In this document: positions 1 to 64,000 of the stretch, in pieces
Layout of the letters: each line of letters opens with the position of its first letter
Position numbering within the stretch: position 1 is the stretch's first letter
Assembly (NCBI GenBank): GCA_021234155.1
Contig: JAJEKV010000001.1
Span: forward strand, 24,911,189 to 24,975,188
DNA length: 64,000 nt
Direction: 5' to 3'
DNA from: Isoetes taiwanensis
Lineage: Eukaryota > Streptophyta > Lycopodiopsida > Isoetales > Isoetaceae
Translations under genes and position numbers: made by a program
The notes under the pieces: model-generated
Database searches by the model: none
Told to the model about the DNA's origin: nothing
Seen by the model: only the letters and a program-made list of their open reading frames with translations

Positions 1-12
1 GCACAATTAGAA

Positions 13-137
13 AAAAGTTAGCGTGAATAATTGATTGCTTGAATTAACACGCCTGGCGTACGGTCTTCCCGCCAGACATGACATGTATATGGTATATATG
101 GAGAATATTGCATTTCATGCAATAAATTCTCACGGCA
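13..137. repeat. Dispersed short repeat, left copy
   Basis: The block starts TTAGCGTGAATAATTGATTG and ends near AATAAATTCTCACG. The same two landmarks recur about 1.2 kb downstream at about 1245-1357 with similar internal spacing. The two landmarks are also imperfect inverses of each other (CGTGAATAATT against AATAAATTCTCACG), as in a small inverted-repeat element. No coding capacity is seen. Confidence 0.5.
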
Positions 138-528
138 TTTTATTCCATTTATTGCATTCGAAAAAATAGAATTTAGAAATTTTATATAGGCTACATTAAA
201 AATGATTTTAAAGGCAAAATTATGAAGGCTAAAAAATGACTTGTAAGGTTGGGGAATTGTTTTAGGTCGTATAGGAAAATTTCCTATGGTTACTGTGACG
301 AATCAGAGATTTCTCATGTGGTTGATTTATAGTGTTCCCGAGACTTTGTTGAGACAAAATTTGCAGATACAAAATTCTAGAGAGACAAAATTTTAGAGAA
401 AACAGCTTGGAGCCAAAATAATTGGAGAATACAGGTTTGATTTTATCCAAAAAATTTATGTACGTAAAAAAGCTTTTTTGAAAAAAGCGTTTGAAGACAA
501 AGTTTATGAAGAAAACCGTTTGATTTCA
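138..528. other. AT-rich stretch with no gene seen
   Basis: A-rich and T-rich sequence with a short open frame that looks random. No motif, RNA gene or splice structure is supported here. Confidence 0.5.
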
Positions 529-1175
529 TTAAAAACAGTTGTATGTACTGGATGCCCGAAGGCTTGGAAGCAGCTGTCCAAGGCTTTTCACACAATTCTG
601 AAAAAAAAAAAATGCCCTGAGGCGTCCAAAACTTCGTAAGAATGGAAACAAAAATGGGCCGCCTCCCGGGATCTCATCACTCTTCTTCCACGCTTGCAAC
701 AAAGAAGAAAGAAAGGTGTTAGAAAAGAAAGAAAGGTGCAAAAACAAAAAACAAAAAGAAATCACATGCAAACCTGGTTCATCTCTTAACCACTCCAAAA
801 ACTGGTCGAATTGTCGACCTTCTTCCGAATCCTCCTCCTCCTCCTCCTCCTCCTCCTCGATTTCATTCTCCTTTTTGGTCAAGCCAACCCCGAAGCCGAG
901 GCGGTTTTCATGCTCTTGGGAGGACATCTCCTCCTCTTCCTCCAACTCCTCCTCTTCCTCCTCTTCCTCCTCTTCAGAATCAGAGGAATCAGAGGAGCTC
1001 AACTCCTCCTCTTCCATAACGAAATCAGAATCATCCTCTGAATCGGAATCAGAGGAGAATTGGGAAAGAAAATCAATGAGGGGGGGGAATTGAGCGGGTT
1101 CTTCAACCCGACGTCTCTTTGAGGAGACCTCGGGTTCTTCATGAAGGTCGAAGGCCCGAGGGTCAACGCCTTCAT
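529..1175 (-). pseudogene. Acidic Glu/Ser-rich ORF with upstream ATG frameshifted
   Basis: Reading on the minus strand, an ATG at 1175 opens a frame with a basic, proline-containing start (MKALTLGPSTFMKNPRS). That frame runs into a run of eight G on the plus strand (1080-1087). The acidic frame beyond it (from 1017, with SSDSSDSEEEE and several Glu runs) is offset by one base, so one extra base in the homopolymer would connect the two. The acidic part contains LGFGVGLTKKENEI and ends in a hydrophobic stretch that may be read-through intron. Acidic low-complexity tracts occur in many nuclear proteins, and I do not recognise a family. A TATA-like box lies about 55 bp upstream of the ATG. The plus-strand Ser-rich reading of the same triplet repeat is a shadow. 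A sequencing error in the G run is an alternative to a true frameshift. Confidence 0.4.
832..1000. repeat. TCC/CTC trinucleotide microsatellites
   Basis: There are long homopyrimidine runs of TCC units at about 832-858 and again around 925-975. On the minus strand they encode the Glu runs of the acidic ORF. Such mirror-symmetric purine/pyrimidine tracts are length-unstable. Confidence 0.8.
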
Positions 1176-1229
1176 GGCGGGCGAAAAAAAAAATGGGGAC
1201 GTAATGGAGGTCTTGAGAGCGTGAACCGG

Positions 1230-1239
1230 ATTTATATAG
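1230..1239 (-). promoter_or_regulatory. TATA-like box upstream of the acidic ORF
   Basis: On the minus strand the sequence reads CTATATAAAT, about 55 bp upstream of the ATG at 1175. This is suitable spacing for a plant core promoter with a short 5' leader. It is inferred from sequence only. Confidence 0.4.
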
Positions 1240-1244
1240 GGTTA

Positions 1245-1357
1245 ATTAGCTCTTAGCGTGAATAATTTATTGCCTCAAATAACACGCCAGCGCATCACGA
1301 AATTCCATAACTATATTATCTAGTCTAGGGTATATTATTATGGATAATAAATTCTCA
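1245..1357. repeat. Dispersed short repeat, right copy
   Basis: TTAGCGTGAATAATTTATTG at the left and AATAAATTCTCACG at the right match the copy at 13-137 in the same orientation. The two copies bracket the acidic ORF and its promoter, so the 1.2-kb unit may have duplicated or moved together. Confidence 0.5.
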
Positions 1358-1643
1358 CGTCTATTAGTTATATGTCTTTTTCAGAATCATATATCCAAAT
1401 TTTCGATAATTAAAATTTGGATATATTTATATAAATGTCATTTCCTTTGTTGTTGCCATGAAAATTCTTGTTTTAAATGATTTCGCTTTTACGCCCATTG
1501 TTATTATTATATTAAACCTATTTCCAAGGAATTTCTTGCTTTTAAAAAATTTGATTTACCTCTACATATTCCATAAATGTAATGCATTTTTTATCTTATG
1601 GTGTAATAATTTTTTCTTACTCATTGACTAAAAAGGGTGCAAT
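1358..1643. other. AT-rich spacer, nothing recognised
   Basis: AT-rich sequence leading into the broken gene that begins at 1644. No promoter element is convincing. Confidence 0.4.
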
Positions 1644-4531
1644 TTGCCTAGGGTCAATGGTGCCCCTCCAACTCAAGATGGTGAAAAGAGCAATATCAAT
1701 GAAAAACCAACTCCTAGCAAGAATGTTGAAGAAAAACAATTAGTCCTCTATAGTAGGGTGCAATGGAGGAACAAGAAGGTGAGAATCATACACAAGTGCA
1801 ACAAGGAAATAGTAGGCCAAGGAGTCATTGTGCTAGCAGATCCTGGTCAAGTCGTTAATGATGAAAGGCTAGGGAAGACAATATTGGTATTGCAATTTCG
1901 ATGTTGGAAGACAACCGAAAGGTAAAGGTTTGGGTGACAAGGAATGTTTTGGTTGTGTCAAGCAATTGGAGGTTCCTTGCATCATGGCATGGCCTATAAG
2001 TAGTGTTCAATTTGTGGAGGATTATATTTTTCCGAGCCTCGAGGTTGTTGGGGACAATGATTGTCTTGATATTGATCCATTGGCGCTTGGAACTCTAAAC
2101 CTAGGCAAAAGGGGAGAAGTATCGGTTGCCGACATTATCCTAGCAAAAGAGCCAAGTTGATTAGTGACACCAAACGTGAGACAATGGTGAAGGTTAGGGG
2201 CTCAGATTGTTGTTGAGTGATTGTATGCAATTCTTCACAATAGAACAATTGGTGGAAGCAAGAGCCACTTTTCAAGAGTACACCGTTGATGAGAGGAGGA
2301 CCTACATGTACACAATCTTGAGCATGCACTTCAAGATGAAAGAAACCCAAACAGAAAAAAGATACCCTTTGCTAGGCAAATGGATATGTGCAAAAGCATG
2401 GCGTAGTATCCATGCAATTCCAACTTCTTCATGGCATAATTGGCAAAAAAAAAAAAAGTGTGAGGGGAACATGATTGCTTTACATGGAAATAATGGTTTG
2501 TTGAGACCAATGCCTAGGACCCTCGGCTGCAAGGGAGATATTTGAAATATATTGATTTCAATGCGAGTCTATGCCACACAAAAAAGCGTAAGGGATGAAA
2601 AGGGAAGAGCAAATTGTTGAGAAAAGGTTGCCATCACATTGTACTCAAAAGAGTATTTTGGAAGAAGTGAATTCCCTACTTCGAAAATTGGGAATTCTTC
2701 CAATATCCCAACCTAGCTTTAGTAGGTTATGGAAGAAGCATTTCAATCATGTCACCATAGCAACTTCAAACAACTTTGCAAAGTGCAATTTATGTGCTAA
2801 GTTGAAGGAGACTCTTGATAAGACTGTGGCAACCTAGTCAAAGGGCTAGGATAAGGGGAGCATATGAAGGACCATATGACTGACCAACTATCATGTAGAT
2901 CATGTTATTGGATGTGGAGGACTTTATCCGCATTGGAACCCAATAACTATTTATGTATTATACATGACAAGATGGACCAGCAAAAGACTTGTCTTCCACA
3001 ATTCAAGTACATACCAAAGTCATGTGGAAGATCATACCCTTTTACGATCTCAATGATCAAAATCTTGCATGGGCGTAATCAAACCTACTATGGCCATTTT
3101 AGTTTGGAGTTGTGGAGTGATGGTCCGTTTTTCATATTGGGAGTCGGTGTTTGAGAAACTATGAAAATGGATACAATGGTCACCTCCAGGACCTTACAGC
3201 TAGCCAGGCACTACATAGAGCATTGTTAGATGGAAACCCTAACAATATTGAAAAGTTCAGCAAGGCAAGGTTTAGGAAGCATGGGTCTAATGAACATGTT
3301 GGAGCTTCAACTTCACGTGCTAAACCTCAAGATCTACCCAAAAGGTTTCTCTTGCAACTTGATAATTGTGTTGGCCAAAATAAGAACAGGTGGATGTTTT
3401 CTTTCCTATCCTACTTAAATTTGTGGGGATATTTGAAAGAGTTAATTTAGGGTTTCTTATGCCCTAGCATACCCATGAGGATGTGGATGCATTATTTGGC
3501 AAATATAGTTGTATAACGAAGCGAGCAAACAAGGACCAACTTTCCTAGGCTAATGGAAATCTTGCATGAATGCACTACTCCAAACCCTATAGCTTCTCTC
3601 ATAGAAGAAGTGCCCGATTGGAAGAGCTTTGTGGATGGTTATACATTGGATCTTGAAGGTCATTCCAGGCCTCTGCAGTTCACTTTTTGGGTGAGAGATG
3701 GGATTCCAATCTTCCAATGGAAGATGAGACCTTCAGAGGATGAGTGGAGAGGAGGGGAGAAAATATGGCGTAGAGATGAGAATGGCAAGCCTATGATACC
3801 TCTAGGTCAACCAAAAGCTTTAAAACCTACTGAAGAAGTGAAGCAATTGGGATTGACTAAGGAAGGAATCCAAGACTATATAAAGCATTGGCAAACCAAT
3901 CCGAGATGACACCAACCGCCCTTGGTGGCTTCTTGGAAGAAGGTGATTAACCCGTTGGGGAGATAGACACATCCTCGGATGAATTGAAAGAAGGGTGGTT
4001 GCCTAAGACTAGGTGGAAGACCTTAGCAGTCTTGAGGATTTTGATGACACCGTAAGTAGCATTCGCAAGCAATATGCTCCTCCTCCTTCCTCGACAAACA
4101 CTATGTTGGTCCTAAGAACAATAGGCCAAAGTTTCTAGGCATGGATGCTTATGAACCTTCCACCGACTTGGAATGCCACCAATTTGTGGTAGTAAAGCCA
4201 TCAGATTTAGATACATATCCAAAGGTGGTTGGGGTTCACTATCTCGATATTTGCAAAGAAGAAGGTAATATTAACTTCAACCATGTGCGGGTGGAATGGT
4301 GGTGTCCAAAGGCATCAGTTGACCAACGTTATCGGATAAAAGAAAGGTACTCGATTGTTGGACAAAGAGATGGAGGAGAAACCGAAAGATCCCGATCTTT
4401 GGCTAGACTATGAAAGTGTTTTGTACTCATGGACTCCAAACACTATTCCAGCTAGAAATGCGAGAATTACAATACCTCAGGATGTCAGGAAGAAGGCTAT
4501 GATATCATTGGGGGTGCTTGAAGAAAGTTGA
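1644..4531 (+). pseudogene. Decayed transposase-like gene with LDNC.GQNKN signature
   Basis: At least eight open pieces in shifting frames add up to one protein. In order they are: a polar N-terminus; VQWRNKKVRIIHKCNKEIVG (1740-1815); a segment near 2100; a helix-rich piece with a CNLC pair (2595-2837); CIIHDKMDQQ followed by LPQFKYIPKSCG (2960-3030); LQLDNCVGQNKNRWMFSFL (3355-3410); GFLMP then HTHEDVDALFGKYS (3450-3510, one stop inside); IEEVPDWKSFVDG (3601-3640); and a C-terminus ending ISLGVLEES (about 4500-4531). The spaced HD, LDNC.GQNKNR and HTHEDVDALF motifs are, from memory, those of a family of plant and animal transposon-like proteins (Pfam calls the domain DUF7869). An RNase-H-like catalytic core with Asp residues in these motifs is inference. 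Multiple frameshifts and stops make it a pseudogene. No flanking terminal repeats were found. Confidence 0.6.
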
Positions 4532-6949
4532 ATAACTATGTAAATTTTTGTTATCACGTTTTTATGATATGGTGCTATATTGTGAAATATTGACTATTTT
4601 GTAAATAACATGATATTACGTTTTCATAATTTTGAGGTGAAATGTGTGAATTTGAATATGCTACTAAAAACATGCAATATGAAATTTGTCCCAAAATTAA
4701 GACATAAACCCAATTTAATTGAATGATGGTTTCTGAAATAAGATCCCTCCACAATATCTTGTTCAAAAGTTCCATAACCCTCCAGAATATTATGCATCTA
4801 TTTGCCAAGAGACTGTTCCTAAGAGAAAACATCATGAGTGTTGTGTCTTTCACAAAAGAGGCAACAGGCAGAAGACAAAAACATCAAAAGCAGCCATGCA
4901 AAGGTGCGGGAATGGAAAGCAGATATTGCCTACATTGCTAAACAGCTCAAGGGCTTTAGCCACACCATCTGGTCTATAAAGCAGATGACAAAAGTTCTTA
5001 TAGAGAAGAAAGTGCAATAACAAAGCAAATATGAAAAGAAGAAATAATCTAGTGGAGCTTACTTGGCTAATCATGAATCTTCAAAGATGTGGGCTTACTC
5101 TGTCGAAAACAGTAAGGGCAAGCTAGCAACATTCAAAGATTCAAGCAAACATCTCCGCAACTGCTAGCATTGGCATACAAAAAAATGCTCCTGTATCTGA
5201 GCTTCTCTAAAAACGGAAAAGGGGAGTTAGTCGCAGGGCAGAAAATATCAACTACAGTACTGGCAGAAACAACTACAACGATACAAAAATAAGAAATCGC
5301 ATAGATCTATTCCAATTTCGTGCACAAATTCTGAGAAAACATGCAGGAAGCTTAACAAACCTAAAATGATCGCGTAAATGATTAGCTTGAAAGAAAGAAG
5401 ATTGGATTTTTGCAGTCCGGGAGTGTGTCCAGCCCATCTCGCCTTCTCTGCATGAATCTTGATAACACTGTGGCAAGTAAAATCATGGCTAACCATCAAA
5501 ATCTTGGCCATGGATGGCCACAAACAACAATCCAAAATGGAAACAAAAAACATGCACAACACATACAAACGTAAGAATAATCATGGCCAAATGCAAACCA
5601 ACATGAAACAAACTGCTTTTCTTAGAACATTAGCATAGCTAACTAACAACTATGGATACATTCCATATTAAGCATCGACACCCAAGAAGATGTAAAGGAA
5701 GTTTTACCGTCTGGGATGTATTCTGTCAGTCATGAATTATTCACACCATAAACCTTTGTGATGCATTCTGACAGCTAAATATCTATTCAGTTATGATGCA
5801 CAGATGTCCAGGCAAGCAGGCTATGAAATGAAAGAAGATTTGACCTCTTTCGACATTTTAGCAGAACCGTAGTTCAGCTTGGCAATGCAAATCTGGTGAT
5901 TGGGCTGCACTAAAACATCAAAGGACAAGGCCGAAGGTAGCAACTGCCAGTATAAACAACCTTACCATAAACAACATGCCAGTATTGGTGGCCTGCTTTC
6001 CCCACGCATCATAGTTTGGCAGAGTCATCAATTCCTGCAAAAAGATGATCTCCGCATATATCAAAAGCCCGACTTCCTTCAACATCGTAGCATGAGTAAA
6101 AAAAAGAAGCTTACCACAGGTGCATTTGCCAATCGGGGGTTCCATTTTTGCAAGCAAAAAAGGCAAGTAAAAATTCCTGTGTGTTTGATGGCATGATAAA
6201 TAGCGCACATAGTCCCAACTAGAGCACTGCCACTTAAATATAGCCCATGTCCTTGCTGTTCTTAAGCCTAAACAATTGTCTCAAGTTCGAATCATTATTC
6301 CAAATTAACATCACAGATAAACCGAAATCAATGTGTTCCAAGAACCTATTTTGGCTTTGCATATTTATCCGCATTATCTAAAAAGTGGCTACATACCATA
6401 GATTTATCTATCATACGTGCATGTGATTGCAGACCACATATAGATGGTTTCGCTCCATTCTTAGATCTTTTCTCGACCATATCGCAGCTTTTACGATTGG
6501 TGAGCATACAAGAATCAATCGGGTCTACCTTTAAGTCTTCATCAAGCTTTCATCAATGGCAAAGGGCATCTTAGTTGCAAAAGGCAATCCCTTTACATTT
6601 AGTTCTCCTACAGTGGTGTTGGCAACAAGAAAGGATCTGCATTTCAAAAGTAATCCTCAGGTAGATCCGGGCACCGCCTCTGCGGTTGATCAACATGGCA
6701 AGTGATGCGGTCATATCATCGCCGCATGCATCTTGCCTCACATATCTTCTGCCATATATGAGCGAGAGACAATCTGAATGAAGTGTAGTTGGAACCCCCA
6801 ATAGATCTTAACCTTGTTTATCTCTGCTCACAAAGTTGAAGCATCTTACAACCAAAGGTTCTGGACGGTCTTTGGCTCGAAACGCTCAACACATCGATTT
6901 CGGTTGAATCCCTCTGGACCGTCTACCATTTGATGTGCATATACAAACC
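4532..6949. other. 2.4 kb with no recognisable gene
   Basis: Moderately AT-rich DNA with many stops in all frames. The short open frames at 4575-5570, 5900-6208 and 6571-6801 show no family motif, coherent composition or splice structure. No repeat copy of this stretch was noticed elsewhere in the window. Confidence 0.4.
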
Positions 6950-7567
6950 CTAAACTGATACCTCCACATGCAAATCTGGTAATCTGCTCCATAGATTATA
7001 GACTTTAGGGTTCATAGACAGATAAAACATATCAAGAAAGCGAAAGAATCCATAATTGGATGAATAAAAGGGAGCTTTCCGGCGTCCATAGCTGGGTAGC
7101 ATTATAGTCACCTGTTTGGATGAGCTGAGCGGTAAAGAAAGAAGGGCAAAAATCTCCCAAATCGTCAAGAGTTGCATAGTGAGATTAAGGGAGATGAGAT
7201 TATGCCCTAGAGGGTATAAGGAAGGGATAAACATGTGCTCAACTCGCCAGAACCCTGACAAAGAAGTAAGACCTGTGCATCTTCCTAATGCAGTCTCAAG
7301 TTCTGCATATTTGGACCATTGAACTTCCTGAGTATATGATCCAGTGCCAAGATCTGTAAGCTGAGGAGCCCTAATCGATAATCTCTGTAATTGTTCCAGA
7401 GAGACCTCTTTGTTTAGTCTTAGCTTCTTCAACGAGCTGCACCTTGCCACCAGATTTTCTAACGCTTCAAAATTTACTTCACTGTGTATGCAGGCAAAAT
7501 TTAGAGATACTAAAGAGTTGCACGTCTCTGGAAAGCAGTATGGTAAACAAGATTCCAGGAAGAAGCA
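6950..7567 (-). pseudogene. TIR1/AFB auxin-receptor-like LRR fragment
   Basis: The open minus-strand frame carries FPETCNSLVSLNFA, HSEVNFEALENLVARCSSL, LRLNKEVSLEQLQRL, RAPQLTDLGTGSY and LTSLSGFWRVE. This order and wording match the central leucine-rich repeats of the F-box auxin receptors TIR1/AFB, which in plants form the substrate-binding part of an SCF ubiquitin ligase. The F-box N-terminus is absent. A stop (7568-7570) bounds the similarity on the N-terminal side. After LISLNLTMQ the resemblance fades and the frame ends LPDLHVEVSV, which weakly recalls the receptor C-terminus with a large internal deletion. The fragment directly abuts a dispersed repeat (7580-7767) shared with 27.7 kb, so it was probably carried or interrupted by a mobile element. 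A COI1-type receptor fragment is less likely given GTGSY and SGFW. Confidence 0.7.
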
Positions 7568-7579
7568 TTATGCGACCAT

Positions 7580-7767
7580 GGAGCCTTGCCAGTTACCCGG
7601 TTCGCTTCAAGAAATCAGACATCGAAGCTGACCGCCAGTTTACACGAAATAGGAGGTTTTTAGCAGTCACCAGCATATCCTAGGGATATTCAAGAATATA
7701 CCTAGGATATGCCAAAAGCCCACATAAACAAGGGTTTGCCCCTAGGGGCAACCCAAAAATGTACCAG
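7580..7767 (-). repeat. Dispersed hairpin-ended repeat, copy A
   Basis: On the minus strand the copy begins with the near-palindrome GGGTTGCCCCTAGGGGCAAA, then TTGTTTATGTGGG. A second hairpin follows with arms GCATATCCTAGGTATATTC and GAATATCCCTAGGATATGC, then GACTGCTAAAAACC and GTAAACTGGCGG. The same order is found on the plus strand at 27,695-27,885, and the first 50 bp again at 31,602-31,655. It lies against the auxin-receptor-like fragment. Confidence 0.7.
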
Positions 7768-10700
7768 AAGAAAAGAGGTTGAGCACACATCCATGCGAAA
7801 GAAACTTCTCCACAATATAATAAGCAAAATATGATTTCATATGAGGCTTAAAGAGCACATTGCCATTCATTCCTATCAAACGATATATGAACTTGGCTGT
7901 GAACATGATGGAGCGATGGTTCTTATATTTTTTATCAGTCTTTTCACATCACCGATGGTGGCTTCATTGGGAGGTGTTGCCCCCAAAGGGCAACATACTA
8001 ACTGTTGGTTCATGTATTGAAGTTAGGTCAAGTCATTTTGGAAGAATTAGATCAAAGAAGAGCTTGGTAATCAACATTGATGTGGAGGTCAAACAACATC
8101 AATCTTCAAAGGTCAACACAAATATTCAAGGTCAACTCCCATGGAAGATACTCCATTTGAGGTCAAAGGTAGTCAAAGGATGCTTTATGAGATTCTGGGT
8201 TGAGAAGATTGGAAGATGCTTTTTGAAGATTGGAAGACAAAGTTTGGAAGACTCCAGGGTATTTGATTCCACCTCCTAGCCATTTTTTGTCCATATTCTT
8301 ACCCCCATTTTGAAAATTTCCTAGTCATATTTCCCTTATATCTATATCCCCCCTTGCTCACCTTTTTGCCAATCACACCATGCTTTGCCTAAATCCTTTT
8401 TTTCTAATGCCTTTTGCCTCTCCCAAAAGATGATCTTCCCATTTCATATTCTTTTTCTCATTTTTATTCCCCATGTCACACCCTTGCAAATGCCCCTCTA
8501 GTCTAATTCTTGTTTGTAATTTCTTATACCCCTTTTGCTTCACCCACCATTGTACCTTAAGTATCCATGTTACCCATATACCCCATGGAATATTCCAAGC
8601 ATGGTATCTAGACCTAGCATATTCCCAAGAAATTAGGGTTGCCATTGCCTCAAATGATCAAAACTTCTCAACTATTTTATGGGGCACCTTTTAAACCATA
8701 GCCTAGCTTTTCAAAATTTCGAAATACAGCATATTCCGAGTTTATACTCCAAAAAATACGGCCACCATATCGCGAGATTTCTGGAAAAATACAGTTGAAC
8801 AACCCTAAACCTGGAAACTTGCTCGAATCACGCCGGAATTGGATTCTTAAGCTATAAAAACTACCTATTCTTGGATTCCCGCTCATAAGCATCTCATTAA
8901 GCCTAAAATTAAGTCCTAAGATGCCAGAATCATCAAATCTAAACCTGTATACCGGGGAAACAATGACAGAAGTTTTTTGAAGGCCCAGACGCATCAAACC
9001 TCAACATTGATACATGTTGAGCATGATCTGAAGACGTTTATGAAGTATCTGAGCATTCCACAGTTCGATTTGAGAAAATTGGACTGATTATCCTACTATG
9101 ATATTATTACATGACCTTTTGAGATCTTCTGATGATTGATTTATGTTCTTATGACCTACATCTATCTTGTATTACTTTCATATCAATGGAAATTGCCTGC
9201 CAAGTGCCAAAAAGTTTGACTGTCATATTCTTTTAGCATTCTAGCCATGAAAACATTTTTACAGTAAGATATTCTACAACCTTTTCTTGCATATGACCAT
9301 TTGCCCCTCATTTCCAATCATATTTGCACCTGTGTGCACAAAAAGTTCGAGAAAAAACCATTCCAAACTCAAGTTATCATTTTTTGCATTCTGTCTGATA
9401 CAATTTTAGACTGTTATCCACAAAACAGTGCCAAAAAAATAGTCTTAGTGATTCAAAATAAGATTTGAGTGCATGCCCCACACCTTTGAGACCCATACTT
9501 CATCTCAGTTTTGGAATTTCTCAAAAATTCCCTCTGCAACTCAAGTTACAAAATTCTGAGATCTGTCTGTGGCTTTGACAAAAAATTGACTCAACTTTGA
9601 GATCGAATATCTTGCAGACTAGAACTCAGACTTGGTCAAGATCTTTTCCCTTTCATGCCTATAACTTTTCTACATTAGTCACAATCATTTGACCTTGAAA
9701 CATATTATGTTTTACCATTCTCTTGATAATTATCTATACTAAATCAAGAAAATAAGATAATCATGTGTGTCCTAGTGTGTATAATTTAAAAGTTTAGGTG
9801 ACAACACTATGCAACATATAATTGTGGTTTTTGTAACATCTATCTTATATAGAATTTTGCAACAGGTCAATTCATTTTCTAGCTTCAACACGGACAACCA
9901 GTTATGAGTTGGCTGAAGGTGAAAATGCAGATGCATATATTGTTGCTTCCATGTGCTGAACGATGATTAATACTTGAATTGCTAATACCGAGTCGTAGAT
10001 ATATGATGTATATTACAAGCTTGTGTCTATACACAAAAGATTGTCCTTGGGCTGGAAACCTGAAATAACATTTGCTCTTCTAGATTTTAGGCAATTCTCC
10101 TGTGTTGACCAACCATAGAGGAGTTTAGAAACCTGTAAGTTCATATGCCTGCTAGTTCATTGAAGTAATGGTAAATCTTCTATAAATGTTGCAATCACAT
10201 AATGTATACAATGTGGCATGGTAATACATCTATAGTATTTATAGAAGCAAAAAAATGGTCAAGAGTGTTTATGGGTTCGCCTTTATGAAGCTTTTGTCAA
10301 TAGAACCTCAATATCCTGACCTGATTTATACTAGCTTGTTATGAGCGCATTTCCTTGAACATGTTCTATCTAGGGATACGTAATAAAGATTCGACAGACA
10401 TCTTGTTAGAGATCGGACAAGCAATTGAGTTGAAGAATGCTTAAGAAGATCATGCCAATAAAAACGAAATGGTACAGGCCATGTGATATTCTAACCACAG
10501 TTCAAGAAATCAAGATGGTGTCAAATCCCATTTTCCACATCATACTATGATTATGCAACCATAGCCGTGAAGTCAAGCTATGATTACAAACTGCTACAAA
10601 CTTATTATTTTGTACATGGGGCATCCTATAATGCCAATTGCAAACCTGCTTTCTAAATTGAAAAATAAAAATGTTCCAATTTGTGCAATCTTGTGTTATA

Positions 10701-12506
10701 GTGTAGTTGTATTTGAATGGCAGGACAAGGAAAGGTGGTACAAATGCATATGCCTAAGATATATGAGCCCCTAATATAGCCTATAAAATAGGCACATAAG
10801 ATACTTCAGTATCTACTTCATCAAATTGGGTTTTTTTCAACTTTAATTGGAAATTCGAGACCTTTAGAAATTTAAAATGCCCCATGCATTGTTCTAGTGC
10901 CCTTTTGTAAATATGCAGTGGTGCAACCTTAAACTAGGGAAACCCCAGGGAAATGCGAGATCAAGATCGAGATGCGAGAAATGTTTATTAAACATTGTGA
11001 TTTTTTTTTCCTTTTCTAAATACCATTTTTTCTCTACATAAGGTTAGGTGCACAAACTCAAGTATAAGATCGGGTAAGTGTATGGAAAAATTAAGACAGT
11101 CCGTAAGTACATCTACAGAAGGGGGCAGGGAAACTGGCTTTTCCTATCTACATATGTAGGGATTTTCCACCTCCAAAAAGTCATATACATGTGTTTTTTG
11201 GTGACCCCTTGCACGCAGATGAGATATCCCTGTAGGTGAGACCCCCGAGCAAGCCACATGCCTAATTATCTATATACAGATCAAAAGGGGTGGTAATGTT
11301 TCTATTGGAAGCTATGAGGAGACGGATTAAATAAAAAGTGCATAAAAGAACAATGGTACTTTGTCACTGGCATCTTTATTAATAGAAGTGAAACCAAGGT
11401 TATTCTTAAGCAGCCAAAATTGAATTTGCGGTTCTTCTTGCCAAATCAAATAGGAAAGAAGACTATGTTACCTCCTGTTGACCCTCAACCTGGCTAGAGA
11501 GTCAAACACAAGGAACTTATGCTCAAGTTGGGATTAGAACCTCCAGATCACTTAAGGTGATCAGTCTACACAAGAATTTTTTAAAGAAAAAAGCTCAAAT
11601 ATCAAGTACTCATACCTTTCCCAATTCGAGAATAAGGAGCCTTCACTCAAATCGATGTAGTTCTCATAGGTGGATCTATAGCTGGAAAGACTCTTTGTGG
11701 GGTTGCAAACAATAGAGGATCAGTTGCTGGTCTAGGAAGTTACCTTTGCAGGTTGCAAAGCAATGAAACTATATCTTGTCAAACATGACCAGAATAAAGC
11801 TGCTTTCCAGTATACTTTGCCTGCAGCAATGATACGGTGTGTATCTAAGGAATAAAGTTTATGAATTGAACATTTCAAAACCGCTACAAACTTGCCTGTG
11901 TTTGCAAGATATAGAAGATAGCACAAGTCTGCCTCTTTCCTTGAGAATGCGGACTGCAAAATAGATGATTGTCAAAGCATCTTCACACTAGGTATACAAT
12001 TCCATAAGCTTTATGCACATTTTGACCTTAGTGTTTCCACTGCTTTTGCAAAATGGCCCTGACCTCCATCAGGTAGGCCATCTCTGATTATACCTATAAT
12101 GACAACATATTCAACTATGTAATAAACCATAACATATTTCTAGCCAAACTACAAAAGAGTTAAATAGTTGAGAATCAAGACTATTACCCTCCAAATAGCA
12201 ATAGCTTCAGTATTTTTAAGCTCCATTGGATCAGGAGGTACAGAGAGCATAAAATTTCCATCCTCTTGTACATGTGTCCTCTAAGAGCATAGATGTGAAT
12301 GTCGTAAAAACCATAAACCTGAAAAAAATCATGAATTTCAGAATGTTATCACAGGTTCACAAGTACAACACAAATATGCAAATGTACAACAATTTTACTC
12401 ACCTCAATCTGAATCGTTTAACGCCATTATCAAATGAAATTTACCCATGTATGTCAGTTCCAAAAATCAATTCTTTAAGAGCAATAAATAGAAATCTCAT
12501 TATCAA
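7768..12506. other. 4.7 kb with no recognisable gene
   Basis: Mostly AT-rich DNA. The stretch at about 7980-8900 has the look of old LTR or untranslated DNA (repeated 'caaggtcaac'-type phrases and pyrimidine-rich runs), but no LTR ends were located. Short open frames at 7860-8279, 8373-8997, 10580-10774 and 11732-11959 show no family features. No RNA gene was seen. Confidence 0.4.
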
Positions 12507-13659
12507 TGCGACGCTCCCTGAATTTATACGATGCTCCCATCGTACAAATACAGGAAATTCCCCTCCCGTGGCGACTACATCACCATAGAAAGCCCCTCCA
12601 TCTAACTCGGTCCACTTGGGATGGCCAGGTGTCCGAATGAGGAAAACAGAGGTGTAATTCGTCCCATGTCCTCTATGGGAATCATATACAACAGAAGCGT
12701 ACATACATGTTAGCACACAACAATCATGCTCAGAATAATATACCACCGCGGGGTGGTCCATCCATCATCATATAAATAGCAGTACAAATACAAGATACCA
12801 TAAGCAATATACCATAAATAAGGGCTCTACCCCGGGCTCAGACTCCAGGGGGTCGATTGACGGTTAAGGCCTCAAGATAACACCAGACAGAGATATAACA
12901 TGGCATTGGCTGGCATAGAACAATGGCTAGGGTAGTCCACTCCATCCACCTCCCTCCTGCGCACACTTTGCAGATAGGCTGAAACATGCTATGGCATGAT
13001 TGTAGCCTTTGGGAGATGCAATCTCATGGAGTCACCCTATGAGACTACTCCGGGTTACATCTCCCCAGTCTGATGAGGTAGATCAGGGAGGCCTCCCCTC
13101 CCCGGGCATGACGGATCTCTGGGTGTGCTAGAGGACATGTGTCACATCAGCGACCCCCGCATCCATACCCGACTTACCTCCCTAAATTTAAAGGCCGGCT
13201 CACCTGCCCATCTGAGCCCCCAAGACGTTCATATAGGCACTCATCCTGGGACCCAGGGATATTAGACCCATACCCGGCCCTCTTCAGTGACCGACTATAA
13301 ACCTAGCACACTATAGAAGTCCTGTAGCCACGGTAGGCAAGACCCCACCCCGTTTCACCATCATACCCATTATCTGGTGCTGAAACACTTCATAACATCC
13401 ACAACCAGGTGGGCTCTTGTGCACAAACCGCATTTACTGGGTTTTAAGGGTTCTAAATAGGAACATCTCTACTTCTAGATGGCCTTTAGACCTCTACCTC
13501 CCTTTTACCCATACAACACAAGAGGAACAGAAAGAGAGCATTCATATCTGATACATCCATCATAATCTCATCTAGAACATATAATAGAGAGACGAATCAT
13601 TCATCTAACAAACAAGGGTTAGTTCCTAACTAGAATCTCAAGCTAACTAAGCCTACTAA
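12507..13659 (+). repeat. LTR of a Ty3-like element, forward orientation
   Basis: The left boundary begins TGCGACGCTCCCTGAAT, matching the outer edge of the inverted copy ending at 15,425. The right boundary is set by the primer-binding site at 13,661. Internal landmarks shared with the inverted copy include ACATGGCATTGGCTG-type sequence, the block around CCCGGAGTAGTCTCATAGGG on the opposite strand, and GATCTCCCATCTCTCAGG beyond the primer site. Length is about 1.15 kb. No body of the element follows beyond about 100 bp of leader. Confidence 0.65.
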
Positions 13660-13660
13660 C

Positions 13661-13680
13661 TGGTATCTGAGCTAGATCTC
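13661..13680 (+). other. Retroelement primer-binding site
   Basis: TGGTATCTGAGCTAGATCTC resembles the initiator-Met-tRNA type primer site (TGGTATCAGAGC) used by many plant LTR retroelements, with one change in the first 12 bases. It lies immediately inside the LTR at 12,507-13,659. Confidence 0.65.
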
Positions 13681-13970
13681 CCATCTCTCAGGTCCTCCAT
13701 GCCCTGCTGGTTGAATAACCTCCTCCTCCTTCTCCAATTGCCCCCACAATTTGGGTGATCCAAAATTAGCAGGTCTGCCTTGCCCAATCGATTTGGACGA
13801 GGTGGCAATTTTAGATTGGTTATCATTTACTAATTTAATATTATAGCGTTTTTAATATTAGGTTAAGCCCTAAATTTGATTTCTCCAATTCGATTTGGGG
13901 GCAATTGGAGAAGGAGGAGGAGGAGGAGGAGTTTATTCAACTAGCAGGGCATGGAGAACCTGAGAGATGG

Positions 13971-13989
13971 GAGATCTAGCTCAGATACC
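13971..13989 (-). other. Second primer-binding site, inverted
   Basis: On the minus strand it reads (C)GGTATCTGAGCTAGATCTC, the same primer site as at 13,661 with its first T changed to C. It marks the inner edge of the inverted LTR copy. Confidence 0.65.
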
Positions 13990-15425
13990 GGTTAGTAGGC
14001 TTAGTTAGCTTGAGATTTTAGTTAGGAACTAACCCTTGCTTGTTAGATGTTGGGTACGGATGCGGGGGCTGCTGATGTGGCACGTGTTCTCTAGCACACC
14101 CAGGGATCCGTCATGCCCAGTGAGGGGATGCCTTCCTGACCTGCGTCATCGGCAGGGTTGCCCTTAAGGCCAAATTTGTCTAAGCATAATTTAGAAGGTC
14201 GGGCGAATAATAGAGTTGCAAGATTAGTTATGTTGGCGAATGTTTTCTAGACATGTATGTTTTTTATAGAAATCTAGGCGAATCATGGCCAATATTATTT
14301 TGCCAAGATTTAAGTGTCTTTATTTTCCAAGTGCAGTTTCTGTGGTGAAATTTTGTTCACCGGCATCCATATTTAATCAAGGATACAAACACATTATAAC
14401 TATAGTTGCATGATGCAATACCACAACTTAACCTTTGCAAATGAGAACGTGGCTTATCCTTGTAGAAATAATGCTCTCCAGTGCATCCTTAGAAATATTT
14501 CAAACACAATAGCTACAAAAACAACTCTTAAAATTATCATATGTATCTGGATGGATATGGAGAATAGATTAGGTTATGAAGAAAGCCTAGAATATTAGGC
14601 GATTCCTTAAGAAATCTTCGAGAAGGAGGGTAGAGGATAAGGCGAATCCATAGTTATGACGCTTAGTGGATGTTGCAAATTTTCAAGTGGAGTGAGATTT
14701 GTTTGTAAAAAAGTTGGCTAATTTTATTTTTTTCACCTATAAAATAGGCCCTATTAAACCATAGTGTCAAAATTTCTCGATACCCTTAAAAAATAGCCTT
14801 TTGGCGAACATTCGTCCTTAACCCGGATGTAACCCGGAGTAGTCTCATAGGGTGACTCCATGAGATTGCGTCTCATAGGGTGACTGGGGCGATGTAACCC
14901 GGAGTAGTCTCATAGGGTGACTCCATGAGATTGCGTCTCCGGAAGGCTACAATCATGCCATAACATGTTTTAGCCTATCTGCAAAGTGTGCACAGGAAGG
15001 GCAGATGGAGAAGACTACCCCAGCCATTGTTGTATGGCAGCCAATGCCATGTTATATCTTTGTCTGCTGTTATCTTGAAGCCTTGACTGTCAGTTGACCC
15101 CCTGGAGTATGAGCTCGGGGTGGAGCCCTTATTTGTGGTATATTGCTTATGTTATCTTGTACTTGTACTGCTATTTATTTGATGATGGATAGACCACTCA
15201 TCGTGGTGGTATACTATTCTGTAACATGTATGTATGCTTCCCCTGTATAGGATTCCCATAGAGGACGTGGGAGAAATGACACCTATGTGTTCCTCATTCG
15301 GACACTTGGCCATCCCAAGTGGTCCGAGTTAGATGGAGGGCCTTTGCATGGTGATGTAGTCGCCACGGAAGGGGAGTTCCCCATATTTGTATGATGGAAG
15401 AATTGTATAGATTCAGGGAGCGTCA
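13990..15425 (-). repeat. Inverted LTR copy with an internal insertion
   Basis: Read on the minus strand this matches the LTR at 12,507-13,659. Its outer edge reads TGACGCTCCCTGAATCTATA and its inner edge abuts the inverted primer site. About 0.7 kb of unrelated AT-rich DNA (about 14,157-14,825) interrupts it. Immediately after this the segment GTAACCCGGAGTAGTCTCAT is present twice in tandem (about 64-bp period). Confidence 0.65.
14157..14825. mobile_element. AT-rich insertion inside the inverted LTR
   Basis: This sequence is absent from the partner LTR at the corresponding place, so it entered after the LTRs separated or was lost from the other copy. Weakly inverted edges (TTGCCCTTAAGG on the left, GTCCTTAACCCG on the right) hint at a DNA element, but there is no clear target duplication and no coding capacity. 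Confidence 0.35.
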
Positions 15426-15539
15426 CCATTCGACTTTTGCCGAGTATAAATTGCACATCACCCGTCATTTCAAACTTGATCACCTTGAACATGACAACTT
15501 TTGTGTGACTTACAATTTCGTGTTACCTCTTTAAGGTGG

Positions 15540-15629
15540 GAACACATACTTCCAACATGTCATGTGTTGGCCCAGAGCAAGCATAGTCTTGATGCTGAGG
15601 ACATCATCATTTTTAAGGTGGGGAGAATG
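15540..15629 (+). pseudogene. Remnant of a Ty3 polyprotein end with polypurine tract
   Basis: A short frame reading HSLDAEDIIIFKVGRM ends at the purine run GGTGGGGAGAATG, which is followed by TGATGTTCCACA. Termination of pol beside a polypurine tract and an LTR beginning TG is the usual 3' layout of plant Ty3 elements. No further upstream pol sequence survives, because the inverted LTR ends 115 bp to the left. Confidence 0.45.
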
Positions 15630-15960
15630 TGATGTTCCACATATTTATATGCCTTTTGGGTATAAATACATAACACGTCACTATGAATAATTGATGGTGC
15701 ATTAATTATTCATAAGGGGTGTTTTTTTAATCGAGATGTACAAACACGCGAAATTTCAGCATGTCGTCAGCACCTATATTTCGGTGCTGGTTCGCTTGCT
15801 GGACGGGCCAGTAAGAAGTGTTAAAGTTTTGAAATGTGCCTGGACGGGGCGTATTGAAATTTTGCGACGGCCAGTCTGAAGTGTCATGTATGTCTAGTGC
15901 AGGACTGTAGCAGAGCTTCGATTTTTTGCGCGCGAAATGATCGAACATGCAGATAATGAT
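15630..15960 (+). repeat. Start of another LTR
   Basis: The sequence begins TGATGTTCCAC directly after the polypurine tract. The 3' end of this LTR was not located, so the end coordinate is nominal. It contains a small inverted repeat, ATGAATAATTGATG against ATTAATTATTCAT, around 15,680-15,715. Confidence 0.4.
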
Positions 15961-16004
15961 TTGATTGTGTCGTAAACTTTTAATCCTCTTACATTTTGAA
16001 TTCC

Positions 16005-16075
16005 AAGCCGCTTGCTTGCTTGCTTGCTCGAAACCGCTTGCTTGTTCGATTGAAGCCGCTTACTTGCTTGCAATA
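16005..16075. repeat. CTTG-type microsatellite
   Basis: Repeated GCTTGCTTGCTTGCT units, partly degenerate and mixed with CGAAGC units. Confidence 0.7.
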
Positions 16076-16399
16076 ATCTTTAAGCTTGTTCGATGGATTC
16101 GCTGCAGCCTGCAAGATTGGTTTTTTTTTTCTTTCTATTTCGCCTCCCTTTTCTAATTCATGTGATCTTTGTTGCGGGTCTTTGCGAGAACATAATTTAA
16201 ATTCGGAAAATTCCATGGTTTACCCTCTTCTGACAAAAAACCTGAGCAGATCAAGGCAGAAGAAGTCTCTAAATCTGACTTCTTATCCGTATGGAAGGTT
16301 CCCCTTCACAATGAAAAAATCAATTTGAAGGAGATTAAACACAGTTTTAAGCAGGAACTATTAGATCTTATGGCGAAAGTATACCAAAAAAAATTGTAG

Positions 16400-17449
16400 A
16401 ATAATGAGGTCAGGACTCAATTTGCTCCGGCATTTGCTTGGCAGCATACAACCCCTGCATTGGCTCGAAAGAAGGAGTTTAGAGTCAATTGGCCTTCCTT
16501 GCTGCCGATGCCTATCAGGACTCCTTGAAGAAGAAGGCAAAAAGAACACCTTTGAATACTTTCGACATGAACATTCAGAGAGTTCTTGCACATATTAAGA
16601 AATTGGAGGAAAGGAAGTTTGAAGCAGAGGGGGAGCTATGCAATCTAGAAAATGATGCTCTTAGGTTAGAGGGCAACATGGCTACAGACGAGGCATCTTG
16701 CAACAGTTTAGCTGATGCAATAGAAGAAAAAAGGAAGACTAGAATCGACTTGTCACTAACATTTGATGAAGATCCAGAAATGCAAAAGCAAGCAGCAATA
16801 ATGAAGTGTGAGGAAGATGTGCTAGTAGGCGTACTGGACAAGACACTCGCTTCTATGGGAAAGGACGGATTTAAAAACATAAAAAAAAACAGATCAAGAG
16901 CACAAAAAATGATATGAAACCGTATGAAAAAGCATGGAAGTGTGGCATGCAAGAGCAGCCCAGATTTCTTCACTGCAGAACAATAAGGTAAACCCTATTA
17001 ACATCACAATAGATATTTACAATTTTTCTTTTAGCTCGGCTACCACTTGTGAGATATGTGGTTTTTCTTTTAGTGACGAATATGCTATGTATATTGAGCT
17101 GAAGTGCACCCATAAATTTCATGTGTTTTGTTTTTCTGCTATACTTGAGTCCATGCATTCCATTGTTTCTGGTTGTGGTAAATTTGTGCCACATTCACTT
17201 TTGGTCGAGCTCGACCGTGTCAGTGAACAGAAGAAAGATATTGTTGATGTTGACGAAGAGGTTGTTGAAGAACATACTGAAGAATCTATTGAAGAAGAGC
17301 CTGCTGAAGAATCTAAGGAATTTAACATTATGAAAAGGAAGAAAAATCTGGAACATTCTTCTGAAGAATCTGAATCTGAAGCACAAGTACCTACAAGGAA
17401 AATGAGGAAGAGGATGACACGGAGTGTTGTGAAGAAGGCTAAATATTGA
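16400..17449 (+). CDS. Unrecognised coiled-coil, RING-like, acidic-tail protein
   Basis: The first exon (about 16,470-16,917) encodes LKKKAKRTPLNTFDMNIQRV, then a heptad-rich coiled coil (ERKFEAEGELCNLENDALRL onward). A second frame from 16,934 runs WHARAAQISS into a possible 49-bp intron (gtaaac...ttttag, 16,988-17,036). It continues with CEICGFSFSDEY and CTHKFHVFC, i.e. C-x2-C-x15-C-x-H-x2-H-x2-C, the first six ligands of a RING-H2 finger without a clear final CxxC. The tail has Glu-rich runs (EEVVEEHTEESIEEEP), then a basic end (TRKMRKRMTRSVVKKAKY). The two parts are in different frames, so either an intron near 16,917 or a frameshift separates them. A Ser/Glu segment at about 18,340-18,470, after a plausible acceptor, could be a further exon. 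Function unknown; nuclear location and DNA or protein binding are guesses from composition. Confidence 0.45.
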
Positions 17450-20100
17450 TTGTAAGTGCTTTGAGAGTGCTTTTTGCTTTTTCTGTGTATTTTTTGTTTT
17501 GTTTATGAGGTATCTAATGTTGTGAATTGCAGATTCTGAAACTTACAAGCTGTCCAAAAGTCCTAACATTGCAAAATTGCCCAAGTTTAGCACAGCTCAG
17601 GAGAATAGGAGAATGTAAAGTTCTTACGTGATGAACTCCTAGGCTTGAATACTGAAGGCATGTCATGAAATTAGTTTGATAAATTATGTTTCTTAAAGTC
17701 TTCCACATTTGCTAATATTTATTTTTTATGGCAGAAGATTATGGCAGTCCATTGCATAACACTTCAAAGGGTAAGGGTGCCTTATTAGATTTATGGTATT
17801 TGCATATTGAATTTTTCTTATGGTGAATTTTTTTTTGGCAGGTGCCATCTCCCCTTCCCCTCTCCCCCCCCTTCCAGGAAAAAAGTTGATTTCAATCTGC
17901 AAGATAAATCTACAGCATATTCTAGAAAGGGAAGGCTCATGCAAAGGGGCAAGGTTATGGCCCCATCATCGATTCCACAAACCCTAACCGTGCCCTAATT
18001 CTGGCTGTCTCGAATTTCATGAGAAAAGGGCTTTCATTATAAGCCCTTGGATCTTTTTGGATTAAAAGAGGGCTTTCTTTGTAAGCCTTCTGATCTTAAC
18101 CATTGAGGAGCATGAAACAAAAATTGCACAAATTGCATGCAAAAACTTGGTGCACGCTAAATATATTGATTAGTATGCCTCGTGCAATATGCCCATGAAA
18201 TCATATGAAAACCATGCCAAAAAGCATATAAAATCACAAAAAACCCTTGTTATAATGCTAGATATTAAGTTTTGCAATTTTAATTAAGCAAATTCAGTGC
18301 AATTGTACTAAAGACTGGCCTTAATTTTAGTGTTGCAGGAAGCACTGGACAATGTTCAATTGCCTAAGAATACAGTTGTGCTTGCAGTCCAGCTAGTGCT
18401 GTTAAGGTTCAAGCTACTGAGGTGTCCACTGAATCAGATGACATAAGTGAAGAAGAGGAAGGAAATGCAGTGGAGAAGATTTGGCCAAGAGAGTGCAGAA
18501 AGAAAAACAAGGTGCTGCGCACGGAGGGTTGCCCTCCGTGTCTCGAGGGTGAGGTGGCTTAAATCATACTTCAAAGTCATGTTTTCACAATCAATCAGAA
18601 TTGCTACTTTAAACAATACAATACTTGATACCTTGACTTTATGAACAACCCAAAAATCCCCATCTCCATGACTAAATCAAGATCCCTCCTTCTGCCTCTC
18701 CCTCCCTCCCTCTCTCACCACTCTCCCTTAATACACACTGCATAGTGCATATCTTCTCCCCTAATACACAATGTGTATGTGCATATTAGGTGTGTGTTGC
18801 ATACGTGCAATGGTGTGGTATAAACATGTGTATATACCACACCATGTATGAACATATATACGGTCTACTATACCACCCCAACACACACCATACTAGAAGA
18901 ATCCTTGCCATTATCATCCGCTCCATCATCCGCTGTCATATGGTGATTTTGGATGGATTATTTTTTATTTGCTACTATGTCAGTCTCTGCATGAAAATGA
19001 TCATATTATTGCACATGGTACTGCTATTGGAGAAAAATAGCCATAGCGAGAAAACCAAGATCTACCAGATCAAAACAAGGATTTTAACAAGAATTTCACC
19101 CTTGATCCCTAAAATCATTATTCTAGTTTTGGAAAGGCCAGAGTTCTATTGTTATTCCATACATCAACATTGGAGCACATACAATATCTTATGCAACTCA
19201 ATGTCTCAATCTCAACCATTTAAGGTGATTACAAGAGAAAAGACAAACAAAGCTTTTTTACTTAACACTTGTCAGTAGAGGATGCTAGTTGAGTATTGAA
19301 ATTAGCAAGAACATAATTTTGAAAGGTAAAAAGCGAGAAGGCAATGGTTGTTGAGGTGCACGATATTTTTTTAGGTGACTATCTTTGTCATCAGCATTTC
19401 CATTTATTTATTGATTATTAGATGCCTAGTTTCATGTCTTAATTTTAGAATGCAGCAATTAAAAGTAGACAACAAAACTCCGTTCAATATAAATAGTCAA
19501 GGTCCTCGATATGTTCAAGATATCAGGCTAAAGTATAAGAAGTCAAGGTACATTTATAGTACAAAGTACCGAGTGGTAGTTATTGAAGTCAACCTATCTA
19601 AAGTACTCAAGCTGATACTGCAAAAATTGGGTCAGAAGGAATATATGTCAAGAAAGAAAAAATGTTCAATAAATTCGGGAGTGAAGTAATAGCATGAGTC
19701 CAATCCCAAGTTCAAGAGCTAAGCTATTTATTTGCATTGCATATTGCCATTAAATGTTATCGAGTACTGTATATGTCTGCTATACCTCTGTGATAATAGT
19801 AGGATTTCTTATAAAATAAGAACTGTTCTTCTGCCATCTTCATGTTATTAATCTCCATGAACTAGAATAATGTAACCATCCTACAAGTTGCTCTGCAGAA
19901 TCTTATTGCCTAAGCAATTTCATTCTGTGGCAATTCATGCAATTTTTCAAGGTGTTTACCTCTGGCTTTTCTAGTTCAATAACTGTCATCATCTTGTACA
20001 TTATCAATGATATTCACATTCTTGCACAACGACTCGCATGAAACCAACAAAGCGCCCTTGATTTTTTAGTTATGGGGAGATTCGTCCATTATTTTGCCAT
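17450..20100. other. 2.6 kb with no clear gene
   Basis: The stretch at about 17,520-17,610 could encode a short Ser/Lys segment, and 18,339-18,470 has the acceptor-like ttgcag plus an acidic stretch, possibly belonging to the gene upstream. The remainder is AT-rich. Around 18,690-18,880 there are CTCCCT and ATGTGTGT-type low-complexity tracts. Confidence 0.4.
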
Positions 20101-20438
20101 GCTCACTCGATCATTTTTCGTATCCTGCTTTCTGTCGGTATGTAATCTGATGTGGTTTTGGGGATTATAGCATTGTTCATGTTGTTATTAAGGCGATCGT
20201 GTTTTACACTTTTTCTCGCCGTTGGGCTCTTGTCTGTGGTTATTTTCTTGTTGATTTGTTCATTGGCTTGCATTCCTCTTTTCTCGTATTTATTCTTGGG
20301 CTTAAACCATAACTTTATTGTCTTTTTTGGGGACTTCATTTGTAGCTCGCTATCATTATGCATTGTGCTACCCTTATACATCATATTTGCTATTTAGCTA
20401 TATTTGGACACAAATTTCTATTTATCATGTGTTTTCTT

Positions 20439-22286
20439 CCACCCGCTGGGTGATGCTTTTCTCCACCCCCCGGGTGATGCTATCCCCTCTTTTTTCATGA
20501 ATTGTTGATTTTTTCTCATTTCTAATCGCTCACATCAATTTGGGTGCTTGTAGTTTTGCAGTTTGCCGCTTCACCATTATGCACATTCTTGTTCTCCTTA
20601 ATCGTTAATGGGTGCCTTCTACATGTTCCCATTCTTCTCAAGGCCTCTCGGTTAGTTGGCACTCCTCTTTGTCTCACCCTCGCTACGTGCTTCGTCACCT
20701 GACTCGACACCTGGCGGTTTCGCGGTGGCTGGGCTTATAGTTTATGAAGTTACGCCTCATTTTTTCTTTTACGTTGTGCTCCGAATTACCTTTAGTTTCC
20801 TTCTTGACCTTCTTTTTGCTCGGTGCTAGTATGTCTACATTCTCTTCTTCGCTCTCATCCCTCGTTTGCCAAAGTTTGTTTTCCTATTGGGGCCTTTATT
20901 CATGGCTTTTTGCATATGGTATTTGTCTTCTGACATCACTCCACATTTCTCCTATGCTACCCTGAACCGGACCTTGGCATTTTCACTCTCCTCATTATGA
21001 ACTTCTTTGCTTTAGACTTCTTGTTGTCAACCTCTTTTTTCTTATTGACATTCCTCTGAGCTGGCTCATTCTGTTGGTGTTGGTCTGGTATTGGTAAGCT
21101 TTGAGACGTTGCTTTTTAGGTTCACCTTACCACTCTTGATATTCATCTTCCTTTATCTGGTTTATGGTTTGACCTCTTTTCCCGAATATTGACAGTCCGT
21201 GATCTGCATTCATATCATATGTGCATTGTACGCGTTAACGTGGTTTGTTTTTTCATCGCCTTGTTGCCAGGGCGCTTCGTCATCATGGCGGCGTGCTTTT
21301 CTTTTCATTGTTTTTTCTCTAATGTCCTTTCCTTTTTCAGGTCATTGGGCTGATACCGTCCATAGCAGGCGCTTCCGGCTCTTCTTCTTCAGCTTCGTTT
21401 TCTCCCCCACGGCTCGCTCGCGCTGCTGGTTCTCGTCAACGTGTAGCTTCCAGACTTTTCGGACCCTGGTTTCCTTTCTCCTCCTGCCACTCCAAATGAG
21501 ACCAATTTGCCCGTGGTCATACGATTTCTTTAGCTCGCTTGCCTTCATTCGCATGCCCCATCACTATCCTTCAGCGCCTAATTTCCACCGGTTCCTATCA
21601 TCTATTCGATCCTCCGTCCGGCAGCCCTCTTTTTCGCTCCTATCCTTTCTCTCTGCGTCCTTTATCCTATCCGACTGCTCGAGGGTGGTGGCAGGAGTAT
21701 CTTCTTGCTATCAGCTTCACCTGGAGGTTTCGCAACGACTAGATTTATAGTTGAGGAAGTCCTTTGCTAGTCGACCGGTTTTGTGTCTCTCGCGAGTCCC
21801 TTCCCAGAATCCCATCGATCCGAGCCATCGGATCGCCATTCTGGGAAGGGACAAGCGCCTATATTAGGCCATTTTCATTTTGGCTCGGTTATCGGCGTCT
21901 TCTCACAGCAGCTCTTCTTCTCCTCTCGTGGCTTCCCTCCCTTCCCGCCCTGCTGTCAGTGGCGCATGAGTCTTTTTCATTTGTATTTTTTGTTGTTCAT
22001 GCCTCTTTGTTGTTCTCCACCTGTGAGTGTGGCTATTCTTATGTTTCTGTTCCATCGCCCTGCTATTCTTATGTTTCTGTTCCATTGCTCTCTTGTTGTG
22101 TTGTTCTCCACCTGCAGGTGATGCTATTTATTTCCACCTCGAGGGTGATGCATATTTTTACATAATGGTTCTCCACCCGCTGGGTGATGCTTTATGCTGT
22201 TTATTTCCACCTCGGGGGTGATGCATGTTTTTACATAATGGTTCTCTACCTGCTGAGTGATGCTTTTTCCACCCTACGGGTGATGC
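20439..22286 (+). repeat. Family of short CCACC...GGTGATGC hairpins
   Basis: An 17-18-nt motif made of CCACCY, a 2-4-nt loop and RGGTGATGC occurs at 20,439, 20,463, 22,108, 22,134, 22,173, 22,207, 22,246 (CTACCTGCTGAGTGATGC, degenerate) and 22,269. Examples are CCACCCGCTGGGTGATGC and CCACCTGCAGGTGATGC. Part of the array (22,124-22,265) is a tandem of about 73 bp, but the first two copies are 1.6 kb away. Two inverted copies lie at 23,134-23,151 and 23,159-23,177. The surrounding DNA is CT-rich on the plus strand and does not encode a convincing protein. Confidence 0.65.
21796..21852. repeat. Nested perfect hairpin, copy 1
   Basis: The outer arms are GTCCCTTCCCAGAAT (21,796-21,810) and ATTCTGGGAAGGGAC (21,838-21,852), a perfect 15-bp inverted repeat. 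The inner arms are CGATCCG (21,816-21,822) and CGGATCG (21,829-21,835) around a 6-nt loop. A homologous hairpin in inverted orientation is at 23,367-23,423, with similar flanks (GCGAGTCCC; TAGTCG and CGGTTTTGTG nearby). Confidence 0.8.
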
Positions 22287-22600
22287 TATCTTTTTCTGTT
22301 ATGTTCTTTTTTTTCTCTGTTTTCATTTTCGGACCTTCTTGGTGTAGCTTGTGCTGTTTGTTTTCTCTGACCATTTACGGGTGTTCTTTTTGGAAGTTTT
22401 TTGGTATTGCTTGCAGGATTACGCTGTTTTCCGCCCGTCTGGGTCCTCTGCTCTATTTCTGTTCGCCATCACCCCTCTCCTTCGGTTCTCCATGGACACA
22501 TTCGGGGGAGGCTTTCGCCGTATGCTGGGGTCGTGCTCTATTTTGCATTCGCCATCAACTCGTTTCTCTCCGTTCTCCAGGCAACACATTCAAGGTTGTT

Positions 22601-22677
22601 GGCGACCATTTCTCATTAGGGTTTTCCTCGAAAACTCGAAAGGGCGGGGTTTTTTATCCCGATGAGAAGTTGTCGCC
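22601..22677. repeat. Hairpin element H1 with conserved tetraloop core
   Basis: Outer arms GGCGACCATTTCTCAT (22,601-22,616) and ATGAGAAGTTGTCGCC (22,662-22,677) pair at 14 of 16 positions. Between them is a core holding AGGGTTTTCCTCGAAAACTC, GAAA, GGGCGGGG, a T run and ATCCCG. Two related units (22,916-22,992 and 25,377-25,461) keep the core but have unrelated outer arms. Non-coding; the unit could act as RNA or as a DNA transposition intermediate. Confidence 0.65.
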
Positions 22678-22915
22678 ATTACCCTTTTATTTTGCCTTGG
22701 CAAATTTCTTTTTAGGGGGTAGTCCGATATTGTTCCTATGGTCGGCTATCCCCTCTCTCTCCCTAGTTTTCCACACATTGTATACTGTTGCTGTGATGAA
22801 TGACAAGCCTATCTATCAATGCGAACTACCCACGAAAAATAAAGGGAAAATCCAATTATATCATTTGGACCCCAAAAGAAATACAATGCTAATAGATGAG
22901 TGGCTGATGTACCTA

Positions 22916-22992
22916 CCGAACGCTTATCACCGGGATTAAAAAACCCCGCCCTTTCGGGTTTTCGAGGAAAAACCCTAGTGATAAGCCTTCGG
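22916..22992. repeat. Hairpin element H2, inverted relative to H1
   Basis: Outer arms CCGAACGCTTATCAC (22,916-22,930) and GTGATAAGCCTTCGG (22,978-22,992) pair at 14 of 15 positions. The core on the minus strand reads AGGGTTTTTCCTCGAAAACC, then C, GAAA, GGGCGGGG, a T run and AATCCCG. H1 and H2 face each other 0.3 kb apart, so together they look like one 380-bp inverted-repeat element. Confidence 0.65.
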
Positions 22993-23133
22993 CAAGGGGC
23001 TTAGACAAACGTAAGGCATAGAATCGCTCCCAAAAACCCCCGCATGGAGAAGTCGACACAGATGCCGCTCGCCAACCTATACCTGCACAGCACCAACACA
23101 ACAAACGAGACAACACAAACATACCAGAGAATA

Positions 23134-23177
23134 GCATCACCCAGGGGGTGGAAAAAAAGCATCACCCAAATGGGTGG
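23134..23177 (-). repeat. Two inverted CCACC...GGTGATGC hairpins
   Basis: GCATCACCCAGGGGGTGG (23,134-23,151) and GCATCACCCAAATGGGTGG (23,159-23,177) are reverse-complement members of the family at 20,439-22,286. Confidence 0.65.
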
Positions 23178-23231
23178 AAAACATGATAAAAGTAAACTTG
23201 TACAAAATACAATAAACAAAGAAGGGGGGGG

Positions 23232-23425
23232 TGGGTTCAAAGAGAATAAGGTACATCCGAGAAGAGGAAGCGCCATGAGACGGGATGCGAAACGCTACGC
23301 TGAAATAGCGAACTCCCAACCAAAACGGGCATGCGCCGCCCTCATGCATGCACGACATGCATGCTCGTCCCATTCTAGAATGGCGATCCGATGTCTCGGA
23401 TCGATGCGATTCTAGAATGGGACTC
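23232..23425 (+). repeat. Direct repeat X containing a nested hairpin
   Basis: The repeat starts TTCAAAGAGAATAAGGTAC, passes through GAGAAGAGGAAGCGCC and ATGCATGC-rich DNA, and ends in a nested hairpin. The hairpin outer arms are GTCCCATTCTAGAAT (23,367-23,381) and ATTCTAGAATGGGAC (23,409-23,423), a perfect 15 bp. Its inner arms CGATCCG (23,384-23,390) and CGGATCG (23,397-23,403) surround a 6-nt loop. A second diverged copy lies at 23,585-23,795. Confidence 0.75.
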
Positions 23426-23584
23426 GCAAGAAACCAACAAACCGCCCGACTACCAGAGAACTTCCTTACAAACTAGGATCGAGGACGAAGGTCACAGGAC
23501 GAGGCCAAAGGCCAGAAAAGGATAGCATGAAAGAAACGCCAAATTGGCTAAACCAGGCAGGAAGAAGCCCCTCCCCTGTCTGGA

Positions 23585-23795
23585 AACAATTCAAAGAGAA
23601 TAAGGTACTGCTGAGAGAAGAGGAAGCGCCGATGAAACGTCGATGAAGAACTCTGCAATAAGTAGCAAACGCCCAACCTGACGAACGGCCCAAAACGCAT
23701 GCGATGCATGCATGCGACGCATGCAATGCATGCATGCTCGTCTTGAGCAAGAATGCCGATTCGCTACGCGAATCGACGACATTATCTACCATGAT
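23585..23795 (+). repeat. Direct repeat Y, diverged copy of X
   Basis: It shares TTCAAAGAGAATAAGGTAC, AGAAGAGGAAGCGCC and GCATGCATGCTCGTC with X. The inner hairpin is kept with a paired change (CGATTCG 23,757-23,763 with CGAATCG 23,769-23,775), while the outer arms no longer pair. Confidence 0.7.
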
Positions 23796-23817
23796 TTTAC
23801 CTTGATAGCTCTAATGT

Positions 23818-24530
23818 GATGAGATGTGAATCCCCTATAGGTGCAGTACTTCCTTCCACAACCATGTCATTCAAATGATGTCATCTTGTCGATAGCTTAT
23901 CTACTTGATCAGACAGATAATGCATTGGCTTTGGCGTAATTGTTTCCTCAACTACAGGTGCATTGGATGATTGGTCAACATGAGCTATCTCTGTAGCATT
24001 CACATCATATTCCAACCTCAAAGCTTTAGCCTTTGCAGCATGCTTACGTGCCAAATATCTCTTTCTACCAGACCTACTTTCATTCATGGACGTCATATAT
24101 GAGGGTTTATTGGCCACATCGACCTCCCTAGCTTGTAGCAACATCGCATGATCACCTGTTTGTTTCTGCATCGTGGAAAATAATGGAATCATAATATCAT
24201 TAACTTCTGATGTGATAAGATGTGAATCCCCCGTATATGCAACAGTTCCTTCCAAGACCATACCATTCAAATGCTGGCATCTTGTCAATGGCTCATCTAC
24301 TTGACCAGACAGACAATGCATTGGCTCTGTTATGGCTGTCCCTCCAATTGCTGGTGCGTTGGATGAGCATTCACATCATATTCTAACCTCAAGGCTCTAG
24401 CCTTTGCAGCACGCCTACGTGCCAAACGTCTCTTACGACTAGACCTACTTTCATGCACAGGCGTCAAATATGAGGGGTTATCGGCCACAGCAGGTGGCTT
24501 TTTTTGGTGAGATCTCCTCATATACGTCCC
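23818..24530 (-). pseudogene. Tandemly duplicated ORF of unknown function
   Basis: Two copies of about 0.37-0.40 kb lie in tandem. GATGTGAATCCCC occurs at 23,823 and 24,219, and GACCTACTTTCAT-type sequence at 24,071 and 24,442. Both minus-strand copies encode the basic segment ESRSGRKRYLARKHAAKAKA or ESRSSRKRRLARRRAAKARA, followed by LRLEYDVNA, preceded by a PSYMT or PSYLT motif. The Arg/Lys/Ala-rich helix could bind nucleic acid. I do not recognise the family; frames are broken between copies. It may be the tail of a retroelement gag or a domesticated fragment. Confidence 0.4.
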
Positions 24531-24879
24531 TGGTACCTGTAACCTTATAACAATTTAGGCTTTTCGCATGAAAATACACATGTAATTTATGTGTTTAAAT
24601 GATATCCATCACACTATAAGCTAGCACATCTAACTTAAAGTAGAACGATGACTCACCTAAAGTCCACAGTTCCATACAATATCCTATTCCAGGAGACAGG
24701 TTTTCTAACCCTTCAATGGGCTGCATTGGAATGTCACATTATTTACTTCTAGAAGGTGGTCGCTATGGGTGATACACATTTTTCCAACCTTGCTTTGGCC
24801 GTAGCGATGGGTCCCTAATGCCTCAAAGCCTGCTGGAAGGACAAGCAAGCTCAGTGGTTCTTATGTTGAGATGTACAGG

Positions 24880-25350
24880 CAAACAGATGCGTACAGGTAC
24901 AGACAAAGAAGGATCACAATGCACTAAAGCTGTACCTAGATGTTGCTTTCTTTCGCAAGCTCTGGGATGCAGATGCTCTGACGCACGTTAAGCTGGCACA
25001 CTATCAGCAGCAAGTCAATACTAGACTCACGAGAGGCCCACACCAGTACTTGTACACCCATTTGCCCATGAAGAAGTGCAGACTTATAGCTTCCATTCGC
25101 ATGGGTGCATATCGTCTCTGCATTGAGACAAGGCGTTGGACTCGGGAAGCACAGAATGAGAGGCTTTGTCATTGTTGCCACCAGGGCGCCATTGAATATG
25201 AATGTCATGCCCTCAGATCTGTTTCGTTACTGGTGCCTGGGCAGCCGTTGCATGAGTTATTGAATACGGCGTCCGTGGGCTTGTTGGGGTCATACCTCCA
25301 GGAGGTTATAGATGCATGGACTCAGTCGTGTCCTCCGGGACAGTGTTGAA
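24880..25350 (+). pseudogene. C-terminal remnant of a LINE-type reverse transcriptase
   Basis: An open frame without a convincing start reads KLYLDVAFFRKLW, LTRGPHQYLYTHLP, CRLIASIRMGAYRLCIETRR, WTREAQNERLCHCCHQGAIE and YECHAL. The pattern of an R-x-G-x-x-x-L-x-x-E-T-x-R-W segment followed by RxC-x-x-C and a downstream E-x-H/C is familiar from the zinc-finger tail of non-LTR retrotransposon ORF2 proteins. No polymerase domain remains upstream. Identification is by motif style only. Confidence 0.5.
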
Positions 25351-25376
25351 TTGTCCTATACAGTTGTACAGTGTAC

Positions 25377-25461
25377 CAGCATACTTGTTACTGCTAAGGT
25401 TTTTCCCTCGAAAACCCTTCGGGACGGGGATTTTTTAATCCTGACAGTAATACGCTTGCTG
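25377..25461. repeat. Hairpin element H3, third tetraloop-core unit
   Basis: Outer arms CAGCATACTTGTTACTG (25,377-25,393) and CAGTAATACGCTTGCTG (25,445-25,461) pair at 13 of 17 positions. The core reads AAGGTTTTTCCCTCGAAAAC, then CCTTCGGG, ACGGGG, a T run and AATCC. The hairpin loop is UUCG-like where H1 and H2 have GAAA. It lies just after the LINE remnant. Confidence 0.6.
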
Positions 25462-25499
25462 CTCTCTTTCTTTGGGTCCCATAGGCCAATTGGTCTCCG

Positions 25500-27690
25500 T
25501 GGACGATAAAAAATCTATTTTATTCTATTTTATTCTGATATAGTGTGATATATATTCTCTTTTCATATGCAAATAGCAAATTAGGTCCTGTAAACATGAG
25601 AGCACATAGTTTAGAAAACAAAACCATACATTATAAGAATATAATTGAAATTTAAAGAACGGTCTAGCAAAGCATGCTTAAGCGTGTTAATGTCATGCAT
25701 TGATTTCGCTAAGGAAACTACTTTCAAACATCGTTAACACAACATATATATACGTAACATATAACAAGAATAGTTTTGACATTAAACAAAACCAATGGTC
25801 TTTTCTTATAAGAAACCCTAAACTATGCATTACATGTCCAAATCATGTTGCATAAGGTATTGCACATGCAAGATAGTTTCCATGGCATCCACAAACTTAT
25901 GGAGTCTCACGTAGGTGCGTTTGTGAAAGTGTTTGTCCAGTTGCTTGACAAAATTCTCAAAGTCTAGCTCAACCTTAAACCCTAGACGTATTTCAAGTGT
26001 ACCACTCTCCATAAAAGTTCACAACCCATATCAGGTGATCAATGTGCACTTGCATTCCCAAAATCCCCAATGTAGAACTCTCTGCAATATCTTCCATTAT
26101 GCTCTTACAATTCTCTTCTTTTGCAAGGTATTGCAAATATGCATCAAAATTATCATCAACTGGCAACCAGACCCAGTGCCCATCTCTAAAGAATTATTCC
26201 ACAAATCTTAGATAAGAATCCCATGGAACATTCAAAACCACCATCTGCATGGAGGGAAGTATATTATGAGTACAAATATGATCACCAATGTCTTTATTCG
26301 AGCTATTTTGATTCTAAAAATTTGTAACATAAATCTGAGCTATTAAAGTTCTTGGTATTTTCATGCACAACCTATGTCAAAGTTCATAAAAATTATGACG
26401 AAATAATCTTGCCTTCAAAGTTCATAACATTAGTCTACTTAAATCATTAATGTTCTTAGAATTTTTATATTCTCATGATATCATCTTTAATGAAATAGTT
26501 AATTGATTGTATTAGAGATTGTTTGTGGATTTAGATGTGTAGACATTGGTTATGGTTTAGAATGTTAAATGATCCAAATTGTTGTAGATGAAGAGTAAAC
26601 TTATTAGTTAGGGCTCAGAAAGCACTTGGTTATTGCAGATCGGTTTATTTCATAAGTAATTTGGTTGGTTAGCCACCGTTAAAAAATAACAACCTTAAAT
26701 TTCAAAAAAATCGATACCCTCAAGTGCCTTAGATACCTATGGGCTAATGTCCTAGCATATTTTTTTACTCAGTCTTCAATGTCCATATCTGCAACTTCCG
26801 TCGATAGCACATCTTGATATTCGCCAGAATTGACATTATTTGCTTTTGTACTTACTTTTGTTATTGAAATTGTCTAATGACCGTATCATAACTTTGTGTT
26901 TATAAATTTCAGTAGAGAAAACAATATTTATAAGAAATGTGGGGGAAATTAATTTACCTCTAAAGACAAAAAATTGGAAAGATGATATAAAACTTATGCT
27001 CAAAATGTCATCCTTAGAAGTAGTTAAGTACATCAACAAAAAATAGGTACAGAAATGCAAAACACAAAAATCTTGTCCTGGTTCATTGGCGTACTTCAGT
27101 TCATGATGGAACTCTAAATATATATCTCCACATGATGCACATCACCAAGAGCCTAATGTTGTATTTTTTGGATGCTTCCATGATATCTTCACCATTCATT
27201 CACATTGACTAAAACAGAAGATAAGATGCTTCCGTGACTGAAACAAAACTTCTCCATTCATTCACATTGACTCACAATTCAATCACTCATAGAACTTAAA
27301 CTTCAAGTAAATTAAACTTGAAAGCATGTAAACTGGAAAGCATGAAAACAGTAATGTAAATTTGATTGTAAACTTGATTGTGAATTAGATGAAAATATGA
27401 ATGATTGTAAACTTGTTATCTTGTTGCGACAACTCAAATTAGAAACTTCTAAATTACAACTCCTCAAATTGCAACTTTAGTATATTACAACTCGGAATAT
27501 TGCAAACTCGAAACTTCAGTATTGCAACTTCAATATATTACGAAGTCAAAATATTGCAAACTCAAATTGCAATTTCAGTATATTATAACTCAAATTATTT
27601 CAGATTCATAAGTATTGAACACAAAATTTTTATAAAATTTCATAATTTCATAAGTTTTCAACACAATTTTTTTTCGGTGAAGGAGATGAG
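25500..27690. other. AT-rich 2.2 kb without a gene
   Basis: No family motif in any frame. At about 27,420-27,600 there is a degenerate tandem array built from ATTGCAACT, ATATTAC and AACTCGAA-type words, with no stable period. Confidence 0.45.
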
Positions 27691-27694
27691 TAGT

Positions 27695-27885
27695 AGATCA
27701 TTTTTGGGTTGCCCCTAGGGGGGAAAACCCTTGTTTATGTGGGTTTGTGGCATATCCTAAGTATATGCTAGAATATACTTAAAATATGCTGATGACTGCT
27801 AAAAACCCACTGTTACCTGTAAACTGGCGGTTTCGTGAGTTCTGGATGGCAGATGTTCGAACTGGATAACTGGTTGAAGGTTGAA
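27695..27885 (+). repeat. Dispersed hairpin-ended repeat, copy B
   Basis: It begins TTTTTGGGTTGCCCCTAGGG, then TTGTTTATGTGGG. A second hairpin follows (GCATATCCTAAGTATAT against ATATACTTAAAATATGC), then GACTGCTAAAAACCC and GTAAACTGGCGG. It matches copy A at 7580-7767 on the other strand. Followed by (GAAGGAA)n-like low-complexity sequence at 27,885-27,915. Confidence 0.7.
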
Positions 27886-27889
27886 GGTT

Positions 27890-30800
27890 GAAGGAAGAAG
27901 GAAGAAGGAAGAAGGCATATCGGCCATGGCAGACTGCATAATGGCATCGTCGTTTATCGGCATCAAGCTTTCTCTCTACACCAGCGTCGAGCTTTGCCTT
28001 TGCCATTTCGGCACCATTCATAGTAAGCCTAACGAATTTCTGTATGGGGGCTGGAATGGATGCGTTGTACAGAGGTGCAGAAGCAGAGCATTGGCGACAG
28101 CTCCAGTATGGTTTGTTAACCATCCTGATCCGCCATTAGAGTCCATGGCAGGCATGTTTTTTTTATATACCTGGTTTTCTTATGGTCTTTCGCCTCCCAA
28201 ATCTTAGCCTTCTTGCCGAAAAACATGGCTCCACTGGCAGAGGACCGGATTTGCGAGATACCCGAGGCCATGTTGTGGAATAAATTCTGTTTTGCCAACG
28301 GACTTGCTTATGGAGGCTTTAATTTGGCCGAAATCTTGCTACACAACAGCTTCTGAGGTATTCTCTTTTCTGTGCTGCATTTTGGTGCTTATTTCTAGGT
28401 TCTTACCATGTTCTTGATCTCTAAAACCACAGTCTTAGGCTCTAAAATCTCCTTTTGGGATTCTGAAGGAGATGGTTACTGGCTTATTAAAGACTTTCTA
28501 GAATAAGGAAGTAGAAGCTGCTCTGCTTGTATTCGGGACCGCCAAATCATTGCCTATGACCAGATGTTTGCTACTTCAACTCTCAAAAAAATGTGCTCGT
28601 TGTAAGTTTTTTGCCTGATTTGGTTAATGTGCTAGTGGTATGCCCGATCAATGCCGTAGTTGCACTGGAAATCTATTTACTGGTGTAAATATTTTGTTTC
28701 ATATTTGGCATGTTCCTGATGATGAATCATTTTTTGCTGCCATAACTAGTTTGAGTGACGCGGTGGATCTACATTAAAGTTTACGAGTTTAAAGTTCGCA
28801 TGTTTATATTTTGCAAGTTTTTCACATTTTGCATGTAGGTTCAGGGAATGCATTTTCTATGTGGCTTTTCATCTCTATCAGCTTTTCTCCCAACATTCGA
28901 AGTTGGATTATGGGGCCAAATTTTATATTATGCCTGCATAGCTTCTCTAGCTTAGATGGATGTTTTAGAAACCCTTGGTCCATCGTTCCTTCTACATCAC
29001 ATTCTTCATTTTGATGTCTTTCGTTTTGTGATTACCAATGCCCTCTACTAGACATGCTTAACAATTACAAGACATGCGGCTCCTGAGAAGGGTTGGATTA
29101 GAAGATTTTGCAGCCGGTACTAGATTGGCCAATAACTGAACATAAAGTAATGCAATGTTTTGTAGTTTGGAAGTGCAGCACTTTCTGCAAGCAGAGGACC
29201 AACTGTCGGAGATTTTTGTCAAAGATTCAAGTTTCTTATTTGTTTTGGTCTTAGCTACATCTTAAATCTGTCAGATTCGTTTGAGATTGTGGCTCCTTTG
29301 ATTACCAATTTGTTTCGATCTTAGCTACATCTTAAAACTGTCTGATTTGTTTGAGATTCTGGATCCTTTGATTACCAATTTCCAGCTGGTTTCTCTAAGC
29401 AAGATTTCGTTGCTTGCTTCATCTGTATAGAAAGTGTGGATCATGGATCGTTGGTTATGAATGTGTTGTGCCTGTGATATTTGATGTTGCAAAGACATGC
29501 CTTAAGAACGACAAGGTAAATATCTTGGTATTCTTCGCCCCGGATATAATTGCATTTGTTCAATTATTTGAAAAGTATTTGACATTAAAGTTTGACACAA
29601 CAGGCTAACTTTTTTTATCTTGAGAACCTTTGCGATTAATGTGGATCAATTGTGTGGCTATGTTTTACGGATAGCGTCGCTCTTATGCTAAGGTTGCACA
29701 TATCTTGAGTCTCTGTTTTCCCTTGCGGTCGATTTGTCTTCTTTGGGCCCCAATTTAGTGGACCGGAATTGTGCGGTTAGTGAATGTTACAAGTTCCTGC
29801 GCGTTCGTTCATGCTTGCATCATCGTATAACAAATCTGAGACCTATGCAGGCTGCTACATGCTCTTAGAGTACTTAGAAATCGAGGCTAAACGCATCCAA
29901 TAGCAGTTTGCTGAATATGTTGTAGCCGCATCCCTGGCTTCTTATGCCTTGCAAATGTATACATTGCTGCACTTTCATCTTTGCATAAGTGTGTATAACG
30001 AAGCTGAGACCTCTGCAACATGCTTTGTGCTGTTAAAGTACTTACAAAGTTTCTATAGAGTTTGCAAGAGAGTTTGCAAGAAGGCAATGAATATGTGCTA
30101 AATCTGTTCTGTGTCTTCTGCATCTGCGGGGGCAACGCTGACCTTATATGCCACAATGAAACCTAATGTCTTTGACATGTCTTTGGAACCAGAAGCTACA
30201 TTTGAATGCATGGATGTAAGTGGATGCAAGCTGTTGCCTTAGGCGTGGAGAGTGCAAGCTTCTTTTCGCTTTTTCTAAAAAGAATGGAAGCTCTTATCAA
30301 TTTGAATTACACTTTGATTATCGACACAGAATTTTGATCCTTTGTTATGACATTGGTCTTGCAGAAGCCAAAAGCGGAAGGTATATTGTTAAATGACATT
30401 GGCCACAATTTTAAATGTTGGTCAACCATTCTCATCTGCTATTTTCGTAATATATCTGGATTGGACTGAGGGTGCTCTATTTTGTCACAATCTGGGCCCC
30501 CACCCAAGAGGGAAAAAAAATGTGGTCTAGTGTGTAATGTGCATCCGAAACACAATAAATATGGTGATTCAACAAATACGTTGTGATTGGACAATAAGAG
30601 AGATGCTTGGCTATTAACTAATGCATGATAAGCTTCATAAATTTTAAGATTGGAGAGATTTGCCAGGACTTGCTTCCTGATCCCGTATTACATACGGATT
30701 GCTTCTCCTGGACAAGATGTAGCAATATTGTTCCTACTATACTATATAATCTATAATAAACTTTAAACCATTAAGCTTTGATGGATTCCAAAACTTCTTT

Positions 30801-31600
30801 TTGTATCTCAGGAATTGACCTTGTGTAATTGATACGTTGTTTTGGATGTATATTCTTGCTTGCGTGAAAGGAATATTGATATGCCAAGCTACCTAGAAAC
30901 AATGCGGTAATTCAAGTCAAAGATCCTAGAACATTTAAGAATAGAATAGCATAGAAGTATGAACATAATGGAACTTAAGCAATTTTTATAAAATTAAATG
31001 GATCCATTCAAGGAATCCATAATGAAACAATGGGATAATTTAGATCAAGTCTACTAGAACATTTAAGAAGTTTCAATAGACCAACTTGAAGAATTTGAAT
31101 AAAAAGTTTCAATAGACCAACGTGAAGAATTTGAAGGAATCTAGACATTACATACATTTTTTGTGGTTCTTACTATTTGCAAATTTAGAAGTCCTTCTTT
31201 AATTCATTAATGATTATGAATTTCATAATGAAACAATTCCCACGACATTTGGTCATTCTATTTCTGTGGGTGGAGAAGTTTTAGTAAACAATGGCGAGCC
31301 TCTGGCTGCTGGAGAATCTTCTGACTGGCCAAGGAATTAGGAGTGGACTGTGCAATGTAACATCTCAATTCCTATTGCAAGATGGTCATTGAATGGCTAT
31401 CAAGCAATGGATTTGGCTTAAACCTTCGTAACTTTGTAACTTTAATCTAGATGCATACTCCCATTTGTGTGACATGACAATTGAAATAATTGAGATGGCA
31501 TAATGTAAAACAGGATGTTAACTAAAGGCATTACTAGGTTCACCCTCTGTTGACAATAAATTAGTGGAGTTCTATGTAAATTATAAATGCATAGTATTTA
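27890..31600. other. 3.7 kb with no recognisable gene
   Basis: Intron-like T-rich DNA. A short frame from 28,226 (MAPLAEDRICEIPEAM) ends after 40 codons and is not assignable. A 70-bp tandem pair, each copy with CTTAGCTACATCTTAAA, lies at 29,241-29,380. A 35-bp tandem pair (AAGTTTCAATAGACCAAC) is at about 31,068-31,137. Confidence 0.4.
29241..29380. repeat. 70-bp tandem duplication
   Basis: Two copies start TGTTTTGGTCTTAGCTAC and TGTTTCGATCTTAGCTAC and end CCTTTGATTACCAATT. Confidence 0.75.
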
Positions 31601-31601
31601 G

Positions 31602-31655
31602 TTTTTGGGTTGCCCCTAGGGGGGCAAACCCTCGTTTATGTGGGTTTTTGAGATT
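31602..31655 (+). repeat. Dispersed hairpin-ended repeat, copy C (terminal 50 bp)
   Basis: TTTTTGGGTTGCCCCTAGGG followed by CAAACCCTCGTTTATGTGGG matches the ends of copies A and B. The downstream sequence differs, so only the terminal segment is shared. Confidence 0.65.
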
Positions 31656-32294
31656 TATTAAAATGCCCTTAATCTTACTGTATCGTGGTTTCTGCCATAG
31701 CCAAGCTTACGTTCCTCATCATCGAGCTCAATTTTATATCTTTTGCCCCTGCCAACCTCAAACTATTCCTCAAACCGACTCTTCAAGTCTTTGGCCAGAT
31801 TGTTCTCGCTTTTTTCATCCCAATTCCTCCTTGGCTAGATTTTAAATATGCCGCTTTAGTCACTATCTGTGGATTCAGAGTTTTATTCTGCATCAGGTGT
31901 ATGACTGTCTGTATGTGTTGTATGAAATTGTTTGAGGCGAAAGCCATTAACCAGTGTAGGTAATGGAGTGCCATCTAATTCTGCCAGCTTGAACGCTGGA
32001 TTGTACAACTTGAACAATTTGATAAGGACCAAGCCATCTGAACTTTAACTTCCCTGGAAAATTTATGAGGGAGTGTGTGGAGGACACTTTGCAGCAGATA
32101 CAACTGCAAAAAAGGTTCTAAGGTCAGGATACTTTTGGCCCACTCTTTTTAAGGATTGTTATGAGACTATAAAATGCTGCCATAAATGTCAAATCTTTGG
32201 TAAAAAGACTCTGCAACCAGCTGCCCTGACTGCAATAACTTCCCCTGGACCTTTCCAAATGTGGGGGCTGGATTTTATAGGCCCCATAGATCCA

Positions 32295-32302
32295 CCTTCT
32301 TC
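32295..32302. other. Target-site duplication, left
   Basis: CCTTCTTC, identical to 32,539-32,546, flanks the inserted MITE. Eight bases is the size typical of hAT-type insertion. Confidence 0.85.
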
Positions 32303-32538
32303 CCCGGGGGATTCACTTATAACAAAGGGGATATGCCATCTGCGTTCAGGGGGTAGTAAAAAACCCCCTAGTATACTGACTTATGAAAGCTATTTTAACC
32401 CCTTTAAGTATATGGTTTACCCCAAATAGTGGTTAAAAAACCCCTAGTATGGTACGTATGCCTACGTAAAATGGTAAAAAAAACCCCTCAAGTATAACTC
32501 ACATGGTTTGTACGCCCAAAACATGTGAATCCCCCGGG
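32303..32538. mobile_element. 236-bp MITE with 14-bp perfect TIRs
   Basis: The left end CCCGGGGGATTCAC and right end GTGAATCCCCCGGG (32,525-32,538) are perfect inverted repeats flanked by CCTTCTTC on both sides. The eight-base duplication suggests mobilisation by a hAT transposase. The interior carries about four degenerate copies of a GGTAAAAAACCCCTAGTAT-like unit at irregular 35-55-bp spacing. It has no coding capacity. It sits in the integrase frame, so it moved in after the retroelement. Confidence 0.85.
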
Positions 32539-32546
32539 CCTTCTTC
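32539..32546. other. Target-site duplication, right
   Basis: CCTTCTTC, the partner of 32,295-32,302. Confidence 0.85.
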
Positions 32547-33409
32547 AGCTCAACACCAATTTATATTAGTGGCCACTGATTACTTTACCAAATGGGCAGA
32601 GGCAATTCCCTTGAGAGAAGCTAATGCTCAAGCCACTGCAAGATTCCTGCATGAAAACATTTGTGCCAGGTTTGGGATTCCCTTTAAAATAGTTTCTGAC
32701 AGAGGTAGCCAGTTCATCAACCATACAATTGCACTACTACTAGCCACCTTGAAAGTCAAACATACCAAAAGTTCGTCCTATTACCCTCAGGGAAATGGCC
32801 AGGCAGAATCAACCAATAAAACTCTCAAATCCATTCTCAAGAAAACCATCCGTGTTTCAAAAAAGGATTGGCATCTGAAGCTCCATGATGCACTCTGGGC
32901 ATACAGAACCACAATCAAAATAGCTACAAAACATACCCCTTTCAGTTTGGTGTATGGGATAGAATCAGTGCTGCCTATAGAATTAGAACTTCCATCACTC
33001 AGACTGGCTTATCAAATTAATTTGGAAATGGATGAGGCTCTAAAAGAAAGATTTGTGAGATTGATGCAGCTTGAGGAGCATAGATATGAAGCAGAGAATG
33101 CAGTTATGAGGAAAAAGGCTAAAGATATTGCAGCCTTTAAAGCAGCACACAAATTACAGGGAGTCTTAAAAACAGGAGAGTTGGTGTTGAAGTGGAACAA
33201 GTCAAGGGAAGAAATAGCATCCAAATTTGAGAGTCTTTGGGAAGGACCATTTGAAGTGATAGGGACAGCTGGCAGAGATTCATATTGGCTGAAAGATATT
33301 GCTGATGGCAGAGAATTGATGAACCCTATCAACATTGTGCCCTTGCTTTGTTCAATTAAAATTTTTCTGGAAAGATGTAGTTAGAATTAGTTAGTGCATT
33401 GCTCAAAAA

Positions 33410-33410
<1 letters not shown>

Positions 33411-33446
<36 letters not shown>
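33411..33446. repeat. Poly(A) tract
   Basis: About 36 consecutive A just after the integrase remnant. Confidence 0.9.
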
Positions 33447-33450
<4 letters not shown>

Positions 33451-33468
33451 TCAGTAGGATGAAAACAA

Positions 33469-33596
33469 AAAATTAATTAAGCCTATTTTAGTTCTGCTTT
33501 GGAGTTATTGTTTGTGTGCTAATGAGATGAAAAAAAAGGGCAAAAATTAATTAAGCCTTAGTTCTGCTTTGGAGTTATTGTTTGTGTGCTAATGAG
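33469..33596. repeat. 73-bp tandem duplication
   Basis: AAAATTAATTAAGCC followed by TTAGTTCTGCTTTGGAGTTA and GTTTGTGTGCTAATGAG occurs twice in a row. Confidence 0.8.
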
Positions 33597-33599
33597 TTT

Positions 33600-36240
33600 C
33601 TAGTGTTGCAAGTACAAAAGGGCTATGAGCTAACAAGATCATGATCAATCTATCTATGAGTGATTTAATTACATCGAACCCTCTACATCTTCAGTTCCAT
33701 GCAGGTGCATCTGAACATATCTCTCACACATCTCTTTCACTACACTTCATCTATCACTTTCAAATCCATATGGATCATTGAGTTGCCAACCATATTCATC
33801 ATCCGTCATGAAGTACAAACAAAGAAGTCAAAAGGGCGCCATCACCTTGGCACACCCATGCCAACTCATGTGAGCTAACAAATCTTTATCTTGATCCGGT
33901 CTTCACAATGGGAAATGCATCCTTATATTTGAAGAGCAAAGGAAGGACAATTCCATCTACATCAAACAAGCAAAGGAGGTGAAGAAAGTAGAGAAAGAAG
34001 ATTCCGAAGAATATTCCATGGTTGACCTCATTTTTGAACTTTGAACTTTGACTCCTTGCCCATATACCTCTCAAAGTCAAACTTGAACTTGAAAGTTCTT
34101 TCTAGTCACGGATACACCTCCATGGAACACCCACTTGCTCCATCATCCACAAGTTCAAAATTAACTTGACTTGGTCATAATCTCGCTCAGAAGTCAATAT
34201 CTCATGCAACTTGACCAAAGTGAAAAGAAAGTTGCAAAATTCCTAAAGGAAGTGTTCAATACTCAAGTGTGCCCTAGGAGGCACTAAAAGTTGCTCCATA
34301 AAAAATTGGCTTCTAAATGAGCACTTGATGGGCCAAGTCACTTCACACCTCACTTCATGTGCCAAATCATCATATTGATCATCACTCTAGCCATGACATG
34401 TCAAACTCCCATGTTCAAATCAAAATCCACATCAAAGCATCAAACTAGCATCATTGTTGCCACATCACCATTGACACCTCATCACTCCACACTTGTCATA
34501 CACATCATCTCCACATCATTCAAAATTTTTGACTAGAAAGAATTTTCAAGCTCAAGATTGGCTAACACGTCATCATCCCATTGGCCATGTCATACCCACC
34601 TAGCCTTGTCATCATTTCCAAATGCCATATCATCCACTCCTTAGCTCCATTTTTTGCCAAATTCAAAAGTGCTCCATTGTGAGAAGAGATTCCAGAATCT
34701 TATAGAGTGCAAAAAAAAGATTCCCTTAGGAAAAAAGAAATTTGAAAAAAGGCTCTATTTTGGACATTATAATTGCTTCCTAGGGAATCGTGCCATAGGG
34801 CTTAGGGGTGCAAAAATTTTCCTATCTACCCCCCCCCCAAGCCTATCTCTCTTTCCAGCCAATCTCCCCATGCCGCGTGGAACATCCGGGCGTGTGGGGC
34901 GGTGGAGGTACCGGGTCCCACGTGGATATTGCACGCAATAATTATAAATGATGGATTTTCTTTTCCTTATATACCCATGTCGCCAAAACCCAATTAAGCC
35001 TGTGGGATATTGATCTTCAAACTGCCAAGAACCCTAAATCTGGAAACCGCCAAGATCCGCCCAATTCTCGCAAAACAACCATGCAATCATGATCTTTAAT
35101 GGCCGAATTACCCTGTGTAATGTCAAGAATGCGTCAGAGAAGCAAAAAGACAGAGAATTGAATTGAATGAGCCAAGAACGCAACAGAACAGGGGAAATTC
35201 AAAAGGGGCTTTTCTGCACAGAAGGAATTCGAGGGCTTTGAGGCAAAGAAGTGATTCCTGGCTTTGAAGAAGGACCGGCTTGATGATCCTGAGCTTGATT
35301 CCGACCTCCAATGTTTACCTTTGATCTAGATTATTGACTCAATTATCTGGATTGTTTGAATGTATACCTATTTGATTCTGTGCCCAAGACCGTGAGCTTG
35401 GGATATTACGTTGTATCTCTTGAGTGTTTGATTTAATTGAAAATCCGACCTTTGTAGTGATCTGTTTGTGTTGCATTGAAATCCATTCCCAAAAGAAAAA
35501 CAATCATCAGAAGCTAGGCGAGTTGTTTTTGCCCAGATCGTCAGACATAAGTAGTCTGCCTATTTAGAGCTGACTTCTTGTCAAGACCAAATTCCAAAAC
35601 TATTCTGAGTCGATATCTTTAGATCCAATTGTGTTGTACAATAGGCACTGAGCATGTAAGAGCACACATTTGTGCATTAATCTTGTCCAGCAAGATATCC
35701 TGAGCAAGGCAACATTAGACACACGTGCAACCCTTTACTGAGAAGCATCTTCTTTCAGAGCAGTTCATTCCTTACAGTTCTAGGCGGAAAATCATCAAAA
35801 GAAAAAAATTAGGTCCCCTGTTGGCAAAAGGCAGATTAGGCCCTTATTGTGCAGGCAAATCTGAGCAGAATAGAATTAATAAGTTCAGAAAATTCCTTGT
35901 CAACATCGAGTTCTAAATTTCAGCTCTCTGCCAGGGATATTGACCAAAAATTGACTGGGTCAGTGATCAAATTTTGGCCTATCTAACCTTGTCAGACCTC
36001 AATAAGTTTTTTGTAGTCTGTTAATATAAAGTGTTGAGCATCGTGAGGAGTGAAATCCACATCCATAGCCTAATAAGATCACATACTGCAAGTTATTTTG
36101 TGGAGCAGACTTTTTGGCCTTCAGGGAAGCATACTCCCAGTGAAATTTTCTGCACTATTTCTGGAATCTTTGCACTCAGAGTGGTTGCCTCAAGCAACCT
36201 GGAGGTTCTAAACCACTGAGGTTGAAGGTTTTGCCAGGAA
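33600..36240. other. 2.6 kb with no recognisable gene
   Basis: No protein family motif in any frame. The piece at 34,000-34,640 is a Ca/Tc-rich low-complexity style often seen in old LTRs. The expected second LTR of the gag/protease element to the right was looked for here and not found. Confidence 0.4.
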
Positions 36241-36245
36241 CACCT

Positions 36246-37550
36246 TCAACAGTAGGGGTCGAGTAAAGCAGCCACAGCCTGGTCCTGATCAAGAGTCATC
36301 TCGCCCCAAGGATCAGCATATTCAGGGTAGGATGACAGAGGCAGACTCGCAGGAGGAGCCTGAACTTGATAAATGTTCTGTGCTTCGTCTGAATCGGTGT
36401 CTGAGAGAGAAGGTTCAGCATGTTCAACCGAAATGATCTTGCCAGTTTCCAAATCCATGGTGGCATTGAGGTGACCATCTGTAATGACTAGCTGGTCCGT
36501 GGCCCAGTAATGGATACTTTTGGCCTGACGGAGAAAAGGTCTGCCGACCAACATTTTATAATCACCTGGATCTTCCCCTGCTTTCCAAACACCAAATTCC
36601 AAGGGGAATCGGAGATCGCCTATATTGATGTGAAGAAGAGGCGTGATGCCTTGAGGGCGCGTGATGTGGCCATTAGCCAATTTAATGTCATATGGGGCAC
36701 GATAAAGTTGTTTGATGCCCATTTGCTTGCGGAGTTTATCCGTGATGAGATTGACAGCACTACCCCCGTCAATTTGAACATGGTTGATTTGTTGATTGCC
36801 CACTGTGGCATGTACCGTGGGTGTGGAGGTAGCGACTGCCCCAACCAAAACCGTGGGAAGGAGCAACTGGTCCTTGAGAGTAGGACACAGTTTCAAAATA
36901 GTTGCCAGACTTAAAGGAATTTTGATTTTTGCTAGCTCCTCTTGGAGTTCCAACGGCACATGAGAAAATGGATCAGCTGTATCCAATGGAGCAGGAGTGC
37001 GTGGTAATGAAGTAGCAACTTCTTTGAGAAGCTCCACCTCTGCAGCAATATTCGGATATGTCTGAGAGCGTGAAGGTTGAGATGGTGGAGGTGTGTCCTG
37101 ACGCTGCTGAGCTCTGGTGGTGGCATGTACATTAGCCAGTGTGCGTCCTTCAGCAGCTTGCATGAGATTCAGAATACTTTGTCTGACTTTGGGCATGATA
37201 TGAGGCATGAGTTTATCCAGATCTGGAGCAAAGCAAACCTTTTTGTCCTCAGCATGAGGGATCGTGTCAACTGCAAAAGCAGGTTGCGTATCATGAGGAA
37301 GGATGGTCAAGGGGCGTGACGCCCTGGTCTGGCGTGAAACCAACCCAACCCAATTTGACGGTTGAACTGGAGGATTGAGAGCCTGATAAATCTCTTCCTG
37401 GGCTTGTTGATCCATCTGAGGAGTTGCTGCAGGAGCTGGTTGATACCATGATTGTTGAGGCACGCGTGGTGGTTTTCGAAGAACAGGTCGAGGTCCCTGT
37501 TCGCCATTTGCGATCCAAAGTTGATAGGCCGTGAGGCGTACAGACATGGT
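36246..37550 (-). CDS. Retropepsin-like protease of a Ty3-like element
   Basis: A 433-residue frame follows the gag stop in the same reading frame. The N-terminal half is Pro/Gln-rich linker. The protease half has VHATVGNQQINHVQIDGGSA with VNLI (active-site D-G-G in place of D-S/T-G), then VGRPFLRQAKSIHYW, which resembles the retropepsin region before the C-terminal strand. Such proteases cleave retroelement polyproteins. The frame ends DPYC and nothing resembling reverse transcriptase or integrase follows towards 33.6 kb, so the element is either truncated or a gag-protease-only non-autonomous form. The Gly in the active site may reduce or alter activity. Confidence 0.75.
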   Translation of the reverse strand, partial: TMSVRLTAYQLWIANGEQGPRPVLRKPPRVPQQSWYQPAPAATPQMDQQAQEEIYQALNPPVQPSNWVGLVSRQTRASRPLTILPHDTQPAFAVDTIPHAEDKKVCFAPDLDKLMPHIMPKVRQSILNLMQAAEGRTLANVHATTRAQQRQDTPPPSQPSRSQTYPNIAAEVELLKEVATSLPRTPAPLDTADPFSHVPLELQEELAKIKIPLSLATILKLCPTLKDQLLLPTVLVGAVATSTPTVHATVGNQQINHVQIDGGSAVNLITDKLRKQMGIKQLYRAPYDIKLANGHITRPQGITPLLHINIGDLRFPLEFGVWKAGEDPGDYKMLVGRPFLRQAKSIHYWATDQLVITDGHLNATMDLETGKIISVEHAEPSLSDTDSDEAQNIYQVQAPPASLPLSSYPEYADPWGEMTLDQDQAVAALLDPYC

Positions 37551-39149
37551 TTAATTCGTGCCTGGAAGTTGGACTTGAACTTGAGGAAGTTGAGGGCATG
37601 TCGTGGTGGTATGACCCCATTCCAAACAATGATAGCACTGAGCTTTAGCAGGATCAAAAGGAGGACGGTTGCTTTGTCCTCGTGGCTGCTGAGATTGTTG
37701 ATACTGTTGAGGAGATTGTGCTTGAAACTGCTGAGTTTGATATGACGGTTGTTGCTGAGGCGTGGTCTGGACTTGATAAACCATCTTTTGGCGGAAAGGT
37801 GTAGGATGAGTACGAGTGCATTCTTCCGTGGCATGGTTGCACATGTTGCAACGTTTACAATGAGGAGGGCCATTGGTGGAGTTGCACTCATTGGCCAAAT
37901 GGCCTTGATATTTGCAGATGTGGCACCAAATTTGACTGCGTTGAGGATTGGAGTGTTGAGGCTGAACTGCAGTCTGAGGTACCATGACAGGAGGAATGAA
38001 GGGTAGCTCCTGGAGGGCCACGCCACGAGAAGAAACATTAACTGAATGATTGACAAGTTCGATGGCCTGCTCCAAAGTCTTGGGGCGCAGGTATTCAGTC
38101 ATGAGACGAATAGCCGGAGGAAGTCCTTGGAGAAACCAGACAAGGATCTGGCTTTGCGTGGGGTACTCTTGAAGTTTGCTGAGGAGAATGTGAAGACGGT
38201 TCGCAAAATCCCGGGCTGATTCCGTGGGCTCTTGCTGAAGATCATTGAGTTGCTTGAGAAGAAGTTGATCATCATCTGTGGTGCCATAATGAGAAAGGAA
38301 AGCAGTCTTCATTTCTGTCCAGTTTTGTTTCCAATGGCTTTTGTTTGCCATGAGCCATTGATGAGGGGATCCACGCAGCGTGGTGGAAAAGATATGGAAC
38401 TTCAGTTGAGGTTGAGCGTGACCATTTAGGACAGCCAGAGCCTCAAATTCTTCCATGTGGGCTTGAGCACTTTGATCCAATAGTTTGCCTTTAGTACTGC
38501 CAAAAGTGGGATAGGTCAGTTTGAGAGTCTGAAAAGAAGATTGTGACTGGCCTTGTGCATAGAGAGGCGGTGTATAAGGAGGGACATAATGGGGCGGAAC
38601 GTCCATGGAGTCCGTCTGAGGTGGCAAGGGAGCAGAAAGACCCTGAAGATGTGCAAAAGGAGGGTCCTGTGGGGGAGGACCTTGGGGTCCGTGGTCATGA
38701 GGTTTGAGATCGGTAAGAGTGTAAACTGGAAGAGTCTGTTGAAAAGAAGGGGATTGAGGATATGTCTGAACCTGGGGAGGGCCGAAAGAAACATGAGGAT
38801 AACCCATTCCACCAGGTGGAGATGATGGTTGGGAAGGCAGAGGAGTATGGCTGGAGGAGATATGAATGCAGGCACTCTCGGGAGTGTGGAAATAATCTGA
38901 AGGTTGCTGAACAGGTGTATGATGAGGTGACTGAGGTTGTGAACAATGTTTACACGCTGGAGGAGAGCCAGGACGAGAGTGAACACGAGGAGTAGGTGGC
39001 GCCGACTGAGCTCGTGAGCGAATATGGCCTCCCTTAATATCATAACCTGTGTCGTACATATCTCGAGCAACTTCGCGACGTTGATGGCACTCCAAATGAG
39101 ACGCTGTCTGGCTAAGAAGCTCCTCTGGTGTGAAAGCTCGGGCAGACAT
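37551..39149 (-). CDS. Gag protein of a Ty3-like element
   Basis: A 532-residue frame starts MSARAFTPEELL. Residues 1-200 are Pro/Gln/Ser-rich. A capsid-like helical region around residues 215-360 has FSTTLRGSPHQWLMANKSHW, ESARDFANRLHILLSKL and VWFLQGLPPAIRLMTEYLRP, matching the retrotransposon gag pattern. Three CCHC zinc knuckles follow: CHICKYQGHLANEC, CKRCNMCNHATEEC and CYHCLEWGHTTTTC. Gag coats the RNA and forms particles in the cytoplasm. The frame ends in a single TAA; the protease frame continues in the same phase two codons later with ATG. The start is chosen because the candidate primer site lies about 30-45 bp upstream. Confidence 0.85.
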   Translation of the reverse strand: MSARAFTPEELLSQTASHLECHQRREVARDMYDTGYDIKGGHIRSRAQSAPPTPRVHSRPGSPPACKHCSQPQSPHHTPVQQPSDYFHTPESACIHISSSHTPLPSQPSSPPGGMGYPHVSFGPPQVQTYPQSPSFQQTLPVYTLTDLKPHDHGPQGPPPQDPPFAHLQGLSAPLPPQTDSMDVPPHYVPPYTPPLYAQGQSQSSFQTLKLTYPTFGSTKGKLLDQSAQAHMEEFEALAVLNGHAQPQLKFHIFSTTLRGSPHQWLMANKSHWKQNWTEMKTAFLSHYGTTDDDQLLLKQLNDLQQEPTESARDFANRLHILLSKLQEYPTQSQILVWFLQGLPPAIRLMTEYLRPKTLEQAIELVNHSVNVSSRGVALQELPFIPPVMVPQTAVQPQHSNPQRSQIWCHICKYQGHLANECNSTNGPPHCKRCNMCNHATEECTRTHPTPFRQKMVYQVQTTPQQQPSYQTQQFQAQSPQQYQQSQQPRGQSNRPPFDPAKAQCYHCLEWGHTTTTCPQLPQVQVQLPGTN

Positions 39150-39177
39150 GATAAAAGAAAGAAGGGAGAGAAAATCA

Positions 39178-39195
39178 GACCCGGCAGCGGCGACA
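39178..39195 (-). other. Candidate primer-binding site
   Basis: On the minus strand it reads TGTCGCCGCTGCCGGGTC, directly downstream of the LTR end CCCAAACA with one spacer base. It resembles the Asp-tRNA-type primer site of some plant Ty3 elements (TGGCGCCGTTGCCGGGGA, from memory) except for the third base and a few others. Confidence 0.5.
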
Positions 39196-39196
39196 G

Positions 39197-39792
39197 TGTT
39201 TGGGGTCTGGGTTCGAGAAGTCCTGCAAGACAGCCCTGCTGTGAGGACCCGTGGATCAAACAGGAGAATCCGGTAGCTGTGTCACGCGGGATTTGCAAAA
39301 GAAACTAAGGAAGGGAAAAGAGACAACAAGAAAACAAAAAGAACAATGTAGAACACAATGAAGAGAACAAAACTCCTTGATATCAATTGTGATACATGAG
39401 CTCTCGCAATCGAGAGAAGGCAGAAGTGAGATAAGACCAAAAACTCATCTAGCCCGTGAAGGCTAGCTCTACTCATATATATAGTACAATGGCCTTTGGC
39501 CCAATATAGACACTCTGTCAAAGCTCGGTGCCGACTCCTGGAAGGAGGCCTGATTTGCAGGAGCGTTGGCGGTGCCTCTTGAGACCCTGAAATGGCGCAG
39601 ATGGTGACAGCGCGTCATTTCTCTGTGCGCCTCCTCTTGGTCCAGGGCACAGCCTTTGACTGCGTGGTCTGCGGCGGCTTGGTCTTCTGCGGGCCCTTGG
39701 ATGACTGACCTGTGCCTGACTGTGGATCCTTGGCCTTGACCTGGTCCGTCGTGTGCATGAATAGTCCTGTATTTGGACGTACAAGACTAACA
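39197..39792 (-). repeat. 5' LTR of the gag/protease element
   Basis: On the minus strand the 596-bp segment begins TGTTAGTCTTGTACGTCC and ends CCCCAAACA, with TG...CA ends. A TATA box (TATATATG, 39,475-39,484 on the plus strand) is followed by the palindromic CTCTCGATTGCGAGAG and T-rich stretches, as expected for U3/R. The partner 3' LTR was not found within the window. Confidence 0.65.
39475..39484 (-). promoter_or_regulatory. TATA box within the LTR
   Basis: CTATATATATG on the minus strand, about 280-330 bp upstream of gag. It is suitable for starting the retroelement transcript. Confidence 0.55.
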
Positions 39793-40440
39793 GTACAAAA
39801 TTAACACCATTAAGTACATTCTCTCAAACCTTATAGTATTTTGCAAACCTTAATATACAGTATACAGAAACTTGTACATGCATACCCCACAAACGAGGAA
39901 CGCTATGTACGGTCCAGATCTTGGAATAAAGGGCAAATATGCCCATCTGACAGCTCTCTTGCCCGGAGTAACCCCACGTGTGAATATGCACCCAAACCAA
40001 AGGGGGTTTAAGGGGGATTTTAATTTAAATGTGTTAAATGCAATGATTTGTGCTAATAATGTTAATGGTAGTTGTGTGTTGTGTGTTGTGTGTTGTTGTG
40101 AAAATGTGATCATACACCCAAAACCTTGAAGAGACTTAAGGCATGTGAGTTTCTAGCTTTTCAACCTCTAACATGTGTTGGAGGTATTAGTTTTGTCATG
40201 GTACAATAAATATTGTTCTTTGAGCCAACTCAATTTTGAAGAGTTGACAAGTAGGAGAAGAAATATTGTTTTGATTTTTAAAACAACAAAGAACTATTGA
40301 ACAATAATATTTTAGAAACTCAATGTTATCTCTTTAAAAATGACCACCATTTCACCTTCGAGCCAACTTAGGCTTATTGTATCTGCCTAACCTTAGACAC
40401 CATTCTTTTGCGGCAACTCACACCCTGAAAGAATCAACAC
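39793..40440. other. Spacer, nothing recognised
   Basis: AT-rich DNA with a short GTTGTGTGTTG repeat near 40,070-40,095 and a diverged palindrome (CCTCTAACATGTGTTGGAGG) near 40,170. Confidence 0.4.
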
Positions 40441-40454
40441 CCCAATTTGAAGCT

Positions 40455-40680
40455 GAAGGAAGCACCTCAAACACGTGTTGGAAGTGGGTTAGCACATTTC
40501 AAACATACGTTGAAGGTTGCTCCACAAAACTGCAAACTGCAAACTGCAAAAACCTATTCTTATTCTTATTCTTGTTAGAAAATGGAAGTTGCATAGGAAA
40601 TGAGAAATTAAAAATTTCAAGAATGCATTGATTTTCAAGGCCATGCACTTCAAACATACGCCTGCTCCAAACTACAAAAG
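40455..40680. repeat. Direct repeat, copy 1
   Basis: It runs from CACCTCAAACACGTGTTGGA through ACTGCAAACTGCAAA and TTCAAGAATGCATTGATTTT to CGCCTGCTCCAAACTA. A close copy lies at 40,985-41,195. Short tandem expansions (ATTCTT, CTGCAAA) make copy 1 longer. Confidence 0.8.
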
Positions 40681-40984
40681 CCAAGTAAAAATTATTCCTC
40701 CTTACAAATATAGGCTCATATCGGAATCATGAATCATGAAAAAAAAACCTAGGTCATCAGAACCCTAAAGAAAATAGGAAAAAACAAACAAACGAAACAT
40801 GTTTATTATTAATGGATCCAAGCACTAGGCACTGCAAGCATGCATTTGGAAGTTGATAGAAACACCTCAAAGACGTGTTAGAAGTTGGATATGTCCACGC
40901 ACTTGGATCCAAATGTTATTAATTCTTAGAGATTGGAAGTTGCTTTGGAAATTAAAAATTACAAACTTCAAGCATGTGTTGGAA

Positions 40985-41195
40985 GCTGATGAAACCACCT
41001 CAAACACGTGTTGGAAGTGGGTCAGCACAGTTCAAACATACGTTGATGGTTGCTCCACAAAACTGCAAATTGCAAATAAATTTATTCCTTGTTAGAAAAT
41101 GGAAGTTGTATAGGAAATGAGAAATTAAAAATTTCAAGAATGCATTGATTTTCAAGGCCATGCACTTCAAACATACGCCTGCTCCAAACTATGAA
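40985..41195. repeat. Direct repeat, copy 2
   Basis: The same landmarks as 40,455-40,680 in the same order and orientation. A partial third copy (CACCTCAAAGACGTGTTAGA) begins near 40,865. Confidence 0.8.
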
Positions 41196-41249
41196 CCCCT
41201 AGAAAAAAAAAAACAAACGAAACATGTTTAGGGTTAGGGTCTGCATCGA

Positions 41250-41465
41250 AATGGATGTGGAGCAGGAGGATGTTGGCAGCCAGAAGAATTGCATCGAAAT
41301 GGATAGGGAGCAGGAGGATGGCGGCAGCCCTTGCAGCCGGATTTTCAAGAAATGGATGTGGAGCAGGAGGATGGCGGCAGCCCTTACAGCTGGATTTTCT
41401 TTTGTCTTGCAGCCGAAATTTCAAGAAATGGATGTGGAGCAGGAGGATGGCGGCTGCGATCAGGC
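41250..41465 (+). repeat. GGATGTGGAGCAGGAGGATG tandem repeat
   Basis: Four imperfect copies of AAATGGATGTGGAGCAGGAG with GATGGCGGCAGCC, spaced 41-77 bp apart. One frame encodes repeated MDVEQEDGGS, but there is no sustained gene around it. Confidence 0.75.
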
Positions 41466-42079
41466 TGCAAGATCCGGCTGTGGCATGTGACAAAGAGAGC
41501 ATGTGGCAGGACAAGGCACCGTTGTTATCTTGCTGTTGGAAGGAACAGGATAACACAAGGCAGCCAGATGCATGAATCATTGCAGCCACATGCTCTATGA
41601 AGAAGCAGGATAGAAGCCGACAGCCAGTTGCGTGGAGAGATTCTATGGCTTTTCTGTTTTCTCTATTCTGGCTTTCTTGGCTTTGTCTGTTCCGGATCCA
41701 CCCTATTATCTACCAAATCGTTTCCCTGTGCCCATGCCTCTGCACCAAATTCGGCTGTTTTGTTTCTAAATCTGTGGGGTTTTCAGAAATCTTTATTTCG
41801 TGTTTTTAGCTACCATATCCTTTCCATTTCTGTCATGGATGGGATCATTTATTCAACGCGCTTTGATTTAAAAAAAATGATGCAGATGCAGCAGAAAGGT
41901 AAAGAGAATTATACCTTCATTTGTAGCAATTTTTATATTTTTCAATTCTGCAGAGTATCGTCACAGAGGATGCTGTATTTCGTGTAGAAGCCAAGAACTT
42001 GTTGTATCAAGATTTTAACAAAGAAATGAGATTTCTTGACAGACATATTGAGTATATTTCAATTGATTCGATCTGAACA

Positions 42080-42130
42080 AGTATTGGTTAAGCATGCCAA
42101 TGGTCTCAGCCTGGGTTCGAGTCCTTGGTA
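42080..42130 (+). ncRNA. tRNA-like head, possible SINE
   Basis: TTGGTTAAGCATGCC (A-box-like) is followed after about 15 bases by GGGTTCGAGTCCTTGG, which contains a perfect RNA polymerase III B-box (GGTTCGAGTCC). No cloverleaf could be drawn, so a SINE head or chance match is more likely than a tRNA gene. Confidence 0.3.
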
Positions 42131-42369
42131 TCATATTTTTCTCATTGATCAGACTGCAAACTCTTTTGTAGCATGCTATAGATTTCTGTAATTATCCAAC
42201 GTAAACTAGACTAACCGTAGTTCAAAATTTTTAAACAAAACTTATGCGTGGCTATTTCTGAGTTAAAAGTACATGCATACTATTTTTAGTGCTTTCTTTA
42301 TTGGTACACGCATGCATCTATTTTCGTTTCCTCTTTTCTTGTTTTTCGTTTCCTCTTTTCTTGTTTGTA

Positions 42370-42515
42370 AGCGCCAAGGAACACGCCAGAGAGTACAAGC
42401 GCCAAGGAAGGACACTGCAACAAGGAGAGTACAAGCCAAGGAGAGTATAAGTACCCAAGGAAGGAGACTGCAAGTGCCAAGGACAGCGAAGTACAGCGAA
42501 GTACAGCAACAAAGA
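42370..42515 (+). repeat. Purine-rich VNTR
   Basis: Degenerate repeats of GTACAAGCGCCAAGGAAGG and AAGTACAGCGAAGTACAGC words. Confidence 0.65.
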
Positions 42516-42884
42516 GAAGACGAATTTTAGTTATTTTATCAATAAACAAAGTTAAAGCACCTATTCAGAAGAGAACTATTATGACAACGAAGAAAGGTAG
42601 GTTTATTTAGTGAAATACCAAATTTGCTCTTTAAAGAAACTATTTTTTTCTCATGTTTAAGAACAATTGATTTTTTGCTTTGAAAATTGGTTGCTGGAGT
42701 CAGTTTTGATGATGTATCTATACTCTTTTAAATTGGATTTGAATGCACTGAATTTAGATTTGAATGTGAAATATATTTGGCTCCATTGTTTCTTTCTTGT
42801 ATGCAAAACGTAGTTGAACAAAAAATTTGAATATGGTTTTGGTCATTCAAGTTCTTAGTTCTTGTTTTTTAGTGCTTCTCATGT

Positions 42885-42965
42885 CTTGTTGGGCCAATCT
42901 TTCTTCTTATAAAACTTCTAACACATGTTAGAAGTTAAAAGTTTTGTAAGTGCTAGAAACATATG
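42885..42965. repeat. Palindrome-bearing repeat, copy near 42.9 kb
   Basis: GGGCCAATCTTTCTTCTT leads into the palindrome CTTCTAACACATGTTAGAAG and AAAAGTTTTGTAAGTGCT. The same arrangement with CTTCCAACACGTGTTGGAAG lies at 52,037-52,110. Confidence 0.7.
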
Positions 42966-43149
42966 AATATACTAGCTCCCATGAATATACCTCTAAAACA
43001 CTAGCTAGAAACTCCCAATGTAGTGTAACTTCTAACATGTAGAACCTTGGGACATTGGTCTTTTGTCTATCATGCTTTTGTATGGCTTTTGGTATCTCCC
43101 ATGTTATTATCATCCAACACATGTTGGAAGTTAAATTTCTTCATACTTT

Positions 43150-43575
43150 AAAGTCATACTTACTAGTACTCATACTAGTAAGTATATGACTTACTCATAA
43201 GGAACAAGAAGTATGAGAGAGTCATATATGACTTACTCATATATGACATATGACTTACTCATACTTCATATGACATAAGTATGAGTAAGTCATATATAAC
43301 TTACTCATACTTCATATGACATAAGTATGAGTAAGTCATATATGACTTACTCTTACTTATGTCATATATGACTTACTCATACTTATGTCATATATGAGTA
43401 AGTCATATCATATATGACTTACTAGTTAGTTATATGACTTAATAGTACTAGTAAGTCATATGAGTGTCATGACCACTTGTGGTGGTTTTCTCGATGCTTC
43501 ACTTTATTGTGAGTATGAAGTATGACACTCATATGACTTACTAGTACTAGTAAGTCATATGAGTGCATGGCTTCA
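43150..43575. repeat. AT-rich palindromic satellite
   Basis: Many alternating copies of TATGACTTACTCATA and its complement, with AGTCATATATGACT and CTAGTACTAGTAAG self-complementary units. A 45-bp piece with CACTTGTGGTGGTTTTCTCG is present twice (about 43,473 and 43,571). Confidence 0.75.
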
Positions 43576-43664
43576 CTTGTGGTGGTTTTCTCGATGCTTC
43601 ACTTGACCCTATTTTGGAATCTAGTTTGACACAAACATTAGGCTAGTGCTAGTACATGCCATCT

Positions 43665-44035
43665 AGTGCAACTTCCAACACATGTTGGAAGTCTAGCATA
43701 TAGAACTTTGCTTTTCATTTTAGTCCTCCCATCTAGTGCAACATCCAATGCATGTGGGGAAGTTAGAAAATTTCATGTAATGCAACTTCCAGTATTGTGG
43801 CTTTAAGACCATTTTCAAAAAAAAAAAAAAATCTTAAGTAACTTCCAACACGTGTTGGAAGTTAAACTTCGTGTTTTCTAGTTCTTGTTTTTTAGTTTGT
43901 GGCTTTTTAGAAGCTCTTATATATTGTTTCTTCCAAAACCATATTTTGTTGAGCCAATCTTTCTTCTTCCAATGTAGTGTAAGTTCCAATGGCCCAATGT
44001 TTCTTCTTGAGAAACTTCTAACACGTGTCCGGACG
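43665..44035. repeat. Cluster of TTCCAACACGTGTTGGAA palindromes
   Basis: CTTCCAACACATGTTGGAAG (near 43,668), CTTCCAACACGTGTTGGAAG (near 43,848) and the half-decayed CTTCTAACACGTGTCC (near 44,017), joined by related flanks (AAGCTCTTATATATTGT, TTGAGCCAATCTTTCTTC). Confidence 0.7.
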
Positions 44036-44299
44036 CATGCTTTTAGCACCCTTGCTTCCTGCTTTTTTTTGGGTGCTCGTGGGTGCTGGTGGGTTCGTTT
44101 TTTTACACTCTTCATTTGTTAAAAGGATTCTTCAGCCAAGAATCATTCCACATTGCTCGAATTTTCCATCAGATTAGCATCGATTTCATTAGATTGGAGT
44201 CTGACTAGTGCGCAGAAATGACCCAAACTCCAAATTGGCATGTGAATCTCCAATTAGTTGCTCAATCCATCATATCTTTTCATAAAAGTTATCCACCAA

Positions 44300-44830
44300 G
44301 GTAGGATTATCATTTCGACCATATTCATCCTAAAAGCCCCATCTAATTTTGCTTAAATTGGGTTGACTTAAGAGATTTCTCACTGTTTTACAAAAAACCT
44401 ATTGCAAGAATGGTTTTTCTTTAATTTTTCACTCAATATCCCAAATTAGGTTCTGAAATTTTGCACGTAGGATATGGGTGCATGGCCGATTATGAAAATC
44501 TGAAAAGCCCCAGCTGATTTAGCTTAATTTGGGCTGAATTAAAAAATTCTTCACTGTACCAAAATTGCTGCAGAAATGGTTTTTCTCTAATTGCTCACAC
44601 AATATCCCAAATTAGGTTCTGAAGTTTTGCACTTAGGATATGGGTGCATGGCTGATTATGAAAATCTGAAAAGCCCCATCTGATTTAGCTTAATTTGGGC
44701 TGAATTAAGAAATTTTGTTCTGTTTTACCAAAATTGCTGCAGAAATGGGTTTTCTCTAATTGCTCACTCAATATCCCAAATTTGGCCCTGAAATTTTGCA
44801 TGTATGATCGAATTGCATGGCCGATTATGA
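44300..44830. repeat. 167-bp tandem repeat, about three copies
   Basis: AATATCCCAAATTAGG recurs at about 44,436, 44,602 and 44,771. It occurs together with GATATGGGTGCATGGC, AAAAGCCCCATCTGATTTAG and TGCAGAAATGGTTTTTCTCT. This is a short satellite-like array. Confidence 0.75.
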
Positions 44831-44917
44831 AAAACAAAAAAAAAAAGTGCTGGAAAGTGCTGGGTGTGGGTGCTGCATCGCGTTTATTTGATACCCACCA
44901 GCATACTTTTGCCCAAG

Positions 44918-45047
44918 CTCTTATATATTGTATCTTCCAATATGCAACTGTGTTTTGTTGGACCAATGTTTCTTCTTGAGAAACTAACACGTGTTGGAAG
45001 TTAACCGTGTTTTTTTAGTTCTTGTTTTTAGTGCTTGTGATGCCTTT
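44918..45047. repeat. Palindrome-bearing repeat flanking the CACTA terminus
   Basis: AAGCTCTTATATATTGTATC, ACTGTGTTTTGTTGG, ACACGTGTTGGAAGTTAA and GTGCTTGTGATGCCTTT occur in this order. The same sequence is at 51,998-52,283. The CACTA terminus begins immediately after it. Confidence 0.7.
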
Positions 45048-45067
45048 CACTACAAGAGGATGCCTGC
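45048..45067 (+). mobile_element. CACTA element terminus (left end)
   Basis: CACTACAAGAGGATGCCTGC begins with the CACTA signature of En/Spm elements, which transpose by a cut-and-paste mechanism and carry subterminal repeats. The matching inverted end was not found. Confidence 0.65.
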
Positions 45068-45074
45068 TAGACGT

Positions 45075-45605
45075 CAGGTAAATCGTCAGAAAGCCTTCAC
45101 AAGTCAGACAAATGCCCAGGCTGACTGGCTGACGTTTAGCTGACGATTAGGCTGACTCATATTATCTGACGATTGTGCGTCAGATGATGCGTCAGGTAAA
45201 TCATCAGCTCAACGTCAGGAGTTGCGTCAGAGTAAACGTCAGGTTAATAGTCAGACATGATTAGTCAGAAAAATCGTCAGCTTAGTAGTCAGGACTTGCG
45301 TCAGAGTTATCGTCAGAATTTTAGTCAGACGATTAGTCAGAAGAATCGTTAGCTTAGTAGTCAGCATATTGGGCAGACTTATGGTCAAGTTATTAGTCAG
45401 GCCATTGGTCAGCAAATTAATCAGGTTTAGTCAGGACAGTAGTCAGGGTATTAGTCATGATACTAGTCAGGTTTTTAGTCAGAACAGTAGTCAGGGTCTT
45501 AGTCATGATACTAGTCAAGATACTAGTCAAAACAATGGTCACTCTATTAGTCACCATGAAACCGTCATTATATAATCAGACCTAGCTAGCTCGATAGTCA
45601 GATAA
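45075..45605 (+). repeat. GTCAG subterminal repeats
   Basis: Several dozen GTCAG words, mostly as TTAGTCAG or CGTCAG at 9-14-bp spacing. Arrays like this next to a CACTA terminus are binding sites for the element's own proteins. A short frame through part of it encodes an SQ-rich string by accident of the period. Inverted CTGAC words recur at 49,215-49,275. Confidence 0.7.
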
Positions 45606-45879
45606 GAATAGATAAGTCGGAGGTCAATTCAATTAATTGCAAATTTCAATAAGAGAATAATAGTGTGACTTCACATTATAGAAGATATACACATTAATGA
45701 TATACTTTCCATTAGTTCAATTTTGCAAACTCAATTTACAAAATAATAATATGCCTTCACATCAAAATAGACTTTCTATTAGTTAAAATCCTGTCAGCAA
45801 CAAGTTCCAAAGATATATACTTCCTAAGTAAGCTGGAAAATTTTAGAACAAGAGTGTCATTGTTTCAGATGCTAGTACT

Positions 45880-47870
45880 TCAAACGCGCTTTTGAATTGA
45901 CTTATACTGCGCAATATTTTTAGCCACAATTTCATCCACAAAGTCAGGGCTCAAGTTTCTGCTGATGACTTTGCGGCTGCCCTTCTTGCCTTTTTTCCGT
46001 GAAGTGGATGCATTATCACTTGCCTTTTTCTTCCTAGCCGTCATTTCCTTCTCTCTTGGAGGAGCCCTCATCTCCGCATCCAGCAGCATATCATGTACCC
46101 AATTGGGTGTAGCTTCATCATTATCCTCTAAATATTCAACATTTTCTTCTTCAATGTCATTCCTTCCTTCTACTACTACGTCTTCTTTCTCCCCTTTATC
46201 AACCTCACCTCCATCAACATTTTCATTAACATCTCCCTCACCTCCATCAACAATTGCATTAGCATCTCCATCACCCATTGAATCCATTGAAGTCATTCCC
46301 TCCTATTTCATTTATGTCAGGTCCTCCATTTTCACCAATGTCCACTTCATCTTGTCCTAAAACTCCATCCACCTCGATGTTTACCTCCTATATAAAAACA
46401 ATTCAAGTTTAATCCTTGTGTGAATATATGCCATAGAAGCATATACTAACCTTCCTTTTCTTTTTGCGCTCCTTGTTCTTCCTCGCCCCTTTCTTTCCTA
46501 AATGGTCCAACGCCTTAAACTACAAACAAATAGTGAGCAATGTGTCAGCTCATAAAAGGAAAATATTTTAGCGGCAAATACTCCTTCAAAAGATGAATCC
46601 GTATAGTATATCATAAAAATGCATGCTAGGTCATTCTGTTTCTGAGATAGGGCTATTTTTCCTGATTGTTGTTAATACAAGTTGCAGAAAATATATTTCT
46701 AAGGCAATAGTGCCTCGGGTCACAAAAATGCATTCAGGGCAAAAAATGGTTCAGATCTGCGCATGTCAGGAGGGCAGCCAAAAGTGCCCAAATAGACCTT
46801 CGTCCTCTACTGAAATTCTGTTGCCCAAATAGTGCCTTTCTGTTGTCACTAATTATCTTAAGAATTAAGCTGAAATTCTGTAATGCAGCAGCTCAATTGC
46901 ATCTTCGACACTTTACCTCAAGACGTTTAATTTCATCCTTTTACCAAAAAAAAAAAAAAAAAAAAACATAATGCTTTAAAACAAGATTAATACTTACGTT
47001 TCCAGGAACTCTTCCTTGCAATTAAAGTATCCCGATAGATCTTGTAAGGGCCTTTCTCCACTATTTTACGAAAAGTTGTTGCCGAAGGATAACAACCCCA
47101 ATCTCGATACTACAAGGTCAAAAAATAATTAGTTAAAGAAACCTTCAAAAAGTTACTTGTGTTCTTACATAGTCAGCATTGATGCCATCATATCCGCGTC
47201 GTCCCACTCTTGGTGTCTCCTTTTTTGAATGAGACGCTTATACTTGTTGGCCATTATTTTTACCATAGCCTTCTCGAAATCTATCCCAAACTTTAGGCTT
47301 AACATGTGCAGGGGCAGTATCAGTCTTACTTCTTGCCAACCAATTTCTACACAATTGCTTTGCATGATTAAACAATTCTGAAATAATGTACCATTTACAT
47401 AACACAAAGATACTTACTTCCAGTGGTTAAATTTGCGTCCTGCTTTGTACAAAAGTCTATGACCCATTATGCCTTTACCAAACTTGCTTTCCATATGATG
47501 CAATAACCTTCTCTTGCTGGATGCTTTCACTTGCTTCCAACCTTTATCAATTTCTGTGCAAAAGTATTTGACAGCATTACCAATGGCAATATCCCATCCT
47601 TGACCTTTCTCGTCCAGATGCAGGTCACCTCCTTGCACTACAGTGACCTATGCATAGTGAAATGAGAAAAATAGAAAAACCAATATTTATTAGACAGATA
47701 TCATAGTTAGAACTTAAACTAAAAAAATGCATACCCCAGTCGTCTTCTTAGTGAGACTAGAAAATACAACATCATAATCTTCCGGCACTTCATCGTCCTC
47801 CTCCTCCTCGTCAACATCATCATCTTCCTCATCCTCATTAATTTCAGGGGCATTAATGGATTTCTCACTG
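45880..47870 (-). CDS. Multi-exon accessory gene of the CACTA-derived region
   Basis: Exons inferred on the minus strand are as follows. An acidic exon (INEDEEDDDVDEEEEDDEVP to LTKKTTG) ends at a GTATGC donor near 47,735. An exon at about 47,640-47,420 (VVQGGDLHLDEKGQGWDI, FGKGIMGHRLLYKAGRKF) is bounded by ATGCATAG and GTAAGT. An exon follows the acceptor near 47,375 (LFNHAKQLCRNWLARSK, HVKPKVWDRFREGYG). A stretch near 47,000-47,110 reads YRDWGCYPSATTFRK and VEKGPYKIYRDTL. The final exon (45,880-46,296) is an acidic repeat, then EMTARKKKASDNASTSRKKG and NLSPDFVDEIVAKNIAQYKS. Position and composition suggest the TNPA-like accessory protein of a CACTA element, which binds the subterminal repeats, but I do not see a diagnostic motif. 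The exon chain has not been verified. Confidence 0.5.
46942..46966. repeat. Poly(A) tract
   Basis: A run of over 20 A within an inferred intron of the accessory gene. Confidence 0.85.
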
Positions 47871-48096
47871 CAAGCAAACAAGACAATGTGAGTATTTGCT
47901 TTTCCTGAAACGAAACAACTTTGCAAAATAATTGTAATACAAGCCAAATCTGTGACAAGATTACGTGATATACAGCTCTTAATCTGATCAAATGTTACAT
48001 GCACCATGGAGGTGAATCACCCACATATATTTCAACTCACCTAATGAGGCCACATTTATTCAAATCAATCCAAAATGATACTGTGTAAAGACTTAG

Positions 48097-48457
<361 letters not shown>

Positions 48458-48459
48458 TC

Positions 48460-49370
48460 AAGGCATGAAGAATGGTGCGTTTATTTGGTCATTAATCTGT
48501 GGCAAAGTGGAGGAATCTACATTTCACCTCAAATCAAGCTAGACTAGTAATATTGATGTGCTTGAAGGCATTTCTATAACCATTGAGTTTTTACAAGGTC
48601 TCAATAGATTTATAGAACATCCATTATGTAGAACCAGAACAACTACCTTAGCATGCACACATCATTCAAAGAATCAACAATGAATACAAGTTGATGGCTA
48701 ATACCTTGACCTTCTCACAGTTTTGGAGGAGCTACAACCTTGCTTTTTACTTACTGATGGAGTAGCAAGATGCACAATTTGTTTGTCAAGTAAAGCTCTA
48801 ACTAGAAGCAACTCCTTTTGCGTCATCCCTCCAATTAGTCCTGCCACACCTGTTGTATCATTTTGAGTGGCCTCACTTCTTTTGATGCTTTGCCCTCTCT
48901 TCTTCGAGTTCTCCTTTGAGACCAGTAAAAACACATTATCAAGAATTCGAAGTTAGTAAAAAGGACCCGATTTTTACAGAGCAAAATCAGCAAGCAAGCA
49001 GAAGAAAGGTTACTTGTTGGCAGCAAGCGAGCAAGATAGGCGACGTCTCCCTTGGGCGCCAGAATCGTAGAAGAAGCTGGCGGGCGGGAAGAAAGAGAAA
49101 TAGAAGTAAAAAAAAACGTCAGAGAATGGAATAAAGAATAAAAAATTGGAAAATAGCAATTAATAATAATAATATAAGAAAATAAAATAGGACGGGAACT
49201 ACTGTAATACAAATATGGCCTGACGATTTAAACGTCAGGCTTTGGGTCAACAGTAAAACAACGACCTGACATAAAAAAAAATAGGTTTTTCTTTTTTCCC
49301 TTAGTCTAAGAAAGTCCTAACGACACTTTACCACATAAACGATTGAGGAAGGTTATTGTAATATCGGCCA
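48460..49370. other. Spacer with CTGAC words
   Basis: No gene recognised. Near 49,215-49,275 are GCCTGACG, ACGTCAGGC and ACCTGACAT, which resemble the element's subterminal motif in inverted form. The minus frame at 48,698-49,212 is Lys/Arg-rich but has no support. Confidence 0.4.
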
Positions 49371-49377
49371 AGATGAG

Positions 49378-52003
49378 CTCTGATTCTTCGGGGACCCAAT
49401 CTTCAATGCCATCGAGTGATGGGTTTCCAGCTGTAAGGTTTGAGCAATCTTTCCTCTTTTTCTTCTTGTTTTTCTATTTAGGATTCATTTGGAGTCATGC
49501 ATAAACTATTATTGCTTATAGAAATGAAGCTTCTTCATCATCTCGATCAAGCAAAACTAAGGTAGCTAAAAATTGGATTCCTAATGATCCATTGGAGCAA
49601 CTTGGCAAGCAGTACGACAATTGCTGGTGTAAACAATGCAAAGGCACTAGTAGAAGAATGTATAACACGAGACGAGATCACAGAATGAAGTATGGTTTGA
49701 TGCCAAATGCCCCACCTCCATCGGAAAGCATTCTATTATTTGCTTCTTACAATATTCTAATTTTTGTATATATGACTTGTCATAGTATATGGACATGCTT
49801 CACAAAAATCTTGAACTTGCCAAGGCAATAGATTTGCCCACATCTTCATCTTCATCTTCATCTGGAGGCAGATTACGTAGATATTATAGTTCTAGTTCTA
49901 GCTCTAGTTCTGGAGGGGGGACTCAAGAAGTTGAGAGAGGCCATACAAGGGGATGTACAGCGGCTAAAAAACTTAAGGCCCGTTTCAAGAAATGCTCATA
50001 CTTATGTCATGTTCATGCATCTGAAACCGAAAATGACATGGTTGATCAACTCCCTCGTCACCTCAGAGCCTCTATTGCTCCATTTGTTCAATTAACTCTA
50101 GGTTGTTGGGAAGGGGAACTACCCCCAATGTTAGAAGAGTTTATGTATTGGGGGCATAAGTATATGATAGCAACTTCTCTAAAAATAAAGCAAGCTGGGA
50201 GGGGGTTGTATATAATGGAGCATGTGAATGTCCCGCCTGGACACTCAACTGTCTTGATGGTGTACGGTGGTCCTAAATATCCTTGGGGACTATGGCATAA
50301 ACTTGCGTCTTTTATGCCTAGTATGTCTACTTATGCTATGACATTGAATGCGGCATCTTGGAGCGAGCAGAGAGATCGTGGAGAACATGCCTCATGCGGT
50401 GCACTTATATATATTGATGGGCGACCAAGCGTTCATGGCAATATAGCAGCACTTATAAATAGCTCACAGGGCCATCCTGAATTAACGAATGCAGAATTTG
50501 AGGAGACTACAGAGCATGATCCACGTTATATGAATGGATATGATGGACCATATGTGAGGGTTTGTGCCATACGCAACCTCCTCCCAGGAGAGGAATTGTT
50601 TGTAGACTATCCGTTCAAAAGGCCTACTCCTAGGCGAGTGGAACGCCAAGAACATGGTGAATCTATTATTGTGCCGTATGGCAGGAAACGTCGCAATGTT
50701 TAACATATTTTGATAGGACATTGAAGAAGATAAATTTATTATATGTTTAACATTTAACTTTGTTGGTTAATGTTGATTTTCTTATTTGCAATGCGGAGTT
50801 GCCACATTCCCTCCCCTTTTTGGATGTGTGTTATTGATTGACATGTACAATCTCCCACAAATAAAAGTTGGTCTGTTATATTTACAGTCAAGTGATGCTG
50901 ATAATGCTTCCACTCAAAGTGGCTTCCATGCTGAGAGTGGTTTGATGGAAGCTATTCAAAATTACTTTCCAACTACTAATTTTAACAATGACGTAAATGT
51001 TGATGACGACGACGATAGACCTGTCACACTTCTTGAGAAAGAGACCAGCAAACCATTGTACCCAAATGCAAAGATATCGCGACTTGTTGTATACATACTC
51101 ATTCTCAACTTACAACATAAATCAAGTTGGAGCAATAATAGTGTGGATGATCTTCTCAGGTGGGTTATTGATTTGAGATCTCAAGTGATACAAGTTTATA
51201 CTTTTTTTTTTATTTTTTCCTCACTTGATTTTTAGATTTTTTTGCTAGTTTGCTAGTTGACCATATACTTCCTACTGATCATTGTCTCCCGAAGTCAAGA
51301 AGAGACGTAAAATTACTTTTGCAAGAACTAGGTTTGGAATACAAATGTATTCATGCATGCAAAAATGATTGTATACTATTTCTCAATGAATATAGTGACA
51401 TGACTCAATGTCCTAAGTGCCATGAACAACGATATGATGAGAATTCCAAATCTAAAGTGCCAAAGAAAGTTTTGCGACCAGGTGAAGGATATAAATGTGT
51501 ACTTAGAACCTCTTGTAGAGGAACTCGACACTTTATGGAGAGGAATACACATGTATGACATTTCAAGACAACCACACAATTTCTTATTCCATGGGATACT
51601 ATGCTTCACAATTCACGATTATCCCGTATATTAATTTTCCACTATATTGGTATTTATAAGATTGAAATTATCCTTTGCAGGTTTGCAAACTAGCGGGTCA
51701 TGTGGATGTCCATCATGTGGCCAGGAGTTAACATCATATAGATCAAAGCACCTATCAAAGATGATATACACAGGTCATACAAAGTATCTACCAATAGATC
51801 ATCAGCTCCGACATGGGGATACGTCAAATGTGCCTGTGAGAAGAACTCCACGTGATTGGTTGCAAACATGGAATGATCGTGACTTAAAAAGTTCTAAGGC
51901 TCCACCTGGCATGAAGAGATTGTCTATATTTTACAAGTTGGAATATTGGTCTGAACTACAAATTGCACATCTCTTGGATCCTATGCATATTTTTAAGAAC
52001 TGT
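49378..52003 (+). pseudogene. CACTA tnp2-type transposase gene, internally deleted and truncated
   Basis: The inferred exon 1 (MSSDSSGTQSSMPSSDGFPA) ends at GTAAGG (49,435). After ACTTATAG comes NEASSSSRSSKTKVAKNW, NDPLEQLGKQYDNCWCKQCK and RRMYNTRRDHRMKYGLMPN, the zinc-binding transposase-associated region. After a SET-like ORF (separate entry) and an acceptor near 50,888, the tnp2 domain resumes: KPLYPNAKISRLVVYILIL, CLPKSRRDVKLLLQELGLEY, CIHACKNDCILFLNEY and KVPKKVLR. It then jumps, with a frame change, to DINVYLEPLVEELDTLW and IHDYPVY. After an intron (acceptor at 51,680) come SCGCPSCGQELTS, GHTKYLPIDHQLR and IFYKLEYWSELQIAHLLDPM with HIFKN, the D-x-M-H-x-x-K-N site. About 100-150 residues between KVLR and DINVYL are missing compared with intact family members, and the sequence stops at 52,003 where a palindrome repeat begins. 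Confidence 0.75.
49789..50703 (+). CDS. SET-domain-like ORF inside the transposase gene
   Basis: A 304-codon frame. Residues 15-45 are Ser/Gly-rich linker and residues 50-70 are basic with a CSYLCHVH cluster. The SET-like part has GRGLY (137-141), MVYGG (157-161, the Y-x-G position), IYIDGRPSVHGNIAALINSS (about 208-226), a PELTNAEF segment, VRVCAIRNLLPGEELFVDYP (256-275) and a basic tail. These match the order of the SET fold: G-x-G, Y-G, R/N-F-x-N-H, and the E-L-x-x-D-Y catalytic end. SET enzymes transfer methyl from S-adenosylmethionine to lysine. The usual NHS/C is NSS here, so activity is uncertain. It is uninterrupted for 900 bp while the surrounding transposase is damaged. The N-terminal 45 residues may belong to the transposase exon. 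Whether it is fused to the transposase or spliced separately cannot be told from sequence. Confidence 0.65.
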   Translation: MDMLHKNLELAKAIDLPTSSSSSSSGGRLRRYYSSSSSSSSGGGTQEVERGHTRGCTAAKKLKARFKKCSYLCHVHASETENDMVDQLPRHLRASIAPFVQLTLGCWEGELPPMLEEFMYWGHKYMIATSLKIKQAGRGLYIMEHVNVPPGHSTVLMVYGGPKYPWGLWHKLASFMPSMSTYAMTLNAASWSEQRDRGEHASCGALIYIDGRPSVHGNIAALINSSQGHPELTNAEFEETTEHDPRYMNGYDGPYVRVCAIRNLLPGEELFVDYPFKRPTPRRVERQEHGESIIVPYGRKRRNV

Positions 52004-52283
52004 ATGTATCCTATTCCAATATGTAACTGTGTTTTGTTGGGCCAATGTTTCTTCTTGAGAAACTTCCAACACGTGTTGGAAGTTAAAAGTTTTGTACGTG
52101 CTGAAAGTCTATAGCATCTTGTCTAGACCTTCTTTTTCAAAATTTCTTCTTAAGTAACTTCCAACACGTGTTGGAAGTTAAACTTCGTGTTTTTTAGTTC
52201 TTGTTTTTTAGTGCTTGTGATGCCTTTTAGAAGCTCTTATATATTATATCTTCCAATATGTAACTGTGTTTTGTTGGGCCAAT
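51998..52283. repeat. Two copies of the palindrome-bearing repeat
   Basis: CTTCCAACACGTGTTGGAAG occurs near 52,064 and again near 52,157, each with the AAGTTAAA continuation. TTCTTCTTGAGAAACTTCC and ACTGTGTTTTGTTGGGCCAA are present on both sides. It truncates the tnp2 gene at its left edge and meets a second CACTA-like terminus at its right edge. Confidence 0.75.
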
Positions 52284-52520
52284 CACTACAACATGATAGG
52301 GGGTTTTTCGTCAGGTATAGCGTCAAGCAAAGTGACGCTATGCGTATTCTGAAATTTCTCCTTGAATGTCACAAAGTTGACACTAAAAGGGCCATACTTT
52401 GATGTCGCATGAGCGCCAACTTTTATCTCATTTATTGCGTCACTGCTATATAACGTAAAAATGACACAATAGCAACATTTGTGGCAATTGCATGATATGG
52501 TTGGGTCAAGCTTATAAGCT
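52284..52520 (+). mobile_element. Second CACTA-like terminus
   Basis: CACTACAACATGATAGGGGG is followed by repeated GTCA-containing words (TTTTCGTCAGG, TATAGCGTCAAG, AGTGACGC, TTGCGTCAC). It sits directly after TTGTTGGGCCAAT. The other end was not identified. It differs from the terminus at 45,048 after CACTACAA, so it is a different family or subfamily. Confidence 0.55.
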
Positions 52521-52642
52521 ACTTATTCAATAATTGCGTCACATTTTCTATCATATTAGTCTCGACTATGCGATCAAATTATTATTCCATTTTGACATTC
52601 TTATAGTTCATAAGTTGACATCCTTTGCGACTATCTTATACC

Positions 52643-53047
52643 AACGTGCCAAGGTGCTCAAACATGCCACGTGGGCTCCCAACATGCCATCTACGCTCCA
52701 ACATGTCAAGGTGGCTCAAACATGCCACGTGGGCTCCCAACATGCCATATAGGCTCCAACATGCCAAGGTGGCTTAAACATACCACCTACGCTCCAACAT
52801 GCCACGTAGGCTCAAACATCCAAAATGGCTCAAACAAGCCACGTGGGCTCCAACATGCCACCAAGGCTCCAACATGCCAAGGTGGCTCAAACATGCCACG
52901 TGGTCTCCAACATGCCATGTAGGGTCCAACATGCCAAGGTGGTTCAAACATGCCACCTGGGCTCCAACATACCACCTAGGCTCAAACATGCCACGTGGGC
53001 TCCAACATGCCACCTAGGCTCCAACATGCCAAGGTGGCTCAAACTTC
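52643..53047. repeat. 19-bp minisatellite with a three-unit period
   Basis: About twenty units of 18-20 bp. Types such as CTCAAACATGCCACGTGGG, CTCCAACATGCCATCTACG and CTCCAACATGCCAAGGTGG partly cycle A-B-C, giving a 57-bp higher-order period. Several units contain the CACGTG palindrome. Either strand is open in several frames because the period is not a source of stops, but no gene is implied. Confidence 0.85.
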
Positions 53048-53222
53048 CAAATGTTTGAACTTAAATAGAAGGTATGTGGCAACAGTAGTAAGTAGGAGAG
53101 TAGCAGCTGAAATTGGAGATGGTCTCTGGTCAATGTTCAAGTGGAAAAGCAGGTTTGATAAGCTTAGTAGAAAGGAACAAAAAGTAGTCACAGATTCTTG
53201 TGCAATTCACTCGCGAGTTTCA

Positions 53223-54455
53223 CTATGCAAGAAGCATGTCATAAAGATTTGGGAAGCCCCAGGTAAAAAGTACCTGCATCCTCTTTATTTTTTGGAAGAA
53301 ACTGAGGTTTGTGAATCTTCCATTATTTTGATTTGCTAGTTTCTTTGCTACATCATTTAACGTGACGAACTCATTGCCTAAATAAAGTCTTCGTGATGCA
53401 CTGTCCAATGGATTGACCAATTTTTTCCCATTGTGGATGAAGTCTTGGTCATGCAAGCCATACACACTGCCATCTTGTCTTATAGTTGCAATGAACACCC
53501 ACCCTTCCCAAGGTATGGCAAAACATCCATTTTGCTCTTTCAGTGAAGTATAATCCTCAACCATGCATGTTCTACGCCTTGCATCTCCATCAGAACTATG
53601 TCCAACAAGAGGTCCCAAAACAGATGTAAAATGCAAGTTCCACAAATCAGTAACACGTTCCCATTGTTCTCTAACATCAAAATGATTGAATTTATTACAT
53701 GTGAGCTGAATAGCCAAAACAAGTTTAGGCAAGTATGCATGCAAAGGGTTAACCATTAAAACCCGTGCATAATGGGCGATTACATTCTCCTCAAAGGCAT
53801 TCACTATGTTCTTGTAACCCACATTGCCACATCCAATAATCACCACAAAGGATGCATCACATTTATGATCTTCCTTTTTACCACAAAAGCAGACTAAACA
53901 ATCGTCTTTTGCAAACCATCGAACAACTCGTTTAATTGCAGTTTCATCCTCAGCTACATTACTTGGCACACTATCTGGTGATAACCCTAGCTCGGCCATA
54001 GGTTTGGCATATGTCTTTGCCAAGTGTATAAAAGTGTCCTTCCTTATGCCAACTCTATACACAAAATTCTGTCGCGCAGATCCCATAGTCATTGACATGC
54101 TAGGTCTGACAAAGTTAATGGAGAGAAAATTGTGCATTCTCCTCCCTCCCCAAATTTTAATTGTCTCAAATAGCTGCTTCATAGTCTCTGTGTATCTTCT
54201 TTTATGACCTGGTCTTATATTTTGTGCAATATCAGTCAAAAGATTCCATAGTCCAGGCTTTCCATCAAACTTACCTTGGAAATGGGCTTCAGCAATGTCA
54301 CTACAAAACTTTCTCACATCTTTTCGATTCATAGACTCACATAAACTTTCATGCAGTGATCTTGTCCTTACAGAAAGTGCCACGACTCTCATTTTAGTGA
54401 ATAGAAGGTCTCTTTTCAATTTTCGGAATTGAAGACATCTATAGTCTCTCAACAC
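53223..54455 (-). CDS. Unclassified transposase-like protein, main exon
   Basis: A 410-residue uninterrupted frame. The N-terminal part (residues 1-110) is Arg/Lys-rich with a helix-rich region (RPGHKRRYTETMKQLFETIK). Residues 125-150 read RQNFVYRVGIRKDTFIHLAK, then VAEDETAIKRVVRWF (167-181), a FCGKK loop, FVVIIGCGNV, and GPLVGHSSDGDARRRTCM (282-299). It ends with GCFAIPWEGWVFIATIRQDG and KLVNPLDSASRRLYLG. The combination AEDxT followed about 115 residues later by SSDGDxR is, from memory, shared by a widespread, poorly classified family of transposon-encoded proteins in animals. A DDE-type nuclease with these Asp residues is inference. The uninterrupted frame in a region of decayed DNA suggests recent activity. 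Upstream exons are listed separately. Confidence 0.6.
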   Translation of the reverse strand: MLRDYRCLQFRKLKRDLLFTKMRVVALSVRTRSLHESLCESMNRKDVRKFCSDIAEAHFQGKFDGKPGLWNLLTDIAQNIRPGHKRRYTETMKQLFETIKIWGGRRMHNFLSINFVRPSMSMTMGSARQNFVYRVGIRKDTFIHLAKTYAKPMAELGLSPDSVPSNVAEDETAIKRVVRWFAKDDCLVCFCGKKEDHKCDASFVVIIGCGNVGYKNIVNAFEENVIAHYARVLMVNPLHAYLPKLVLAIQLTCNKFNHFDVREQWERVTDLWNLHFTSVLGPLVGHSSDGDARRRTCMVEDYTSLKEQNGCFAIPWEGWVFIATIRQDGSVYGLHDQDFIHNGKKLVNPLDSASRRLYLGNEFVTLNDVAKKLANQNNGRFTNLSFFQKIKRMQVLFTWGFPNLYDMLLA

Positions 54456-54483
54456 TAGTCAAGTAATCAACCCTTATGCCCCT

Positions 54484-54783
54484 TTATGTTGTTCTAGATC
54501 CTCTCGGCAATTTATATTCACTTTGCCTATGAACTCTCATATAAAAGTCTCTTTCCTTAGGTATTGTGGCACAACGTGAACATTGATAATTCATGAACTT
54601 ATTCTTACTACTAGAAATTCGATAACAATTTGTGTGTCTAAACGCCCCATCAATAACAAAACATTCCCCGTTGACCTCAAATGTGGCTTTAAGTTTGGGT
54701 TCACAATACCAATGACCTCCTGGTTTGGATTCATCTAAAAAGGGTCTCAAATCTCGCACTTTATCCCCATAACGATATTGCAT
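54484..54783 (-). CDS. Upstream exon of the transposase-like gene
   Basis: The frame reads YGDKVRDLRPFLDESKPGGH, YCEPKLKATFEVNGECFVID, FRHTNCYRISSSKNKFMNYQ and CSRCATIPKERDFYMRVHRQ, then stops or splices shortly before the main exon. The CSRC and nearby Cys/His residues may form a zinc-binding site. The gap of 28 bp to the main exon is too short for an intron, so a frameshift is likely between them. Confidence 0.5.
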   Translation of the reverse strand: MQYRYGDKVRDLRPFLDESKPGGHWYCEPKLKATFEVNGECFVIDGAFRHTNCYRISSSKNKFMNYQCSRCATIPKERDFYMRVHRQSEYKLPRGSRTT

Positions 54784-54981
54784 TTGCCAATAATCCCAAC
54801 ATAAAAATTGTAGACAAGTATTTCCTGTATATATAAGAAAATAAATCTACGTATTTCCTAAATGCACTACTTCAGGATAGGCATTAGATTGCTTACCGTT
54901 GGTGTCGCTTGAATCAAGTTCATCTACTTTAGAAGAGGTAGCTGAAAAGTACATTGTCAACTAGTCGACATTGAACTTGTA

Positions 54982-55224
54982 CTAGAAAAAAATAATACCT
55001 AGAAGGTACATACCCCTTATACTTTTTTGTGTAGGACCCAACTCACTCTTTTTAGGACGACCTCCTTTATTTGACTCTTCAGCTTTCTTGGCTTTGCTTT
55101 CATTTCTTAGAACACATTGCACATGCCTAGCTGACAATATATGTTCTCGCATATTTGCTGTTACAGATCCCGTAGAAGGAAATAATCGAATACATGACAG
55201 CAGACTCATTGAATACGTTTGCAT
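54982..55224 (-). CDS. Possible first exon with AT-hook-like motif
   Basis: The frame includes ANMREHILSARHVQCVLRNE, SKAKKAEESNKGGRPKKSEL and GPTQKSIRG. GGRPKKS resembles an AT-hook, a minor-groove DNA-binding element. It lies 200 bp upstream of the 54.5-kb exon on the same strand. Confidence 0.4.
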   Translation of the reverse strand: MQTYSMSLLSCIRLFPSTGSVTANMREHILSARHVQCVLRNESKAKKAEESNKGGRPKKSELGPTQKSIRGMYLLGIIFF

Positions 55225-55689
55225 GCATTTTTTAACGAAAACGGCAAGAATCTAGCAATAGAAATTTAAATGCAAAGAAGTTAATGCATTTACCTGGAAA
55301 GATTGGCAAAAGGGTTTGCAATTGGATGTGAGTTTCTGCACAATATCATGAAGAGCCACCTGAAACATATAGATGTCAGAAATGACCAGGCAGCAATCCC
55401 ATACCCTGCAAAACATCATTTGAAAGACTGCATGATTGCCTACAGTCATGCATTGGCTGCTGCTCTAAGCAATTTTTTACATGCACAAATTATCAAAACT
55501 AGAACTTGGAGGATAGTCTGGGCAGCATATTATAGAAAGTTTTAAATTCAAATAGGATTTGAAGTGCCCATTACATATTTTCCTTTATGTAAAGTTAGAC
55601 ATATGAGGGCCAATGTGGTATGCCTACCAATTTTGATTCATCTTACTGCTCTGTTTTGGGATTAGCTGTACACTTGTTCATGCCAGCCG

Positions 55690-56175
55690 CTATGCAGGAT
55701 AAGATTGGATAACAAGGATTCAAAGCGAGAACAACTATGTCTACAAAAATTTGCAGAGGTGCAAGTCTTCATCAAATCTGGAAGGGCAAAAGAAGCGAAG
55801 GTTATACTAATTGTGCACTATTAAGTACATAAGTTATTGGTTACACAACTCATTTTCCTTACCACAAGCATTTATGCCATTTTCAATTGCTTTCTTCGCT
55901 ATAAGTCTCACTTGCACCTCTTTCTGGTCTAAGTATGCATCTAATGCTGACTGCTGTTGCATAAGATGCAGCAAAACTATTGAGCAAAACTGTAAAAGTT
56001 AGCATTATAGCTATAGCCACATCCATGATTTGATTGTTGGAGAGCTTGCACAAATATTGAGGCTTTAAACAGATATAATCGATCATGCATAACCGAAAGA
56101 ATACATACCTTTTAACGCCTCATCTAACGAGGACTTGCCCATCTCTGTGATAATTTTTCTGGAAAATTTACATGT
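55690..56175 (-). pseudogene. Two or three exons of an unrecognised gene
   Basis: On the minus strand the acceptor TTTTCCAG leads to an exon ending EMGKSSLDEALK at a strong GTATGT donor (about 56,109). After an acceptor CAATAG (about 55,983) the frame continues VLLHLMQQQSALDAYLDQKE and VQVRLIAKKAIENGINACG to GTAAGG (about 55,867). A further acceptor (CTTCCAG, about 55,779) opens another short frame. Reading phases agree at both junctions, and the translated segment has the composition of a conserved helical protein. No family was recognised. It may be a captured gene piece. Confidence 0.4.
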
Positions 56176-56711
56176 ATGCTTCCACTCGCTGCAATGTTGA
56201 AGGTTCCTGTCATATTTCTAATACTCGAATTTTATTCTTTTAACTAATAGGGAGAGAATAATTAGAGCATTCATCCATCTAGTGCAGCTTGAGTCTACAC
56301 ATATTGTTGCACATATTGTTGGAATCTGAACCTGTATATTCTACAAAGTACTCAATACACAGTTCATTTTTATTAGGATGCATAAGCAAAACCCAAACAA
56401 AAATAAAGAATTAGCTAACATCTTATGATTTGAAGAATCAAAACTGAATCATTGCTTGAAAATCTATAAAATCATCAAACTGGGCTTCAAATGGACATTT
56501 CCTATTTCAAAAACTCATGTTGTTGCAAATGAAGGTCCTGAAGTTCTGGGAGCTCCGCAATCTCTATACTCTTGCTGATCAAGTGGCAACCTACCAAATT
56601 CAGCGTTGTATCTTTTTCAAATGCTTAATTTTTAAAGAGACTTGGGTCAGTACATGACATCCTCTAAGGTTGTGACGTTGCAAGATGGTGTTTAACACAC
56701 CAATGTTAGTA

Positions 56712-57610
56712 AATACATGTTCAAAGCAGTGTTTGAATCTTCTTGCAGTAGTAGGATAAGTTCAATATCATCAGTCTGTGAAAGATGTCAATCTTTGGCA
56801 GACTTGGTCCACCCGATAAAGAAATACCTCATACGGCACATCTCTAGAGAAAATAGGATAAGATCAAAATCACAACAAGCAGGCAACTTCAGTCAATGCA
56901 AAATTTGAAATTCCAGCATTCAATCGTAACAGATATTCCACCAAATAAGAGATAATGTTAGAATCTTATTGCAGCAGGATAGGATAGGGCTCACCAATCT
57001 ATGAAAATTGCCAATCCAGATGGCCTAAATCTGGAGTAATCAAAGGAGCACAGATTTATGATTCCAGTCGAATGTAGGAGATTGGTTGTGCCATGGAATT
57101 TTGGCAGATGAAAGAGCTGTGAAGATCTGCCTATGAAGCTCTGGCTAGTGGAGTGTAAATAGGAGGACATCAGATTTAGGCCAAGCTTACAGAAAGGAGG
57201 CGTGATTGGAAGGAGACAATTGCTAAGGGCTAGATAACGTCTTGTGCAGAGGCGTTATGGCCCAGGAAAAAAATGGCCGAGTGGCCAGGAAAGTCCTCGA
57301 CCGTACCGAGGACTTTCCTGGCCACATGGCCACGAGGCCATTTTTGACTGGCCATAACACCTCTGCACAAGATGTTATCAGCCTTAAAGTCTTTGGCTGA
57401 GGCATTTGGCAGAGTAGCTGCCATAGCTAAGCTTGGCCAAGCTTGTCAACCCGCTGTATATGCACAACAGAAGATTTTCTTACGGAGGATTTTGCAGAGC
57501 TTAATAATGCTGAAGCTGACGGCAACAAAAATTTTCCAAAATTTTCTTACAGCAGAGGATTTCTTACAGAGCTTTTGTGCTGCAGCGACTAGCAGGGGGG
57601 AAACTAGCTT
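56712..57610. repeat. Segmental duplication, copy 1
   Basis: AATACATGTTCAAAGCAGTG begins a block repeated at 58,109. It includes GGCAGACTTGGTCCACCCGA, GATTCCAGTCGAATGTAGGA, a foldback element, AAGTCTTTGGCTGAGGC and TATATGCACAAC. Identity looks high in the first 140 bp and lower towards the end. Confidence 0.8.
57235..57380. mobile_element. Foldback (MITE-like) element, copy 1
   Basis: GATAACGTCTTGTGCAGAGG on the left and CCTCTGCACAAGATGTTATC on the right are near-perfect inverted repeats. The inverted match continues through GTTATGGCC, GAGTGGCCAGGAAAGTCCTC and GAGGACTTTCCTGGCCAC to a short central loop (about 57,305). The whole 146 bp could fold into one long hairpin. A diverged copy is at 59,160-59,308. 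Confidence 0.8.
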
Positions 57611-57614
57611 TTGT

Positions 57615-58022
57615 AAACGTGAAGAGTATAAGGGCCAACACATTAATTTCCTTATACTTGACGTCATAGGCACCGTGTTCACATTTGCTCCTATTATAAG
57701 ATCTTTGTTATCAAATCTGTAAAGTTTGGCGCTTACAATGCACTATTTTATGTTCCTGACAAGGTGCATGCAGGTCAGCTGAATGGGGTACTTCAAGCAA
57801 AAAGTTTGATTGTCCAGATTTAAGGTTTTCAGCAAAATTTGTTAGCTAAAGCTCATAGTCATTTCTACTTTTGCAAAGCGGTCCTTAAATCAGTTCCTCT
57901 GCAATAACATTGAAGAGTAGACAGCTGCATTGAATAGCAGGCAATTGGGTTGCAGTATCGGATCTATGCACTGCGTAAGAAATGAGGGACATATCTATTT
58001 TTGGATATTTTTGGCCATGATA
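57615..58022. repeat. 400-bp direct repeat, copy 1
   Basis: From AAACGTGAAGAGTA to TTTTTGGCCATGATA. It is nearly identical to 62,947-63,340 apart from small indels. Landmarks: TTAATTTCCTTATACTTGA, ATTTATGTTCC-type sequence and AGACAGCTGCATTGAATAGC. Confidence 0.9.
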
Positions 58023-58408
58023 GTTTTACGATGAAAGTAGAGCCACGTGTTGGAACATTATAGTTTCAAAACATTGAATAAGTCCCACTTTTCTTGAATA
58101 TGTGATAAATACATGTTCAAAGCAGTGTTTGAATCTTCTTGCAGTAGTAGAATAAGTTCAATATCATTAGTCTGTGAAAAATGTCAATCTTTGGGCAGAC
58201 TTGGTCCACCCGATAAAGAAATACCTCATACGTCACATCTCTAGAGGGATCACAACATGCAGGCAACTTCAGTCAATGCAAACTCCAGCATTCAATCGTA
58301 ACAGATATCTCACCAAATAAGAGATAATGTTAGAATCTTATTGCAACAGGATAGGATAGGGCTCACCAATCTGTGAAAATTGCCAATCCAGATGGCCTAA
58401 ATCTGGAG

Positions 58409-58790
58409 TAAGTTTGAATGTTCTTAGGGTTATAAAACCATATGGAGTCATAGGGGTTTTTGAGTGTTCTTCTAGTTGTGGATCTTTCAGGGGATTCAGC
58501 AGCCTGCAGCCTCTCTGATTCCTCGACTCAGGTACAAACTTTTTCAAAGCTTTCTGGTGTTCCCGGGAGTAGTAGAGCGGAAGTTTACCATTTGGCGGGA
58601 CTTCTTGGGTGTTGTAGATGGTGATGGTCAGTTTGTACAGCAGTAGAGCTGCAGTTTTTCTGTGAGTTTGTTGTGGAGTTTTGAGGTATCGCTGTCTCTT
58701 CGGGGCAGTTCTCCTTCCTCCTCACTTGCTTTGTAACATTACCATTCTTTTAATATATTGATGACACAGTTCTTCAAAAAAAAAAAAATT
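58409..58790 (+). mobile_element. Probable 3' end of a LINE with poly(A)
   Basis: This part of the insertion ends TTTGTAACATTACCATTC then TTTTAATATATTGATGAC and TTCTTC before about 13 A. A T-rich 'TTGTAA...TTTTAATA' tail followed by A is the usual 3' end of plant LINEs. The body is not preserved. A second A run at 58,918-58,931 suggests another short insertion behind it. Confidence 0.45.
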
Positions 58791-59159
58791 GCCTATCAGA
58801 AACACGTATACTAGAGGTTTTCGGCTACCCCATGCACGGCGGTGGCATATGCCGTATAAAGAAGGTCGGGGAGGGGGAGGTATGATATTTGATAAGGTTT
58901 GTGATGGTGTGGCATCAATAAAAAAAAAAGGGAAGGTCGATGAACAGAAGCATATATGAAAGATTGAACGTGCAGATCGAATCAAAGGAGCACAGATTTA
59001 TGATTCCAGTCGAATGTAGGAGATTGGTTGTGCCATGGAATTTCGGCAGATGAAAAGAGTTGTGAAGATCTGCCTATGAAGATCTGGATGGTGGAGTGTA
59101 AATAGGAGGACATCAGATCTGAGGAGGTGTGATTGGAAGGAGACAATTGCTAAGGGCTA

Positions 59160-59308
59160 GATAACGTCCACAGTGTAGGCGTTATGGCCCGAGAAAAAAA
59201 AAAAGCCCAGAGTGGCGGGAAAGTCCTCGCCCATCTGAGGACTTTCCTAGCCACATGGCCCGCGAGGCCATTTTTTGATCCAGCCATACCTCCACCGACA
59301 GCGTTATC
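59160..59308. mobile_element. Foldback element, copy 2
   Basis: GATAACGTCCACAGTGTAGG on the left and AGCGTTATC on the right, with the inner arms GAAAGTCCTC and GAGGACTTTCC intact. The outer arms have drifted and pair poorly compared with copy 1. Confidence 0.7.
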
Positions 59309-59579
59309 AGCCTTAACGTCTTTGGCCGAGGCATTTGGCAGAGTAGCCGCCATAGCTAAGCTTGGCCAAGCTTGTCAACCCGCGGTATATGCACAATGTA
59401 AGATTTTTCTTCACGGAGGATTTTTGCGAGCTTAATAATCTTTGGTTTGCGGCAACAAAAAATTTCCAAAATTTTTCTTCTGCAGAGGATTTCTTCTGAG
59501 ACTTTTGTGTCTTTGCAGAAGCGGGGAAAACTAGCTTTTGTGCTAGTTCCGGCTTCCAGCAAACCGGATTCTTCCAACA

Positions 59580-60600
59580 TCTAGCAAGCTAAAAGAGGGC
59601 AAGCCAAATTCCTGATAATCTTCAAGGACGTACCTGGAGGCCTGGCTATGGCGGCTTTTTAGTGCCTGGTTATGGGGGTGTTTAAGCATGTCGAACCTTG
59701 GCTATAGTGCAGGGATTCGATCATGGCTATCAGAGGGATTATAGCTGCTGGGCTGCTGTTGCAGCATGCAAAAGGCATAGCAAGCTAAAATAGGGCAATT
59801 ATCAAGTCGGATTATTTTGTGATAAACTATGGAATGGGGCTTTTGAGCATGTCGCAGGCCTGGCTATGGCGTCTTTTGAGCAGGAATTCGACCACGACGT
59901 CGAAACACGGCGAGGATCCAACCACAACGTCGGATTCGAACATGGCAATAAAAAAACATGACGTCCCAGCAAATCAAATGTTATAGACATAACATCTATG
60001 TTATGGCCATAACAGATTCGGCCACATATGTTACTGGGGATAACATCTTGAAATCGAGGTTGGGATCCAATCTTACGGCTACACGCAGAGGCCAAGGACG
60101 TTAAGGAGGAGATGCAGGCAGGTGAAAGGGCAAAGTAGTGTGAGCAGAGGGGAAGATGACAGATTGAATCGTGGATGCAGGCACTATGAAGGGAACTAGC
60201 ACACAGAAGGAATCTTTGATGATTGGATGTTGTGAAAGGATCCGGCAGACCATCTGTGCATACGTCGGAATCTTTGGAGGTCCCAAATTCACTTCAAATG
60301 CTTTTTGGAGTCAACAAAGCTTGAATCATCCGACTTTCAGTTTGTTCAGAGGGAGAAGAGAGCAGGAGGTTGAGCCTTTGTCCAATCTCTAAGTTCAATT
60401 CTCAGGCTCAACAAATTCTAGATTTTAGCATGCCACTATACGCTTCGCAGTTTCAAGCCCAGAACCAACTGTTTTGGAGCATTTTTTTATCGATCCGGGT
60501 CTATCTGAGCTCAAATTGCATCAAACCAGTGTTAAAGTGACAGGCAAAGTGATTAGAAGGACTTTGAAGCAGTTCATTCTCAGCTTCCCTGCACAGTTTT
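59580..60600. other. 1 kb with no recognisable gene
   Basis: Contains repeated GGCTATGGCG and CCTGGCTATGG phrases near 59,640-59,880 and GTTATGGCCATAAC palindromes near 60,000. No coding feature is supported. Confidence 0.4.
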
Positions 60601-60604
60601 GCGC

Positions 60605-60780
60605 TTGATTTTTGACCAGAAATACTGCTTTTTGGCCGGAAATACCCTCTCTCTCTTTTTCTTGTGGGATTACACTCTTTTTGGCCATGTATACTATTTT
60701 TTGGCCAGAAATACCACCTGGCTGGATGGCCAGAAATACCACTGAAAAAAGCCGGAATTACCACATCCCACACTCTAAAG
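60605..60780. repeat. TTTTTGGCCAGAAATACC repeats
   Basis: Five or six loose copies of TTTGGCCRGAAATACC, spaced 20-50 bp. In one frame they spell FWPEIP strings, which is not a gene. Confidence 0.6.
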
Positions 60781-60944
60781 ACGACGTCCTTTCCTGCAAG
60801 CATAATTTTAATCTCGTTGATAGGCACAAGTTTACTAGTTTACTAGTTTACTAGTTTGAATGCAATGTGACACGAAGGTGGTATTTTGTGCTAATTAAGA
60901 AAAGACGGATCACATTGGCAGCGCAGTTTTGCACATTAAGGAAA

Positions 60945-62620
60945 CCCTCAATATACGAGGAGGTTCTTCTCTTCTTCGGCGGTGTGCCAGTTCTAGAGCT
61001 TTATCTAAGAATAAGCAACTTCATGTCAGGAATGAATTAGGCAATGAGCGACTTCTGGCAAATCTTTTTTATGCCCATGATGCCAGGCCGGTGTTTGATA
61101 ACTTGCTCAATCCAATATTCCTGGAATATTATGATTGCAGCTTATGCTCGCCAGAAACAATTTTAAAACCGCTCTTGAGCTTTTCCTCATCATATGCCAA
61201 AACAGAATGTGGTCTCATGGAATGCTTTGCTTGCAGGATTTTCTCAACACGGCCATCTTAAAGAAGCCCTTCAATTATTCAACAAATGCCTAACAAGGTA
61301 GGCTATCTGAAAGAGGCAGTTGAACTTTGTACTTGTATGACTGATAAGACTTTTGCCTCATAGAATAATACTCTTGCAGCTTATGTCCAGCAGGATGGTG
61401 TGGTCAAACACTCTTTCAACGAATGCCTTGAAGGGATGCGGTTTATTGGACTACAATGATTGCAGGCCATGCTCATTCTAACAAAGACCATGCAAGAATG
61501 TGATTTCATAAACTGTCACCATTGAAGCATATGCTAAGGAAGGGCACCTGGACCATGCTTTTGATCTTTTTAAGCAGCAAATATATGGTAACATGGAATG
61601 TGATGTTTTCTGCTCTTGCCCAGGTGGTCAGGTCATGGAGGCTCTTAATTTGTTACAATAGATGCCTGTCGGGATATAGTCTCATGGAATACGATGATTG
61701 CAACTTATGCTCAGTGGGGGTTAGATGAAGCCCGTGAGCGCTTTCAACAAATGCCTCAGCATGATGTTATCTCCTGAAATGCAATGCACAGCAAAAACAA
61801 GTTGAGGATGCCTATAACTTCCTTTTAAAAATGCCTGGCCTGGAATGTGATGATCTTGGCATATGCCGAGGCAAACATGACAGATGATGGTCTGCAACTG
61901 TTTCAACAAATGAAAAAAGAGCATATGCTCCCATGATCATTTTTCGTTTGTTGAAACAGTTGTAGACCATCATCAAGAACATAAAAAAAGGTCACCCATA
62001 AATGCTTTCGGCCAAGTGGTTTGAGTTAGATATTGTGCTAGGTAGTTCTTTGATCATTATGTATGGGAAGTGTGGAAGCTTAGAAAATGCATGAAAGGTG
62101 TTTGACAAAATGCATACCAGGAATATTGTTGCTTGGAATGTCACGATTGCAATATATGCTCAGCATGGCACAGAGAAGAAGCATTAAAGATGTTTCGGCT
62201 AATGCAGAAGAGAGGGTTTATGCCAAATGAGGTTACATTTGGTGGCATACTACAACCTGCAGTCATAGTGCTTTGGTGGATGATGGTTGTCACTGCTTTG
62301 TGTCCTCTGGTAGGCATCATAATTCATAATATAGCACCAAATTGGGATTATTATAATTCCATGGTCGTTTTTTTGGGGAGAGCATTGAAGCTAGATGGAG
62401 TAGATTCATTTATCACTAACATGCCATTTAGAGCTGGTGCAATACCTTGAACATCCCTTTTAGGTTTGTGCAGAAATCATGGTGATGTGAGACTCAGACA
62501 GGGGGCTGCATAAAAACTTTTGAAGGTAGATCTTGAAAGTTCTGCACCATCTTTTGGTTATAGGAGATTTATGCTGCAGCTGGTCGTCGGGATGTATTAA
62601 GAATGCAAAGAAGTATTTTG
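60945..62620 (+). pseudogene. PLS-class pentatricopeptide-repeat pseudogene
   Basis: Disrupted frames show the PPR pattern: LLRRCASSRALSKNKQLH at the start, AHDARPVFDNLL, NIMIAAYARQK, MPKQNVVSWNALLAGFSQHG, LKEALQLFNK, VSWNTMIATYAQWGLDEAR, VFDKMHTRNIVAWNV and RGFMPNEVTFGGIL. An E-domain-like tail follows (FLGRALKLDGVDSFITNMPF, then LLGLCRNHGDVRL). PPR proteins of this class edit or process organelle RNA. At least six stops or frameshifts interrupt the reading, so it cannot make a full protein. No targeting peptide or DYW end was recognised. Confidence 0.85.
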
Positions 62621-62946
62621 AAGTCAGAGATCTTACCTAATGATATTGTGTAAGTAATTGGGTATATTTGATTTGACAGGGAGGCTCCATGGAGAGTTTC
62701 TTTAGCAAAGCTCCATGGAGCATGTTTAAGGGCATAAAGATATGCAGTATTGTGCATGGCTATACACAAGCCATGTATTTGGGCAAATCAGCATAAGGTG
62801 TCCTGTTTCATAGCACATAGAGAGCTATTTGCATGAGCAGCACAATTATTCATTTAATATTTCTATTCATGTCAAAAGAACCATATTAATATTTATATAA
62901 CTCTGAGACAATGGTGGATTAGATAAGCAATATTTTATCTACGCAG

Positions 62947-63340
62947 AAACGTGAAGAGTAAACATTAATTTCCTTATACTTGATGTCACAGGCACCGTGT
63001 TCACATTTGCTCCTGTTATAAGATCTTTGTTATCAAATCTGTAAAGTTTGGCGCTTACAATGCACTATTTTATGTTCCTGACAAGGTGCATGCAGGTCAG
63101 CTGAATGGGGTACTTCCAGCAAAAAGTTTGATTGTCCAGATTTAAGGTTTTCAGCAAAATTTAGTAGCTAAAGCTCATAGTTATTTCTATTTTTGCAAAG
63201 CCGTCCTTAAATCAGTTCCTCTGCAATAACATTGAAGAGTAGACAGCTGCATTGAATAGCAGGCAATTGGGTTGCAGCATCGGATCTATGCACCGCGTAA
63301 GAAATGAGGGATATATTTTGGATATTTTTGGCCATGATAT
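62947..63340. repeat. 400-bp direct repeat, copy 2
   Basis: Partner of 57,615-58,022. It lies after the PPR pseudogene, so the two copies bracket 59-63 kb. Confidence 0.9.
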
Positions 63341-63374
63341 TTTGTCTTCCAAAAAGGTGATAATGCAAAGGCGA

Positions 63375-63677
63375 AAAAAAGGGAGCCAAAGGAACCTTTA
63401 AAAACTCGGAAGCTAGCGAAGGAAGACCAAGAAAAAAGTCGCAGCTGAAGTGATCAAAGCGCCAAAGATGAACTCGCTGCTTCAACAAGCTCCAATTATC
63501 AGCTCAAACGTCTGCACTGCTCCGGCTGCATCTCAAGCCGTAGTAACTAGAGTTTCCATGCCAGGTTTGGCATCACAAAGCAGAGTAGAAGATGGAACTA
63601 GAAACCCAAATATGTTGAAGATTGTGAACCAGCTGAACGCCCAACCGGGATTATTACAGCATCCGAATCAAACCTGA
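63375..63677 (+). CDS. Short basic ORF of unknown function
   Basis: The upstream frame has KKREPKEPLKTRKLAKEDQE, with a plausible alternate frame KKTKKKVAAEVIKAPKMNSL. That alternate frame leads into the open frame ending GLLQHPNQT. The basic Lys-rich start suggests a nuclear or nucleic-acid-binding segment, but it is only about 90 residues, and no family is recognised. Low support as a real gene. Confidence 0.25.
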
Positions 63678-64000
63678 TATCCTTAAAGGCCTGTTTCCTC
63701 GTCAATTCGTCGACGATCCTCAAAATTAAACATTGCAATCTCTTTTTAAGTAAGTGGGCTTTACCCAACGACGTAACGTTGTCTCTTTCTTCATAAGAGG
63801 ATGCTCGTCAAATAGTTAGATCGCTATGTATCTTCTTTCCACCGCATAATGTAAATTTGATGAATGAATTTCAAGGTGCACCTGCACCAGCTCCATCCAG
63901 TATTAAGATCCAAAAATTTAAGGTGCACCATCTACTGGCAGTCTTGCAAGTTCCTGTTAGATCAGTATAGAAATTTGCTACAGATTCAACTTTAGCCTAC
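63678..64000. other. End of window, nothing recognised
   Basis: Mixed-composition DNA with no clear motif; it may continue a gene or repeat beyond the window. Confidence 0.4.

Follow-up and report, generated by a model that had tools for sequence, protein, structure and literature searches.

The closest described systems are ENE modules, which Tycowski reportedly described in 2016 from plant and fungal transposon RNAs; those are modules in transposon RNAs, as is predicted for the hairpins considered here. In an ENE, G-C pairs flank a U-rich internal loop, which holds a poly(A) tail by forming a triple helix with it (PMC12501189). According to the available part of the same report, the Arabidopsis Copia element Evade (Copia93) carries its ENE in the spacer between the open reading frame and the 3' LTR, the triplex requires both the U tracts and the adjacent G-C pairs, deletion of the ENE leads to lower RNA stability and fewer new insertions, and about 200 ENE modules are reported in transposon RNAs (PMC12501189). 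In the triple helix of MALAT1, as the available part of its source describes it, a U-rich internal loop separates a basal from an apical duplex, and an A-rich tract lies 3' of the stem (PMC11411715).

The window, a 64-kb stretch of the Isoetes taiwanensis genome, contains three hairpin units (A, B and C) at the positions given in a preliminary description, with unit B in the minus orientation. As described there, the core of each unit comprises GG(G)T4-5, CC(C)TCGAAAAC, a small hairpin and GGGG-T6, with an inner loop of GAAA in units A and B and UUCG in unit C. The arms pair with each other, as had also been noted (16, 16 and 13 of 17 first-alignment positions in A, B and C, respectively, with G.U counted). 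The units and their parts are as follows (z, RNA fold z-score against dinucleotide shuffles; E, E-value of the family covariance model).

22601..22677, plus strand: unit A, hairpin of a short A-type element (z -4.98; E 3.6e-17)
22622..22625, plus strand: first U tract of unit A (U4), in the internal loop (from sequence and alignment)
22626..22630, plus strand: 5' side of the unit A upper stem, CCUCG, with partner CGGGG at 22645-22649 (from matched changes in other subfamilies)
22631..22634, plus strand: AAAA bulge of unit A, conserved (from alignment and U-anchored list)
22635..22644, plus strand: cap hairpin of unit A, CUC-GAAA-GGG (from sequence)
22650..22655, plus strand: second U tract of unit A (U6; from sequence)
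22916..22992, minus strand: unit B, hairpin of a B-type element (z -5.33; E 4.2e-19)
22968..22972, minus strand: first U tract of unit B (U5; from sequence)
22959..22962, minus strand: AAAA bulge of unit B (from sequence)
22938..22943, minus strand: second U tract of unit B (U6; from sequence)
25377..25461, plus strand: unit C, hairpin close to the 3' end of a LINE copy (z -2.40; E 2.1e-19)
25400..25404, plus strand: first U tract of unit C (U5; from sequence)
25411..25414, plus strand: AAAA bulge of unit C (from sequence)
25431..25436, plus strand: second U tract of unit C (U6; from sequence)

By these z-scores the three units fold better than expected by chance; for unit C, 4 of 200 dinucleotide shuffles fold equally well. 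When the 64-kb window was scanned with the covariance model, whose 27 training rows include units A, B and C themselves, three matches were strong (E 2e-19 to 4e-17). Two further matches were weak and lie antisense at two of the three unit sites. No Rfam family reached its gathering cut-off in the window. A self-cleaving ribozyme was rejected, given that the core did not fit the ribozyme motifs considered and that there was no Rfam match at the cut-offs, and a tRNA origin was rejected after ARAGORN (bacterial code) found no tRNA in 19,900-26,300. A comparison of window positions 20,001-26,000 with a plasmid collection gave no match.

We predict that the hairpin is probably an ENE-type RNA stability element in a variant form, common to different kinds of transposons, because ENEs have the same layout, with G-C pairs on either side of a U-rich internal loop. 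As far as the available part of the source describes it, the ENE of plant transposon RNAs shares this layout (PMC12501189), which makes the earlier statement that no named plant element has this form doubtful. Relative to ENEs as described in these sources, the hairpin has in addition an AAAA bulge and a tetraloop cap, both directly above its second stem. Evade is described with four U-rich tracts, whereas the present hairpin has two, together with the AAAA bulge and the tetraloop cap; this comparison, based on the available description of Evade, is one of layouts and not of sequences. Also unlike the Evade ENE as described there, the hairpin recurs in elements of other kinds, namely a LINE and short non-coding elements. 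Among the titles listed in literature searches, none concerned a LINE carrying an ENE.

Pattern searches were run across the window's own genome (1.658 Gb, 1110 contigs), and their counts refer to cores, not arms. The core pattern CCTCGAAAACN{0,20}GGGG gave 5,310 forward and 9,962 reverse matches, the reverse count being inflated because a single place may be listed up to three times, and the reversed-pattern control gave 109 and 118. A pattern that fixes just both U tracts and their neighbours, GGTTTTTCCN{16,30}GGTTTTTTAA, gave 4,943 + 5,097 = 10,040 matches (reversed control, 1 + 0), and the LINE tail pattern TTGGTCTCCGTGGACGNTAAAA gave 9,407 (control, 0). The family was sampled through 8 automatic loci and 60 hand-chosen regions, among the 100 core-pattern matches listed. 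With a loose pattern, 78 core-like places were located in the sampled regions and the window, of which 4 were unrelated and 74 clustered; sorted by their flanks, the 78 places comprise 7 A, 17 B and 41 C, with 13 remaining (including the 4 unrelated). The first alignment retains 62 of 70 distinct units, eight having been dropped as truncated or rearranged, and a hand-picked set has 27 rows, 26 of them distinct. Since the copies of the first alignment were found by their core, conservation of the core is uninformative among them, and we therefore took a second sample of 60 copies by the LINE tail alone (20 without a core match among the matches listed, and 40 by list order), which overlaps the first sample in part.

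The best-supported fold is predicted to have a long stem, near-invariant G-C pairs, an internal loop of U4-5 and U6, and a second G-C-rich stem; above this come an AAAA bulge, which is conserved, and a cap closed by a GAAA or UUCG tetraloop. G-C pairs adjoin the U tracts: every one of the 26 distinct hand-picked rows carries a G-C or C-G pair at alignment columns 28-73 and 29-72 (lower stem) and at 37-59, and so do 60, 56 and 61 of the 62 first-alignment rows at the tract-nearest columns. Tract and run lengths could be parsed in 58 of the 74 copies (16 were unparsed). The first tract is 4-5 U in 57 of the 58 and the second 5-6 U in 55, and the lengths of the C run and G run are coupled (3/5 in 24 copies, 2/4 in 23, other combinations in 11). 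In the upper stem, tail-anchored copies show matched changes from C-G to U-A (CCCUUG/CAGGGG) and from U.G to C-G (CCCCCG/CGGGGG). Among the 100 U-anchored matches listed, one upper-stem position occurs as U.G, U-A and C-G, another as C-G and U-A, and there is one change of G-C to A-U; mismatched upper-stem rows also occur among them. Both of the predicted helices that flank the U loop are thus supported by covariation or matched changes in sequence.

The AAAA bulge lies outside the described ENE layout and permits a rival inner hairpin, in which four U pair with four A. With constrained folding, the fold with the U tracts forced open was better than this U4:A4 hairpin in 9 of 12 sequences (in one of the nine by 0.2 kcal/mol), and the U4:A4 hairpin was better in 3 of 12 (both A copies and the window's C copy). 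An interior of this rival kind was also what RNAalifold chose on the first alignment, namely a UUUC:GAAA hairpin in which the last G run pairs with CCC. We favour the open U loop because the upper stem shows matched changes and because the C run and G run vary in length together (of 58 parsed copies, 47 fall into one or other matched class), and on this modelling the U tracts are predicted to be unpaired. The two pairings could instead be the mutually exclusive states of a regulatory switch, or the hairpin could bind a protein, with no tail clamped in either case. This alternative would draw on the fact that both folds can form in 12 of 12 sequences and lie within 1.2-1.3 kcal/mol of each other in two A and two B copies, and that AAAA is in place in 94 of 100 U-anchored copies, among the matches listed; we nevertheless hold it to be quite improbable, as the matched changes in the upper stem back the fold with open U tracts and a switch leaves the second U tract without a clear role.

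Selection on structure, which the preliminary description had suggested, is borne out by the arms, and it is because the arms covary that we consider the RNA structure to be under selection. In the first alignment (62 copies), 88.0% of 1726 cells are paired, compared with 37.4-48.6% when partners are slid, and the covariation score is 0.390 against 0.179 for shuffles and 0.067-0.141 for slid partners. A pair is kept through a double-sided change in 253 cells, against 34-71 with slid partners, in these 62 sequences. The number of pairs with a double change does not discriminate (17 of 28, with 16 at a slide of -2 and 17 reached by 18 of 500 shuffles). For the hand-picked set (26 distinct rows), 92.3% of 770 cells are paired (slid, at most 49.5%) and the covariation score is 0.496 (slid, at most 0.208); further pair types are no better than with shuffling (155 of 500 shuffles reach the count). 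The sequences are related copies, and thus the changes are not independent events.

The same columns show that the arms are not unrelated between units, as had been stated, given that they correspond and have changed together; inner-arm columns 18-19 with 81-82 (UU/AA) are near-constant in the 26 distinct hand-picked rows. Nor is there support for the suggestion that an element inserts at the centres of palindromes. We rejected this because arms are largely alike from copy to copy within a family, among the copies inspected, and so are not derived from the target. Within each family, shared sequence continues beyond the arms on both sides, and as arms and flanks are alike, the arms belong to the element.

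Long and stable stems could also be those of a microRNA or siRNA precursor foldback or of a DNA cruciform, in which the U tracts would have no role. Rfam returned five sub-threshold matches in 22,400-25,600, the best of which, mir-9413 over unit B, might be read in this way (26.7 bits with a cut-off of 100; E 0.027). We regard such an origin as highly improbable in view of the greater conservation of the inner part than of the arms in the alignments, and of the strand preference: on the sense strand G.U exceeds A-C (181 versus 65), which points to RNA made from one strand, and with the covariance model units A and B score 80.3 and 88.2 bits but their opposite strands 15.6 and 17.7.

A and B are short non-coding elements of about 0.6-1.1 kb. 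The 5' start is A|TC in 12 of the 14 copies with an outer 5' flank (one of the 12 with an extra C). The elements end in ..AGAA or a near form followed by T in the 18 copies outside the window for which an end was found, although the search pattern itself ended in T. In 14 of these 18 copies the core starts 177-267 nt before the element end, and in the remaining 4 it starts 428-486 nt before it. Copies can join head to tail. The A and B sequences resemble rolling-circle (Helitron-like) elements in three features: they begin with TC, are flanked by A|T and form head-to-tail junctions. In the window, an A copy (plus strand) meets a B copy (minus strand) tail to tail at about 22,820, where B is cut within a GGGTAG..CTACCC hairpin. 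A second class of hairpin, with variable arms (GTCCCTTCCCAGAAT/ATTCTGGGAAGGGAC at 21791-21857 and GTCCCATTCTAGAAT/ATTCTAGAATGGGAC at 23362-23428) and a shared core CGATCCGA..TCGGATCG, sits at A/B head-to-tail junctions, and small repeated hairpins of the form CCACCC..GGGTGATGC occur upstream of the A/B core (about 20438-20480, 22105-22290 and 23130-23180).

A single locus (L022) places the hairpin in a Copia context. There, a 98-nt unit (L022:2049-2146, minus strand) follows a Copia reverse transcriptase frame (RVT_2, 4.5e-75), starting about 10 nt past the end of the frame that comes after the RVT_2 frame. This next frame looks by eye like the Copia RNase H end and has no Pfam match. Beyond the hairpin, a purine run and TG have the look of a polypurine tract and a putative LTR start. 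The position directly after the Copia coding frame is like that of the Evade ENE, as far as the latter is described in the available text. At another locus (L026), in a further element, about 500 nt separate the hairpin from a (TATTC)n run that follows it.

The C family is, from its sequence features, a LINE. Copies have varying 5' starts and a common 3' end about 140 nt past the core, after which the repeat tail differs by subfamily (TATTC, CATTCT or TTCC). Upstream in one copy (L018), a 475-aa open frame matches the second half of RVT_1 (E 8e-5, below the Pfam cut-off). Pfam searches of 24870-25349 and of broken LINE pieces gave nothing useful, and a PDB search gave a single match (E 0.093) that was taken as chance. 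The window copy comprises, in addition to unit C, the following parts.

24658..25538, plus strand: 5'-truncated LINE copy with unit C (approximate 5' boundary, set by its similarity with further copies)
25476..25504, plus strand: second small hairpin of the LINE 3' end, GGTCC..AGGCCAATTGGTCT..GGAC (same pairs in minimum-energy and centroid folds)
25508..25513, plus strand: encoded A tract (A6) ahead of the repeat tail (from sequence)
25514..25538, plus strand: microsatellite-like LINE tail of TATTC type (from sequence)

The 170-nt stretch with the second hairpin has an overall z of just -1.53; one pair of this hairpin varies as G..T, A..T and G..C (35 of 45 C copies were parseable). The encoded A tract is 4-7 A long in 40 of 45 C copies (those parseable), and in the window copy it pairs with the tail in the predicted fold. 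An encoded A tract 3' of the stem is a MALAT1-like feature; unlike that of MALAT1 as described in the available part of its source, the LINE tract is short, lies about 70 nt from U6 and is followed by the repeat tail. At one place, sampled twice (L061 = L116), the hairpin piece is inverted relative to the tail, as after twin priming.

In 36 of the 60 LINE copies anchored by the tail, the alignment extends at least into the left arm. The starts of the remaining 24 fall at most 2 nt from the U6 border (4), at the A4/CC border (2), just outside the hairpin base (5, two of these being apparent duplicates), at or near the second hairpin (9) and elsewhere (4). Truncations at the U6 border, the A4/CC border and the hairpin base would fit an enzyme meeting the folded hairpin, a hint from a pattern noticed post hoc in this one sample of 60. 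The hairpin could also be viewed as a stem-loop by which the LINE reverse transcriptase recognises the 3' end, and which non-autonomous elements have borrowed in order to be copied by the LINE machinery. Its place no more than about 140 nt from the 3' end that LINE copies share, the 5' truncation of copies, and the truncations at the hairpin base and U6 border would suit this role, and LINE and SINE 3' stem-loops recognised by reverse transcriptase are described for other elements in the available part of one source (PMC5135761). However, neither the 3' end of the LINE nor its repeat tail recurs in the A and B elements or at the Copia locus, which have the hairpin in common with it, and similarity between families ends some 55-60 nt past the start of the core. 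Copia elements, moreover, rely on their own reverse transcriptase. On balance, recognition by the LINE enzyme seems unlikely.

In the preferred reading as an ENE-type element, the hairpin is located 3' by the anatomy of its carriers (about 140 nt before the end in the LINE, after the coding frame at the one Copia locus, and 177-267 or 428-486 nt before the end in A/B). We infer that it is transcribed, finds an A partner and forms a triplex. The two U tracts of the transcript would clamp an A tract in U.A-U triples. This partner could be the poly(A) tail; for the LINE, the encoded A4-7 ahead of the repeat tail is another candidate. The clamp would protect the RNA end from decay and help the element multiply. 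By eye, no genomic poly(A) tail was found in the LINE or A/B copies inspected, and because LINE tails are short repeats rather than poly(A), the partner of the U tracts is uncertain.

A more specific version of the ENE-type reading is conceivable, if rather doubtful. One ENE variant with a built-in A tract may have passed among LINE, Copia and short A|T-flanked elements, reaching at least 10,000 copies. AAAA would stay paired with the first U tract until displaced by the tail of the same RNA. Such a switch would close on A-rich ends only, and in the LINE it would do so on the encoded A tract and not on poly(A). If the ENE-type reading is right, modules that protect RNA ends would be no oddity of a few transposons but a common repeat in this genome, shared across classes of mobile elements. 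Evasion of RNA decay by a tail clamp could then be tested with thousands of natural variants, and naturally occurring variants of the U tracts, A bulge and stems would be at hand for structural work.

Elsewhere, we noted a PPR match just below the Pfam cut-off, in keeping with plant DNA, and remains of Gypsy-type retrotransposons with integrase zinc-binding and core domains and gag (32049-33384 and 37551-39281).
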